This document shows, one piece after another, positions 1 to 45,325 of a stretch of DNA of 45,325 bases. Position numbers and translations under genes: made by a program. This stretch comes from Candidatus Zhuqueibacterota bacterium (GTDB lineage Bacteria > Zhuqueibacterota > Zhuqueibacteria > Oceanimicrobiales > Oceanimicrobiaceae). How positions within the stretch are numbered: position 1 is the first letter of the stretch; every line of letters starts with the position of its first letter. The DNA lies in assembly GCA_029262005.1 (NCBI GenBank), contig JAJDAG010000139.1, positions 1-45,325 of the forward strand. The letters run 5' to 3'. The notes under the pieces are model-generated. The model was given only the letters and a program-made list of their open reading frames with translations. It searched no databases and was not told the origin of the DNA.

Positions 1-1325
1 TCCCGGCGGGTAATCAAAATCATCTTTGCATGGACTTTCAGACCCGGGACACCATGGATAACTTTCACGCCTTCTTCCTGGAGCTTTTCAGACCAACTAA
101 TATTTGGCTCTTCATCGAATCGTGCTCTTAACTCCACTACTGCTGTCACGGATTTTCCATTCTTGACCGCATTTATTAAGGCATTTACGATATTCGAATC
201 GTGCGCCACGCGATAAAGCGCCAACTTTATGTCGGTCACCTTCGGATCGATCGCTGCCTCTCTCAGAAAATCGATGACGTATTCAAACTTCTGGTAAGGA
301 TAATGAAGCAAGATGTCCTTCTTACTAATATCCTTAAATATGCTGCCGCGAGCATCAAAATCTCTGTGCGAGAGCGGTAAAGTCTTGGCCCCTGTTTGAT
401 TGGATATTTCAATTATAGGAAAATTTATTAGATCTCTAAGATTCAGATATTTTCTTCCGGGAATCAAGTCACAACCAACATTATTCAAATGAAGCCTGGA
501 AACCAGAAGCTTCAAGAATTCATCCGACATCCGCTTGTCATAAACAAAGTGTACCGGTGTGCCTGATTTCCTTTGCTTCAGGCTTTTTGATATTTTTCGG
601 ACGTAGCTTTCCGACAAATCATCATCAACGTCCAATTCTGCATCCCTGGAAAGCTTGACCGAGTAGGCCTCAATTTTGTCATAATTGAATATGGTAAAAA
701 CACTTCCTAAACAATGACGAATCAAGTCTTCCAGGAACATAATATATTGACTCTCGCCACATCGGGGTAGCGTGACAAAGCGCCCGAATGATCCTGTCGG
801 GACTTCAATGATAGCATGTTTCACTTTATGGCCGTTGTTCTTTAGCAAACGGATGGCCAAATAGAGAGCGCCATCCTTTAGCTGAGGCACCTCAGAGCTC
901 TTGCCTAACATCAACGGCACAAGTTTTGGACGGACTATTTGGAGAAAATGGTTCTTAACAAATTCCTCTTGCTCCACATTTGTTTTCTTCTCATCGATTA
1001 TGAAAATATTTTTCTTTTCCAACTCGTGTAATATTTGAGTGTAGATTTTTTCGAAAACAACCTCTTGTGCACGAGAAGTTTCCTGGATAGTAGAGAGAAT
1101 CTTCTTAGGATCAGAGCCTACAATTGCAGTTGCCTTCTTTCCCAGCAGAGTCAGTCTCTTCAGATTGGCAACTCTGACACGATAAAATTCATCAAGATTT
1201 GAGGAAAATATTCCTAAGAACTCAATCCTCGACATCAATGCAACCGTCGGATCGGCCGCCTCTCTTAATACTCTGGCATTGAATGCGAGCCAGCTAATCT
1301 CCTTGTTTTCAAAGTGCTTTTTCAC
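1..1325 (-). CDS. ppk1: Polyphosphate kinase 1, N-terminal ~441 residues (runs off the left edge)
   Basis: Makes inorganic polyphosphate from the gamma phosphate of ATP and also works in reverse; usually membrane-associated. The translation shows the family's N-terminal helical domain ('ISWLAFNARVLREAADP', then 'IEFLGIFSSNLDEFYRVRV') and the 'VVELRARFDEEPNISW' block. It also has 'GLKVHAKM', whose His at about residue 432 matches the autophosphorylated His of E. coli PPK1 (His435). About 60% of a ~700-residue protein lies in the window; the C-terminus is beyond base 1. The frame has no ATG between an upstream TGA and the first conserved block. The start is therefore taken as GTG at 1325, with no strong ribosome site, so the start is uncertain. 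It is the last visible gene of a minus-strand run, 130 bp after the SdiA-regulated-type gene. The family call is very secure. Confidence 0.93.
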   Translation of the reverse strand, partial: MKKHFENKEISWLAFNARVLREAADPTVALMSRIEFLGIFSSNLDEFYRVRVANLKRLTLLGKKATAIVGSDPKKILSTIQETSRAQEVVFEKIYTQILHELEKKNIFIIDEKKTNVEQEEFVKNHFLQIVRPKLVPLMLGKSSEVPQLKDGALYLAIRLLKNNGHKVKHAIIEVPTGSFGRFVTLPRCGESQYIMFLEDLIRHCLGSVFTIFNYDKIEAYSVKLSRDAELDVDDDLSESYVRKISKSLKQRKSGTPVHFVYDKRMSDEFLKLLVSRLHLNNVGCDLIPGRKYLNLRDLINFPIIEISNQTGAKTLPLSHRDFDARGSIFKDISKKDILLHYPYQKFEYVIDFLREAAIDPKVTDIKLALYRVAHDSNIVNALINAVKNGKSVTAVVELRARFDEEPNISWSEKLQEEGVKVIHGVPGLKVHAKMILITRR

Positions 1326-1455
1326 TATTATTTTTCTTTTGTGTAGACAGCCTTCCAGGTATCTTCAGAAAGTAACGGCCCACAGTTCCTGTCAACATTT
1401 TCTATTTTCGTTGTCGGGCCTGCGCTTATACAAAGAAGATTCACACCGCTTCCAG

Positions 1456-2409
1456 CTATTTATTCATGGGGTAGATTGTCAGTGTTGCGCGTTTCCTTGC
1501 CCCCTCATCGGAGACGATAAGTGTGTGGTCAGAGGCAAAGGTGATGCCCTCGATCTGGCGATGCCATTTGGCAGGGAATTTCACAACGCCAACGACTTGC
1601 CCGGTCGGCGTAACTTCCGCCATTGCGTTCTGACGAGCTGCCACGATAAAGTAGTTCTCTGATACAGGGTGTCGTTCAATTCCAGACGGTTGAAACTTTT
1701 TGCCCTTGATGTAGCGAGTAATATCAATGAGAGGGACTATCGTATGTCCGTTTTCGACGAGTTGCCTGGTGTCAACCGACCAACGATAAATAGTCAACTT
1801 GCCTTTCTGTTCAGAGCCCATAGGGTTCTTGCTCATAATTAAAAGCACCCGTTCGCCCGGGACATAAGCCAGGCCTTCTATTTCATACTCTCGCCCTACT
1901 CCGGTAGCATATACATTAAAAAGAACGGTTTCTCCGTCAACGCCTTCACGGCACTCATATAGCCGCCCGGAGCTTGTTACCAGGTAGATGGTATCTTGAA
2001 CCGTGGCAATTCCTTCAAAATCACCTGAGACAGGTTTTTTAAGATCACCCAGGCCAAAGGATTTTACAATTGAACCGTTCTGATAATCTACCTCGAAAAC
2101 AACTCCACTTTCATCGTTGTGGGCCAGAAGCCGGTTGTCGTTGGTCATGGCCAGACCCGATATTTCTCGTAAGCGTTTCGGAAGTTTCCAGCGCGTCGCG
2201 GTCGCGGCCTTCAGCTCGTAGCTGCTGCTATCAAGTGTTACCTGCTTTGTATTGGGTGAATTTTGCACAGAAGTAGTGTCGGCACCCACCGCTACCGAAT
2301 CTCTGTAAGGTACAACTGCTGTATCCCGAACAAATTGTAAGGATAAAAGGTAAAAAACAATGCTGCCGGCTAGAAAGCCCAGAAGCACTTTGTCACTAGT
2401 TATTTGCAT
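1456..2409 (-). CDS. SdiA-regulated-domain (YjiK-like) membrane-anchored beta-propeller protein
   Basis: 317 aa. One N-terminal hydrophobic segment (about residues 8-27) should anchor or export it; the rest would be periplasmic. The body has the repeating pattern of SdiA-regulated/YjiK proteins: 'LREISGLAMT', 'LLAHNDESGVVFEVD', 'DFEGIATVQDTIYLVTSSGRLYE' and 'EIEGLAYVP'. These are blades of a six-bladed phytase- or esterase-like propeller. No catalytic function is established for the family, and I do not assign one. It starts 6 bp after the stop of the DUF4956 gene, so the two are probably co-transcribed. Its position between DUF4956 and ppk1 suggests a phosphate- or envelope-linked role, which is inference only. 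Confidence 0.8.
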   Translation of the reverse strand: MQITSDKVLLGFLAGSIVFYLLSLQFVRDTAVVPYRDSVAVGADTTSVQNSPNTKQVTLDSSSYELKAATATRWKLPKRLREISGLAMTNDNRLLAHNDESGVVFEVDYQNGSIVKSFGLGDLKKPVSGDFEGIATVQDTIYLVTSSGRLYECREGVDGETVLFNVYATGVGREYEIEGLAYVPGERVLLIMSKNPMGSEQKGKLTIYRWSVDTRQLVENGHTIVPLIDITRYIKGKKFQPSGIERHPVSENYFIVAARQNAMAEVTPTGQVVGVVKFPAKWHRQIEGITFASDHTLIVSDEGARKRATLTIYPMNK

Positions 2410-2415
2410 GAGAGC

Positions 2416-3420
2416 CTAGGCCTTTTCAACTTTATACTTTTTCAATTCAACCTTGGTGATATGGTGCTTATCGCCTTTTTCAATCTGCCCGAGAAGGGTG
2501 GCTCGATCCACGGATTTCTTGAGGCGAACATCAAAAACCAAAATAGAAATTCCACTCTCTTTCGTGATGGTGGGATCTAGAAGCCATCGTTTGCCATGGG
2601 ACTCGAGAACTTGAATCGTGGTTTGTTCGGATCTTTCGGGCTTCGTCGTATGAACCAGAAGCTGCGCATTAAAGGATTTGCCGTCGTGAAACTCTGCTGC
2701 ATGAGGTTTTTCCGCAACGGGCGCTGCTACTGGAGCAACTGGTTGAGCATTACCGTTAACCCGGGCGCCCTTTTCGTCAAGGGTGCAGACATTGCACCCG
2801 ATCATTACCGCTGGTTTCGCACCAAAATCAGTGTACCATACGGCAATAGCAACGGCATTGAAAAACATGGATGAGATAAAAGCCACATTGAGGAGCTGGA
2901 CGCCGGCAGCCAGCCCTATTCCCGCCACAATGAAAACGAATACTCCGTCCATTGGTTCATTGAGAGTGGTCCTAAACCGAACAGCAGCAACAATGCCGGC
3001 CAGACTAAACGCCAGCGCAAGGCTGCCTTTAACCAGAAAAACAACACCTGCAATGGCGATGGGTAAGACAAGTAGCGTGTGTGCGAATGTCTGAGCATAT
3101 TTCTTCTTGTTATGCGTCCATCGGTATACCCACGCAACGGGCAATGTTAGTGCAAACGACAAAACAAGAGCCATCAAGACAGGTATGGAGGTCGCTGGGT
3201 CGAGCAAACCTTCCAACCCCTCAACTCTGGTATCCAGCGGAGCCGAAACACCTGCACCCAATTCAGAGCTTGAGGCTCTTGCCTGGTGCGACCGTTCCTG
3301 CGCGAGATGGTAAGGGATCTGCGGAAACATATTAAAGAGACCAAAAATAATACTAATTATCGCCGCGTAATAAACAACGAGGCGAAACATTACGTTGTCG
3401 GTGATTTTTTCAAGCATCAT
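2416..3420 (-). CDS. DUF4956 domain-containing membrane protein
   Basis: 334 aa. One TM helix near residues 12-30 is followed by a Ser/Ala-rich linker. Then comes a block of four to five TM helices ('VLMALVLSFALTLPVAWVYRW', 'TFAHTLLVLPIAIAGVVFLV', 'LALAFSLAGIVAAVRFRTTL', 'FVFIVAGIGLAAGVQLL') that fits DUF4956. A ~100-residue soluble C-terminus follows with ferredoxin-like alternation ('ILVFDVRLKKSVDRATLLGQI'). DUF4956 genes are commonly found beside VTC-type polyphosphate polymerases. Here the polyphosphate enzyme in the same run is ppk1. AAAGG lies just upstream of tandem ATG codons at 3420 and 3417, and the second has the better spacing. It probably belongs to the same operon as the Omp85 paralogues (72 bp upstream) and the propeller gene (6 bp downstream). 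Confidence 0.8.
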   Translation of the reverse strand: MMLEKITDNVMFRLVVYYAAIISIIFGLFNMFPQIPYHLAQERSHQARASSSELGAGVSAPLDTRVEGLEGLLDPATSIPVLMALVLSFALTLPVAWVYRWTHNKKKYAQTFAHTLLVLPIAIAGVVFLVKGSLALAFSLAGIVAAVRFRTTLNEPMDGVFVFIVAGIGLAAGVQLLNVAFISSMFFNAVAIAVWYTDFGAKPAVMIGCNVCTLDEKGARVNGNAQPVAPVAAPVAEKPHAAEFHDGKSFNAQLLVHTTKPERSEQTTIQVLESHGKRWLLDPTITKESGISILVFDVRLKKSVDRATLLGQIEKGDKHHITKVELKKYKVEKA

Positions 3421-3492
3421 TATACCTTTTATAAAAATAATTTTGATTTTGTTTTCTATTGCTGTGCTTAGAACTTCGATTCGGCGACTTTT

Positions 3493-6234
3493 TTAAAAGG
3501 TGAAGCCTGCACTGACATAGAAACCCGTCAGGTCATCGCCGTGTATGATTCCGAAACTCAGGCTCTGTATTCGGTGCAGGAATGACAACCAAAAGCCACC
3601 GCCAAATCCGCTGTGCCAATCACCGGAACCGCCTGGGTCTTCGTCGAGGAAGACACGACCAACGTCGGCGGCGCCAAATAACCCAAACTCTCCCGGTACC
3701 AGCAATTTAACATGCCCCAACGCAAAACGTAATTCAGCATTTCCGTAGGCGGAGGCATCGCCTCCGAAGCGGTCATGGCGATAACCGCGCAGATTGCTGG
3801 ACCCGCCCAGATAGGCAGCCTCATGGAATGGGTACGTCCCCCAAACCTTTTCGCCACCGACTCGGAGCGCGAGTGTCGGCGACGTGGGTATGCTGGCAGT
3901 GAGATAGGTCGAAGCAGCACCGCTCACGCTGCCAAACGTGGATTCCACATCCCAGATCTCGGGGTAGATAATTCCGGCAGCCTTAAGCAAGTATCCTCTG
4001 GTGGCATACCCTGGATTGTCACGAGTATCGTAGGTAACTTCAGCCTGTGCCCCGAGCTGACCATACGAACCCGTGCCATAAAGTATTGGAATAAAGGGAC
4101 CGATAAACTTGTCGTCGTTATCGCTGAACGGGGTGTCAGAGTACTTGAGGATCGGCCCACCGGCAACAGTGAATGTCGGACGCAAAGCTTCCCTACCACC
4201 ACCTTTTTTGCCTCCCTGATTTCCACCTGCCTGGAATTCGACACTCGGAGAAAAAAGAAATTCTTTTCGATTTACATCATAAAAAGTCGAGGAGCCAGGA
4301 ATTTCGGTTTCGTTACCGAAACCGTTGAAACGAAGCACATTGATTCCGGAGAAATGTGTTTCGATTGTCAGGTCCATTCGCGGCCACAAGTGGTGAAATA
4401 CGCCCTTATAGCCGATAAAAGGTTCCGGTCCTTTGCTGGCCAAGCCGAGACTAACCCCATGTCGCGAAGAGAAAGGGTCTCTCCGATAGCCTAAAATTTG
4501 CCGCCCTGCAGTAATCCCAAAATATGCCCCGATATCCGGGCTTATTGCTATGCTCGGCAATACAAAGATAAAACCACCCCAGTCGATGGCATATCTCGTG
4601 TTCAACGACGCCAGGCCAGGTGGGCGTTTGTAGGATCGCCGATTGATTTTTGCCCCCCTGCCCTTCTCGAATATGTTGTCACCGCGCGAATCAAAGAATT
4701 GTGTCTTGCCTGCGCTCGCTTGTGATTTGTTGCTAAAGGAGTCATCTCCACCGCCACCATCTACGAGAACTTTAATCTGGGCTTTTTCTCCGGATACGAC
4801 TACATTATCATCACCTCCATGCAGGTAAAGCCGAACTTCCCTGGTTTCTTTGGCGTGAAAAATTCTATGAAAGTAAGGGCTACTATTTTCTTTACCCGAA
4901 CCTTTGACACGGGCAATACGCACTGCGAGGTCTCCGTTCGGCATGTGCTCTAACTCTACGGCTTCATCTTTGTCCGTTGCCTGTATTTCGGCTTGCCGGG
5001 TAATCAGCCAATAGTATTTATCAACGAATTGCTGCAGGTTGTCCCGGCGCGACTTAAGTGCCCGAGTCAGGAATTCACCAACCATCTCGTAGTAGGGTTG
5101 CGGCAGTTTGCGCACAGCATCTTGAATAATAGGATCCGGCAATTCTTTTACAAACACAGTTGCCACAGAATCCCAAACGCTTTTATCCAGTTCCGCCAAA
5201 AATTCACGATCCAGTTCCCAACCATTGATCGAGAGGCCAATAAGACTCGGGTACTCCGCCTCGAACTTGATCATCTTGGGGATGGCCTTGCGGCCAAGCG
5301 CCCAGGCAAAGCCGTCGAAATCGATAAAAGCCTGATCACGATCTTCAGGGATCGGCAGCCAAATATGGCAGTCGCCTTTCGGAAACTGCGCCCATCTCCA
5401 CTGGCCGGAGTGACGGTCTTTGTCATTGATAAGAAAATCCATGAGCCTTGCTTTCAGATAGGCCGGGGCATCGACGCGATTGCAGGGGCTCTTTTCCAGG
5501 TGTTCCCACAGCTTCTCCGTACCGCTGATTTTTGATGAGCCGGCAAATCCAGGGGCGCCGTCAGCTCCTTCTGAGGGATGTTCCTGCAGTGTTCCAACCA
5601 GGCCGGCGAATTCTTTGCGGTATTGGCCAAGCCTGGAATCATCCGGTATAACCAGCAAGGTATGTTTTGAGTGGAGAATTCCCGTGGCTTTCTGCAGTGG
5701 GTCTACCACTAACGCACCGACCGGGAACTGCGCACTGATCATGTCCTGCAGGACGTCCTCCACAAGGGTGTTTTTGAGATCGCTTACGATGCGCTTGGTC
5801 GGGTCCTTATCCACTGAACGAACTGTATACCGGCGGCCGTCCTCCCCGGTAAAATGCAGGGAGATGGATTGACCAAAGCCTCCGGTACGAAGCGGCGTCA
5901 AGCCACCGGCAAAATTATGAAGGTCAAGCACGGGAACTTCAATAGAAGTAGTCCAGAGATTGCGGTAATCCTCGCCATAAAACCATTTTTTGAAACCACC
6001 CGCGCGAAAGCGTTCGCCAAGGACTACGGTGTGGGTTTTAGCGCCCACAGCTGGAATAGACCGATGGATTTTGCGGCCGGCGGCAGTTGATGGCGCTTCT
6101 TGAGCATGTGCGCTTGCAGGAATAGTACAAGCCAGTACAAATGCGAGAAGGGCTGCGCCCAACCACCCTCGGCTTCGGTGCAAGTTTATCTTGCGTATTG
6201 TCTCTACAGCCATAACAATTAACACGGCCATCAC
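3493..6234 (-). CDS. Kinase-like domain / Omp85 (BamA-type) barrel outer-membrane protein, paralogue 1
   Basis: 913 aa. A signal peptide ends near 'ASAHAQ' (residue ~45). Residues ~60-400 resemble the middle domain of BamA-type outer-membrane proteins of Bacteroidetes. It has a beta-rich start ('GGFGQSISLHF', 'YTVRSVDKDPTK' at ~136-147), then 'DKDRHSGQW' at 271-279 and 'PEDRDQAFIDFDGF' at 296-309. The D-x-D-R-H-x-x-Q and D-F-D-G pair recalls catalytic and metal loops of HipA, PI3/4-kinase and Fam20 folds; kinase activity is inferred. Residues ~470-510 are Gly/Asp-rich repeats. The C-terminal half is an Omp85 barrel, with 'DTRDNPGYATRG' at ~736-747, the loop-6 motif 'NLRGYR' at ~814 and a terminal Phe as beta-signal. 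The start may be GTG 6234 or ATG 6231; both are weak. A close paralogue lies immediately upstream. Confidence 0.8.
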   Translation of the reverse strand: MMAVLIVMAVETIRKINLHRSRGWLGAALLAFVLACTIPASAHAQEAPSTAAGRKIHRSIPAVGAKTHTVVLGERFRAGGFKKWFYGEDYRNLWTTSIEVPVLDLHNFAGGLTPLRTGGFGQSISLHFTGEDGRRYTVRSVDKDPTKRIVSDLKNTLVEDVLQDMISAQFPVGALVVDPLQKATGILHSKHTLLVIPDDSRLGQYRKEFAGLVGTLQEHPSEGADGAPGFAGSSKISGTEKLWEHLEKSPCNRVDAPAYLKARLMDFLINDKDRHSGQWRWAQFPKGDCHIWLPIPEDRDQAFIDFDGFAWALGRKAIPKMIKFEAEYPSLIGLSINGWELDREFLAELDKSVWDSVATVFVKELPDPIIQDAVRKLPQPYYEMVGEFLTRALKSRRDNLQQFVDKYYWLITRQAEIQATDKDEAVELEHMPNGDLAVRIARVKGSGKENSSPYFHRIFHAKETREVRLYLHGGDDNVVVSGEKAQIKVLVDGGGGDDSFSNKSQASAGKTQFFDSRGDNIFEKGRGAKINRRSYKRPPGLASLNTRYAIDWGGFIFVLPSIAISPDIGAYFGITAGRQILGYRRDPFSSRHGVSLGLASKGPEPFIGYKGVFHHLWPRMDLTIETHFSGINVLRFNGFGNETEIPGSSTFYDVNRKEFLFSPSVEFQAGGNQGGKKGGGREALRPTFTVAGGPILKYSDTPFSDNDDKFIGPFIPILYGTGSYGQLGAQAEVTYDTRDNPGYATRGYLLKAAGIIYPEIWDVESTFGSVSGAASTYLTASIPTSPTLALRVGGEKVWGTYPFHEAAYLGGSSNLRGYRHDRFGGDASAYGNAELRFALGHVKLLVPGEFGLFGAADVGRVFLDEDPGGSGDWHSGFGGGFWLSFLHRIQSLSFGIIHGDDLTGFYVSAGFTF

Positions 6235-6366
6235 CTCATCGTTGATTATATGAATGCTTTCTTAGCCTTTCTTCGAAACAACCATATGCCGCAGGTTGCG
6301 GTCTAAAATGATCACACAGACTGAATCCCCGCAAGTTTGCAGTGACTTTTTCAAGCATAAGTTATT

Positions 6367-6634
6367 TAGCCTGAATAATTCACGACATCTTTGTCATTCC
6401 GTAACTATTCAGGCTTGAGAAGCTTCGGAGTGCAAAACTTTAGTTTTGCTTTAATTCAATGAAAATCGCAACGCTAAAGCGGTGCACTCCACTATCGGGA
6501 CTGAATAGTTACGTCACTCCGCAGGAATCTTGTTAATTTACAGTATCTTAACAGGCAAACAAGACTCCTCCTGAGTGACAACCGAGTTTATGATTTTTGA
6601 CCTTAAAATGTGGCTCCATGAATTAATCAGGTTA
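6367..6634. repeat. Small inverted-repeat (MITE-like) element, copy A, interrupted
   Basis: The ends are near-perfect inverted repeats: TAGCCTGAATAATTC at 6367-6381 and the complement of TAACCTGATTAATTC at 6620-6634. The body resembles, in opposite orientation, the element at 23314-23461. Shared stretches are 'TTGTCACTCAGGAGG', 'GTCTTGTT', 'CTGTAAATTA', 'AAGATTCCT' and the terminal repeats. This copy is longer because a second element (6401-6512) sits inside it. It contains no coding capacity. It lies between the two Omp85 paralogues. Confidence 0.7.
6401..6512. mobile_element. Nested 112-bp inverted-repeat element with 8-bp target duplication
   Basis: It has perfect 12-bp terminal inverted repeats, GTAACTATTCAG at 6401-6412 and CTGAATAGTTAC at 6501-6512. 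They are flanked by near-identical 8-mers GTCATTCC (6393-6400) and GTCACTCC (6513-6520), read as a target-site duplication. Internally, GGAGTGCA and its complement plus CTTTAG-type arms form a long imperfect hairpin. The uninterrupted relative at 23314-23461 shows only one GTCATTC-like site at the same place, as expected for an insertion. No ORF is present, so it is a non-autonomous element. Confidence 0.65.
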
Positions 6635-6679
6635 AGTGTTATTTTGATATTTTGAATACCATTTAAAATATCGAAGTCG

Positions 6680-9439
6680 TTAAAACATGAATCCTGCGCT
6701 AACATACACACCTGTCAGATCATCGCCGCTTACAATTCCGACACTAAGGGTCTGCAAGCGCTGGAGGAACGACAACCAAATGCCACCGCCAAATCCGCTG
6801 TGCCATTCATCGGCATCGCCTGGATCTTCGTCCAGGAAGACACGACCTACATCCGCAGCGCCAAAAAAACCATATTCTCCCGGCACCATCAAGTTAATTT
6901 TTCCTACTACAAAGCGTAATTCAGCATTTCCGTAGGCAGAGCCATCGCCGCCAAACCGGTCTTGCCGGAAACCACGCAGGTTCTTGGGTCCGCCAAGGTA
7001 GGCAGCATCGTGAAACGGAAAGGTTCCCCACACTTTCTCACCTCCAGCACGCAAGGCCAGGGTCGGTTTTGTCGGAATATTAGCTGTAAGATAAGTCGAG
7101 GCTGCGCCATTAACGCTACCAAAGGTGGTTTCCACATCCCAGGCCTCCGGATAGACGACACCGACAACCTTAAGCAAAACGCCCTTCGTGGTGTACCCCG
7201 GATTATCCCGAGTATCGAAACTGAGTTCAGCCTGTGCACCAAGTTGACCGAATGATTCCGTACCATAGAGTGCCGGAATCAATGGGCCTATAAATTGATC
7301 GTCATTGTCATCGAGAGGCGTGTCAGAATACTTCACGATTGGGCCGACAGCAGCGGTAAAGACAGGACGAAGCTGCTCTTTGCCTCCCCCCTCTTTGCCA
7401 CCGCGGTTTCCTCCCGCTTGAAACTCGACACTCGGGGCGAAAAGAAATTGTTTGCGATCCACATCGTAAAAAGAGGTTGAGCACGGTATTTCTGTCTCGT
7501 TTCCGAACCCATTGAATCGAATTACCTCAATTCCGGAAAACTCAATGTGGAAAATTCCGTCGACTTTGGGCAGCAAGTGACGAAACCTGCCCGTGTAGGC
7601 GATAAAAGGTTCGAGACCATTGCTGACCAATCCGAGACTGATGGCATGCCGCGACGAGAAAGGATCTTTACGATGGCCAAAATACTGGCGACCGCCGATG
7701 ATTCCCACGTACGCGCCTAAATCCGGGCTGGCTGTAAGCAGCGGAAATGAAAAGCCCAGTTTGCCCCAATCGAGAGCATATTTTGTATTCTCCGATTTCT
7801 TGCCTGCAGGGCGCTCGTAAGGATGCTGGTTGACTTTTGCTCCTTTCCCTTTCTCAAATCGGTTGTTGCCCTGGGAGTCAAAGAAACGCGTCTTTCCTGC
7901 CCCGGCCTGAGACTTATTTGTGAAGACATCATCTCCGCCACCACCATCAATCAAAACAGCAATCTTCCCCTTATCTCCCATTACGGTTACTGCATCATCC
8001 CCGCCTTGCAGATAAAATCGAATTTCTTTGGTTTCTTTCGGGTGAAAAATTCTTTGAAAGAACGGTTTATTCACCCCATCGGCCTCGCTTTTCTTGAGCG
8101 CGACACGGACTACCAGGTCACCGTTCTCCTTGTGTTCTAATTCGACCTGTTCGGCCTTGTTCGTAGTTTTGATTTCAGCCTGGCGCGTAATCAATTTGTA
8201 GTAATCGCTGACAAATTTGGGTAGCTTGTCTCGACGCGATTTCAGGTCATGCGTGAGAGACGCTCCAATCAGTTCGTAATAAGGTTTCGGCAACCTTCGA
8301 ACGGCACCCTCTATGACTGCATCAGTCAGTTCACTAACGAAAACGCTTGCCACTGAATCCCAGACACTTTTCCTGAGTTCAGCCAGGAGCTCGCGATCGA
8401 GTTCCCAACCATTTATTGAGAGACCGATTAGACTCGGGAACTTGTCTTGAAACTTTATTAACTTTGGGACTGCCCTTCGACCCAGAGCCATGGAAAAACC
8501 ATCAAGGTCGATGAAAGCTTGGTCGCGGTCCTCGGGGATCGGCACCCATTTGTAAAGATCGCCATCGGAAAAACGCGCCCACCTCCATTGCCCGGAATGC
8601 CGGTCCTTGTCGTTAATGAGAAAATCCATGAGCCTTGCTTTGAGATAGACGGGGGCGTCAACCCGATTACGAGGGCCTTTTTCCAGGTGCTCCCAGAGTT
8701 TCTCGGTACCGCTGACTTTCACTGAACCGGCGAAGCCAGGAGTCCCGTCAGCTCCTTCGGACGGATGCTCCTGAAGCGTCCCGATGAGACCGGCAAACTC
8801 TTCGCGATACTTGCCAAGCTTTGGATCGTCCGGAATAACGACCAGCGTGTGCTTCGAGTGCAGAATTCCGGTGGCTTCCATAAGTGGATCAACGACGAGG
8901 GCCCCTGTTGGCAGGAGCGCACTAATCAGATCCTGCAGAACATCCTCTACAACAGTATTCTTGAGTTCATCCCAGATGCGTTTGGTCGGGTCTTTGTCCA
9001 AAGAACGAACCGTGTGCCGGCGACCGTCATTCCCGGTAAAGTGCAGGGAGATGGACTGTCCAAATCCGCCAGTGCGAAGCGGAGTTAGGCCGCCTCCGAC
9101 GCTATCGAGATCCAATACCGAAACCTCGATTGGCGTGGTCCAAAGATGCCTGTAATCGCTTCCGTAAAACCACTTCTTGAACCCGCCTACCCGAAACCGC
9201 TCACCTGGGACGACGGTGTGGGTTTTGGCGCCTGCAGGTGGGATGGATCTGTGGATTTTGCGACCGGCAGCAGATGGTGTTTCCTGAGCGCGCAAATCTC
9301 CCTGAACAATAAAAATGAGCGCCACCGCGAGTAAAGCGGTACTCCGCCAACATTGACCTCGATACCTTGGCTTTTTTCCCGCGCTTTTTTTTCGAGTAAT
9401 CGAAAGCAGCATGTTGACCACTTTAATCGTCGATCTCAC
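6680..9439 (-). CDS. Kinase-like domain / Omp85 (BamA-type) barrel outer-membrane protein, paralogue 2
   Basis: About 919 aa from the GTG at 9439, chosen because AGGAGG lies 8 bases upstream. An ATG 132 bases further out has no such site and would add a non-signal-like leader. It is collinear with paralogue 1: signal peptide ending near 'DLRAQ', 'RSLDKDPTK', 'DKDRHSGQWRW' at about residue 277, 'PEDRDQAFIDLDGF', a Gly/Asp-rich repeat zone, and an Omp85 barrel with 'DTRDNPGYTTKG', 'NLRGFRQDRFGG' and a terminal Phe. Note IDLDG here against IDFDG in the other copy. A short segment with ACACAGACTGA is shared by the upstream regions of both genes (6313-6326 and 9549-9562), which suggests the duplication included regulatory DNA. 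The role of the kinase-like domain is not known to me. Tandem retention suggests diverged partners or substrates. Confidence 0.8.
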   Translation of the reverse strand: MRSTIKVVNMLLSITRKKSAGKKPRYRGQCWRSTALLAVALIFIVQGDLRAQETPSAAGRKIHRSIPPAGAKTHTVVPGERFRVGGFKKWFYGSDYRHLWTTPIEVSVLDLDSVGGGLTPLRTGGFGQSISLHFTGNDGRRHTVRSLDKDPTKRIWDELKNTVVEDVLQDLISALLPTGALVVDPLMEATGILHSKHTLVVIPDDPKLGKYREEFAGLIGTLQEHPSEGADGTPGFAGSVKVSGTEKLWEHLEKGPRNRVDAPVYLKARLMDFLINDKDRHSGQWRWARFSDGDLYKWVPIPEDRDQAFIDLDGFSMALGRRAVPKLIKFQDKFPSLIGLSINGWELDRELLAELRKSVWDSVASVFVSELTDAVIEGAVRRLPKPYYELIGASLTHDLKSRRDKLPKFVSDYYKLITRQAEIKTTNKAEQVELEHKENGDLVVRVALKKSEADGVNKPFFQRIFHPKETKEIRFYLQGGDDAVTVMGDKGKIAVLIDGGGGDDVFTNKSQAGAGKTRFFDSQGNNRFEKGKGAKVNQHPYERPAGKKSENTKYALDWGKLGFSFPLLTASPDLGAYVGIIGGRQYFGHRKDPFSSRHAISLGLVSNGLEPFIAYTGRFRHLLPKVDGIFHIEFSGIEVIRFNGFGNETEIPCSTSFYDVDRKQFLFAPSVEFQAGGNRGGKEGGGKEQLRPVFTAAVGPIVKYSDTPLDDNDDQFIGPLIPALYGTESFGQLGAQAELSFDTRDNPGYTTKGVLLKVVGVVYPEAWDVETTFGSVNGAASTYLTANIPTKPTLALRAGGEKVWGTFPFHDAAYLGGPKNLRGFRQDRFGGDGSAYGNAELRFVVGKINLMVPGEYGFFGAADVGRVFLDEDPGDADEWHSGFGGGIWLSFLQRLQTLSVGIVSGDDLTGVYVSAGFMF

Positions 9440-9621
9440 TGGCAATTCCTCCTGTTTTTTCCTCTGTGATATTTCTTGCATCAAGGAGTAATTATTTCTT
9501 GAATTTAGTATGGAATCAGCGCTACGCAACTGGCCATGACATACGATAACCACACAGACTGAGTCCAACACCGCTATCCCAAGCTGTGTGGCACCGGGTG
9601 TTACATTAATTTAGTTTAATC

Positions 9622-9834
9622 TCACGTTGCGGCAGGGTTACTAATTACATCAATCACATCAACCGTTACCTCGTCTTCATTCGCAGGTGTTTCTTCTTGA
9701 ACTGTCCTGGCATGGCCCTTTTTCTTCTCTTTTTTCTTGTCTTTTTTCTTGTCTTTTTTCTTGTTGTTCTTCTTTTTGTTCTTTTTGTTCTTGGTGTCCT
9801 TTTTCCTGCTCTTCTTGTCTTTCTTCTTGCCCAT
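9622..9834 (-). CDS. Small lysine-rich low-complexity protein
   Basis: 70 aa. Residues 2-40 are almost only Lys with scattered Asp, Asn, Ser and Thr in repeats such as 'KKKDKKKDKKKEKKK'. The last ~25 residues are acidic and hydrophobic ('NEDEVTVDVIDVISNPAAT'). AGAGG lies 7 bases before the ATG, which supports translation. There is no signal peptide or TM segment. The extreme positive charge suggests binding to nucleic acid or to a polyanion. The polyphosphate genes lie a few kilobases downstream, but a link is speculation. The reverse strand here is a T-rich shadow and is not coding. Confidence 0.55.
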   Translation of the reverse strand: MGKKKDKKSRKKDTKNKKNKKKNNKKKDKKKDKKKEKKKGHARTVQEETPANEDEVTVDVIDVISNPAAT

Positions 9835-9995
9835 TGTTTGACCTCTTTTTATTATTTGTGGTTACTTAGTTTAAGTATTTTTTCCAACTTGAAACAGCTA
9901 TCAACTTTTCGAAAGGACATTTCTTATTATATACCAGTTTTCGTTCTTTGCATTGGGTAAGAACGACGCGATGGTCTTGCACTTGGGTCACCACC

Positions 9996-10379
9996 TCAAC
10001 GCGATTCATGACCAAGCCTCTCAAGGAGGTTAATAATTCCGTAAACCATACAGCCAAAGCCCAAGAGGCATAAAAATGTGACCAAAAGCACGGGATTGAC
10101 CCCAAAAAAATCGGCGCTCACCGCCGGCACAGAAAGAAAGAAGCAAATCGAACTTAAATGAAAGCCAATAAGTGCATTTCTCAAATCAAGGGCTTGTCGT
10201 AGCGCAAGTTGAAGCTTTCCTCTTGAATACTCAGTGGTATGAGCAAAAAGTTGAGCTATCTCTTTCTGTACAATCCTATAGTCATAGGATACAATGAAAA
10301 CCAAAAAGGCAGTTCCGAATAAACTGATTATTGGAAACAATATTGGACTCATGGCAGTCATAGAAAAAGGATAAAGCAC
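9996..10379 (-). CDS. Small membrane protein, DUF2721-like
   Basis: 127 aa with three predicted TM helices ('ILFPIISLFGTAFLVFIVSY', 'LIGFHLSSICFFLSVPAVSA', 'LLVTFLCLLGFGCMVYGIIN'). Between the first two lies a charged, R-rich amphipathic segment. The N-terminal helix followed by 'YRIVQKEIAQLF' and the arrangement resemble DUF2721. I am not certain of the family. The GTG at 10379 gives the full frame; ATGs at 10361 and 10352 are equally plausible and none has a clear ribosome site. No function can be assigned. Confidence 0.55.
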   Translation of the reverse strand: MLYPFSMTAMSPILFPIISLFGTAFLVFIVSYDYRIVQKEIAQLFAHTTEYSRGKLQLALRQALDLRNALIGFHLSSICFFLSVPAVSADFFGVNPVLLVTFLCLLGFGCMVYGIINLLERLGHESR

Positions 10380-10687
10380 CGGTTAAGACTTGGGCCATCA
10401 CGGCATGGTTAACATAAGTCCACCTTACCGCTCTTTATGTTATATCAACGTCATAATTTCTGAACTGCTCGTACAAATGCCATGCCAGAGCACGGAATTA
10501 CGAGGTACAGTTTAGTTATATAACGGTTTACGCTTGGAGTCAACCTAGGCGGAAAACCGCACAAATCACCACATTAGGTTAGGCCTAACCAAATACGGTT
10601 GAAGTGTGCTTTTCTCACAACGGCCTGACCTACCCTCCAAACACTTTCATTGAATACACAATACCTGCTTGCCGGGACCACCTCGTT
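10380..10687. other. Intergenic region with a 14-bp perfect palindrome
   Basis: No convincing ORF or tRNA. The notable item is the perfect palindrome GGTTAGGCCTAACC at 10577-10590, a possible operator lying downstream of the potassium channel gene. A small GCGG-AAAA-CCGC hairpin lies near 10552. Neither is followed by a T-run, so I do not call a terminator. Confidence 0.3.
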
Positions 10688-11410
10688 TTACCGTACCTCT
10701 TCACTTCGTGCTTGTGAGAGGGCAGATGTTATGAGTCCTATTGGCACAGCAACAACCCCCAACCCTACCATGAGAACGAAAAAAGTAAATACTTTTCCAC
10801 CGGTTGTAATTGGAAACATGTCACCATACCCGACGGTTGTCAGTGTCGTTATGGCCCACCAAAGGCTGTGAAAGACCGACTTAAACTGTTCTGGTTGGGC
10901 AACATTTTCGAAGTAATAAATTCCAACTGCCGACAAATACAACGTAATTGCCGCAATAAAACCGAATAAAATCAGTTCTTCCCGCACTATAACGAAAGCG
11001 CGTTGAAACCTCACTATCGCCTGGTTGTACTTAAAAAGTTTTAGTATGCGAATCAGGCGAAGAAGCCTGAAAACCCTGACAGCGCGAAGGTCGAGGCCGG
11101 ATGAAATGTAAAATGGAAGTATTGCAGCCAAATCTACCAAACCATAAAAACTGCATACAAATCGTAACCGATTCTCAGCTACTGCAATCCGCAGAGCGTA
11201 TTCAAGCGTAAAAATACTAACCGTGATCACCTCTATGATATGAAGATTCCTTTTAACCTGAGCTCCGATATTAGGTAGCGTATCGATGGAAAATGTTACA
11301 AGCGAAAGAACGATCAGCAACCGAATAGCGAGCGCAAATACTTTCCCTGAAAAGCGGTCAGTAGAATCCATAGTACGCCTGATTACATCTCTCTTAAACA
11401 ATGACCACAC
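10688..11410 (-). CDS. Voltage-gated-type potassium channel (ion transport protein)
   Basis: 240 aa, the size of minimal bacterial six-TM Kv-like channels. The S4 segment carries a basic residue every third position from Arg109 to Lys127 ('RAVRVFRLLRLIRILKLFK'). The pore helix 'HSLWWAITTL' leads to the selectivity filter TVGYGD (about 192-197), followed by S6 ('VFTFFVLMVGLGVVAVPIGLI'). There is no C-terminal RCK or cyclic-nucleotide domain, so gating would be by voltage or lipid environment. The start is uncertain: the GTG at 11410 gives the longest protein, and an ATG at residue 14 has a weak AGG upstream. Confidence 0.9.
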   Translation of the reverse strand: MWSLFKRDVIRRTMDSTDRFSGKVFALAIRLLIVLSLVTFSIDTLPNIGAQVKRNLHIIEVITVSIFTLEYALRIAVAENRLRFVCSFYGLVDLAAILPFYISSGLDLRAVRVFRLLRLIRILKLFKYNQAIVRFQRAFVIVREELILFGFIAAITLYLSAVGIYYFENVAQPEQFKSVFHSLWWAITTLTTVGYGDMFPITTGGKVFTFFVLMVGLGVVAVPIGLITSALSQARSEEVR

Positions 11411-11537
11411 CTGTCCGTTTAAAGAGCAGATTAACCTGGCGAGTTTGACAGCTTATTTGTCCAACAGGTTGGAGCAGATGAGAATAAGCATAGAGTCGCT
11501 CAATGGGTGAATGCAAAAATATGTCCACGTTTGAAAA

Positions 11538-11970
11538 TTATATCAAGGTTTTAAGCATAAAGAGCCCAACGATGATAAAGAGAATTAAGACGCCGACCTT
11601 TAATCACATCCGGGTTCAATTTAGTTTGCAAAACAGCCTAATCTGACCGCATAAACCGGTTTCAGCACAATCGCGGGCAGTGCGTCACTATAAATTACAC
11701 CAAAGATACCAGCCGGAACCGAAAACATCAGCAGATTCATTCCCAGCTTGAAATCCACCAGTTTCTTTTTTAAATATGCATAGATCCCAGAGCTGAAACC
11801 GAAAAACTTCGTTGCCAGAGCTGCGCCGATAGCAATAGATGGTTCCAATTACAGTGATAAAATAAAAAGTGGTGAGAAAAAACCGCGCCGCCGAGGCCGC
11901 TGGACATTGCTATGGTTGCAATGAGAACGGATATCGGCAGCAGGTACCAGTATTGAATAGTTAATTCCAT
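11538..11970 (-). pseudogene. TauE/SafE-family sulfite exporter remnant
   Basis: The N-terminus ('LPISVLIATIAMSSGLGGAVF') and following helices ('PSIAIGAALATKFFGFSSGIYAYLKK', 'MLLMFSVPAGIFGVIYSDALP') match the first half of TauE/SafE permeases. They are split between two frames. The shift is in a six-T run (about 11878-11883), and just after it an in-frame TAA replaces what was probably CAA. Further on, about 50 bases interrupt the helix between 'KPVYAV' and 'GVLILFIIVGLFMLK', whose frame ends with TAA at 11538-11540. The second half of the usual ~250-residue protein is missing. Several independent lesions make real decay more likely than a base-call error. Confidence 0.75.
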
Positions 11971-11998
11971 TTTCTAACACCGCCACTTTTTCATTAAT

Positions 11999-12355
11999 TC
12001 ATGCGCCACTCAAGGACTCATCTTGAATCTCCTGGATCTCTTTTCCAAGGAAATAACCAATAGCAGTTCGTAACACCACGATGACCCCCAATTCGTACAG
12101 TTCGTTGAGTTCAGTATGCACAGTACTATGGATGATGTCGGAAGCAATCAGGAAATCAAGCGCCAACAGAATGTAAAGCCCAACCTTGCAGCGCAACTCC
12201 TGGATAAGTCTTATTCCGGACTTGCCTCCTTGCTGTCGGAACTCTGATTTAACATACAAGATAAGGCCTTTTATAAAGCCGGTGAGCAAAATACCAATCC
12301 CAACAAGGTCAATTCCAAGACTGATGGTTTGCAAAGCTGACGTAAGGTGCTCCAT
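11999..12355 (-). CDS. DUF1622 membrane protein
   Basis: 118 aa with three TM helices ('IDLVGIGILLTGFIKGLILYV', 'VGLYILLALDFLIASDIIHS', 'LGVIVVLRTAIGYFLGKEI'). The central 'LDFLIASDIIHT/S' and C-terminal 'RTAIGYFLGKEI' are the recognisable DUF1622 signatures. Function is unknown in the family. An 'AAAGGAGAT' Shine-Dalgarno precedes the ATG. It lies 21 bp after the epimerase gene and 28 bp before the TauE remnant, so it is probably read as part of a longer minus-strand unit. Confidence 0.85.
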   Translation of the reverse strand: MEHLTSALQTISLGIDLVGIGILLTGFIKGLILYVKSEFRQQGGKSGIRLIQELRCKVGLYILLALDFLIASDIIHSTVHTELNELYELGVIVVLRTAIGYFLGKEIQEIQDESLSGA

Positions 12356-12376
12356 GAAGATCTCCTTTGATTAGAT

Positions 12377-13117
12377 CTAAGATAATGAAAGAGGAACGCG
12401 GTAGCGATTTCCAAACGGATGCGCGTACTCCAAACCCATATTGGCGTAAACCGCCTCCGGAATGCCAATGTCCGCCAGAAAAAGTTCACCGGTCTTTTCA
12501 GGCAGCAGGCCGGTCTTGGGCAGCGCCAGAGTCATCGTCCATTTTGCATTCATGTACTCCCCTTCGGAATGACCGGTAGTAGAATCCACACCTGAAGGCA
12601 CGTCTAATGAAAGAATGGGTGCTTCTGTTTTATTTGCCCATTGGATGAATTCGAGCGCAACGCCCCGTGGAGAACCTTTCAGACTGTACCCTATCACTGC
12701 ATCTAGGATTAAATCAGGGCGCAGGCCGGACAGTGCGGTGGTGTCAACTTCTTGGCCTGAGGTTGAATGAAATATTTTGCGTTGCAACGATGGAACTTCA
12801 CCGAGGCCATCGGGATTGGAGAGAGCGAGCTGTACATTCGCCTGTCTGTTGGCCAAATGCCGGGCAGCACAGATTCCGCCGCCGGCGTTTCCGCCAAGAC
12901 CTGCGAGGACGACAATATTGGCTTTCTGCCAGCCATCTCCCAGTACTTCAATTGCTTGCAGAGCAAAATTTCTACCGGCATTTTCCATCATTTGAAACAG
13001 ATTGGGTCCGGTTTCTTCCATTGCAATGCGGTCAACTTCGCGCATTTGATCGGTAGTTATAGCAACGACGTTTATGTCATTATCCGTTTTAAATGTCTCA
13101 ATTTTTGAATTCGTCAT
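12377..13117 (-). CDS. nnrE: NAD(P)H-hydrate epimerase (YjeF N-terminal domain), stand-alone
   Basis: 246 aa. It interconverts the R and S forms of damaged NAD(P)H hydrate so that the ADP- or ATP-dependent dehydratase can repair it. Family signatures are 'ITTDQMREVDRIAMEETG', 'LMENAGR'-type 'MMENAGRNFA', the nucleotide loop 'VLAGLGGNAGGGICAARHL', 'DLILDAVIGYSLKGSPRG', and 'ILSLDVPSGVDSTTG'. Bacterial proteins are often fused to the NnrD dehydratase; here the protein ends after the epimerase domain. It sits among stress-type genes, which fits a metabolite-repair role. Confidence 0.9.
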   Translation of the reverse strand: MTNSKIETFKTDNDINVVAITTDQMREVDRIAMEETGPNLFQMMENAGRNFALQAIEVLGDGWQKANIVVLAGLGGNAGGGICAARHLANRQANVQLALSNPDGLGEVPSLQRKIFHSTSGQEVDTTALSGLRPDLILDAVIGYSLKGSPRGVALEFIQWANKTEAPILSLDVPSGVDSTTGHSEGEYMNAKWTMTLALPKTGLLPEKTGELFLADIGIPEAVYANMGLEYAHPFGNRYRVPLSLS

Positions 13118-13152
13118 TTGTTTTTTCCCTTCACTTAAACCTACCTAATTAA

Positions 13153-13926
13153 CTAAAACCGTATTTCGGCATGAAAACCAGCGAATTTTCGGCCTATCAA
13201 AGGCATTATTCCGAAAGACTTGGTATCCTCACTTGTGGAAACAAAACTTAGTCCGATAATGGTTCCGATCGTAGCGCCGGCCAGGACATCATTGGCGAAA
13301 TGCTTGTGAGTTTTTATGCGGGTAACCCCCACATAGGTCGAAAACAGATAGGCCGGAATGTCAGCTTTCCAGCCATGCTTTTTTGCAGGACACCAGCAGC
13401 CGTTGTCATGGCGGAAGTATGTCCAGATGGAAAGGAAAGATTGTTTGAACCATCAGGGCGGGCGCGCCCCACTGATTCCTTGATGACGAACGTCAGCAAT
13501 TGTGTCGTCATGACTGCCTCGAACATGTACAAACCAGTGTTAGCCAAGGTCGCCTTTTTTTGTCGCTCTGCCAATAATGTGAGTGAACAGAGTGGCTCCA
13601 GCCACAACAAAGAAACTACCTAGCGCATTGGGCAACTCTACCTCGAATTCACCGAAGTCATCTTCTTTTAATTCCCTTGAAATATCGTCATCAAATGGCC
13701 GTGCGATCAGCGTTGCGGCTGTGCCAGCGCCCAACAGAAAAAGGTTGCTTTTCGCCGTGACGACTTGCTTGAAGGCTGCACCGAAATGAGCCACAGATGG
13801 GTTAAGTATGGTTTCTTTTTCCTTCCCGCGTGCCATTGGTAATTTGACTTCCCCAGATTGTGCAGCAAGAGAAGAGGCGCTGGAACAAAGACAGAAAGTA
13901 AGCAGCGCAAAACTAAGGGATAGCGG
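13153..13926 (-). pseudogene. PAP2-family phosphatase, frameshifted and missing its own start
   Basis: All three PAP2 motifs are present but in shifting frames: 'KESVGRARPDG' (KX6RP), 'SFPSGHTSAM' (PSGH) and 'TRIKTHKHFANDVLAG' (SRxxxxxHxxxD). One shift is a seven-A run on the coding strand (13555-13561) that would need six. The second is a six-A run (13379-13384) that would need seven, so the two compensate. The signal-peptide-like start 'LSLSFALLTFCLCSSASSLAAQ' has lost its initiation codon and is fused in frame to the gluconolactonase-type fragment. Both shifts lie in homopolymers, so sequencing error or slippage is possible. The lost start, however, indicates a real rearrangement. Confidence 0.7.
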
Positions 13927-14259
13927 ATCCAGTACTTGCCATTGACTATCGGCAAAATCAGCGCCGCCGGCCTTTGGCGCAATGTCGTTGGTCTTAATCG
14001 ACTTTCCGGTCGGGTAAAGTTTCAGCTTATCCGGACCTTTTGACCCCGGGGTGTTAAAATCGACCCCGACAATTCTGGCGTCACTATAGCGCCATTGGCT
14101 GTTGAGCAGATCGACGCCTTCACGGGTTCTAAGATCGACAACTGCGTCAGGCATGCCAATGGCTAATTCGACGGATTCCTGGGCGAAAACATTCATGCCA
14201 GGTAAATTTACCCCTAAACATAAAGCTGCTATTGTAAGATAGATATTAGAAAATCTCAT
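13927..14259 (-). pseudogene. N-terminal fragment of a secreted gluconolactonase-associated protein
   Basis: A signal peptide (start to 'NVFAQE') is followed by 'DLRTREGVDLLNSQWRYSDARIVGVDF' and 'IAPKAGGADFADSQWQVLDP'. I recognise this as the sugar-binding-like N-terminal domain that precedes SMP-30/gluconolactonase propellers in some secreted proteins. It stops abruptly at 'VLDP' and runs in frame into the PAP2 signal peptide, so the rest of the gene (several hundred residues) has been deleted. The hybrid frame continues to 13540. Whether the hybrid is translated cannot be seen. Confidence 0.6.
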
Positions 14260-14369
14260 AAATAATCTTCCTTCTGCATTAGATCAATCCCAAGTTCCTG
14301 TCCCCGTTTTGCCGGAAACCAATTTTTATGGAAAAGGCTGCAAAACACTATTGTGTAATTCCGCAATAC

Positions 14370-15281
14370 TTAGTTCGTTCCCTGCTCGAATGCAGCATGT
14401 GCTCCAGCCGTGGCAATCTCAACATCCTGATCAGCGCTGGCTGCCCCGCTTACGCCGACACCGCCAACCACGCGCCCCCTGAAGTAAATTGGTAACCCTC
14501 CGCGCAGCATGTTGTAGCCAACCGTAACCAGAGAACCCCTGCCGCCAATAATCCCATCCTCCAGTTTCTTAGAAGGAAATCGAAACATCGCTGCTGTCCG
14601 TGCTTTTTCGTAAGCCACCATTGCAGCAGCCGGAAACGTCCCATCCAGGCGTTCCAAATAGAGCAGATGGCCGCCGGCATCCACGATGGCGATTGCGCCC
14701 CCCGGCGCACGATGCTCCTTAGCATATTGGGCTCCGACCCCTGCAATGACTTTTGCTGCCGCAAGTGAGAGGTCGAGATTGTCATTGAGCTGAGCGGCCG
14801 TGAGAAAGCTGCCATATTTTTCCTGGACCTTCGGCCAATTCTCGTTGGCTTTCATGATGACCATTTTGGGGCCCATTTTCTTCCACATCCCGACCGCTTT
14901 GGCGTTGCGCTGCAGGTAGAGCTTGCCATCAACGACCTGAAACAAGTTGACATCGATTAGTTGCAAATGGCCCATTGACATCGCCATCGCACAAAAACCG
15001 CCATATTGCGGCGCATATTTTTCAGGATTCTTGACAAAATTTTTCAAATTTTTGTCAGATACAAAATAGTAGACAGCACCGGCATAGGTGGTTTGGTATT
15101 TGTTGTCGCCGTGCACTGCTTTTTTCTCGGTGAAAAAAGCGACAGGGTCATAGCCATCAATAATGACGCCCTTGTCATTCACATTCGTCAGATACCCCTG
15201 TTGCGCATATACTCTATTTAATGACAGTGTAACAAACATTAGGCAGAACAGTACAATGATTTTGATTGAAGAAGTTTTCAT
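14370..15281 (-). CDS. Secreted YHS-domain / GlcG-HbpS fusion protein
   Basis: 303 aa with a clear signal peptide (residues 1-26). Residues ~28-150 are the long YHS-type domain ('DGYDPVAFFTEKKAVHG', 'YYFVSDKNLKNFVKNPEKYAPQYGGFCAMAMSMG', 'VVDGKLYLQRNAKAVGMWKK', 'NWPKVQEKYG'), a fold often tied to metal handling. Residues ~165-303 are a GlcG/HbpS domain ('LSLAAAKVIAGVGAQYAKEHRAPGGAIAIVDAGG', 'KARTAAMFRFPSKKLED', 'GGLPIYFRGRVVGGVGVSGA'), known in HbpS as a haem-binding redox sensor. Both parts usually occur alone. The fusion suggests a periplasmic haem- or metal-binding protein, which is inference. The stop at 14370 and the single continuous frame make it intact. Confidence 0.85.
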   Translation of the reverse strand: MKTSSIKIIVLFCLMFVTLSLNRVYAQQGYLTNVNDKGVIIDGYDPVAFFTEKKAVHGDNKYQTTYAGAVYYFVSDKNLKNFVKNPEKYAPQYGGFCAMAMSMGHLQLIDVNLFQVVDGKLYLQRNAKAVGMWKKMGPKMVIMKANENWPKVQEKYGSFLTAAQLNDNLDLSLAAAKVIAGVGAQYAKEHRAPGGAIAIVDAGGHLLYLERLDGTFPAAAMVAYEKARTAAMFRFPSKKLEDGIIGGRGSLVTVGYNMLRGGLPIYFRGRVVGGVGVSGAASADQDVEIATAGAHAAFEQGTN

Positions 15282-15330
15282 GATCTTAATCCTCCGAACT
15301 TTGTTAGAATTGCTAGTTATTGCCCATTTA

Positions 15331-15675
15331 TCAGTTGTGTAGCACTTTTTTTACGGCAAACATCATATTTGCACCATCCTTGCCTTTACAGAAAACCTCA
15401 TCAGCAATCCAGGAACGGAAGTCGAATCTCAGGTCACAATTGCTGGTCTGGAGTACCAATTTGGCTCTACCCAAATCGCGGAATCGCTGCGGCAAGTCAC
15501 CCAAAGACTGCTCATCCATATCCAAAATCACAATGTCTATAGCAGCCTGACCTAGTGCATCGGAGATTTCTTCCACGCCACCCAATGACCATACAATGTG
15601 TCCTGAGCCCTCAAGGCGCAATTGAAGTAGACGATGCCGGATCGGATCGCTCTCATTGAGAAGAATCTGTGCCAT
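15331..15675 (-). CDS. Stand-alone receiver-like domain
   Basis: 114 aa with the alternating pattern of a CheY-like receiver: 'AQILLNESDPIRHRLLQLRLEGSG' (acidic pair region reduced to E8/D10), then 'DIVILDMD' with the phosphoacceptor-like Asp at ~52. The later Thr/Ser and Lys positions are weak ('LVLQTS', 'VFCKGKDG'), so phosphorylation is not assured. It has no output domain. It lies between the DUF2582 winged-helix gene and the YHS-GlcG gene, and 'GGAAGGAGGG' precedes its start. Confidence 0.6.
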   Translation of the reverse strand: MAQILLNESDPIRHRLLQLRLEGSGHIVWSLGGVEEISDALGQAAIDIVILDMDEQSLGDLPQRFRDLGRAKLVLQTSNCDLRFDFRSWIADEVFCKGKDGANMMFAVKKVLHN

Positions 15676-15713
15676 ATAGAAACCCTCCTTCCTGGCGGCA
15701 AGACGTTGTCGGA

Positions 15714-15911
15714 TTATTTTACAGAGAGTTTAACAGAAGAGCCTTTTTTCGAGATAGTCAGTTTATCTTCTCTGGCAAGCCAACCAATGGCCTGATGCAA
15801 GATATCATCTGAACCGCCTACCTTCTTTTTTACTTTGGCAAACGTCGATTCTCCGTTGTCGTTCAAGACTTGCCAGATATTTCCAGCAGTCTCACCAATT
15901 TCGTAGATCAT
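15714..15911 (-). CDS. Winged-helix protein, DUF2582 family
   Basis: 65 aa. The whole protein fits the DUF2582 winged helix: 'EIGETAGNIWQVLNDNGESTFAKVKKKVGGSDDILHQAIGWLAREDKL', ending in a beta-hairpin wing. The family is small, DNA-binding-like and without an assigned function. It is preceded by 'GGAGGGAAA' and sits between the SDR gene and the receiver gene, so it may be a local regulator. Confidence 0.8.
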   Translation of the reverse strand: MIYEIGETAGNIWQVLNDNGESTFAKVKKKVGGSDDILHQAIGWLAREDKLTISKKGSSVKLSVK

Positions 15912-15954
15912 TTTCCTCCCTCCATTTGGAAATAGTCATTCCTTGTAAAGTAAA

Positions 15955-16812
15955 TCAACCTCCGGTTGCAAAACCGGGATAAAGCGTCATGCCACCGTCA
16001 ACAAACAAACTGGTGCCATTGACGTAGTCCGACAGGTCTGAGGCAAGCCAAACGGCAGCGCGTCCAATATCTTCAGGTTCACCGATGCGCTTGTAAGGCA
16101 CCAGTCCCATAAGAGAATCGTAAGCCTCCGGAGTACTCCAGGCCTCGGTATTTATGGGGGTACGAATGGCGCCGGGAGCGATACTGTTCACTCGAATCCG
16201 ATAAGGCCCAACTTCCTGAGCGATGCTCTTCATCATCAGCATCACGCCGCCTTTAGAAGCAGCGTAATTAACGTGACCAGCCCACGGTATGGTTTCATGA
16301 ACCGAACTCATGCAAATGATCTTGCCGGCGGAACTTGAGACATCTTTGACCACACCGCGTCGCTTGAATTCGCGTACCGCCTCGCGGGCACACAGGAATT
16401 GACCCGTGAGGTTCACATTGATGACCGTATTCCACTGCTGCAAAGTCATCTCGTCAAAAGGCGCATCCTGCTGCAGTCCGGCATTGTTTACCAGGATGTC
16501 AGTGTTGCCGAACTCCTGAATCATCCTTTTGAACATGGCACCAACCTGATCTTCTTGCGAAACGTCAGCCTGGTGCGCGATGGCATTACTCCCGAACTGC
16601 TTGATTTTGTCAACAACCTCCTGAGCGGCATCTTCGCCGGAACGGTAGTTGACGACAACATCGGCGCCGGCTTCACCCAGCGCAATGGCGACAGCCCTTC
16701 CGATTCCGGAATTAGCGCCGGTCACAAGCGCTTTTTGATTCTTGAGAATCTTCAAGGGTTCACATTTTGGCATCACAACGCCAGGGTACTGTTCTTGCTT
16801 GGAATCAGTCAT
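15955..16812 (-). CDS. SDR-family oxidoreductase, glucose 1-dehydrogenase type
   Basis: 285 aa, a classical short-chain dehydrogenase. It has the nucleotide motif 'VTGANSGIGRA' (about residues 30-40), 'NNAG' in 'DILVNNAGLQ', catalytic Ser in 'IICMSSVHETIPW', and Y-x3-K in 'VNYAASKGG'. The C-terminus 'SDYVNGTSLFVDGGMTLYPGF' is typical of glucose 1-dehydrogenases of the Bacillus and stress-SDR type. The ~27-residue N-terminal extension resembles the general-stress SDRs. NAD(P)-dependent oxidation of a sugar or other alcohol is expected; the exact substrate is not readable. It starts 15 bp after the glucosidase gene, so they are co-transcribed. AAAGGA lies 9-10 bases before the ATG. Confidence 0.85.
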   Translation of the reverse strand: MTDSKQEQYPGVVMPKCEPLKILKNQKALVTGANSGIGRAVAIALGEAGADVVVNYRSGEDAAQEVVDKIKQFGSNAIAHQADVSQEDQVGAMFKRMIQEFGNTDILVNNAGLQQDAPFDEMTLQQWNTVINVNLTGQFLCAREAVREFKRRGVVKDVSSSAGKIICMSSVHETIPWAGHVNYAASKGGVMLMMKSIAQEVGPYRIRVNSIAPGAIRTPINTEAWSTPEAYDSLMGLVPYKRIGEPEDIGRAAVWLASDLSDYVNGTSLFVDGGMTLYPGFATGG

Positions 16813-16827
16813 CTTTTGGTTATCCTT

Positions 16828-19503
16828 TCAATTCCGTGTTTGTGGTTTCTTTGCGGCTGTTTTAGCCTTCATCTTCGTTTCAGGCCGCCTTGGCTGGAGC
16901 AATTTCGCGACGACACCGGTCCATCCGGTTTGATGTGACGCCCCTATGCCGCGACCACTATCCCCGTGAAAATACTCGTGAAAGAGGATGTAATCACGGA
17001 AATGCGGGTCAGTCTGAAATTTGTCATTATCTCCGAATACCACTCGTTTCCCGCTTTCATCTCGCAAGAAAAGGCGCGCCAGGCGGTTGCTCAGCTCGTT
17101 GGCAACTTCAAGAATAGTGGCATAGTTGCCGGAGCCGGTGGGGCATTCGACTTTGAAATCGTCACCATAATAATGGTAAAATTTCTGCAACGATTCGATA
17201 ATGAGAAAATTCACCGGAAACCAGATCGGGCCCCGCCAATTCGAATTGCCGCCGAACAAGCCTGTGTCCGATTCACCGGGTTGATAGGTTACTTTGAATT
17301 CCTCACCGTTTGTGTGAAAAACGTAAGGTTGCTCCTGATGATATTTCGACAGGGCTCGTATACCATAATCTGAAAGGAACTCGGTCTCATCCAACATCCG
17401 TTTCAAAAGGCTTTTCATACGGTGTCCGCGCAGCAAAGAGAGCAGTCGCCGCTCACCTGAACCCGGTTCGTTCCACCGAGATACCAGGTGGGAGAGATCA
17501 GTTCGATAGTTTAGGAACCATTCGAGCCTTTCTTTGAACGCGGGGACTTTTTCAAGGAAATGCGGCTCAAGCGTCTCAACCGCAAACATGGGAATCAGGC
17601 CAACCATGGAATGAATTTTAAGTCTAATCAGATTGCCATTGGGACAGTGAAGCGTGTCGTAATAAAACTCATCTTCATCATCCCATAAATCGATGCCCTC
17701 ACCGCCGCTATTGGTCATTGCCCCGGCGATATAGAAGAAGTGTTCGAGGAACTTTGTCGCCATATCCTGGTAAATCGGCTTGGTCAACGCCAGTTCCAAA
17801 GCGATGCGCATCATGTTCAACGAGAACATTGCCATCCAGCTCGTACCGTCGGACTGGTCGATATGGCCGCCCGTTGGTAGTTCGGAACTACGGTCAAAAA
17901 CGCCAATATTGTCCAACCCCAGGAATCCACCTTGAAAAATATTGTTTCCCTCGGCATCCTTTTGATTAACCCACCAGGTGAAGTTGAGAAGGAGTTTGTG
18001 GAAAATACGCTCCAGAAAGTCGAGGTCACCTTTGCCATTATTCTGCTTCTGATCGATCTTGAAAACCCGCCAGGTGGCCCATGCATGCACCGGCGGATTT
18101 ACGTCGCCGAACGCCCACTCATAAGCCGGCAGTTGACCATTTGGGTGCATGTACCACTCACGGGTGAGCATAAGAAGCTGTTCTTTTGCAAACTCCGAGT
18201 CTACTGTCGATATAGGAATACAATGAAATGCCAGATCCCACGCAGCATACCATGGATATTCCCATTTGTCAGGCATTGAGATGATATCGGCATTGTTGAG
18301 GTGAATCCACTCATGATTTCGGCCGTTTTTCCTTGCTGCGGGGGGCTCGGGTTGGCGGGGATCACCGTTTATCCACTCACTGATATCATAATAATAGAAC
18401 TGCTTCGACCAAAGCATCCCTGCAAATGCTTGACGCTGCACATTCCGCTTGTCCTCGTTCTTGATACCTTGTTGCAGCTCTCTGTAGAATTCATCTGCCT
18501 CTTTCAGCCGAGCCGAGAAAACCTCGTCAAACTGCTGGAAAGGTTTTGCCTGGTCGGATTTGCTGAGGCGCATTCGAGTCTCGACCGACTTTCCGGGAGA
18601 AATTTTGACCTTGTAATTGACGGCCGCCTTAGTCCCCTTATGCTTTGGGTTGACCGCCTTTTTCACGCCGTGAACGAGATAATCATTGATGCCGTCCTTG
18701 AAATACCCCTTCGCATTTTCGGCCCCATGAAGTCGGTTGGCGTTGGTTTCGTTGTCACAAAAAAGCAACTCTGGATGACCATCGCAATAAAGCTGCATCT
18801 TCCCCAGATCGGCATGCTCAATCAAAACCGCATTATTACCGGCTTTTGTCATTTTCGGTTTAGGCCTATCCGCGCTCCAGGACCAGGTATCACGAAACCA
18901 GATCTGTGGCAACAAATTGAGCGCAGCCTCTTCAGGGCCGCGGTTGAACGCAGTGACGCGAATCAGAATATCTTCGGAGTCGGCCTTGGCATATTCAACG
19001 AACACATCAAAATAGCGATCGTTGTCAAAAACTCCGGTGTCGATCAATTCAAACTCGGAGTCTCCTTTGCCGCGTCGACCATTCTCTTCAACCAGCAGCG
19101 AGTACGGGAATTCCTGCTGCGGATACTTGTAGAGCATTTTCATATAAGAGTGAGTCGGCGTGCTATCCAGGTAATAATAATACTCTTTAGCGTCTTCACC
19201 GTGGTTGCCCTCATTACCGGTCAAGCCGAATATTCGCTCTTTGAGAATCTGGTCAGTGCCATTCCACAAACCCAGGGAAAGGCATAAAAGCTGTTGGTCG
19301 TCACTAATCCCGGCAATACCTTCCTCGCCCCAGCGATAAGCCTTGCTGCGCGCCATGTCATGCGTAACGTGTTCCCAGGCATTGCCAAAAGGACTGTAGT
19401 CCTCCCTGACTGTCCCCCATTGCCTTTCAGTTAAGTAGGGGCCCCACTTTTTCCAGGGTGCTTTGCCTGTACTTGCTACTAGTCTTTCTTTTTCTTTTGT
19501 CAT
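16828..19503 (-). CDS. GH63-type glucosidase (MGH1-like glycoside hydrolase)
   Basis: 891 aa. It opens with '[19 protein letters not shown]' and '[30 protein letters not shown]', the signature of the large cytoplasmic GH63-type glucosidases. It continues with an (alpha/alpha)6 region: '[19 protein letters not shown]', '[19 protein letters not shown]', 'DIGVF'-type '[11 protein letters not shown]', '[12 protein letters not shown]', '[19 protein letters not shown]' and '[20 protein letters not shown]'. Acidic residues in 'AWDLAF' and 'HEYFHGD' are likely catalytic neighbours. No signal peptide is present. The usual guess is hydrolysis of alpha-glucosides or glucosylglycerate/trehalose-like solutes. 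GAGAGG lies 6 bases before the ATG. It is the first gene of the unit running into the SDR and smaller genes, and a sigma54-like promoter lies ~130 bp upstream. Confidence 0.88.
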
Positions 19504-19630
19504 TTACGCCCTCTCGGATGCATTCACGTTGTAAGCGCCAGCCCAAATAATGTCGTCAAAATAGACACTTTCGATCATTTTTGACATTTGTATCAATTAT
19601 TTAATTTACTAAAATACATCAGCTCCCTAC

Positions 19631-19645
19631 CCAAGAAGCGTGCCA
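19631..19645 (-). promoter_or_regulatory. Sigma54-like -24/-12 promoter for the glucosidase operon
   Basis: On the minus strand the sequence TGGCACG-CTTC-TTGG matches the consensus TGGCACG-N4-TTGC except for the last base of the -12 element. It lies ~130 bp upstream of the glucosidase start, and the gene directly upstream encodes a sigma54 activator. The mismatch at the -12 GC step is the main doubt. Confidence 0.5.
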
Positions 19646-19742
19646 GAGACCATCTTTCCGCGTATTATATTGTTTGTTATAACTTTAGAAGCATTCGCAG
19701 CCCAGCCTGAATTGCAATCAACTCACCAGATAAGATGAGATG

Positions 19743-19758
19743 TTACCTAATATGGTGG
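19743..19758. promoter_or_regulatory. Possible activator-binding (enhancer) site
   Basis: TTACCTAATATGGTGG matches the perfect palindrome at 22062-22077 at 12 of 16 positions. It sits ~100 bp upstream of the -24 element, the normal distance for a sigma54 enhancer. Its first ten bases, TTACCTAATA, recur inverted at 21980-21989. Confidence 0.4.
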
Positions 19759-19998
19759 AATTCAAAAAAGTTGTATGAAGGAAATGCCGATCAAGACGCT
19801 TCGGAATGATTCTGACAAGTACATGGATCCTGACTTCTGATGACAAGCAGCGAACCATCTGAGTCAGTATTAGCCATTAAAAACGTGGAAATTCTATCGG
19901 GGGTTTTTCAGGAAATTTCTAATCTCAACACTCGGGCTCTTAGAACTCGGCAGAGGCACATCCCTTCTCCGGTTGAGTTTTCCATGAGAATGCTCAAT

Positions 19999-21909
19999 CT
20001 AAGGTTCATTTGGTTCGCGGACAATCCCAAGTTTTTTCATGCGATTTCGCAGTGTGTTTGGATGTAGATCCAGAATTTGCGCGGCACCTTTCGGCCCATT
20101 AATGACCCAATTCGTTTCAAGCAGAACTTTAAGGATATGGTTCCGCTCTGCATCTTCCATTTTGGCTGAAGCACTTTTGACCAGCGTCTCTTCGAGTTCA
20201 ATGCGCAGCCTGCCGCCGGTAGAAATGATCATCGCACGTTCGATGACGTTAGAAAGTTCACGGATGTTGCCCGGCCACTGGTATTGAACAAGTCGTTCCA
20301 TTGTCTTATCATCAACCTTTTTGTACTCTACTCCGAGCCGGTTCTTATGTTTACTTATGAAATAATGAACGAGCATAGGAATGTCATCCCTCCGCTCACG
20401 CAGCGGTGGTACACGAATCGGAAAAACATTCAACCGGTAATACAAGTCATCTCTAAATTCTCCTTCGGCTACAGCTAATGTCAGATCGCGGTTGGTGGCG
20501 GCAATCAGACGCGCATTGACCTTCTTTGTTTCGGTTCCCCCGACACGCTCAAATTCATTTTCTTGTAGAACGCGGAGCAGCTTAACCTGCACATCCAGCG
20601 GAACATCGCCTATCTCATCCAGAAATATGCTTCCGCCGTCAGCTAATTCAAAACGGCCAAGCTTTCTACTGATGGCTCCGGTAAATGCACCCTTCTCGTG
20701 TCCAAAGAACTCGCTTTCGACCAAACTCACCGGCAAGGCGGCTGTATTTACTTTTATGAGTGCTCGCGCATTACGTCTACTTAGCTTATGAACTTTGTGT
20801 GCGATCAACTCTTTGCCAGTTCCGGTCTCACCCGTGATAAGAACCGGCGTATCCGTCACCGCAACCTTTTCAACATTCTCCAAAATCTTAATAAATGTAG
20901 GGCTTTGTCCAATTAACTCATCGAAGTTATGATTTACATTGATTTCTTCTTGAAGATATTCTCTTTCGAGCAGCAATCTTTGAATTTCGGCGTGCGCGCG
21001 GACTCTTTCACCTATATCCCGCAAGATAATCGTGTAATACTTCGTACCTCCCTCCATTGCCAGCGAGATAGTCGCTTCAAAGGGAAACACCTCACCATTG
21101 GCTCGACATGCGGTAATTCCTTCAGATGCCCAAACGTAGCAAACGAGTTCCTTCTTTTTATCACAGGACACGACATATTGCTCAAATAGCCGTCTGAATT
21201 TGGGAGTCAGAAACCGTTCAAAAGAATTCCCAAGCATATCTTTCGCGGTACAGTGAAAAATGCTCTCCGCCGATTGATTAAAAATGAGAATATGGTAATT
21301 ATTGTCAATTGTGATGATGGCGTCCATAGCCGTGGCCAGGATGCTATTAAGTCGTGCATCAATACGTGCATGCGCTTCCTCAGCAAATTTTCTCTCCAGC
21401 TCAGCCTTGGCCCGTCCAGCAAATATTTTTATTATCGCGAGGTCATCAGCCGGAATTTCCATCGGCTTGTCATCAAAAACCGCTAGAACACCCAGTATTG
21501 CGCCATCGGTAGCCGCAAGAGGAATCACCAGGCCGCTCTCAATGTTGAGATTGGACAAACTCTTATCGTTTGGAAACTGAGATTGAATGCCTCGCGGACA
21601 ATGATAGATTTCCCCGTCCATTACCTTTCCGCAAGGCGAAATTGACAGATCACAGTCAAATTCCTCCAGGAAGTTCGCTCCTCCCCAAAACGCCAGGAGC
21701 CGCAACCGCGCATTGTTTTCTGTCAATTCAGCGACGTAGGCGCAATTCACGTCAAGAGTTTCGGACAGACTGCGGACCAGAGAACGAAAAAATTCTTCCC
21801 CAACAACCGAAGCAACGCCCTCTACAATAGAGCGGAGCATATCGCTCCCATGCTGTGATAGCGGGCTGTCCTTTCCTTGCATTAACTTTTTATTTCTTTT
21901 CTTTTCCAT
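19999..21909 (-). CDS. Sigma54-dependent transcriptional activator (GAF-PAS-AAA+-Fis)
   Basis: 636 aa. Domains in order: GAF (about 20-175; 'LRSIVEGVASVVGEEFFRSLVRSLSETL' to 'GLVIPLAATDGAILGVLAVFDDKPM'), a PAS domain (about 183-305; 'NSILATAMDAIITIDNNYHILIFNQSAE', 'YYTIILRDIGER'), and the AAA+ core. The core has Walker A 'GETGTGKE', the sigma54-contact loop 'GAFTGA', Walker B 'GGSIFLDEIGD' and the sensor region 'NARLIAATNRDL'. A Fis-type HTH closes the protein ('GPKGAAQILDLHPNTLRNRMKKLGI'). There is no receiver domain, so GAF or PAS ligands probably set activity. It lies upstream of, and in the same direction as, the glucosidase operon. Palindromic sites flank it on both sides, which suggests control of that operon and autoregulation. 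Confidence 0.92.
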   Translation of the reverse strand: MEKKRNKKLMQGKDSPLSQHGSDMLRSIVEGVASVVGEEFFRSLVRSLSETLDVNCAYVAELTENNARLRLLAFWGGANFLEEFDCDLSISPCGKVMDGEIYHCPRGIQSQFPNDKSLSNLNIESGLVIPLAATDGAILGVLAVFDDKPMEIPADDLAIIKIFAGRAKAELERKFAEEAHARIDARLNSILATAMDAIITIDNNYHILIFNQSAESIFHCTAKDMLGNSFERFLTPKFRRLFEQYVVSCDKKKELVCYVWASEGITACRANGEVFPFEATISLAMEGGTKYYTIILRDIGERVRAHAEIQRLLLEREYLQEEINVNHNFDELIGQSPTFIKILENVEKVAVTDTPVLITGETGTGKELIAHKVHKLSRRNARALIKVNTAALPVSLVESEFFGHEKGAFTGAISRKLGRFELADGGSIFLDEIGDVPLDVQVKLLRVLQENEFERVGGTETKKVNARLIAATNRDLTLAVAEGEFRDDLYYRLNVFPIRVPPLRERRDDIPMLVHYFISKHKNRLGVEYKKVDDKTMERLVQYQWPGNIRELSNVIERAMIISTGGRLRIELEETLVKSASAKMEDAERNHILKVLLETNWVINGPKGAAQILDLHPNTLRNRMKKLGIVREPNEP

Positions 21910-21973
21910 AAAAAACCATTCATTTTTCTTGCAGAGCAGTGATATATCTAATCAAAATTCGGGCCAAGAAACT

Positions 21974-22077
21974 GTGGGGTATTAGGTAATTGATATTACT
22001 AATATTACGAATCAAGTTTTCTCAGGAGCCAATACGACAAAACTCACCCTATGTGGAAAAATCACCATATATGGTGA
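21974..22077. promoter_or_regulatory. Cluster of related palindromic sites upstream of the sigma54 activator gene
   Basis: The core is a perfect 16-bp palindrome, TCACCATATATGGTGA, at 22062-22077. Just before it lies a degenerate copy, TCACCCTATGTGGA (22044-22057). A third, inverted partial copy is GTGGGGTATTAGGTAA (21974-21989). They lie 65-170 bp upstream of the activator gene start. The similar site at 19743-19758 lies upstream of the glucosidase. They are probable operators of the activator itself, by inference. Confidence 0.45.
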
Positions 22078-22616
22078 GCTTGTAGCTTTGGGCAATGCAT
22101 CTCGTCGTCCATTCCACCTAGACCATTTTGTGACCACAGCGAAACCAATCAATACCACCCGTACATAATTTCAATTAGACAAAAAAAAACTGTAAAAACC
22201 TGCCATTACATGGCGGGGAAAGATACGCCTAGTTTCGACAACACGCAAATAGAAATGTCCGAAAGCGATTTGACGTTATACAAGCAGACACTCCTCTTCC
22301 GCCGATGGTTGCCTGGATTCACAAGTTGAGACTTAGCACCTCTTCTCATAGTGCCGCTTCCATGCCACTAATCATCTGCTCAATCCCTGGTGATTTTGAT
22401 ATTACCTTATTGTTCTGAGCTAGTTGGCTGTTTATAGACAAGAATAGATGGAGCGATGAAGATGACTTCGTTGGCCACTGAGATATTGGGCCATTGGTAT
22501 CATCGCTTGGCTTTGGCCTCTTCTTCGCTCCCCAAACAATCCGCAACGAATGCTTTACAGACTATTTTTTAAGTCAGCTCTTCCAATTTCTCCATAGCGT
22601 CATACTGTGACAAAAC
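22078..22616. other. Intergenic region without a recognisable gene
   Basis: Short frames exist on both strands (for example a 66-residue minus frame ending at 22346), but none has a ribosome site or a family resemblance. A small hairpin at 22199-22217 (CCTGCCAT/ATGGCGGG) is followed on the minus strand by T-runs. It has a C-A mismatch in that RNA, so terminator function is doubtful. Confidence 0.4.
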
Positions 22617-22745
22617 TCAATCTTGTTCCCAGTTTCCTGCCGTGTCCGGTGTAACTCCGGTCAAGTGTGCCAACTCCTTTTGATAGAGACCTCTCTCAGA
22701 CGTGAGTTTTTCAACTGTTGGCCGATAATTGCAGGCGCAATGGAT
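22617..22745 (-). pseudogene. Remnant of an XRE-type helix-turn-helix protein
   Basis: The minus-strand frame reads 'VEKLTSERGLYQKELAHLTGV' followed by 'TPDTAGNWEQD' and then a stop. The 'YQKELAHLTGVTPDTAGNWE' segment matches the recognition helices of XRE-like HTH domains. Only ~40 residues remain and no start or ribosome site is visible. It is probably a relic, overlapping the upstream edge of the ComM relic on the other strand. Confidence 0.4.
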
Positions 22746-22789
22746 GCCTCCTTCGAAATCCTGAAACTGACTTTAAAGAACTTAGGCTC

Positions 22790-23291
22790 GTTGTCGTTTG
22801 CGACTGCACGGGTGCCTCTGCGGGTACTACTCTGACCCAAATCACGATTGTAGTTGGTCTCCGCCGCAAATCCAAAAATATATGGCAAGAGTATCCGGCC
22901 CGTTGTTGGATAGAATTGATATTCATATTGAAGTGCCCGCAGCTAAATTTAAGGATTTGGCCGGCGAAAGAAGTGGCGAGACTTCTGAAGTTATACGCAA
23001 ACGTGTGAAAAAGGCCAGGGACATTCAAATTACCAGTTTCAAAAGCTATAAAAACCTGTTTGGAAACGCAAGAATGGAATCGAAAGAAATTCGCCAATAC
23101 TGTGAGATTGATGAGCGAAGTCAGGAACTTCTGAAAATGGCAATTACCAAGCCGGGGCTTTCTGCCAGAGCTTATGATAGAATTTTGAAAGTCTCCGAAG
23201 CATTGCGGATTTAGAAAGTTCTGCAGAGATCAAGCCGGAATTCGTCAGTGTGGCGATTCAGTATCGGAGTGTGGATAGGTCGGTTGTGTGA
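22790..23291 (+). pseudogene. C-terminal remnant of a ComM/YifB Mg-chelatase-like ATPase
   Basis: The frame beginning near 22798 gives 'CLCGYYSDPNHDCSWSPPQIQKY' and 'RVSGPLLDRIDIHIEVPA', then 'ARMESKEIRQYCEIDERSQELL' and 'GLSARAYDRILKV'. This is the highly conserved C-terminal third of ComM/YifB. Near 23200 the frame shifts, and the true ending 'IADLESSAEIKPEFVSVAIQYRSVDR' continues in another frame to TGA at 23289-23291. The N-terminal ~370 residues, with Walker A and the Lon-like domain, are missing. The expected 'FMLVAAMNPCP' stretch is damaged. It is a decayed fragment, not a working gene. Confidence 0.8.
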
Positions 23292-23313
23292 GGCTGGACT
23301 GCTGGATGTATGT

Positions 23314-23461
23314 TAGCCTGATTAATTCCTAAATTCACAATTTAAGGTCAAACGTCATGCACCGGATTGTCACTCAGGAGGCGTCTTGTTAGCTTGGTAA
23401 ACTGCTGTAAATTAAAAAGATTCCTCCAGAATGACAAAATTGCTGTGAATTATTCAGGTTA
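23314..23461. repeat. Small inverted-repeat (MITE-like) element, copy B
   Basis: 148 bp. The ends are TAGCCTGATTAATTC (23314-23328) and the complement of TAACCTGAATAATTC (23447-23461), that is, 15-bp terminal inverted repeats with two mismatches. It is the uninterrupted relative, in opposite orientation, of the element at 6367-6634. Shared internal blocks are TTTAAGGTCAAA, TTGTCACTCAGGAGG, GTCTTGTT and GTAAATTA. There is no coding capacity. It lies in a gene graveyard. Confidence 0.7.
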
Positions 23462-23525
23462 GATGCACTTATGTACTTCTGGGCGATATGACTTGCACCA
23501 GCGACTCGTTAATCCCCAGTCTAAA

Positions 23526-24047
23526 TTATTTCATCAAAATCATTTTACGCACTTGCAAAAAAATTCCGGCTTGCAGGCGATAAAGATATAGACCAGAGGG
23601 CAAATCATCCGCCACAACATTGACCCGATAACTCCCTGCCTGCTGGTTCTGTTCAATGATTGTTCTTACCTTTTGCCCAACAACATTAAAAACCTCCAAC
23701 CGAACGTCAGCCTCTCTTGAAAGATCATATTTTATGGTTGTTGACGGATTAAAAGGGTTTGGATAAGCACTGCTTAAATAAAATGACTCAGGTTTGCGTG
23801 AATCAGAAAATGTCTCCGCAACTGCTGTCGGCAATGGTTTGCCTTTGGTAAATGCGATAAAATCAAGATCGACGGCAACAGTGGAAGGGGCCGGACCGTC
23901 AACCTGAGAAATAACCACCACAACCTCATCAAGTTTACCATCAAAAACACCATTACCACTTGTATTCAAGTCTGTAAACTCGCTTACCGGGACACTCACA
24001 AGTTCCCATTGATGATAAAGCAAGCCTTTTTCTGTAAAATAGGACCG
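23526..24047 (-). pseudogene. C-terminal fragment of a secreted protein with a sorting-type (FlgD/T9SS-like) domain
   Basis: About 170 codons. The N-terminal part ('YHQWELVSVPVSEFTDLNTSG', 'FDGKLDEVVVVISQVDG') looks like the end of a beta-sandwich carbohydrate-binding or jelly-roll domain. The last ~85 residues are the immunoglobulin-like tail 'YPNPFNPSTTIKYDLSRE', 'VRLEVFNVVGQKVRTI', 'AGSYRVNV', 'LPSGLYLYRLQAG'. That tail is used as a C-terminal secretion signal in FCB bacteria. The frame stops at a TAG exactly within the fold-back repeat (24020-24075) and no signal peptide precedes it. Most of the protein is therefore missing. A TTG at 24023 is not a credible start. Confidence 0.75.
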
Positions 24048-24075
24048 CTAACCTATTTTACAGAAAAAGGCTTGC
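24020..24075. repeat. Perfect 24-bp inverted repeat with an 8-nt spacer
   Basis: Bases 24020-24043 and 24052-24075 are exact reverse complements, separated by ACCGCTAA. The left arm, read on the minus strand, is natural coding sequence of the truncated gene ('YFTEKGL'). The right arm is therefore an inverted copy of that coding DNA. This fits a fold-back or template-switch event that ended the gene. It also leaves a strong hairpin ~22 bp upstream of the -35 box of the sigma/CHAT operon. Confidence 0.85.
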
Positions 24076-24097
24076 CCTGTCGTGCAGCAACAAGATT

Positions 24098-24126
24098 TTG
24101 ACAATTATGTTGCAATTCTATATTAT
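24098..24126 (+). promoter_or_regulatory. Sigma70-type promoter of the sigma/CHAT operon
   Basis: TTGACA at 24098-24103, a 17-bp spacer, and TATTAT at 24121-24126: nearly consensus. Transcription should begin near 24133, giving a leader of ~135 nt before the first gene. No start codon with a ribosome site occurs earlier in the leader. Confidence 0.65.
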
Positions 24127-24269
24127 TTTATGTTAATTTTATAGCCATAGGTGATACGGGAAAGTCGCCAACCATTGTTTTTCACCTTTGCTCGGCTCAC
24201 TCCCCAAAACACCTATTTATCTCCATTCCGGAAACATCATATACTCATAGTACAACAAGGAAGAACCTT

Positions 24270-24902
24270 TTGCCAAGCGCACTGAGTGAGATCCATTTTT
24301 CGAACCTTATAGATATCTGTTCCGAACCTGAGAACCAAGAGTATGAGAGAGCATGGAAAGAATTTGAGCGTCGTTATGGCAACAAAATGCGCGAGATGGT
24401 TCTGATGAGCGGCAGAGTCAAGGGCAAAGAGCAAGCCAATGGCGTTCTATCAGAGGTTCGCTATATTCTTGTAAAGAATAATTTTTCCACATTCAAGATT
24501 TTTAAGAAACGCCATGATGAGAACAGCTTTCGAGCGTATTTGGGAACGATTTGCCGGATGGCTGCTTTTGGAATCCGCGCGCCAAATACAGAGCCGCTTC
24601 CTGAAATCGCAATTGAAGAAGATTTGCGCCCCAATGAGCGCCATTCGCAAAGACGGATAGCCCGTCTGACCAGAGAAAGTCTTCTCCGGCAACATAAAAA
24701 GGATCTTAAGGTTATTGAGCGGGACGTGTTGGTACATTTGCTGAAAGAGGTTTATGACCTCAGTGCACGAGAGATAGCTTGCCTCCCGCTGCTCAACATT
24801 AACGAAGCACATGTTCCGAGAATTATCTATCGGGCCAGGCAAGCGATTCGAAAAAATAAACCACTTGAGAGATTTCCAATGGATGGAGACACTATACGGT
24901 GA
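24270..24902 (+). CDS. ECF-like RNA polymerase sigma factor
   Basis: 210 aa. A region-2-like segment (about 25-100, 'YERAWKEFERRYGNKMREMV' onward) is followed by a charged linker. A region-4-like HTH follows (about 148-195, 'VIERDVLVHLLKEVYDLSAREIACLPLLNI', 'VPRIIYRARQAIRK'). The sequence is divergent, so the call rests on layout, length and the neighbouring zinc-finger protein. The start is TTG at 24270, supported by AAGGAAG 7 bases upstream; no ATG gives a complete region 2. It is the first gene of a seven-gene plus-strand run ending at 32303. It likely directs expression of its own operon or a small regulon, which is inference. Confidence 0.7.
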   Translation: MPSALSEIHFSNLIDICSEPENQEYERAWKEFERRYGNKMREMVLMSGRVKGKEQANGVLSEVRYILVKNNFSTFKIFKKRHDENSFRAYLGTICRMAAFGIRAPNTEPLPEIAIEEDLRPNERHSQRRIARLTRESLLRQHKKDLKVIERDVLVHLLKEVYDLSAREIACLPLLNINEAHVPRIIYRARQAIRKNKPLERFPMDGDTIR

Positions 24903-24949
24903 GACTTGAATTGAAAACATCATAGTCGCTCACATTGATGGAGGAAAAA

Positions 24950-25357
24950 GTGAGAGTTCATCATTCGGTTGGTGTGCTAATAGCATTAGAGCTTGAGGGG
25001 TTCAAGGGAGTTCAATGCCAGGAGTTGTTGATGCATGTAAATGCTTGTGCCGTATGCCAAAAAGAACTTGCCAAAGTCCGTTCCGCTCAAGAGCGCTACA
25101 AGCCGCTATTACATGACACCGAACAGCTTGCCGCAATTTTAAGTAATAATAACTGTTTTAATATCGGCAACGACCATGACCGATCGATTTTCTTTTTATC
25201 TGCCTTCCTGCGAGAAAGTCTCTCTCAAGAAACATCAATTATTTTGTTCAAACATCTGAGTGATTGCTCCGATTGTATGGTCCCATTCGTGACCGGCTGG
25301 ACACATTTTCTGGTAGAAACGAATGGGAACCCAAATATGGAAGATAGCGAGGAATAG
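24950..25357 (+). CDS. Protein with two zinc-finger anti-sigma-like motifs
   Basis: About 135 aa from the GTG at 24950, chosen because GGAGG lies 5 bases upstream. A TTG or ATG slightly further out would swallow that site. Two copies of the H-x3-C-x2-C signature of zinc-binding anti-sigma factors are visible: His29/Cys33/Cys36 ('HVNACAVC') and His102/Cys106/Cys109 ('HLSDCSDC'). No TM helix is present, unlike the usual membrane anti-sigma factors, so it may be a soluble module. Its place directly after the sigma gene supports an anti-sigma role. The duplicated finger is unusual. It stops 4 bp before the next gene. Confidence 0.65.
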   Translation: MRVHHSVGVLIALELEGFKGVQCQELLMHVNACAVCQKELAKVRSAQERYKPLLHDTEQLAAILSNNNCFNIGNDHDRSIFFLSAFLRESLSQETSIILFKHLSDCSDCMVPFVTGWTHFLVETNGNPNMEDSEE

Positions 25358-25361
25358 CAAA

Positions 25362-26528
25362 ATGATCCACAAGTCAGACATGAATTTCACAGATAAGATA
25401 TTGAACTATGTGCTGAACAGCGAGAATCCGTCAATAGATGCAGATGAGATTATCACCTATACTTATTCGCTGCAATGGTGTCAAGAAATGGCGACCATGC
25501 TCATAGGACTCAAAAACCTGGCTGGAAATCGTCAACCAACGACCGACCAGGGTGAGCCCGGCGGGTTGGATTTAACCCAAAGCGTCATGAAATACTACCA
25601 GGAAGCCCTTACGGCCAACGAAGCTGCCACACTCCTGCAACAGCTTCAGACTTTTGCCGGAACGCGTGAGATGCTCTCTTCAATCCTAAGTCAACCTCTT
25701 GTGCCATCTCCTCCCAAGATAGAGAATCAAGCCGCAACGCTTCTCGGCAAATTCTCGTTGACTGAAAAAGTATTAGAAGTCATGCCGCCTGCTCCAGCAA
25801 AACCGTCATGGTTTAAGAAACTTTTGGAATTGATTAAAGCTGAAATCTCATCACTGTTTATGTCCAAATCAGGTTCCATATTGGCGTTCCCAAGACTTAA
25901 ACCTGTGCTCATTTTACTCTTCGCCGGAATCTTCTGTGGCGGCGGAATCCTCGGGCCTGGCTACTACAAAACCGACTATCAATTAAACAGAGTAGAAAAT
26001 CTCTTACACAAGCATCACAAAATCTTTATTTCCGGTAAACCGAGAATGTCAGGAGGCTATGAAGCGACAAGACTTGGAAAGAAAATGGCGCCTCCGAACT
26101 CGCCCCCTTTTCTAACAGAAGCATCATCTCGAATTTCCAAAGCCCGCGAGCATGGCGCAGATCAATACCGCAGCGAGTTATTGCTGGCCCAGATCGAGCT
26201 GATACAAAACCGGCCATCCGTCGCGGACTCAATCCTGAAATCGAGTATCGGTGCAGGCAGGGAAACGGCTGATGTTCTGAACGATCTTGGTGTAGCCGCT
26301 TTTGCGTCAAAGAATATCGACGTAGCTGAGCAAAAATTTCAGGAAGCTTTGCAGCTTAAGCCGCAATTGCGCGAAGCGAAATACAATCTGGCTTTAACTC
26401 AGGAAAAACTCGGAAAAAGCGAGAAGGCCTTACAAACTATTAAGGAATATCTAAAAAATGAAACCGACCCACATTGGCGGGACGCCGCCGAAAGTCTTTT
26501 GAACAGGGTCCAAAATAAGACACGGTAA
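25362..26528 (+). CDS. Single-TM protein with C-terminal TPR repeats
   Basis: 388 aa from ATG 25362, preceded by GAGG; a longer frame would overlap the previous gene. The ~175-residue N-terminal part is probably cytoplasmic, with no recognised domain. A TM helix follows at ~180-202 ('LILLFAGIFCGGGILGPGYY'). The periplasmic part ends with TPR helices (about 280-380, 'VLNDLGVAAFASKNIDVAEQKFQEALQLKP', 'AKYNLALTQEKLGKSEKALQTIKEYL'). The topology resembles a transmembrane adaptor or anti-sigma partner that senses the periplasm. Its partners are likely the adjacent anti-sigma-like protein and the TPR-CHAT lipoprotein. The function is inferred from context only. Confidence 0.7.
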   Translation: MIHKSDMNFTDKILNYVLNSENPSIDADEIITYTYSLQWCQEMATMLIGLKNLAGNRQPTTDQGEPGGLDLTQSVMKYYQEALTANEAATLLQQLQTFAGTREMLSSILSQPLVPSPPKIENQAATLLGKFSLTEKVLEVMPPAPAKPSWFKKLLELIKAEISSLFMSKSGSILAFPRLKPVLILLFAGIFCGGGILGPGYYKTDYQLNRVENLLHKHHKIFISGKPRMSGGYEATRLGKKMAPPNSPPFLTEASSRISKAREHGADQYRSELLLAQIELIQNRPSVADSILKSSIGAGRETADVLNDLGVAAFASKNIDVAEQKFQEALQLKPQLREAKYNLALTQEKLGKSEKALQTIKEYLKNETDPHWRDAAESLLNRVQNKTR

Positions 26529-26610
26529 CAAAAAACGTAATAAGAGGAAGATGCTCTGGGGAGGTCATCTGATTTTGTAGAAAATTAATTCTATTTAGGA
26601 GGGAGAATTT

Positions 26611-28350
26611 ATGTTCAGCATAATACGTTGGATAATCAACCTCTTCAGGGCCGAGCCTGATGAGATTACCATCAGACGCCTCCCGCGCCTGCATGTGCTC
26701 CGAGCCAACCTGGTGGGACTTGCACTCGGATTGCTCGTCGTTTACCTTGCTTTGATCTGGGAAGCTGTGCCTTTGCCCTGGATTAGTGTACTCCTGCTTT
26801 TTCTCTATTTTAGTATTGGTACTTATTTGGGCGGCATTTCCGTTGTCCTCAGCCTGTTCCTTTTCATTGTTTCCCTACGTCTCGGTAGTGTCGATGGTCC
26901 GCCAACAACCACACTGGCCCTTCTCAAACTTTCCCGCTGGCATGTTCTGGGCTACCTCTTCGGTGCGCTTTTCGCTCTGACCTACAACGATTTTCTCTTT
27001 GTTGTTGTCAACCTCTTTAAGGAGAAGTATCTCAAAACTGTTTTCCATTATAAAAAGCAGGTCTGCAACGTCATCAAGGCACCGGACATAACTGAAGTCA
27101 CCAGGCTGGTTGGCGCCGATGAGATGCCGCTCTATGATTACCAGCCAAGACATATTTCTTCGCACCCCTATACCATCGTGTTTGTGGCAAATCCACGGGT
27201 TCTCAAAAAATTTGATTATAACATCCCTGATACCACAAGTATGGAATTCCAGAACGCGTTGGACATCCGTCGTGCAGATGCCGTTAACTATGACCCAGAT
27301 CCGATGATGCAGGACTTGCCATTGTTTCTCAGAACCGTCGATCGGGCGTTGCACAGCCTGGAACGCGATGATGTTATCGGTCGTCCGGAAATTTGGAGTC
27401 AGGTCAGAATTGTGACTATTTTTGACGCCGATATCGCAGGGGGCCGCGGCATGCTCGAAGAATTTCAACGTGGCCTGTTTCTTGATGATGGGAGTGAAGT
27501 AGACAATATGATCAGCCCAATCGACAGCGAAATTCAGTCGGCTGTGCAAGCGGCCCTGTCTGAAGATTCCGGCTGTATTTCCTACGATAAGGTCGACGTG
27601 ATTTATGTTCTCAGCGCGCACGTGACTCACGACCGTTGTTCGGCGCATTTTTCAGACTACTATGAAAACCGGCTGCTTTCGGATATCCCGGCCTATGACC
27701 CAACGAAAGGTCAGGTGTATTACATGGACGTCGATCCCGCTGTTCCACACGCTATCCAGAAAGACGATCAAATAAACGTGCACAGACCCACGCATACATT
27801 ACCGTCGGCCCTGGATTGTTGTTCAGCCTACTTCTTATCAATTCACGAGCATCGCAGTGAAATCCCGGGCACGATTGCACTTAATGCGCTGTCAAATCGC
27901 AGCAAAACCTACGTTCACGAATTTGCTCACGCCATGTCCTCGCTTTTTACCGGCATGATCGTGGACGAATACTTTGACAGGTTACGGCTTGGCGAAGCAG
28001 TGGAGTCCGAAGAAGATGAATCCAAATGCTTTGATGAAGGCGTGGAGAAAGACTGCCTTGATGCCCCGGATATCGCACCTTACTATCTCAACAAGATCGT
28101 GAGAAACTGGCACTTGCCGCCGCCCGCGGTCATTCCCGTGCATAGAATCTTTTGCGAATATAACGGCGAGATTTTTTGTTCCGACCGGGATCATCCATCG
28201 GCCGAGGAGAATTGGTTGGGCTATTTTCCGAACAGAGCCGCCAAGGAACGAGGCTGCATTATGGATCGCACGATTGGCGGGTATCAATTTGACCCGCTTA
28301 TCAGTACGTTCATGTACGACCGGCTCATGGCAAAGATAAATCGACCATAA
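26611..28350 (+). CDS. Four-TM membrane protein with a zinc-metalloprotease (HEFAH) domain
   Basis: 579 aa. TM helices occupy the first ~150 residues ('LVGLALGLLVVYLALIW', 'ISVLLLFLYFSIGTYLGGI', 'VVLSLFLFIVSL', 'LGYLFGALFALTYN'). A ~420-residue soluble domain follows. Its centre carries 'YVHEFAHAMSSLF', an HExxH zinc site with His436, Glu437 and His440, and then 'IVDEYFD' 12-16 residues on. The His-Glu-x-x-His plus nearby Asp-Glu-Tyr layout recalls peptidase M64 (IgA-protease-like), but the spacing is longer and I do not claim membership. Six or more Cys in the C-terminal third suggest disulfides or a periplasmic site. AGGAGGG lies 7 bases before the ATG. It is probably the proteolytic arm of the operon. 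Confidence 0.7.
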   Translation: MFSIIRWIINLFRAEPDEITIRRLPRLHVLRANLVGLALGLLVVYLALIWEAVPLPWISVLLLFLYFSIGTYLGGISVVLSLFLFIVSLRLGSVDGPPTTTLALLKLSRWHVLGYLFGALFALTYNDFLFVVVNLFKEKYLKTVFHYKKQVCNVIKAPDITEVTRLVGADEMPLYDYQPRHISSHPYTIVFVANPRVLKKFDYNIPDTTSMEFQNALDIRRADAVNYDPDPMMQDLPLFLRTVDRALHSLERDDVIGRPEIWSQVRIVTIFDADIAGGRGMLEEFQRGLFLDDGSEVDNMISPIDSEIQSAVQAALSEDSGCISYDKVDVIYVLSAHVTHDRCSAHFSDYYENRLLSDIPAYDPTKGQVYYMDVDPAVPHAIQKDDQINVHRPTHTLPSALDCCSAYFLSIHEHRSEIPGTIALNALSNRSKTYVHEFAHAMSSLFTGMIVDEYFDRLRLGEAVESEEDESKCFDEGVEKDCLDAPDIAPYYLNKIVRNWHLPPPAVIPVHRIFCEYNGEIFCSDRDHPSAEENWLGYFPNRAAKERGCIMDRTIGGYQFDPLISTFMYDRLMAKINRP

Positions 28351-28362
28351 GGAGATGAAAAT

Positions 28363-28884
28363 ATGTTACCTTTGAATCGCTCGTTTCGACGTATGCTTTC
28401 AAAATATGTGCCGGAATTGCCGGCAGAGAAAGTCACCCGATTTGAAAATCTGGCCGCGTTGCGCCATCAGGTGAAGCAGGAGTTCAATTTGAGCAGAGCC
28501 AATCGCCCTGAGCGCCGCGCCACCTTCAACCAGGCAACCAGGGAATTGAACAGCGTTATGGCGCCTTATCAAAAACAATATACCTCGGTGCAGAAGGTGT
28601 ATATTGCCAGACGCAAAGCGGCGTTGAAACAGGGAGGCGTACAACAATTTCCATCCGGGTGGAAAGAGCTAGTTGAATTCACTAAAGTTCATGTCGATTT
28701 CTGGAGGATTTCAGTGCAGGTCCTGCCAAAATTGGCCTGGAATCGAACCGGCAATTGCGCCAGGATTATCATCATAACCTGTGTTGGTGGCGGCACCGGT
28801 TTTTTCGGCTTCTGTATGTGGCTGTGCCAAACGCACAGTGAACTCTTTTACAGATGGTTTTTTGTGTGTGGCTGTGGCCAATGA
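28363..28884 (+). CDS. Basic protein with one C-terminal TM helix (unknown family)
   Basis: 173 aa. The first ~130 residues are basic, Arg/Gln-rich and helical ('FENLAALRHQVKQEFNLSR', 'RATFNQATRELNSVMAPYQKQYT'). A hydrophobic segment near 133-155 ('IIIITCVGGGTGFFGFCMWL') and a short Cys-containing tail follow. There is no signal peptide, so the N-terminus is probably cytoplasmic. AAGGAG lies 8 bases before the ATG and 12 bp after the protease gene stop. I recognise no family. It may be the substrate or regulator of the upstream protease, by position only. Confidence 0.6.
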   Translation: MLPLNRSFRRMLSKYVPELPAEKVTRFENLAALRHQVKQEFNLSRANRPERRATFNQATRELNSVMAPYQKQYTSVQKVYIARRKAALKQGGVQQFPSGWKELVEFTKVHVDFWRISVQVLPKLAWNRTGNCARIIIITCVGGGTGFFGFCMWLCQTHSELFYRWFFVCGCGQ

Positions 28885-28932
28885 AAAGTGAGATCGCCTG
28901 CAAATAAAATATCAAATGACTTTACAACGATT

Positions 28933-31932
28933 ATGATGCAAACGCCTCATCTACAAAAACTAAAGTGGCTGGCGCTCCTTTTTGTGCTAGGTTGCACGAA
29001 CAACGATTCGGCCCATAAATTAAGTGAGATTCAACGGCAAATTTACGCTCAGCCTGAGATAACGCAGGAAGAAATTGTTGCCAAAATTGAGCATTTTTAT
29101 CGATCGCTGACGGTCACTGATTCTATTCGTCAGAGTGTGGAACAGGCGGTTGCGCGCCAACTCGCGACTGCCCCCTCCCGCCTTGGGCCGTTTTCAGAAA
29201 AAATCCGGGACGAGCAGAATCCATATCGCTTGGAAAACATTTTACAAGAAATCATTCGGGCGGGGCTAATGGCCCGGGCTCTGTTGAATGTTGACTTGTC
29301 CGACAGTCTCTTTGTTTTGGCTGTAAATGTAGCACACGAGGTTGACTCAACTACCGCGACAGCTTACTGGGTTGGCTTTGTCTCGCAAAGCCAGAAGTTC
29401 ACAACGGACGATGTGCATAACTGGCTGATGGTATCTGTGGCGCGAGATTCATGCTATAAATATCATGGTGATGATACAAATTGGCCGCTTGCTGAACAAT
29501 ACGCTGCCCTTGCTCTGCAGCGTCTGGAAAAAACACCTGACACCAGAATTAAATTGGATGTCATGTTTAGACTTCAGTATATCCTGCGTGAATTCTACAG
29601 CTATTTCCCACTTACAATCGCAATATCCAAATATTATTATCAAATGGCCCAAGAAAACGGCTATCACTTGCGGGCTGTTGCTATGGCGTTCCAGGAAGCG
29701 GATGCATCAAGAGAAGACGGCAAAATTCAGGAAGCTTTAGACTTACTCAAATCCATTATTAAAGAGACGAACAAGTACAATCGCATTTCCGATATGGAGT
29801 GGTTCAAAAGAATGGCGCTGCTTCGCTTGGCAGAGTGCTACCGGGCTCTTGGCGATTATCAAAATGCTAAATCTGCCTGTGCAGAGCTCGAACAGCTAGC
29901 CCCGGACCAGAGAAAACTGACTTTACTACATATTGTAAAAGGAAGGATTCATCAAAACTTAGGTGAATACGAACAGGCTCATGCAGAATACGATGCCGGT
30001 CTAAGCGTGGCCGATGCGCAGGGTGACATGGTCAACATGAGCGCTCTGTACACGAACCTCGGTACAATGTATGAATTCCTCACAGAGTATGACAGAGCGC
30101 AGGATTATTTTATTAAGTCCGAAGCTTTACTCAAAAGCCCTTTATTGAGCCGGAATGACAGAGTACGGCTTATACTAAATTCCGCTGAGATCGCTGCCTT
30201 GCAAGGCAAGGAAGAACAATTTGACCAGGCGATTCGAGAGGCAAACGAGCTCATGACATCAGCCAATTTGCCGTTTAGGCTGGCGCAATATTATAGGACC
30301 ATTGGAGCGTTAAATTTCCAACTTGGACGCAATGAGGAAGCATTGGAATACCTCAAAAAAGCGATAGGCATTTTTCGATCTGAGGGGTTGGTGCCGAAGT
30401 TTCTCGGAACAACAGTGGACATCGTCAAATGTCTTATGGCACTATCCGAATATTCAAAAGCAATGCAGGCATTGGAAGAATTAAGAAATACGGCAAACAA
30501 AGTTAGCGAGCCGGAGCGGGTCATCGATGCCCTTGCCTTGGAAGCGGAGATTGCCTTTCGCCTCGGCGACCGGGCGAAAGCAGTGGTTTTATCAAACCAG
30601 GTCTGTCAGCATGTTCAAAAAGTCATGGATAATATCCAAGACGAAGCGAAACGTATTTTTTATCATCAAAAGAATTACAAATATCTGAAGAACAGTGTTT
30701 TTTATGGGATTCAAAACAACACCCTTAATTTATCCCTGCAAAAACTAAATCAGATCAAATCAATAACGTTACCTTCCACAACATTAAAAAGGCCAGAATA
30801 TCTATCCTCGGCCAATGGCTCTGACTCGCTTCCTCCTGTCCAATCATTCCTGGATTCAACGAATTGTATCATTGATTATATTGTCACGCACGATTCGTTA
30901 TTTGCAGTGGTTTTTTCCGGTCAAAAGTCGAAGTCGGTTATTTTGAGGAAACATCTTCCGGAGCAGAAACTTGCATCCACGACCCGAGCCTATAAGATGC
31001 TGATAGAAAAAACGACAACGATATTCGAAAACTTCAACGTGAGCAACGCACAGGAGCATTATAGAAAAACGACTCAACAGGCGCATGAATTGTATTCCAT
31101 GTTGTTTGGCTGGCCTGCACTGGACTCGTTGGTGCAAGAAAGTGAAATGATGTATATTGTGCCGGATGAATATCTCTATGACTTGCCATTTGCAACACTG
31201 GTCGTCGATACCACAGAGTCCATAACTTATCTGGCCAATGAAACTGCCACAGTCATCCTCCCTGGCCATTCACTGGCGCCTAAACCGAAGATGCAAAGTA
31301 ATCCGCTTGACGGAAACGGCCTAATCAGTATGGATATTACCTTTGACAAAGCCGCCGAGTTGTTAGCTTTACTTAAGCAATTGTCCCCGGACTTAGAGGA
31401 ACTTTCGGTCAATTCACTTCAAGTCGCCAAAGCAGAGGCGATTGAACAGCTTCGCGTGGCGCGTGACTATTATTTTTTTCTTGGCCACGGTTTTGCCCAT
31501 GCGCAGAACCCGGATCTCTCCTACATTGAATTGTCTGTGACCTCGTCAGAGCAAAAGAAAAACATCATACAAATTTCGATGCCTGAATTCAGAGAGCATA
31601 AATTAGTATGGGACAATAAACCAACTATTCTGTTGCTAGGCTGTAAAACCGCGACGGGAAAATCGTACATGGGTTCAGGCACCCTTGGGTTCCAACGGGG
31701 ATTATTGTCTATGGGGGCTGGAACCGTAGTCGGGACGCTTTGGGACATCGATTCGAATCATGCGATTCCCGACATGGCAGAAGTGCTAAAAAATTGGCAG
31801 AAAAACGGTAATTTCACCAGAGCTTTGCAGCAGAGCCAAATAAGGAAGATCGAGCAAATGCGCAAAGATCCTGTTTTCAAGCAGCCCCACCCTTATTTCT
31901 GGGGTGGATTTATGGTAACCTCGGTTATCTAA
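28933..31932 (+). CDS. TPR-CHAT domain lipoprotein (caspase-like)
   Basis: About 999 aa. The start chosen is ATG 28933, because it gives a normal lipoprotein signal ending in 'FVLGC'. A GTG at 28888, 3 bases after the previous stop, would give a long leader. Residues ~150-600 are TPR helices ('IGALNFQLGRNEEALEYLKKA', 'YTNLGTMYEFLTEYDRAQDYF', 'RLAECYRALGDYQNAKSAC'). The C-terminal ~330 residues are a CHAT domain with the His-Cys dyad: His852 in 'YFFLGHGFAH' and Cys904 in 'TILLLGCKTATG'. 'GAGTVVGTLWDIDS' and 'HPYFWGGFMV' complete the fold. CHAT domains are caspase-clan proteases. Lipidation suggests the protease faces the periplasm or outer membrane, which is unusual and inferred. Confidence 0.88.
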   Translation: MMQTPHLQKLKWLALLFVLGCTNNDSAHKLSEIQRQIYAQPEITQEEIVAKIEHFYRSLTVTDSIRQSVEQAVARQLATAPSRLGPFSEKIRDEQNPYRLENILQEIIRAGLMARALLNVDLSDSLFVLAVNVAHEVDSTTATAYWVGFVSQSQKFTTDDVHNWLMVSVARDSCYKYHGDDTNWPLAEQYAALALQRLEKTPDTRIKLDVMFRLQYILREFYSYFPLTIAISKYYYQMAQENGYHLRAVAMAFQEADASREDGKIQEALDLLKSIIKETNKYNRISDMEWFKRMALLRLAECYRALGDYQNAKSACAELEQLAPDQRKLTLLHIVKGRIHQNLGEYEQAHAEYDAGLSVADAQGDMVNMSALYTNLGTMYEFLTEYDRAQDYFIKSEALLKSPLLSRNDRVRLILNSAEIAALQGKEEQFDQAIREANELMTSANLPFRLAQYYRTIGALNFQLGRNEEALEYLKKAIGIFRSEGLVPKFLGTTVDIVKCLMALSEYSKAMQALEELRNTANKVSEPERVIDALALEAEIAFRLGDRAKAVVLSNQVCQHVQKVMDNIQDEAKRIFYHQKNYKYLKNSVFYGIQNNTLNLSLQKLNQIKSITLPSTTLKRPEYLSSANGSDSLPPVQSFLDSTNCIIDYIVTHDSLFAVVFSGQKSKSVILRKHLPEQKLASTTRAYKMLIEKTTTIFENFNVSNAQEHYRKTTQQAHELYSMLFGWPALDSLVQESEMMYIVPDEYLYDLPFATLVVDTTESITYLANETATVILPGHSLAPKPKMQSNPLDGNGLISMDITFDKAAELLALLKQLSPDLEELSVNSLQVAKAEAIEQLRVARDYYFFLGHGFAHAQNPDLSYIELSVTSSEQKKNIIQISMPEFREHKLVWDNKPTILLLGCKTATGKSYMGSGTLGFQRGLLSMGAGTVVGTLWDIDSNHAIPDMAEVLKNWQKNGNFTRALQQSQIRKIEQMRKDPVFKQPHPYFWGGFMVTSVI

Positions 31933-31955
31933 CAATTTTCTATTGGGAGGTTCAA

Positions 31956-32303
31956 ATGAATTCGATACAATATGTTTCACCTGGAGATGGAGACGCTGGT
32001 TCTACAGGTGGTGGCGGCCCTGAAGATGATCCGCGTTTCCCAAGGCAATCTTTTCGTGCGTCCGGCCTCATGGCTGTTGCGTTCGGTCTGGCAATGGGAT
32101 TGACTTTCATGGTTTTTTTCTTGCTTTTCAAATGGTTCGGCACCCCAGCACCCGGATTTAACTTCCTGTTTGAAACGTATTTTCCTAACATCTGGAAAGC
32201 ATTCCTAATAGGATTTGGAGGCGGAACCGTCCTCTCAGGAATCTACAACATGTTAATGATTAGACGTCTGAATCTTTTCGGCTTAGAGAGCCTTACCGGC
32301 TAG
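31956..32303 (+). CDS. Small two-TM membrane protein (unknown)
   Basis: 115 aa. A Gly/Asp-rich N-terminal ~35 residues precedes two TM helices ('LMAVAFGLAMGLTFMVFFLLF', 'IWKAFLIGFGGGTVLSGIY') and a short basic tail. GGGAGG lies 5 bases before the ATG, and it starts 23 bp after the CHAT gene, so it is the last gene of the operon. No family is recognised. A weak imperfect hairpin follows near 32282-32310, without a good T-run. Confidence 0.65.
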   Translation: MNSIQYVSPGDGDAGSTGGGGPEDDPRFPRQSFRASGLMAVAFGLAMGLTFMVFFLLFKWFGTPAPGFNFLFETYFPNIWKAFLIGFGGGTVLSGIYNMLMIRRLNLFGLESLTG

Positions 32304-32664
32304 CGCTAAGTTTGATTGAGCAGAATTTGTCAGTAACGAAAAGTCCGACTTTGAAGGGGAATTTGGGGGGATGTGATTTCACTGCCACATAAGCCACTTT
32401 CTGTCATTTCTGTCCTGCTTTTCAGGCGAGAAATCTCTTCCGCCCTGCCCTGTGCACTTTAGATTTCACACGCTGACAAAAAACGTCGGGATTCGAAATG
32501 ACACAATGTACTAAACCGAGGTTGCGCAACCAGTTCACCTCTGATTTTGTTGTCATTCCGAACCGGTTGTTCAGGGTGCGGAATCTGGCCCGAGAATATT
32601 TTCGGAGATAAAACAAGGTGCTGTATTTCAGGCGTTCTTCCGCTCGCCAGGCAAGGAGCATCTG
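32304..32664. other. Intergenic region with an imperfect palindromic element
   Basis: No gene is visible in these 361 bases. The inner part (32489-32564) is palindromic: GGATTCGAAATGACA on the left, TGTCATTCCGAACC on the right, and the perfect 12-mer GGTTGCGCAACC (32520-32531) near the middle. It resembles a dispersed intergenic repeat. It lies between the convergent CHAT operon and the thioesterase gene, where transcripts would need to end. Confidence 0.45.
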
Positions 32665-33456
32665 TCACGAAGCATTACCACTTAAGGTGGACGGCTTCAC
32701 TAAATCTTCGGCAATAATTCCGAGCAACTGCTCACGGGCATTTTCCAGAAAGAAATGTCCGCCCTGGAACATGTGCATCTTGAAGGCACTGGAAGTGTGC
32801 GCACGCCATGCGCGGATTTCATCGGTTCGCACGAGTGCATCATGCCAGCCACCAAAGGCCGTTATCGGACAATCAAGCCTGGTTTGATGTTCACGGCCGT
32901 AATCTTCGGTCATTTTCACACTGGCTTTTAATTCAGGCATCATTCGAGACAGCAGATCTTTTTCGTGAAGTAACGGTTGCGACTCAGCATCGCAGTGACC
33001 CTGCAATTCATCAATGAAAAGGTCATCTGTAATTTTGTTTAATGGCGTTTGCGGGTTAAGTAAACCCGGGGCACGCCATCCGGAAACGAAGAAATGTTGC
33101 GGCGTTTTGTTTGCCTGTTTTCCGAGGAGAGCGGCTACTTCATATCCGAGAACGGCCCCAAAGCCGTGACCAAAAAAAGCGAAAGGTAAAGTCAACAAAG
33201 GGACCGATACTTCAGCAATCGTGTCAGCCAGCCGCTGCAGGTCATTTATCGGTTTCTCAATACCACGATTCTGTTGGCCGGGTAGTTGAACAATACACAC
33301 TTGAATCTGCGACGGAAGATTTTTTTCCCAACTCTGAAAGGGCACAGTGGTGGCGCCGGCAAACTGGAAGCAAAACAGACGAACTTTCGGCTGCGCGTCA
33401 CACGCTTTGCTCATCCAAATCCACTTGTTAAGCTCAATTGAAATGTTCTTGCCCAT
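32665..33456 (-). CDS. Type II thioesterase-like alpha/beta hydrolase lacking the nucleophile serine
   Basis: 263 aa. The overall pattern is that of type II thioesterases (GrsT/RifR-like): 'VRLFCFQFAGATTVPFQSW', 'VCIVQLPGQQNRGIEKPINDL', 'ITAFGGWHDALV' and 'MFQGGHFFLENA'. The catalytic Asp (206) and His (234) are in place. The nucleophile elbow, normally G-H-S-x-G, reads G-H-G-F-G (residues 96-100), so Ser98 is Gly by one A-to-G change in an AGC codon. Classical hydrolysis should be lost. It could be a binding protein, an error or an early pseudogene. No polyketide or peptide synthetase gene is nearby. The start ATG 33456 has only a weak ribosome site. Confidence 0.75.
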   Translation of the reverse strand: MGKNISIELNKWIWMSKACDAQPKVRLFCFQFAGATTVPFQSWEKNLPSQIQVCIVQLPGQQNRGIEKPINDLQRLADTIAEVSVPLLTLPFAFFGHGFGAVLGYEVAALLGKQANKTPQHFFVSGWRAPGLLNPQTPLNKITDDLFIDELQGHCDAESQPLLHEKDLLSRMMPELKASVKMTEDYGREHQTRLDCPITAFGGWHDALVRTDEIRAWRAHTSSAFKMHMFQGGHFFLENAREQLLGIIAEDLVKPSTLSGNAS

Positions 33457-33765
33457 GCTGTCTCATTCCCTGGCTGCGACACGGCTCACGCCGACTTATT
33501 TGTACCTGATTATTGGAAAGTATAGATACAAATCAATGCACCTGCGGAAAACCGGCAAACTCCTGATTCTTATTTACTTTAGCTTTTATGGAAAGCAGGA
33601 ATATAGGTAAGCGGCAGTATTTGTGCAGCCATTCTTAAGCTACAAGCAGGCGATGCAATTGGAGGCGTAAAAAGGAGAGACAGTCTCCTTGAGGGTCTTT
33701 CAACAAAGCCGGGAGTTACTATAAGTAGAATGCCGGCCAAACCTAAATAAATTTGATTTCAGAAC
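33457..33765. other. Intergenic region between thioesterase and RNA gene
   Basis: No gene is visible. A perfect 7-bp hairpin, AAGGAGA-GACAG-TCTCCTT (33672-33690), is followed by five T on the minus strand. It could act as a second terminator for the RNA gene or as part of the thioesterase leader. Confidence 0.35.
33672..33690 (-). terminator. Possible intrinsic terminator
   Basis: On the minus strand AAGGAGA and TCTCCTT form a perfect 7-bp stem with a 5-nt loop, then TTTTT. The stem is short and moderately GC-rich, so the call is tentative. Confidence 0.3.
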
Positions 33766-33951
33766 AAAAAAATCCCTGCAACCCGGGATGGGAAATCAAA
33801 GAACCGCGTCAAACACGGTGGGCACCGCCTGAACGTTTTTTGCTTCCACTATGTCCTGAGACGAGGCTTGCAATACACGGTCAGAGCTAAGCTCCCAATA
33901 TAAAGGTATTCGCTCTTTGATTAGCACCATGCCAAAATTACAGGGACTTGT
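33766..33951 (-). ncRNA. Candidate structured non-coding RNA, 6S-RNA-like
   Basis: About 186 nt on the minus strand, bounded by a sigma70-type promoter (33960-33988) and a run of seven U (33766-33772). The two ends pair: bases 33938-33948 with 33771-33781, 11 bp with two G-U pairs that exist only in the minus-strand RNA. Next inward, AATCAAAGA and its exact complement pair (33794-33802 with 33914-33922, plus GCG/CGC). A large internal loop follows, then a long apical helix (33829-33843 with 33870-33884, 12 of 15 paired). Closing stem, central bubble and apical arm in 180-200 nt is the plan of 6S RNA. The identity is inferred; a covariance model was not run. Confidence 0.55.
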
Positions 33952-33959
33952 GACACACG

Positions 33960-33988
33960 ATGTTAGCAAAATTCACAAACAAAGTCAA
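33960..33988 (-). promoter_or_regulatory. Sigma70-type promoter of the structured RNA
   Basis: On the minus strand: TTGACT (33983-33988), a 17-bp spacer, TAACAT (33960-33965). The predicted start near 33952 coincides with the 5' edge of the closing stem of the RNA, which supports both calls. Confidence 0.55.
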
Positions 33989-34314
33989 GCAAAATTAGCA
34001 CAAGCTTATGAGGCAGGAAGACAAATGCATTGATTTTTTCATACAGATTCTTAAATTGCATTTGTAAGTCATTATATAGTGAAGACTTGGATTTATTTAT
34101 AACAATTCTCATTTAAACCTTGCGCAACCGTACGGCTAGCGGATGTTATATTGTATGAACTAAAATTTTTCACCTTGTGCCGAGGTTTAGAATACACTAA
34201 GTTCAATTAAAAAGTCTCAAACTTCAAATATGGTATCAACAATAACTCTGCCCTGAATCTACGTGTGGTTATTTCATGCATTGAGAAGAGTAATGTAAAG
34301 GAAAGTGCGAAACC

Positions 34315-35637
34315 ATGAGCAGGAGAAGTTACTTCGTACAAATAATCGTTTTCCTCGTTTGTGCAACCTTGTCGGTAGTTGCCCAAACACAAACCCCGGA
34401 CTCCTCGGCCAACACAGTCCATTTAATCAAGGTCGAAGGTGCAATAACCCCGATATCCGCTGAATTTATAGTAAACTCGATCCGGCGAGCCGAGGATATT
34501 GAGGCCCACTGCATGATAATTATGCTTGACACACCTGGCGGGCTGCTCGAATCAACCAGACAAATAACGAAGCGTTTCCTTGCTTCAAAGATTCCAATTA
34601 TTGTATATGTTGCACCAGAGGGCGCCAGGGCGGCGTCAGCCGGCGTTTTTATTAGTTATGCAGCCCACCTGGTTGCCATGGCGCCCAGCACAAATATTGG
34701 TGCCGCAACACCGGTGAATCTCAGTGGCGGGGCAGACTCAAGCTCGACTATGGGGCATAAAATAATCAATGATGCAGTGGCGCAAGTTAAGGCTATGGCG
34801 GAAAAACGAGGCCGCAATGCAGAGTGGGCTGAACAGGCCATTCGTGAAGCAGCCTCAATCACCCAGTCTGAAGCGCTGAAACTAAATGTGATCAACTTCA
34901 TTTCACCTTCTGTGGATAGTTTGCTCGCACAGATAAACGGCCGCGAGGTAGAAGTAGCGTCCGGCTCCGTTGTTTTGAAAACCAGGCTTGCCAAAGTCGA
35001 GCTGCATGAAATGAATTTTCGATACCGCATTCTCCACAAAATATCCGACCCGAGCTTTGCCTACATTTTAATGATGATGGGCATCTTTGGTATCTACTTT
35101 GAATTGTCAAATCCGGGTGCAATTTTCCCTGGCGTTGTCGGCGCTACCTGTCTTATACTTGCTTTCTTTGCAATGCAAACACTGCCAATAAACTATGCGG
35201 GGTTATTGTTGATTCTTCTTGCATTAATTCTATTTATTCTTGAAGTTAAAATCGTAAGCTTTGGAATGCTTACAATAGGAGGCGTCATTTCTATGATTCT
35301 TGGCTCGCTGATGCTTATTGAACAACCGCCAGGCGATTTGGGAGGAGTTTTCTCTATTCCGCTTGAGCTTGTTATTACGGTCACTGCCATAACTGCTGCT
35401 TTCTTCGTATTCGTGTTCTCGATGGCATTAAGGAGTTATAGGAAAAAAGTTACAACCGGCAGCGAAGGTATAGTTGGCGAAATAGGCATCACCCAAACCC
35501 GGCTGACGCCTGAGGGCCGAGTGCTTATTCACGGCGAAATATGGAAAGCGCTATCTACTACGTCCCAAAATAAGGGCAAAAAGGTACGCGTTGTTTCCAT
35601 AGACGGATTATGTCTTCATGTCGAAGATGTCAAGTAG
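34315..35637 (+). CDS. NfeD-family membrane serine protease (ClpP class)
   Basis: 440 aa, the long form of NfeD. A signal peptide is followed by a ClpP-like protease domain (about 32-235): 'VHLIKVEGAITP', 'IIMLDTPGGLLESTRQI', the nucleophile Ser in 'EGARAASAGVFIS', and the general-base Lys in 'INDAVAQVKAMAEKRGRN'. Four to five TM helices follow ('FAYILMMMGIFGIYFELSNPG', 'LILAFFAMQTLPINYAGLLLIL', 'FGMLTIGGVISMILGSLML'). A small OB-fold-like NfeD C-terminal domain closes it ('GIVGEIGITQTRLTPEGRVLIHGEIWKA'). It lies 62 bp before a slipin gene, the classic NfeD partner cleaved by this protease in archaeal homologues. AAAGGAAA lies upstream of the ATG. Expected role: membrane-protein quality control. 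Confidence 0.92.
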   Translation: MSRRSYFVQIIVFLVCATLSVVAQTQTPDSSANTVHLIKVEGAITPISAEFIVNSIRRAEDIEAHCMIIMLDTPGGLLESTRQITKRFLASKIPIIVYVAPEGARAASAGVFISYAAHLVAMAPSTNIGAATPVNLSGGADSSSTMGHKIINDAVAQVKAMAEKRGRNAEWAEQAIREAASITQSEALKLNVINFISPSVDSLLAQINGREVEVASGSVVLKTRLAKVELHEMNFRYRILHKISDPSFAYILMMMGIFGIYFELSNPGAIFPGVVGATCLILAFFAMQTLPINYAGLLLILLALILFILEVKIVSFGMLTIGGVISMILGSLMLIEQPPGDLGGVFSIPLELVITVTAITAAFFVFVFSMALRSYRKKVTTGSEGIVGEIGITQTRLTPEGRVLIHGEIWKALSTTSQNKGKKVRVVSIDGLCLHVEDVK

Positions 35638-35699
35638 ATAATTTGTAGAAAGAAATCATGATTTTTCTATAACAGGTGCCTGACGAAAGGAGGCTCACC

Positions 35700-36443
35700 A
35701 TGCCATTTATTGGAATTATTGTTTTTTTTATTACCATGATCATCGCAAGTGCAGTGCGTGTCTTGCGCGAGTATGAGCGTGGCGTTATTTTCAGGCTTGG
35801 TCGCCTGGTGGGGTCGCGAGGACCGGGGCTGCTCATTCTTATTCCTTTTGTCGACCGCATGGAAAAAGTAAGCCTGCGTACAGTCGCCATGGACATTCCT
35901 TCGCAGGATGTCATTACCAAGGACAATGTTTCCGTCAAAGTTAATGCAGTTCTATATTTTCGTGTGATGGATCCATCCAAAGCCATTAACGAAGTTGAAG
36001 ACTATCTCTATGCAACTTCACAACTAGCACAAACTACCCTTCGCAGCGTCCTTGGTGGGGCGGAACTTGATGAAATGTTGTCGGCACGGGACAAAATCAA
36101 TTCGAGTCTGCAAGAAATAATTGATAATCACAGTGACCCATGGGGTATCAAAGTCAGCCTGGTCGAAATAAAACATATCGACCTTCCTCAGGAAATGCAA
36201 CGTGCAATCGCAAAGCAAGCTGAGTCAGAGCGTGAGCGCCGCGCCAAGATCATTCATGCAGAGGGCGAATATCAAGCCTCGCAAAAGCTCAGGGATGCAG
36301 CAGAAGTCATAAGTGAATTCCCACAGGCTTTGCAATTACGGTATTTACAAACACTTACTGAAGTGGCTGCAGAGAACAATTCAACGATTGTCTTCCCGCT
36401 TCCAATCGATCTGTTTCAACATTTTATAAAGAATAAGGATTAG
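35700..36443 (+). CDS. Slipin / stomatin-like SPFH-domain membrane protein
   Basis: 247 aa from the ATG at 35700, which has AGGAGG upstream; an in-frame start 24 bases earlier overlaps that site. An N-terminal TM hairpin ('[18 protein letters not shown]') is followed by the SPFH core: '[39 protein letters not shown]', '[20 protein letters not shown]', '[18 protein letters not shown]'. A charged coiled coil ('[24 protein letters not shown]') and a hydrophobic tail complete it. It probably scaffolds membrane microdomains and partners NfeD. Confidence 0.93.
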
Positions 36444-36493
36444 GGTAAGTTTTGTCTTCAACCACAAGACAAATTTCTGACTGAAGCACATTA

Positions 36494-37753
36494 ATGGACA
36501 TTAAGGAACGTCTGAGGTTGCTGGATTCCCTGCAACCGAAAAAGGTTGAGGCGGTGCAACCAGTTGCTTTGGAGGCCAGGTCGTCCAACATCACATCATT
36601 GGTCGATGGGAAAATAGTCACCAACCGTTTCGGTGATTATTTTTATACAATAAAACAATACAATGCCGGCAGCTACCACGGACAAATTCAACTGTCGGCC
36701 CTGCATGATTTTTTAGGCAGCCCACTGGCTTTGCTGGACAATCAACCGGGTTTATGCAATATTGACCTGGAGAAAATCCTGTTCATCGACACCGAAACCA
36801 CAGGCCTTTCCGGGGGCGCCGGTACCTGTGCCTTTCTTGTTGGTGTGGGCTATTTCGAAGGGGGCACATTGCAAGTAGCGCAATACTTCATGAACGACTT
36901 TGGCGAAGAGGAGGCGCTGCTCCATGACCTTAATGAATTCGCAGCACAATTTGAAATGCTGGTAAGCTACAACGGCAAGTCTTATGATCTTCCGCTTCTT
37001 AGCTCACGCTACATCTATCAAGGTATCCAGACTCAACTGGCATCGATGCGGCATTTCGACCTGCTTCACACAGTACGGCGTTTATGGAAACAGCGCTTGC
37101 CGGACTGTTCGCTAACAACAGCAGAATCTCATTTACTTAAAGCCGAAAGACAGGAGGACATTCCAGGTCACCTAATCCCCGCCACTTATTTTCAATATTT
37201 GCACCAGAAAGACGCCGGACCATTACTGCCTGTGTTTTATCACAACAAGCAAGATATTCTTGCCTTGGTTGCCCTAATGGTGCATGCTCTGAAAACAATT
37301 GCAGCCCCCGTCACAACAGGGTCTGCAACGGCAGACATTTTGAGCATTGGCAAAGTTCTGGAACGCAGTCGGAATTTTGAGCGTGCGCTCGCCCTGTACA
37401 GCGCCCACATAGAGAGTGGTATCAGTAAAATGCAGCGGCGAGATATGTTGTTGCGCAAGGGGTTTATACACAAAAGGCTGGAACAATGGAATGAAGCTGC
37501 AACCCAGTGGGAGGCAGCAATTGACAGTGCCTTCCACCCTCTTCCCTACATTGAACTTGCCAAACACCTGGAACATCGCGCTAAAGACAATTCAAAGGCA
37601 AAAGGGGTTGTCGAGAAGGCGTTAAAGGAATTGGAAATATTGTCAACACTGCAATCGACACAGCCGTGGGATGAACATCATGCTGATTTGCAATATCGAT
37701 TGAGCCGGCTGCAAAGGAAAGAATTACTTAGTGATTCTGGGCCGGAAGAATAA
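36494..37753 (+). CDS. RNase H-like (YprB-type) exonuclease domain with C-terminal TPR
   Basis: 419 aa. Residues ~90-265 form a DEDD-type 3'-5' exonuclease fold: ExoI 'ILFIDTETTGLSGG' with Asp and Glu, ExoII 'MLVSYNGKSYDLPLL', and ExoIII 'FYHNKQDILALVALM'. This matches the YprB ribonuclease-H-like family. Residues ~275-400 are TPR-like ('LERSRNFERALALYSAHIESG', 'LRKGFIHKRLEQWNEAATQWEAAID'). In Bacillus YprB pairs with the helicase YprA; no helicase is near here. It sits 50 bp after the slipin gene and ends one base before the convergent carboxypeptidase gene. Confidence 0.88.
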   Translation: MDIKERLRLLDSLQPKKVEAVQPVALEARSSNITSLVDGKIVTNRFGDYFYTIKQYNAGSYHGQIQLSALHDFLGSPLALLDNQPGLCNIDLEKILFIDTETTGLSGGAGTCAFLVGVGYFEGGTLQVAQYFMNDFGEEEALLHDLNEFAAQFEMLVSYNGKSYDLPLLSSRYIYQGIQTQLASMRHFDLLHTVRRLWKQRLPDCSLTTAESHLLKAERQEDIPGHLIPATYFQYLHQKDAGPLLPVFYHNKQDILALVALMVHALKTIAAPVTTGSATADILSIGKVLERSRNFERALALYSAHIESGISKMQRRDMLLRKGFIHKRLEQWNEAATQWEAAIDSAFHPLPYIELAKHLEHRAKDNSKAKGVVEKALKELEILSTLQSTQPWDEHHADLQYRLSRLQRKELLSDSGPEE

Positions 37754-37754
37754 A

Positions 37755-39173
37755 TCAACGCCGACCATTGCTGTAACCACCTTTTCGCACAAGACCAGCT
37801 TGCTGAAGTGTAAACTCACCTTTTTTTACACGAACGCCGTAGATGGTCCGTGGTTCATATCCCTGACACGCTACCGTTAGCGAGTATATCCCGGGATTCA
37901 AAATCAAATAATAAGCGCCATATTGTGGCTCTGTTCGTCGTGGATTAACATGGTCAGCAGCAAATTGTTTGACCATGACGGTGGCCTGCAAGGCTGCATT
38001 TGTGTGTGTATCAAAAACGTGACCCTTAATTCCTGTTTCCAGCAGGCGGTTTAACAAGTAGTTTGCACCCTTTAAATTTTCCGAGATAATTGATTGTACC
38101 TGCTCAGCGGCAGGAAAATAATCCGTACCCACCTCCACGATAAAATCGATGGCTTTCAAGTGGCCGTACATCCAAATCGAACTTTGGCCAACTCGGCCAT
38201 TTAGAGGCAAGGTCGAATAAGTGCCATTGCCATCGGGCCGTTTTATGGAGGCAGCCATTTTTTTTGCAATGTCGACAATTAAATCCAGATCCGGGGGCCG
38301 CTCATAGTTGCCCCAGGGAAAAAGAATTGCTTCTCCATAACTGTGGTACGAGGCACCCATCGAAAAATTTTCGCGCTCTGCAAGGTCTCTTAGCGCCTGG
38401 GTTTCAACCTCTGAAAAAGGTTCTGAACCACGATAGAACCAGCTTTCGGGTTTCCCATCGCCCCCCTCACGCCAGTTGAAATCGTAATTCCGGTTTAGAT
38501 CCACACCATCCTTATGCGGGTTAAACAAACTATCTCCATCGTTATCGCGCAAATTCTTTCGCCACCAGGGGAATTGGGGTTCATGGTTGAACATGTATTG
38601 GTATCCCTCAGGATTCACCACCGGCACCAGCCATATTTCAACAGAATCAACCACTTTTTTTGTTTGGCTGTTTTTCTCATAATTTGCACAGAGTGAACGG
38701 GCCAGTTCGATACAAATATTTGCACCTATTGGTTCCCGGGCATGGTGCACGCCGGTAAATAGAATTCTAGGTTCATCTTCCCGTGCGGAAGGACGATCTG
38801 AAATCTTGATACCCCAAATCGGTAAATCTGCTGTTGCAGTAGCCCCTATCTTTTCGATGTGAACCAAGTTTGGATACGAATCTTTCAGGCTGTGAAGTTG
38901 ATTGTAGAGAATCTGTAAGGGTTTGTAGCAATTGGGGATGGAAGACTCTTTGGGTCGCGGCAGGGCTGCAATGCAATCGCCTGGCAGGAACAAAGCTTGC
39001 ACAAGTTTAAAGGAAGCACAAAGTAGATCTTCGTTACATTCTTTGTCCACGTCCGGCTTCACAGTCGCCGTAGAACGATGGTAATTAGTGCCGCTCAAAA
39101 CAGTCCAAAGAATGGCAACAAGACAGTATTTAGTGTAGCGGGCTTTTGGCCATGTTAGTGCAATTTTGTTCAT
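37755..39173 (-). CDS. M14-family zinc carboxypeptidase, secreted, with C-terminal beta-sandwich
   Basis: 472 aa. N-terminal membrane or signal segment (residues ~14-28). Catalytic domain ~80-380: zinc ligands H-x-x-E in 'GVHHAREP' (His144, Glu147) and His277 in 'MGASYHSYGEA', substrate Arg in 'DLNRNYDF', and catalytic Glu347 in 'FIVEVGTDYF'. The C-terminal ~90 residues ('GIKGHVFDTHTNAALQATVMV', 'YLILNPGIYSLTVACQGYEP') are a carboxypeptidase regulatory-like domain. It removes C-terminal residues from extracellular or periplasmic peptides. All key residues are present. Confidence 0.92.
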   Translation of the reverse strand: MNKIALTWPKARYTKYCLVAILWTVLSGTNYHRSTATVKPDVDKECNEDLLCASFKLVQALFLPGDCIAALPRPKESSIPNCYKPLQILYNQLHSLKDSYPNLVHIEKIGATATADLPIWGIKISDRPSAREDEPRILFTGVHHAREPIGANICIELARSLCANYEKNSQTKKVVDSVEIWLVPVVNPEGYQYMFNHEPQFPWWRKNLRDNDGDSLFNPHKDGVDLNRNYDFNWREGGDGKPESWFYRGSEPFSEVETQALRDLAERENFSMGASYHSYGEAILFPWGNYERPPDLDLIVDIAKKMAASIKRPDGNGTYSTLPLNGRVGQSSIWMYGHLKAIDFIVEVGTDYFPAAEQVQSIISENLKGANYLLNRLLETGIKGHVFDTHTNAALQATVMVKQFAADHVNPRRTEPQYGAYYLILNPGIYSLTVACQGYEPRTIYGVRVKKGEFTLQQAGLVRKGGYSNGRR

Positions 39174-39260
39174 TTATCCTTAAATGACAAAAGAAAGTCT
39201 GAGAGAGCAGAGGCCCCGCCTTGAAAAAACACTAGTTAATGAAACGTCTTGTGACCAACG

Positions 39261-40775
39261 TCAAAGGGCTCTGAGAAATTCTACAGAATGACTTGCCAGG
39301 TTGGAAAGGGGTGCCCAATACAGACCAAGCACCAAAGTCGGGATTGCAAAGATCGCCAGCAAGGCAACGTAAAAAGGTGAAATAGAAATTTCAGCCGATT
39401 GTTCGTCTTCAGCCTGTTCGAAAAACATGACCTTCAGAATACGCGCATAGTAGTAAAGTGCAACGACACTGTTAAGTAATCCGACAACAGCAAGCCAATA
39501 AAACGACGGGCCCTTGGCAATAACCGCGGCGAAAAGATAGAATTTTCCGATAAACCCTGCCGTTGGTGGCAAACCGGTTAAGGAGAACAGAAAGACGCCC
39601 ATGGCGATTGCTGGAATTGGCGCGCGTCTGGCCATGCCTTTCCAATCGCTGATTCTCTCACTGCCAATTACATCCTGAAAAATAATGACAACAAGGAATG
39701 CCCCAAGATTCATTAAATAGTAGACCACAAGATAAAATATCGTTGCAAAAATACCATCATCGGACAGCAACAAAGTACCCATCATAATATAGCCGGCATG
39801 TGCTATACTTGAGTAAGCCAGCATGCGCTTGATATTTTCTTGCTGAATAGCGACAAGATTACCCAGAGTCATTGTAGCAACTGCAAGTACGGCAAGCAGC
39901 ATAGGCCAGTTAATGGCCGCAAGAGACAACCATTCCGTGGTACCGTTGCCACCCCCGGTTGCCAATGCAACGTTGAAAAAACGAATTAAAACTGCAAATC
40001 CAGCAGCTTTGGGACCCACCGACAAGAATGCAGTAATCGGTGTCGGCGCGCCTTCGTAGACATCAGGCGACCAAAAATGAAATGGTACGGCTGCTATTTT
40101 ATAACCAAAGCCCGCAAGCATAAACAAGACTGAAACCAGCAATGCTAATTCACTGGAGCCTTTGCCGGCTAGAGCAGGTCCGATTTCGTAAATACTGAGT
40201 GTGCCGGTTAAACCATAAAGAATTGAAATGCCATAAAGCATGAGCCCTGATGAGAATGCGCCATAAATCGCATACTTCAGGCCTGCTTCGCTGGATCTTT
40301 TGCGCGTCTTCAAATACGTTGCAAGAACAAAAGAAACAATGCTCACAAGCTCTATTGAGATGAATATTGTAACCATGTTTGTGGACGATGCCATTAAAAA
40401 CATGCCCAGGGTCAATGTCATCAACAATGTAAAGTATTCACCAACCGGTCTGCCGGAAAGTTCAACCGACCCAATCGACAAAAATACAACCATGATCGTC
40501 GAAGCCAAAAACAACAATTTAAAATACAATGAAAATGGATCCACCACTAACATATCATTAAAAATGGAGCGGCTTCCAAGTTCATATTGACATATTACAG
40601 AAACAAGTACAATAGCGGCGCCGATAAGCGCAATGATTGACATCCATGGAGAACGCTCTTTGCCCAAAAAGAGATCAGCCAGGATCAAAACCAGAACCAA
40701 CCCTGTCAGGAGCAATTCCGGAACAAAGTAGTTAAGGCTATTTAGGTTATTTTGTATTATAGTAGAATAATCCAT
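39261..40775 (-). CDS. nuoN: NADH-quinone oxidoreductase subunit N
   Basis: 504 aa with ~14 TM helices. It is one of the three antiporter-like proton channels of complex I. Family signs: 'ELVSIVSFVLATYLKTRKRSSEAGLKYAIYGAFSSGLMLYGISILYG' with the Glu and Lys of TM5 and TM7, 'AAVPFHFWSPDVYEGAPTPITAFLSVGPKAAGFAVLIR', 'NIKRMLAYSSIAHAGYIMMG' and 'LTGLPPTAGFIGKFYLF'. Last gene of the nuo run, 11 bp after nuoM. Length is normal. Confidence 0.96.
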   Translation of the reverse strand: MDYSTIIQNNLNSLNYFVPELLLTGLVLVLILADLFLGKERSPWMSIIALIGAAIVLVSVICQYELGSRSIFNDMLVVDPFSLYFKLLFLASTIMVVFLSIGSVELSGRPVGEYFTLLMTLTLGMFLMASSTNMVTIFISIELVSIVSFVLATYLKTRKRSSEAGLKYAIYGAFSSGLMLYGISILYGLTGTLSIYEIGPALAGKGSSELALLVSVLFMLAGFGYKIAAVPFHFWSPDVYEGAPTPITAFLSVGPKAAGFAVLIRFFNVALATGGGNGTTEWLSLAAINWPMLLAVLAVATMTLGNLVAIQQENIKRMLAYSSIAHAGYIMMGTLLLSDDGIFATIFYLVVYYLMNLGAFLVVIIFQDVIGSERISDWKGMARRAPIPAIAMGVFLFSLTGLPPTAGFIGKFYLFAAVIAKGPSFYWLAVVGLLNSVVALYYYARILKVMFFEQAEDEQSAEISISPFYVALLAIFAIPTLVLGLYWAPLSNLASHSVEFLRAL

Positions 40776-40786
40776 ACCAGGCTATT

Positions 40787-42355
40787 TTAATGGAGTCCTA
40801 ATAAAGTGGTGTCCGCAGCATTTACAACAGCCACAAGTTCATTTAGTGAGGTTCTCATAAGATCAAGCAGTGGCGCCGGATAAACTCCAAGTAAAATAAC
40901 AATCACTGCAATTGGGACAAGCGTAAATAGCTCACGACCATTGATCTCCGGCAAATCCGCATATTTGGGATTCAACTCACCGAGAAACATTCTTTGGAAA
41001 GTCCAGAGAAAGTAGCCGGCAGTGATAACGATGCCAAGAGTCGAGATAATGGTTATTAATCGCAGATCAAAGGCTTCTGAACCAAATGCACCAAGAAAGG
41101 AAAATGCTTCACTAATAAAACTTGAGAATCCGGGAAGGCCGAGACCGGCAAAAAATGCGATACTAACCAACGCAGTATAAATAGGCATTTGGTTTGCCAG
41201 ACCACCAAAACCTTCTATTTGCCGGTGGTGTGCACGGTCGTAAATAACACCTACCAACAGGAAGAGCATTGCAGTGCCTGTTCCATGATTGAACATCTGC
41301 ATAACTGCCCCATTCATCCCCATTGAAGTAAGGCCGGACATCCCTAACAGGACAATTCCCATGTGGCTGATACTGGAATATGCCACCAGTTTTTTCAAGT
41401 CCTTTTGCGCCATGGCGCAAAAAGCACCATACAGAATATTTATTAAGCCAAGGATGGCCATGCCATAGGCAAAATACTCCCACTTCATTGCATCAGGCAG
41501 CATTGGAAAGCTGATACGCAGCATCCCGTACGTCCCCATCTTCAATAGAACGCCGGCAAGAATCACACTGACTGCAGTCGGCGCTTCAACGTGTGCATCG
41601 GGCAACCAGGTGTGAAATGGAAAGACAGGTACTTTTATAGCAAAACCAAGGAAAAGTGCCGCATACATAAGCAATCGAATATTGAAATCATCAAGCACAC
41701 CAACATGATTGGCCTGATCCATTAAGTGCAGCATATTGAATGTGTGCCCACCGGTAACGGGATCTTGAACGTTGAAATAGAAAACCAGCATTGCTATTAG
41801 CATGAAGATGCTGCCAAAAAGCGTATACAGGAAAAATTTAATAGCGGCATAAGGGCCACCTCGAACCATACCATCCGGATCAGTCCTGGAAGGACTTCCC
41901 CAGATACCGATTAGGAAATACATTGGCAGGAGCATAACTTCCCAAAAAATGTAGAATAGAAAGAAGTCGAGAGCACAGAAAACACCCATCATGCCCGCAT
42001 CAAGCAAAAGAAACATGGCAAAATAACCCTTGACACTCTTCTCAATTCCCCACGAAGCAAAGATGCAGATGAAAGACAGAAAAGCCGTGAGCAGTACCAT
42101 CGGCACACTCAGGCCATCTATTCCCATAAAATACTCGATATTGAACGCCGGGATCCATTTAACCTGCTCCATAAATTGAAAACCGCTAGCAGCGGCATCA
42201 AAATTCATGTATATCCAGATAGCAAGCACCAATTGCAGACCGGTGAACACAGCGGCTATGCTCCTGACAAGATTCTTGCTTGTTTGCGGCACAAATAAAA
42301 TAGCCACAGCGGCGATAACCGGCAGGAAGGTAATCCATGTCAATACATTGTCCAT
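40787..42355 (-). CDS. nuoM: NADH-quinone oxidoreductase subunit M
   Basis: 522 aa from the ATG at 42355 (AAAGG upstream; a TTG three bases earlier is less likely). A multi-pass antiporter-like subunit of complex I: 'YFMGIDGLSVPMVLLTAFLSF', 'FYIFWEVMLLPMYFLIGIWG', 'KVPVFPFHTWLPDAHVEAPTAVSVILAGVLLKMGTYGMLR', 'DLKKLVAYSSISHMGIVLLGM', 'GLGLPGFSSFISEAFSF'. It lies 22 bp after nuoL. Confidence 0.96.
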   Translation of the reverse strand: MDNVLTWITFLPVIAAVAILFVPQTSKNLVRSIAAVFTGLQLVLAIWIYMNFDAAASGFQFMEQVKWIPAFNIEYFMGIDGLSVPMVLLTAFLSFICIFASWGIEKSVKGYFAMFLLLDAGMMGVFCALDFFLFYIFWEVMLLPMYFLIGIWGSPSRTDPDGMVRGGPYAAIKFFLYTLFGSIFMLIAMLVFYFNVQDPVTGGHTFNMLHLMDQANHVGVLDDFNIRLLMYAALFLGFAIKVPVFPFHTWLPDAHVEAPTAVSVILAGVLLKMGTYGMLRISFPMLPDAMKWEYFAYGMAILGLINILYGAFCAMAQKDLKKLVAYSSISHMGIVLLGMSGLTSMGMNGAVMQMFNHGTGTAMLFLLVGVIYDRAHHRQIEGFGGLANQMPIYTALVSIAFFAGLGLPGFSSFISEAFSFLGAFGSEAFDLRLITIISTLGIVITAGYFLWTFQRMFLGELNPKYADLPEINGRELFTLVPIAVIVILLGVYPAPLLDLMRTSLNELVAVVNAADTTLLGLH

Positions 42356-42377
42356 CAAACTGTACCTTTCTTAAAGC

Positions 42378-44357
42378 TTAGAATTGTTGAATCACAATAA
42401 TTGCAATAACAGCAAATAAAGCCATCAAAATATAATTTTGAATATTTCCCGTTTGCACGAGCCGCAAACGAGCGCCTGACCAGGCAATAACGGTTGCAAC
42501 ACCATTCACCAAACCATCTACACCACGCATATCAAAGGCACCATTTAGACGCGACAGCCCTACTGTCAGTTTTGCCGCACCATTTACAACACCGTCAATA
42601 ATTTTCGAATCAAAAACGGCAAGGAGTCGAGCTTTCCAAAGTGTGCCATTAACAAAAGTGGCTTGGTAGAATTCATCGAAATAGTACTTATTCCACAGAA
42701 GATTATAAATAGGTCTGAGTCGGCGTCCCCAGGTTTCTGCTGAAATCTTCTTCCAGTAATAAACTGTGGTGGCCAACAAAATCCCACTCGACGCTACAAT
42801 AACAGACGAAATCATAGCAATTATGTGTGCCGAATGGGCAACATCGTGTCCGCCTGAGTGTGGCACAGGCAAAACAGTCCCTGCATAAGAAGCAAGGTCA
42901 GGCTTTGCCAGCAGGTGTTCAACCCAGCCCCACCAAATTGTCCCAACCGAAAGCACAGCCAGGACAGAAAGCGGGATGGTCATTGTCATGGGTGATTCGT
43001 GGGCGTGACTGTACTTTTCTTTGTCACGAGGCTCCCCGGCAAAGGTCATGTATACAAGCCGCAACATGTAAAAAGCGGTGATACCAGCCGAAAGCAGGGT
43101 TACTACATAAATGCCCAGATGTGACGGATTCAACATGCCAAACTCAAGCGCAGATGCAAGAATTGCATCTTTACTCCAAAATCCGGAAAAAGGTGGCACC
43201 CCGGACAAAGACACAGTCCCTATTAGAAACGTCCAGAACGTGATGGGCATTTTTTTTCGTAAACCGCCCATGTCATCCATTTCCTGGGAATGAACAGCAT
43301 GAATAACGCTGCCAGAGCCGAGAAACAACAAAGCCTTGAAAAAGGCGTGTGTGGTCAAGTGGAAGAGACCCGCGGTGTAGCCTCCTGTTCCCAAACCAAC
43401 CATCATAAAACCCAATTGGCTGATAGTTGAGTATGCAAGGACGCGCTTAATATCTTTCTGAACTATGGCAATGGTAGCGGCCATAAAAGCCGTAATCACA
43501 CCTATGTAAGCGATAAAAAGAAGTGCCTCCGGAGTGAAAAGTACGTAGGCCCTGCCCACCATGTAGACGCCTGCTGCAACCATTGTGGCGGCGTGAATCA
43601 ATGCGCTAACAGGGGTTGGGCCTTCCATTGCATCCGGCAACCAAACATGCAACGGAAACTGCGCCGACTTACCGATAGCCCCCATAAATAGTAAAATACC
43701 GGCAACAGTGAGCATAGTCCCGGACAACTCACCGTTCGCAATGCCGGTAAATACTTCGTTGAAATTAAAAGTACCGAGTGTGGCAAACAAAATCATGATA
43801 CCAGCAAACATGCCGACATCACCGATACGATTGGTGATAAAAGCCTTTTTACCAGCATCTGCTGCTGAGTCCTTTTCAAACCAAAAACCAATCAGCAAAT
43901 AAGAACTGACACCCACTAGTTCCCAAAAGACATAGACACCAAAAAAATTATCTACCAGAATAAGACCTAACATTGAAAATGAAAACAATGACAGGTAGGC
44001 AAAATAACGACTATAGCGCGAATCGCCATGCATATATCCGATTGAATATAAATGCACGAGCGAACTGATCAAGGTTACAACAATCAACATAAACGCCGTC
44101 AAATTATCGACAAGCAGGCCAAAAGTGACTTGAATATCGCCGAAATTAATCCAGTCGTAGGTTTGTTGCGCGATTATATAATCGGGTTGGTAATTTACGA
44201 TGGCATCAACGAAAATAGGGACCGCGAGCAGAAAGGCGGCTATCATGGCCCCGGTAGACAACCAATCTCCTTGTCGAGGCAGACGTTTACCCACAAAGAT
44301 TTGAATGGTAAAAGCGAGAAAGGGTAGAAGAAGAATTAGTATGGCATTTGTAATCAT
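42378..44357 (-). CDS. nuoL: NADH-quinone oxidoreductase subunit L
   Basis: 659 aa, the usual length, with 15-16 TM helices and the long amphipathic lateral helix region near the C-terminus. Conserved blocks: 'VTLISSLVHLYSIGYMHGDSRYSRYFAYLSLFSFSMLGLI', 'FWELVGVSSYLLIGFWFEKDSAADAGKKAFITNRIGDVGMF', 'AQFPLHVWLPDAMEGPTPVSALIHAATMVAAGVYMVGR', 'DIKRVLAYSTISQLGFMMVGLGTGGYTAGLFHLTTHAFFKALLFLGSGSVIHA'. It couples quinone reduction to proton translocation. Confidence 0.97.
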   Translation of the reverse strand: MITNAILILLLPFLAFTIQIFVGKRLPRQGDWLSTGAMIAAFLLAVPIFVDAIVNYQPDYIIAQQTYDWINFGDIQVTFGLLVDNLTAFMLIVVTLISSLVHLYSIGYMHGDSRYSRYFAYLSLFSFSMLGLILVDNFFGVYVFWELVGVSSYLLIGFWFEKDSAADAGKKAFITNRIGDVGMFAGIMILFATLGTFNFNEVFTGIANGELSGTMLTVAGILLFMGAIGKSAQFPLHVWLPDAMEGPTPVSALIHAATMVAAGVYMVGRAYVLFTPEALLFIAYIGVITAFMAATIAIVQKDIKRVLAYSTISQLGFMMVGLGTGGYTAGLFHLTTHAFFKALLFLGSGSVIHAVHSQEMDDMGGLRKKMPITFWTFLIGTVSLSGVPPFSGFWSKDAILASALEFGMLNPSHLGIYVVTLLSAGITAFYMLRLVYMTFAGEPRDKEKYSHAHESPMTMTIPLSVLAVLSVGTIWWGWVEHLLAKPDLASYAGTVLPVPHSGGHDVAHSAHIIAMISSVIVASSGILLATTVYYWKKISAETWGRRLRPIYNLLWNKYYFDEFYQATFVNGTLWKARLLAVFDSKIIDGVVNGAAKLTVGLSRLNGAFDMRGVDGLVNGVATVIAWSGARLRLVQTGNIQNYILMALFAVIAIIVIQQF

Positions 44358-44387
44358 ATTATAAACAGTATTAATGTATGAGTCAGA

Positions 44388-44696
44388 CTAGTGAGCCAAA
44401 GAATCCGCGCTATCTATATTGATGGTCCGCAGCCGTTCATAAAGATTCAAGACAATGGCGAGAGCAACAGCCGCAGCGGCAGCCGCAGTTACAATGACAA
44501 ACAGAGCCATAACCTGGCCATCCAAATCAGTATCAATATATTTTGCAAAGGCCACAAAATTAATATTTGCAGCATTGAGAATTAATTCTACACCCATAAG
44601 TACAGTAACAGCATTTTTCTTTGAGATAACAGCAAGCAACCCCAAGGAAAACAACACTGCACTCACAAAAAGGAAATGGGACAAGCCAATGGTCAT
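44388..44696 (-). CDS. nuoK: NADH-quinone oxidoreductase subunit K
   Basis: 102 aa with three TM helices, as in all NuoK. The conserved membrane glutamates lie in 'LMGVELILNAANINFVAF', and a further one in the third helix region. It starts 4 bp after the nuoJ stop and ends 30 bp before nuoL. AGGA lies 8 bases before the ATG. Confidence 0.96.
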   Translation of the reverse strand: MTIGLSHFLFVSAVLFSLGLLAVISKKNAVTVLMGVELILNAANINFVAFAKYIDTDLDGQVMALFVIVTAAAAAAVALAIVLNLYERLRTINIDSADSLAH

Positions 44697-44700
44697 TTAG

Positions 44701-45192
44701 TTAATCCTTTCGCGCTATAAATGCCGCCCCAACAAGAGCGCCGAGAAGCAAAACAGAAGCGATTTCAAACGGTATTAGATAATCCGTCATCATCAAGACG
44801 CCAATCTTATTTGTTGTTGGCTCAAATTCGGAAACAGATTGCAGAGCCCATGGCGTTTTCATTATCATCCTAAACAATACTACTAAAACACCCGCCACCA
44901 CAATCATTGCCGGACCGAGCTGTTTTGCCCCGGTTCCAATATCCACACGCATTCCTTTTTGCGACAACATCACGCCAAACAGCAAAAGCACAAGAATACC
45001 ACCAACATAAATTAAAATCTGAACAATCGCCACAAAATCAGCAGCAAGCAACACATAAAGGCCCGCTACACCAGAAAGAGCAAACAACAATCCAACAGCA
45101 GAATAGACAACGTTGCGGGAAAACACCAATACCCCGGCGGAAGCTATTGTGAGTGCGGCAAATAGATAAAAAACAATATCGTAGAAATTCAT
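44701..45192 (-). CDS. nuoJ: NADH-quinone oxidoreductase subunit J
   Basis: 163 aa from ATG 45192, which has AAGGAAG 5 bases upstream. The frame extends further upstream but there it is nuoH DNA in another frame. Five TM helices; the family block is 'NVVYSAVGLLFALSGVAGLYVLLAADFVAIVQILIYVGGILVLLLFGVML'. The mid-helix bend region 'IYVGGI' is typical. Confidence 0.95.
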   Translation of the reverse strand: MNFYDIVFYLFAALTIASAGVLVFSRNVVYSAVGLLFALSGVAGLYVLLAADFVAIVQILIYVGGILVLLLFGVMLSQKGMRVDIGTGAKQLGPAMIVVAGVLVVLFRMIMKTPWALQSVSEFEPTTNKIGVLMMTDYLIPFEIASVLLLGALVGAAFIARKD

Positions 45193-45200
45193 GAGCTTCC

Positions 45201-45325
45201 TTACATTACCACCATCCAAAGGCCGACACCAATCATTGCGACAAAAGCGAATGGAGTCAGCACTTTCCATGATGTGTACATAAGTTGATCGACCCTAACT
45301 CTGGGAAGCGTCCATCTTAGCCACA
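45201..45325 (-). CDS. nuoH: NADH-quinone oxidoreductase subunit H, C-terminal end (runs off the right edge)
   Basis: The minus frame reads '[22 protein letters not shown]' then '[18 protein letters not shown]' and TAA at 45203-45201. 'RxTLPRxRxDQLMxxxWKxLxP' is the NuoH signature near the C-terminus. Only ~41 residues lie in the window. It precedes nuoJ by 8 bp. No nuoI gene lies between them, as it does in many bacteria, so nuoI, if present, lies elsewhere. Confidence 0.9.

Follow-up and report, generated by a model that had tools for sequence, protein, structure and literature searches.

In a 45,325-nt contig (the whole stretch analysed, called the window here) from a 5.77 Mb Candidatus Zhuqueibacterota genome, seven open reading frames form a close-packed run on the plus strand (Table 1). 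Their coordinates and strand agree with the original prediction, and the genes are tightly spaced. The gaps between the seven successive genes are 32, -35, 82, 12, 3 and 23 nt, and the operon ends before a thioesterase gene. The flanking ORFs that were scanned are ordinary genes with no Cas proteins among them, and the interval from 18 to 38 kb in the window contains no CRISPR-like direct repeats. Elsewhere in the window are the C-terminal part of a ComM/Mg-chelatase-like gene (22798-23214, plus strand), which begins inside its domain (PF01078 158-206, then PF13335) and is probably truncated or frameshifted; a 6S RNA (RF00013, 33769-33949, minus strand; 47.4 bits against a gathering score of 46.4); and two adjoining large proteins with C-terminal Omp85 domains (3493-6234 and 6680-9571, minus strand).

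Table 1. Features of the seven-gene run and its borders, with positions in the window
Feature	Position	Strand	Characteristics and basis
Candidate promoter, sigma-70-type TTGACA-17-TATTAT	24098..24126	+	consensus scan; ~144 nt 5' of first ORF
Sigma factor, ECF-type, divergent (ORF1)	24270..24902	+	family profile, NCBIfam sigma matches, alignment
Stand-alone two-finger anti-sigma-like protein (ORF2)	24935..25357	+	zf-HC2 above cut-off; HxxxCxxC at residues 34 and 107
Putative membrane anti-sigma/TPR protein (ORF3)	25323..26528	+	degenerate cytoplasmic anti-sigma domain, one TM, extracytoplasmic TPRs (predicted)
Membrane metalloprotease	26611..28350	+	HEFAH 436-440, D452/E453/Y454, C549-x-M551
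Small helical protein (ORF5)	28363..28884	+	C-terminal TM in window; CHAT-coupled
TPR-CHAT protease	28888..31932	+	PF12770 98 bits; lipobox V-L-G-C, Cys at ORF residue 36; His867/Cys919
Two-TM protein (ORF7)	31956..32303	+	alignment; like N-terminal membrane module of metalloprotease
Thioesterase gene	32665-33456	opposite strand	operon ends before it

The original prediction gave the operon a promoter of its own. The site in Table 1 is the best of 16 promoter-like sites in the region (11/12), although 12 such sites are expected there by chance. Among 18 related sigma genes, five also have a sigma-70-type site on their 5' side, where shuffled sequences would give 0.25; four patterns were tried and the five positive loci include close relatives, and we take the shared site as moderate support for a housekeeping promoter. 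No ECF-type autoregulatory motif exceeds expectation 5' of the same 18 genes. Because the promoter pattern is of sigma-70 type and ECF-type patterns are not enriched, the operon is probably transcribed by the housekeeping sigma and ready before any signal arrives, not induced by its own sigma factor. The proposed control by a sigma/anti-sigma pair is thus supported, but not an operon driven by the sigma factor it encodes. Terminator-like sites in the region are near chance level (16 on both strands, 11.5 +/- 4 expected). The 144-nt leader contains no riboswitch, and matches to miRNAs in it were dismissed as merely reflecting the 48-nt inverted repeat, a nearly perfect one, at 24024-24071 directly upstream of the promoter.

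The first gene was expected to encode an ECF-like sigma factor, and the profile of its family matches the solved ECF sigmas SigH/SigE/RpoE (best E = 2.6e-7). Members are about 210-250 aa long, and the window's protein taken alone is weakly recognisable by Pfam. By profile match and length it fits an ECF factor with regions 2 and 4 only, related to SigE/SigH. The second gene encodes the anticipated two-finger anti-sigma-like protein, with equivalents in L053, L067 (twice), L080 and L085.

The third protein had been described as a TM-TPR protein. Its TPRs, recognised by Pfam here as in the CHAT protein, and its one TM helix were recovered, but the comparison adds that the TPR protein itself is the likely anti-sigma factor. 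In most relatives it has one or two N-terminal zf-HC2-like fingers followed by one TM and then the TPRs, and by this domain order we regard it as a class I membrane anti-sigma factor with an outer TPR sensor. An adjacent anti-sigma carrying an anti-sigma domain, as in the class I (zf-HC2) partners of ECF factors, is present both as ORF2 and as the relatives' TPR proteins. The TPR proteins of the window, L049, L053, L060 and L067 no longer have the finger ligands. In the window, L053 and L067 the degenerate finger region can still be aligned, and a small finger-motif protein is encoded directly before the TPR gene; no separate finger gene is seen in L049 and L060. The model of the ORF3 N-terminus is of low confidence (pLDDT 70, pTM 0.33), and its underlying alignment includes intact-finger homologues that may pull the fold. 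In a Foldseek search of 350,542 chains, six of its 11 matches are anti-sigma domains (RsiW, MucA, RslA), all with non-significant E-values. A conserved juxtamembrane R-L-S-G-G-Y in the TPR protein was considered as a CHAT-specific cut site and rejected; its R-x-x-G form is kept in loci that have no CHAT gene.

The fourth gene encodes a membrane protein with a HEFAH motif for which Pfam and NCBIfam searches gave nothing convincing and a profile search of PDB sequences gave nothing. Across the family alignment HExxH, D452 and Y454 are invariant, E453 is nearly so, and C549-x-M551 is shared. The AF2 model (pLDDT 82.5, pTM 0.84) has only sub-threshold Foldseek matches, the first and second of which are the IgA protease of T. 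ramosa, an M64-type enzyme. Comparison by hhalign with 30 M64 proteins of the same phylum gave a probability of 84%, over the active-site stretch only, against 0.1-0.2% for control families. The protein resembles M64 (PF09471, the IgA-peptidase family) in its HEFxH ... DEY signature and in the later C-x-M. It differs in that none of 16 members matches PF09471, in its membrane module, in its predicted cytoplasmic side, and in an active site (HEFAH-x(11)-DEY, compared with HExGHxxxGLxDEY in M64) that carries a 5-residue insertion between HExxH and DEY. We read it as a remote M64-like zincin that is not a member of M64; an earlier aspzincin-like assignment was dropped, since the DEY and C-x-M evidence favours an M64-like one. 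Catalytic domains of the same family occur in Acidobacteriota (L068 9506-10915, HEFGH...VDLY) and, as a partial homologue, in a Bacteroidota MAG (L069 3232-3771); they lack the TM module and have different N-terminal domains fused to them.

In short relatives of the metalloprotease a pair of TM helices is bracketed by Lys/Arg on its outer ends, and long relatives have more helices with the same flanks. The number of helices in the metalloprotease is probably even. Because the positive residues flank the helices identically in short and long relatives, the catalytic domain is predicted to face the cytoplasm, where it would adjoin the anti-sigma domain; for both proteases of the operon the topology is judged only from hydropathy and positive charges. 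The zinc protease is therefore a membrane protein, as proposed, but its catalytic domain would not face the envelope. ORF7, correctly foreseen as a two-TM protein, repeats the TM pattern seen in the membrane module of the metalloprotease. The two profiles also cross-match, but with both proteins hydrophobic this resemblance is no more than suggestive. One ORF7 relative has a weak match to DUF5676.

The sixth gene encodes the second, unrelated protease, so that the pairing of two different proteases stands, as CHAT and M64-like zincin. None of the 18 aligned proteins departs from His867 and Cys919, and among solved structures the TPR-CHAT/Csx29 proteases of type III-E CRISPR come closest (E = 7e-8), followed by separase. 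Translation more probably begins at codon 16 or 17 (MMQTPHL...). The TPR-CHAT domains and the lipobox identified at the outset are present in the window, but the lipoprotein is not a family-wide form: a lipobox-like Cys is found in the window, L038, L060 and L067, and most relatives have an N-terminal TM anchor. With either anchor the TPR-CHAT part is predicted to lie outside the cytoplasmic membrane. ORF5 is weakly conserved, and the single C-terminal TM by which it had been described is present in the window but not conserved among relatives. In L044 and L057 ORF5 forms the N-terminus of CHAT, and these two fusions therefore argue for a physical link between ORF5 and CHAT. Two 32-nt direct copies, 50 nt apart and 78% identical, lie across the junction between the ORF5 and CHAT genes (28810-28891). 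The window's own genome also carries a similar though distinct trio of sigma, TM protein and secreted CHAT, without a metalloprotease (L033 5005-9813).

A single-protein query of genome contigs gave no match and an alignment-based search was needed; curated profiles replaced iterative ones that confounded ORF5 with CHAT, and ORF7 with the metalloprotease. Of 82 genomes in the phylum, 19 carry a relative of the metalloprotease. They represent 15 of 59 genera and seven families, all within one class, and a twentieth genome matches its TM part only. Most relatives that have a name are MAGs of candidate division KSB1 / Calditrichota. Fourteen loci are flanked by sequence at either end (the window, L034, L038, L041, L043, L044, L046, L049, L050, L051, L052, L057, L060 and L067). 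All 14 contain the metalloprotease, CHAT, ORF7 and ORF5, the last either as a gene of its own or as part of a fusion; sigma and the TPR protein are also present in 13, and 12 have the gene order of the window. The 14 cases are not all independent, since L050 and L051 are closely related and a single genome holds both L057 and L060. In L060 the TPR gene has shifted to between ORF5 and CHAT, and in L044 both proteases, ORF5 and ORF7 are present with no adjoining sigma or TPR gene. In L067 the sigma, finger and TPR genes are tandemly duplicated before a single metalloprotease-CHAT set (4185-9246). Of the 19 genomes with the metalloprotease, 17 have a strong ORF7 match and in the other two the contig ends; the 63 genomes that lack the metalloprotease have no strong match (Fisher p = 1e-15, which overstates independence, the genomes being related). 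The recurrence of the gene set in other families of the phylum is more than chance, and co-occurrence in conserved order, which the original prediction had proposed as a check, is observed.

The sigma family is distributed more widely than the metalloprotease. Loci with sigma, a zinc-finger/TPR protein and CHAT but without metalloprotease, ORF5 and ORF7 are found in L070, L071 and L076, and with a separate finger gene in L080 and L085. Pairs of sigma and zinc-finger/TPR protein with no CHAT gene nearby are found in L073, L074, L077, L078 and L079. The core thus appears to be a sigma factor with a membrane TPR anti-sigma, often joined by CHAT, to which loci of the window type add a three-gene membrane-protease set. 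The single system proposed at the outset would have been called into question had relatives carried the genes apart: mostly they are together, but sigma-TPR-CHAT loci do occur without the added set, and L044 lacks sigma and TPR. In the window's family the sigma and zinc-finger/TPR pairs without CHAT lie behind a large gene of 622-847 aa, and the two such genes scanned, in L079 (same genome as the window) and L073, have DUF5916/CBM9 domains.

The genes very probably form one co-functional sigma/anti-sigma/CHAT module, because the set and its order are conserved, metalloprotease and ORF7 co-occur, ORF5 and CHAT are fused in places, and simpler sigma-zinc-finger/TPR-CHAT loci are nested within the arrangement. 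Starting from the gene content, conservation, catalytic residues and domain identities established in the sequences, a plausible scenario is that this is one transmembrane signalling module controlling an ECF sigma by proteolysis, a reading to which we assign a probability of roughly 0.5 and in which the membrane sides, the binding of sigma by ORF2/ORF3, the cleavage and its order, and the nature of the signal are inferred from topology and precedents. The sigma factor would be held at the membrane by the TPR anti-sigma, a role that in the window would be split between ORF2 and ORF3. An envelope signal would engage the TPRs of the anti-sigma and of CHAT, activating CHAT, which would cut the anti-sigma on its outer side; the cytoplasm-facing metalloprotease would then remove the inner part and free the ECF sigma, with ORF5 and ORF7 holding the two proteases together across the membrane. 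Release of a sigma factor is suggested because the sigma is of ECF type, the TPR protein carries an anti-sigma domain, and the nearest CHAT relatives cut an anti-sigma. Two-step cleavage is suggested because the catalytic domains are predicted to be on opposite sides of the membrane and both HExxH and the CHAT dyad are invariant. That both proteases act on the anti-sigma, CHAT first and then the metalloprotease, we put a little short of an even chance. The strongest point against the model is L044, where adjacent sigma and TPR genes are missing and the proteases may have a different target; the occurrence of sigma-TPR pairs with no CHAT nearby also counts against it.

These same loci would fit CHAT and the metalloprotease being effectors, with the sigma system sensing damage via the TPR anti-sigma and the proteases attacking envelope or cytoplasmic proteins to cause growth arrest or killing. 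CHAT proteases do act as effectors in other systems, and L044 has both proteases, ORF5 and ORF7 with no sigma or TPR gene adjoining. We nevertheless consider this unlikely. Behind a housekeeping-type rather than an ECF-type promoter, the proteases would be made before the signal, and two opposite-facing proteases fit stepwise cleavage of an anti-sigma better. Stepwise release is preferred to killing since the proteases seem to be in place before the signal, and neither a match to a toxin or defence family nor a mobile context was found.

Quite unlikely is control of the anti-sigma by binding or redox, in which the zinc fingers would release sigma and the role of the proteases would be limited to turnover or maturation of the complex. 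In RsrA/ChrR-type factors, HxxxCxxC anti-sigma fingers serve to sense redox state, and the window encodes a soluble two-finger protein, but the loss of finger ligands from five of the TPR proteins, with no separate finger gene seen in two of these loci (L049 and L060), speaks against it. A dedicated anti-phage or abortive-infection system is very unlikely: the patchy distribution (19/82 genomes) and the use of protease-controlled sigmas in immunity by Craspase and Calp would favour it, but PADLOC gave only two weak, chance-level matches (ORF2 and the TPR part of CHAT), no relatives were found in viral contigs or plasmid collections, no CRISPR array lies nearby, and the flanking genes are ordinary. 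The infection sensing or cell killing originally envisaged, and any link of the gene set to phage defence, are not supported.

The scheme preferred here, stepwise proteolytic release of an ECF sigma, resembles several known systems in part. The DegS-RseP-RseA-sigma-E cascade, to which PMC10028731 also refers, has a membrane anti-sigma with an outer sensory side and two successive proteases. The window set likewise has a putative membrane anti-sigma and two proteases, one predicted on each side from hydropathy and charge only, but CHAT and an M64-like zincin replace the PDZ serine protease and the site-2 protease and are encoded together with the sigma factor. In the Calp system (CalpL-CalpT-CalpS) a protease releases a sigma from its anti-sigma, as is proposed for the window set. 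CalpL, however, belongs to the Lon-type SAVED proteins and is activated by CRISPR-made cyclic tetra-adenylate, and the proteases of the window set are CHAT and M64-like zincin.

Closer in content is Craspase/CASP (Csx29 - Csx30 - CASP-sigma, type III-E), where one locus likewise combines an ECF sigma and its inhibitor with a TPR-CHAT protease; cleavage of Csx30 by Csx29 relieves inhibition of the ECF sigma, and Csx29 itself is a soluble protein that is bound to Cas7-11 and responds to target RNA by becoming active (PMC10028731). The window has the TPR-CHAT protein with a His/Cys dyad but neither Cas7-11 (gRAMP) among the flanking ORFs scanned nor a CRISPR array nearby. Unlike soluble Csx29, CHAT in the window and its relatives would be anchored outside the membrane by an N-terminal TM or lipobox; the window anti-sigma is a zinc-finger/TM/TPR protein, and a second protease is present. 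The ECF54 sigmas also have CHAT and other peptidases in their genetic context, with proteolytic control proposed and an anti-sigma reportedly absent (PMC8999054); the window set shares that context but, going by this published description of ECF54, is set apart by its one or two anti-sigmas. Neighbourhoods of caspase, ECF and TPR genes have been described for other conflict systems (PMC8195603). As originally stated, no described system matching the gene set was found in the literature searched, whose partial coverage makes this weak evidence of novelty.

CHAT proteases are common in bacteria, and the wiring from protease to sigma has been worked out mainly for Craspase. A protease-controlled ECF sigma would be of an already known kind, and what appears new is this combination of genes: a trio of sigma, anti-sigma and TPR-CHAT that faces the envelope and has no CRISPR, and that is inherited together with ORF5, ORF7 and an undescribed second protease of the membrane. 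Tentatively, and at odds clearly below even, the set may be a self-contained relay of outer CHAT and inner M64-like zincin, coupled by ORF5 and ORF7, that dismantles the TPR anti-sigma to free the ECF sigma; this would be a new form of regulated proteolysis without a site-2 protease, and possibly a CRISPR-free origin of Craspase-like sigma control. The metalloprotease represents an unannotated family whose catalytic domain extends to other phyla (L068, L069). The gene set provides a testable case for the role of non-CRISPR CHAT proteases and is a candidate alternative to the DegS-RseP cascade.

Follow-up and report, generated by a model that had tools for sequence, protein, structure and literature searches.

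A minus-strand unit in the window, i.e. the whole stretch of 45,325 nucleotides analysed, is almost certainly a gene for 6S RNA (ssrS), from a bacterium of candidate division KSB1, and most likely acts through the standard mechanism of open-promoter mimicry. This identity, proposed earlier from the length and plan of the RNA, is supported by a full-length covariance match above the gathering score, together with compensatory changes in relatives. Indeed, when the whole window was compared with Rfam at curated thresholds, 6S RNA was the single family matched (RF00013; 33949-33769, minus strand), the RNA covering positions 1-187 of the 187 of the model and scoring 47.4 bits versus a gathering score of 46.4, a margin of just 1 bit over a cut-off below which many relatives score. 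A permissive Rfam scan of the region around the RNA retrieved no families other than 6S at E-values up to 1. The transcript start may be situated a few nucleotides upstream of 33949, near 33951-33953. A second 6S copy was not found in this genome, which amounts to 5.77 Mb in 205 contigs with a completeness of 98.7%. A known family thus gains a new member in a candidate phylum; the system is not of a new kind. The features of the gene are listed in Table 1.

Table 1. Coordinates of the 6S RNA gene in the window and of its observed and predicted parts.
Feature	Position	Strand	Basis
Promoter: -35 TTGACT, 17-nt spacer, extended -10 TG-TAACAT	33960..33988	-	Sequence; CTTGAC[AT] conserved upstream in relatives
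6S RNA (SsrS), ~181 nt	33769..33949	-	RF00013 match and covariation in 30 relatives
Closing stem, 5' strand, paired with 33770-33784	33935..33949	-	Fold and covariation
Helix adjoining the central bubble, 5' strand (AAUCAAAGAGC); predicted product-RNA template	33912..33922	-	Fold, covariation
Predicted product-RNA start, U in GAGCGAAU	33908	-	Rfam consensus alignment; by inference from known 6S RNAs
Apical arm, with the GGGAGCUUAGCUCU / CAGGCGGUGCCC helix	33820..33897	-	Fold and alignment
3'-bubble hairpin (ACCGUGUUUGACGCGGU)	33803..33819	-	Fold; pairing of columns 155-157/171-173
Closing stem, 3' strand	33770..33784	-	Fold and covariation
U-rich 3' end, resembling a terminator in combination with the preceding stem	33766..33775	-	Sequence; T run conserved in relatives

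The minus strand (33952-33766) was predicted to fold at -67.1 kcal/mol (z = -4.2), none of 200 shuffled sequences being as stable, versus -53.2 kcal/mol for the plus strand. All elements of the plan that had been claimed for this RNA, namely a closing stem, a large central loop or bubble and a long apical arm, were present in the predicted fold. The closing stem had been given a length of 11 bp; the stem itself was retrieved, but the minimum free energy (MFE) structure gave it 15 pairs, followed by an inner helix. Its well-conserved parts were the outer part and the helix adjoining the bubble, and no others.

Covariation was assessed in an alignment of 30 sequences that span the class and are 58-82% identical to the window RNA. 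The RNAalifold consensus comprised 32 pairs, 12 of which displayed double compensatory changes. Standard pairs occupied 96.6% of the pair cells versus 91.7% in shuffled alignments, and 47 double-change cells were observed versus 13.1 ± 3.8 after shuffling. None of the 500 shuffles matched the observed value on any of five covariation measures; this control is inflated by the relatedness of the sequences, and the robust measures, namely pair counts and pair-type counts, also exceeded all 500 shuffles. Sliding the partners by one to three columns lowered the pairing to 38-47%, a comparison biased toward the consensus structure, as the latter was derived from the same sequences. The same verdict was obtained when the MFE structure of the window RNA itself was tested against the alignment: double changes affected 31 pairs, and pairing amounted to 83.5%. 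Closing stem, central bubble and apical arm were all backed by covariation. In particular, both-sided changes occurred in four of the seven conserved closing-stem pairs, the covarying pairs of the bubble-adjoining helix involved alignment columns 35-38 with 179-182, and columns 155-157 and 171-173 of the 3'-bubble hairpin were paired in at least 28 of the 30 relatives. The apical arm contained 22 conserved pairs, with 96-100% of the cells paired. Furthermore, the conserved pairs comprised 102 G-U cells versus 11 A-C cells, an excess that assigns the RNA to the minus strand; the argument that the sequence-only reading had drawn from two wobble pairs of the closing stem hence holds generally.

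Concerning expression, the promoter claimed for this unit (TTGACT-17-TAACAT) was confirmed at 33988-33960 on the minus strand, with a TG preceding the -10 element. A CTTGAC[A/T] motif was found at most 60 nt upstream of the 6S RNA in 25 of the 29 relatives with readable upstream DNA, the chance expectation being 0.6% per sequence. In the remaining four, all from one family of the class (loci L021, L022, L026 and L029), the promoter CTTGACTTTT was located approximately 35-45 nt farther upstream, i.e. ~74-83 nt from the 6S start versus the usual ~40 nt. Promoter loss in this family, considered because these loci lacked a nearby -35 element, was therefore rejected; counting these four cases, the promoter was kept in 29/29 relatives. 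The farther-upstream position suggests, as judged from the sequence, a 5' leader of 35-45 nt in these four loci that would need processing. The poly-U tract claimed at the 3' edge was present as well, and the U-rich end is conserved in relatives. Sequence signals for both a promoter and a defined 3' end thus delimit an RNA of ~180-200 nt.

The edge of the presumed product-RNA template (GAGCGAAU; 33915-33908) is situated on the 5' side of the bubble, and its position is conserved across the relatives at the sequence level. Upon alignment to the Rfam consensus, GAGCGAAU corresponds to, and resembles, GAGCCGAU of E. coli. Product-RNA synthesis on E. coli 6S RNA starts at U44, the counterpart of which is U33908. 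By analogy, the product RNA is predicted to be AUUCGCUCUUUGAU, starting from U33908, and hence to begin with AUUCGCUC. The first base predicted for the product varies by family (alignment A1, columns 46-49), a template U in the family of the window genome giving an A, and a C in most other families giving a G. Columns 172-173 can pair with either columns 44-45 of the bubble-adjoining helix or columns 155-156 of the 3'-bubble hairpin; these alternatives are mutually exclusive and both are conserved in most sequences, so that the outer pairs of the hairpin compete with the helix. When the template was barred from pairing in silico, the hairpin lengthened from five to seven pairs. In this fold model, the hairpin growth corresponds to the switch known from E. 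coli-type 6S RNAs, combined with a small preformed hairpin like that of B. subtilis 6S-1 RNA.

Resemblance to E. coli-type 6S RNA (RF00013) concerns the length, the full-length covariance match, the succession of closing stem, central bubble and apical arm, the possession of an own sigma70-type promoter, the U-rich 3' end and the 3'-bubble hairpin. However, the KSB1 sequence has diverged from that type, as reflected in the narrow margin of its match, its gene is positioned head-to-head with nfeD/SPFH genes, and the hairpin, part of the switch described for E. coli-type release (PMC8876501), counts 7 bp, whereas the E. coli hairpin reportedly has 9 bp. Like B. subtilis 6S-1 RNA (PMC8876501), the KSB1 RNA is predicted to form a small 3'-bubble hairpin (5 bp, up to 7) even when free, and many KSB1 relatives carry GAGCCAAC, giving a predicted product GUUGG..., near the GUUCGG of B. 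subtilis 6S-1. In contrast with the latter, the product predicted for the window genome starts with A, and the additional hairpin pairs are formed at the expense of the bubble-adjoining helix, with its 3' strand, which is nearer to E. coli-type release. That KSB1 6S RNAs form a subtype of their own, characterised by a hybrid release switch and by a product starting with A in the family of the window genome and with G in most other families of the class, is a tentative proposal that is rather unlikely to hold. If true, the hybrid switch would consist of a short preformed 3'-bubble hairpin (Bacillus-like) that is lengthened by pairing with the 3' strand of the adjacent helix (E. coli-like).

6S RNA mimics an open promoter and binds the sigma70/sigmaA holoenzyme; transcription of a short product RNA by this enzyme, from the 5' edge of the bubble, sets the RNA free (PMC8876501, PMC10406553). 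By analogy, we infer that the KSB1 RNA binds the polymerase, serves as a template for product RNA and is regulated by growth phase. An RNA of ~185 nt would be transcribed from its own sigma70-type promoter, and its closing stem, bubble and apical arm would imitate the open promoter DNA recognised by the housekeeping RNA polymerase holoenzyme. The RNA would bind and sequester the primary-sigma holoenzyme, probably during slow or no growth. Upon recovery, the polymerase may transcribe the 5' bubble edge from U33908 onwards, yielding the short product RNA (approximately AUUCGCUCUUUGAU); this synthesis would unzip the bubble-adjoining helix, allowing the 3'-bubble hairpin to extend and the enzyme to be freed. 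A primary-sigma-like gene was found in the genome, scoring 260 bits versus the NCBIfam RpoD cut-off of 354. This gene (G000:C165:25504-26211, minus strand), the sole RpoD-like sigma gene found, has a short frame of 297 residues.

Alternatively, the RNA could bind RNA polymerase core without sigma, as does Ms1 of Actinobacteria, a rod-like RNA with the same central bubble that resembles 6S RNA in secondary structure and was discovered through 6S searches (PMC4191392). The partner is not deducible from structure alone; however, the KSB1 RNA matches the 6S family only, no other Rfam family reaching even E = 1, and two traits of true 6S RNAs, namely the template edge for product RNA and the hairpin switch, are conserved in it, making this possibility very improbable. 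The genes reported to surround Ms1 (HAD hydrolase / oxidoreductase; PMC9130861) were not encountered around the KSB1 gene, the neighbours of which are nfeD/SPFH genes and a thioesterase gene. An open frame exists on the strand of the RNA (44 codons from ATG 33930, or 57 from TTG 33969), but that it represents a short protein gene whose RNA folds by chance has a negligible probability, and the coding reading of the 44-codon frame was rejected: examined in the 30 relatives, this frame was not conserved, its ATG being in place in just two of them, and it was broken by stops and one- or two-base indels while the base pairs were kept.

As to the gene neighbourhood, the 6S RNA gene is oriented head-to-head with a block of nfeD, SPFH/Band 7 and RNase H-like genes, beyond which a carboxypeptidase gene and NADH:quinone oxidoreductase-type genes follow. 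This nfeD-side gene order was preserved in three genomes of the same family, in which the 6S RNA, positioned by covariance matches, was located within ~0.3-1.5 kb upstream of nfeD. In the window, the RNA is followed on its own strand by a thioesterase gene (33456-32665), the ATG of which is ~310 nt from the 3' end of the RNA. Given this shared strand and distance, the RNA might serve the thioesterase gene as a 5' leader, riboswitch or attenuator; this is hardly conceivable, as the RNA has a U-rich, terminator-like 3' end and the thioesterase gene was not found at the three same-family loci with a preserved nfeD side. The 6S RNA therefore looks like an independent unit. Its adjoining genes differ from those classically linked to 6S RNA in Proteobacteria. 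The closest protein relatives of the window gene examined originated from the candidate division KSB1 metagenome-assembled genomes OFTM177, OFTM356 and OFTM153 (75-78% identity). Elsewhere in the window, a TPR protein of 1014 residues with a C-terminal CHAT domain is encoded (28888-31932, plus strand), and the NADH:quinone oxidoreductase/antiporter-type gene block (39261-45270, minus strand) is syntenic in three KSB1 genomes. Neither tRNA nor tmRNA genes were found in the window or near the 6S genes of relatives. A 22-base stretch of the apical arm had no exact match in viral contigs; a phage origin is hence not indicated, although an exact match is a narrow test.

Among the 40 nearest relatives, 33 matched 6S RNA at E-values up to 10, 32 of them at E-values up to 0.02. 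Across the phylum, the Rfam 6S model matched 61 of the 82 genomes at an E-value of at most 0.001, and its cut-off was reached in just 28. A clade model, built from the 30 aligned sequences, matched 72/82 phylum genomes (42 of these 72 being outside the training set) and 46 of the 49 high-quality ones (completeness of 90% or more, contamination of 5% or less). The clade-model matches missed by the Rfam phylum search included genomes G012, G024, G026, G044, G062, G068, G076 and G081. Hence, 6S RNA occurs broadly, in 72/82 phylum genomes, and as one copy in the window genome. In G007, of the same family, two 6S matches were found (C207:6184-6383 and C97:2037-2233, both minus strand), scoring 153 and 169 bits, respectively, against the clade model and 24.5 and 37.2 bits against the Rfam model and reflecting either a second 6S paralogue or contamination (listed as 5%). 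A search of a literature library found no paper mentioning KSB1 together with 6S RNA. The earlier statement that 6S annotation is patchy in poorly studied phyla was borne out, as the Rfam model scores under its own cut-off in most KSB1 carriers. With the standard model reaching its cut-off in 28 of the 82 genomes versus 72 matched by the clade model, routine annotation will score 6S RNA as absent in many KSB1 bacteria. The present finding extends a near-universal transcription regulator to this little-studied candidate phylum.
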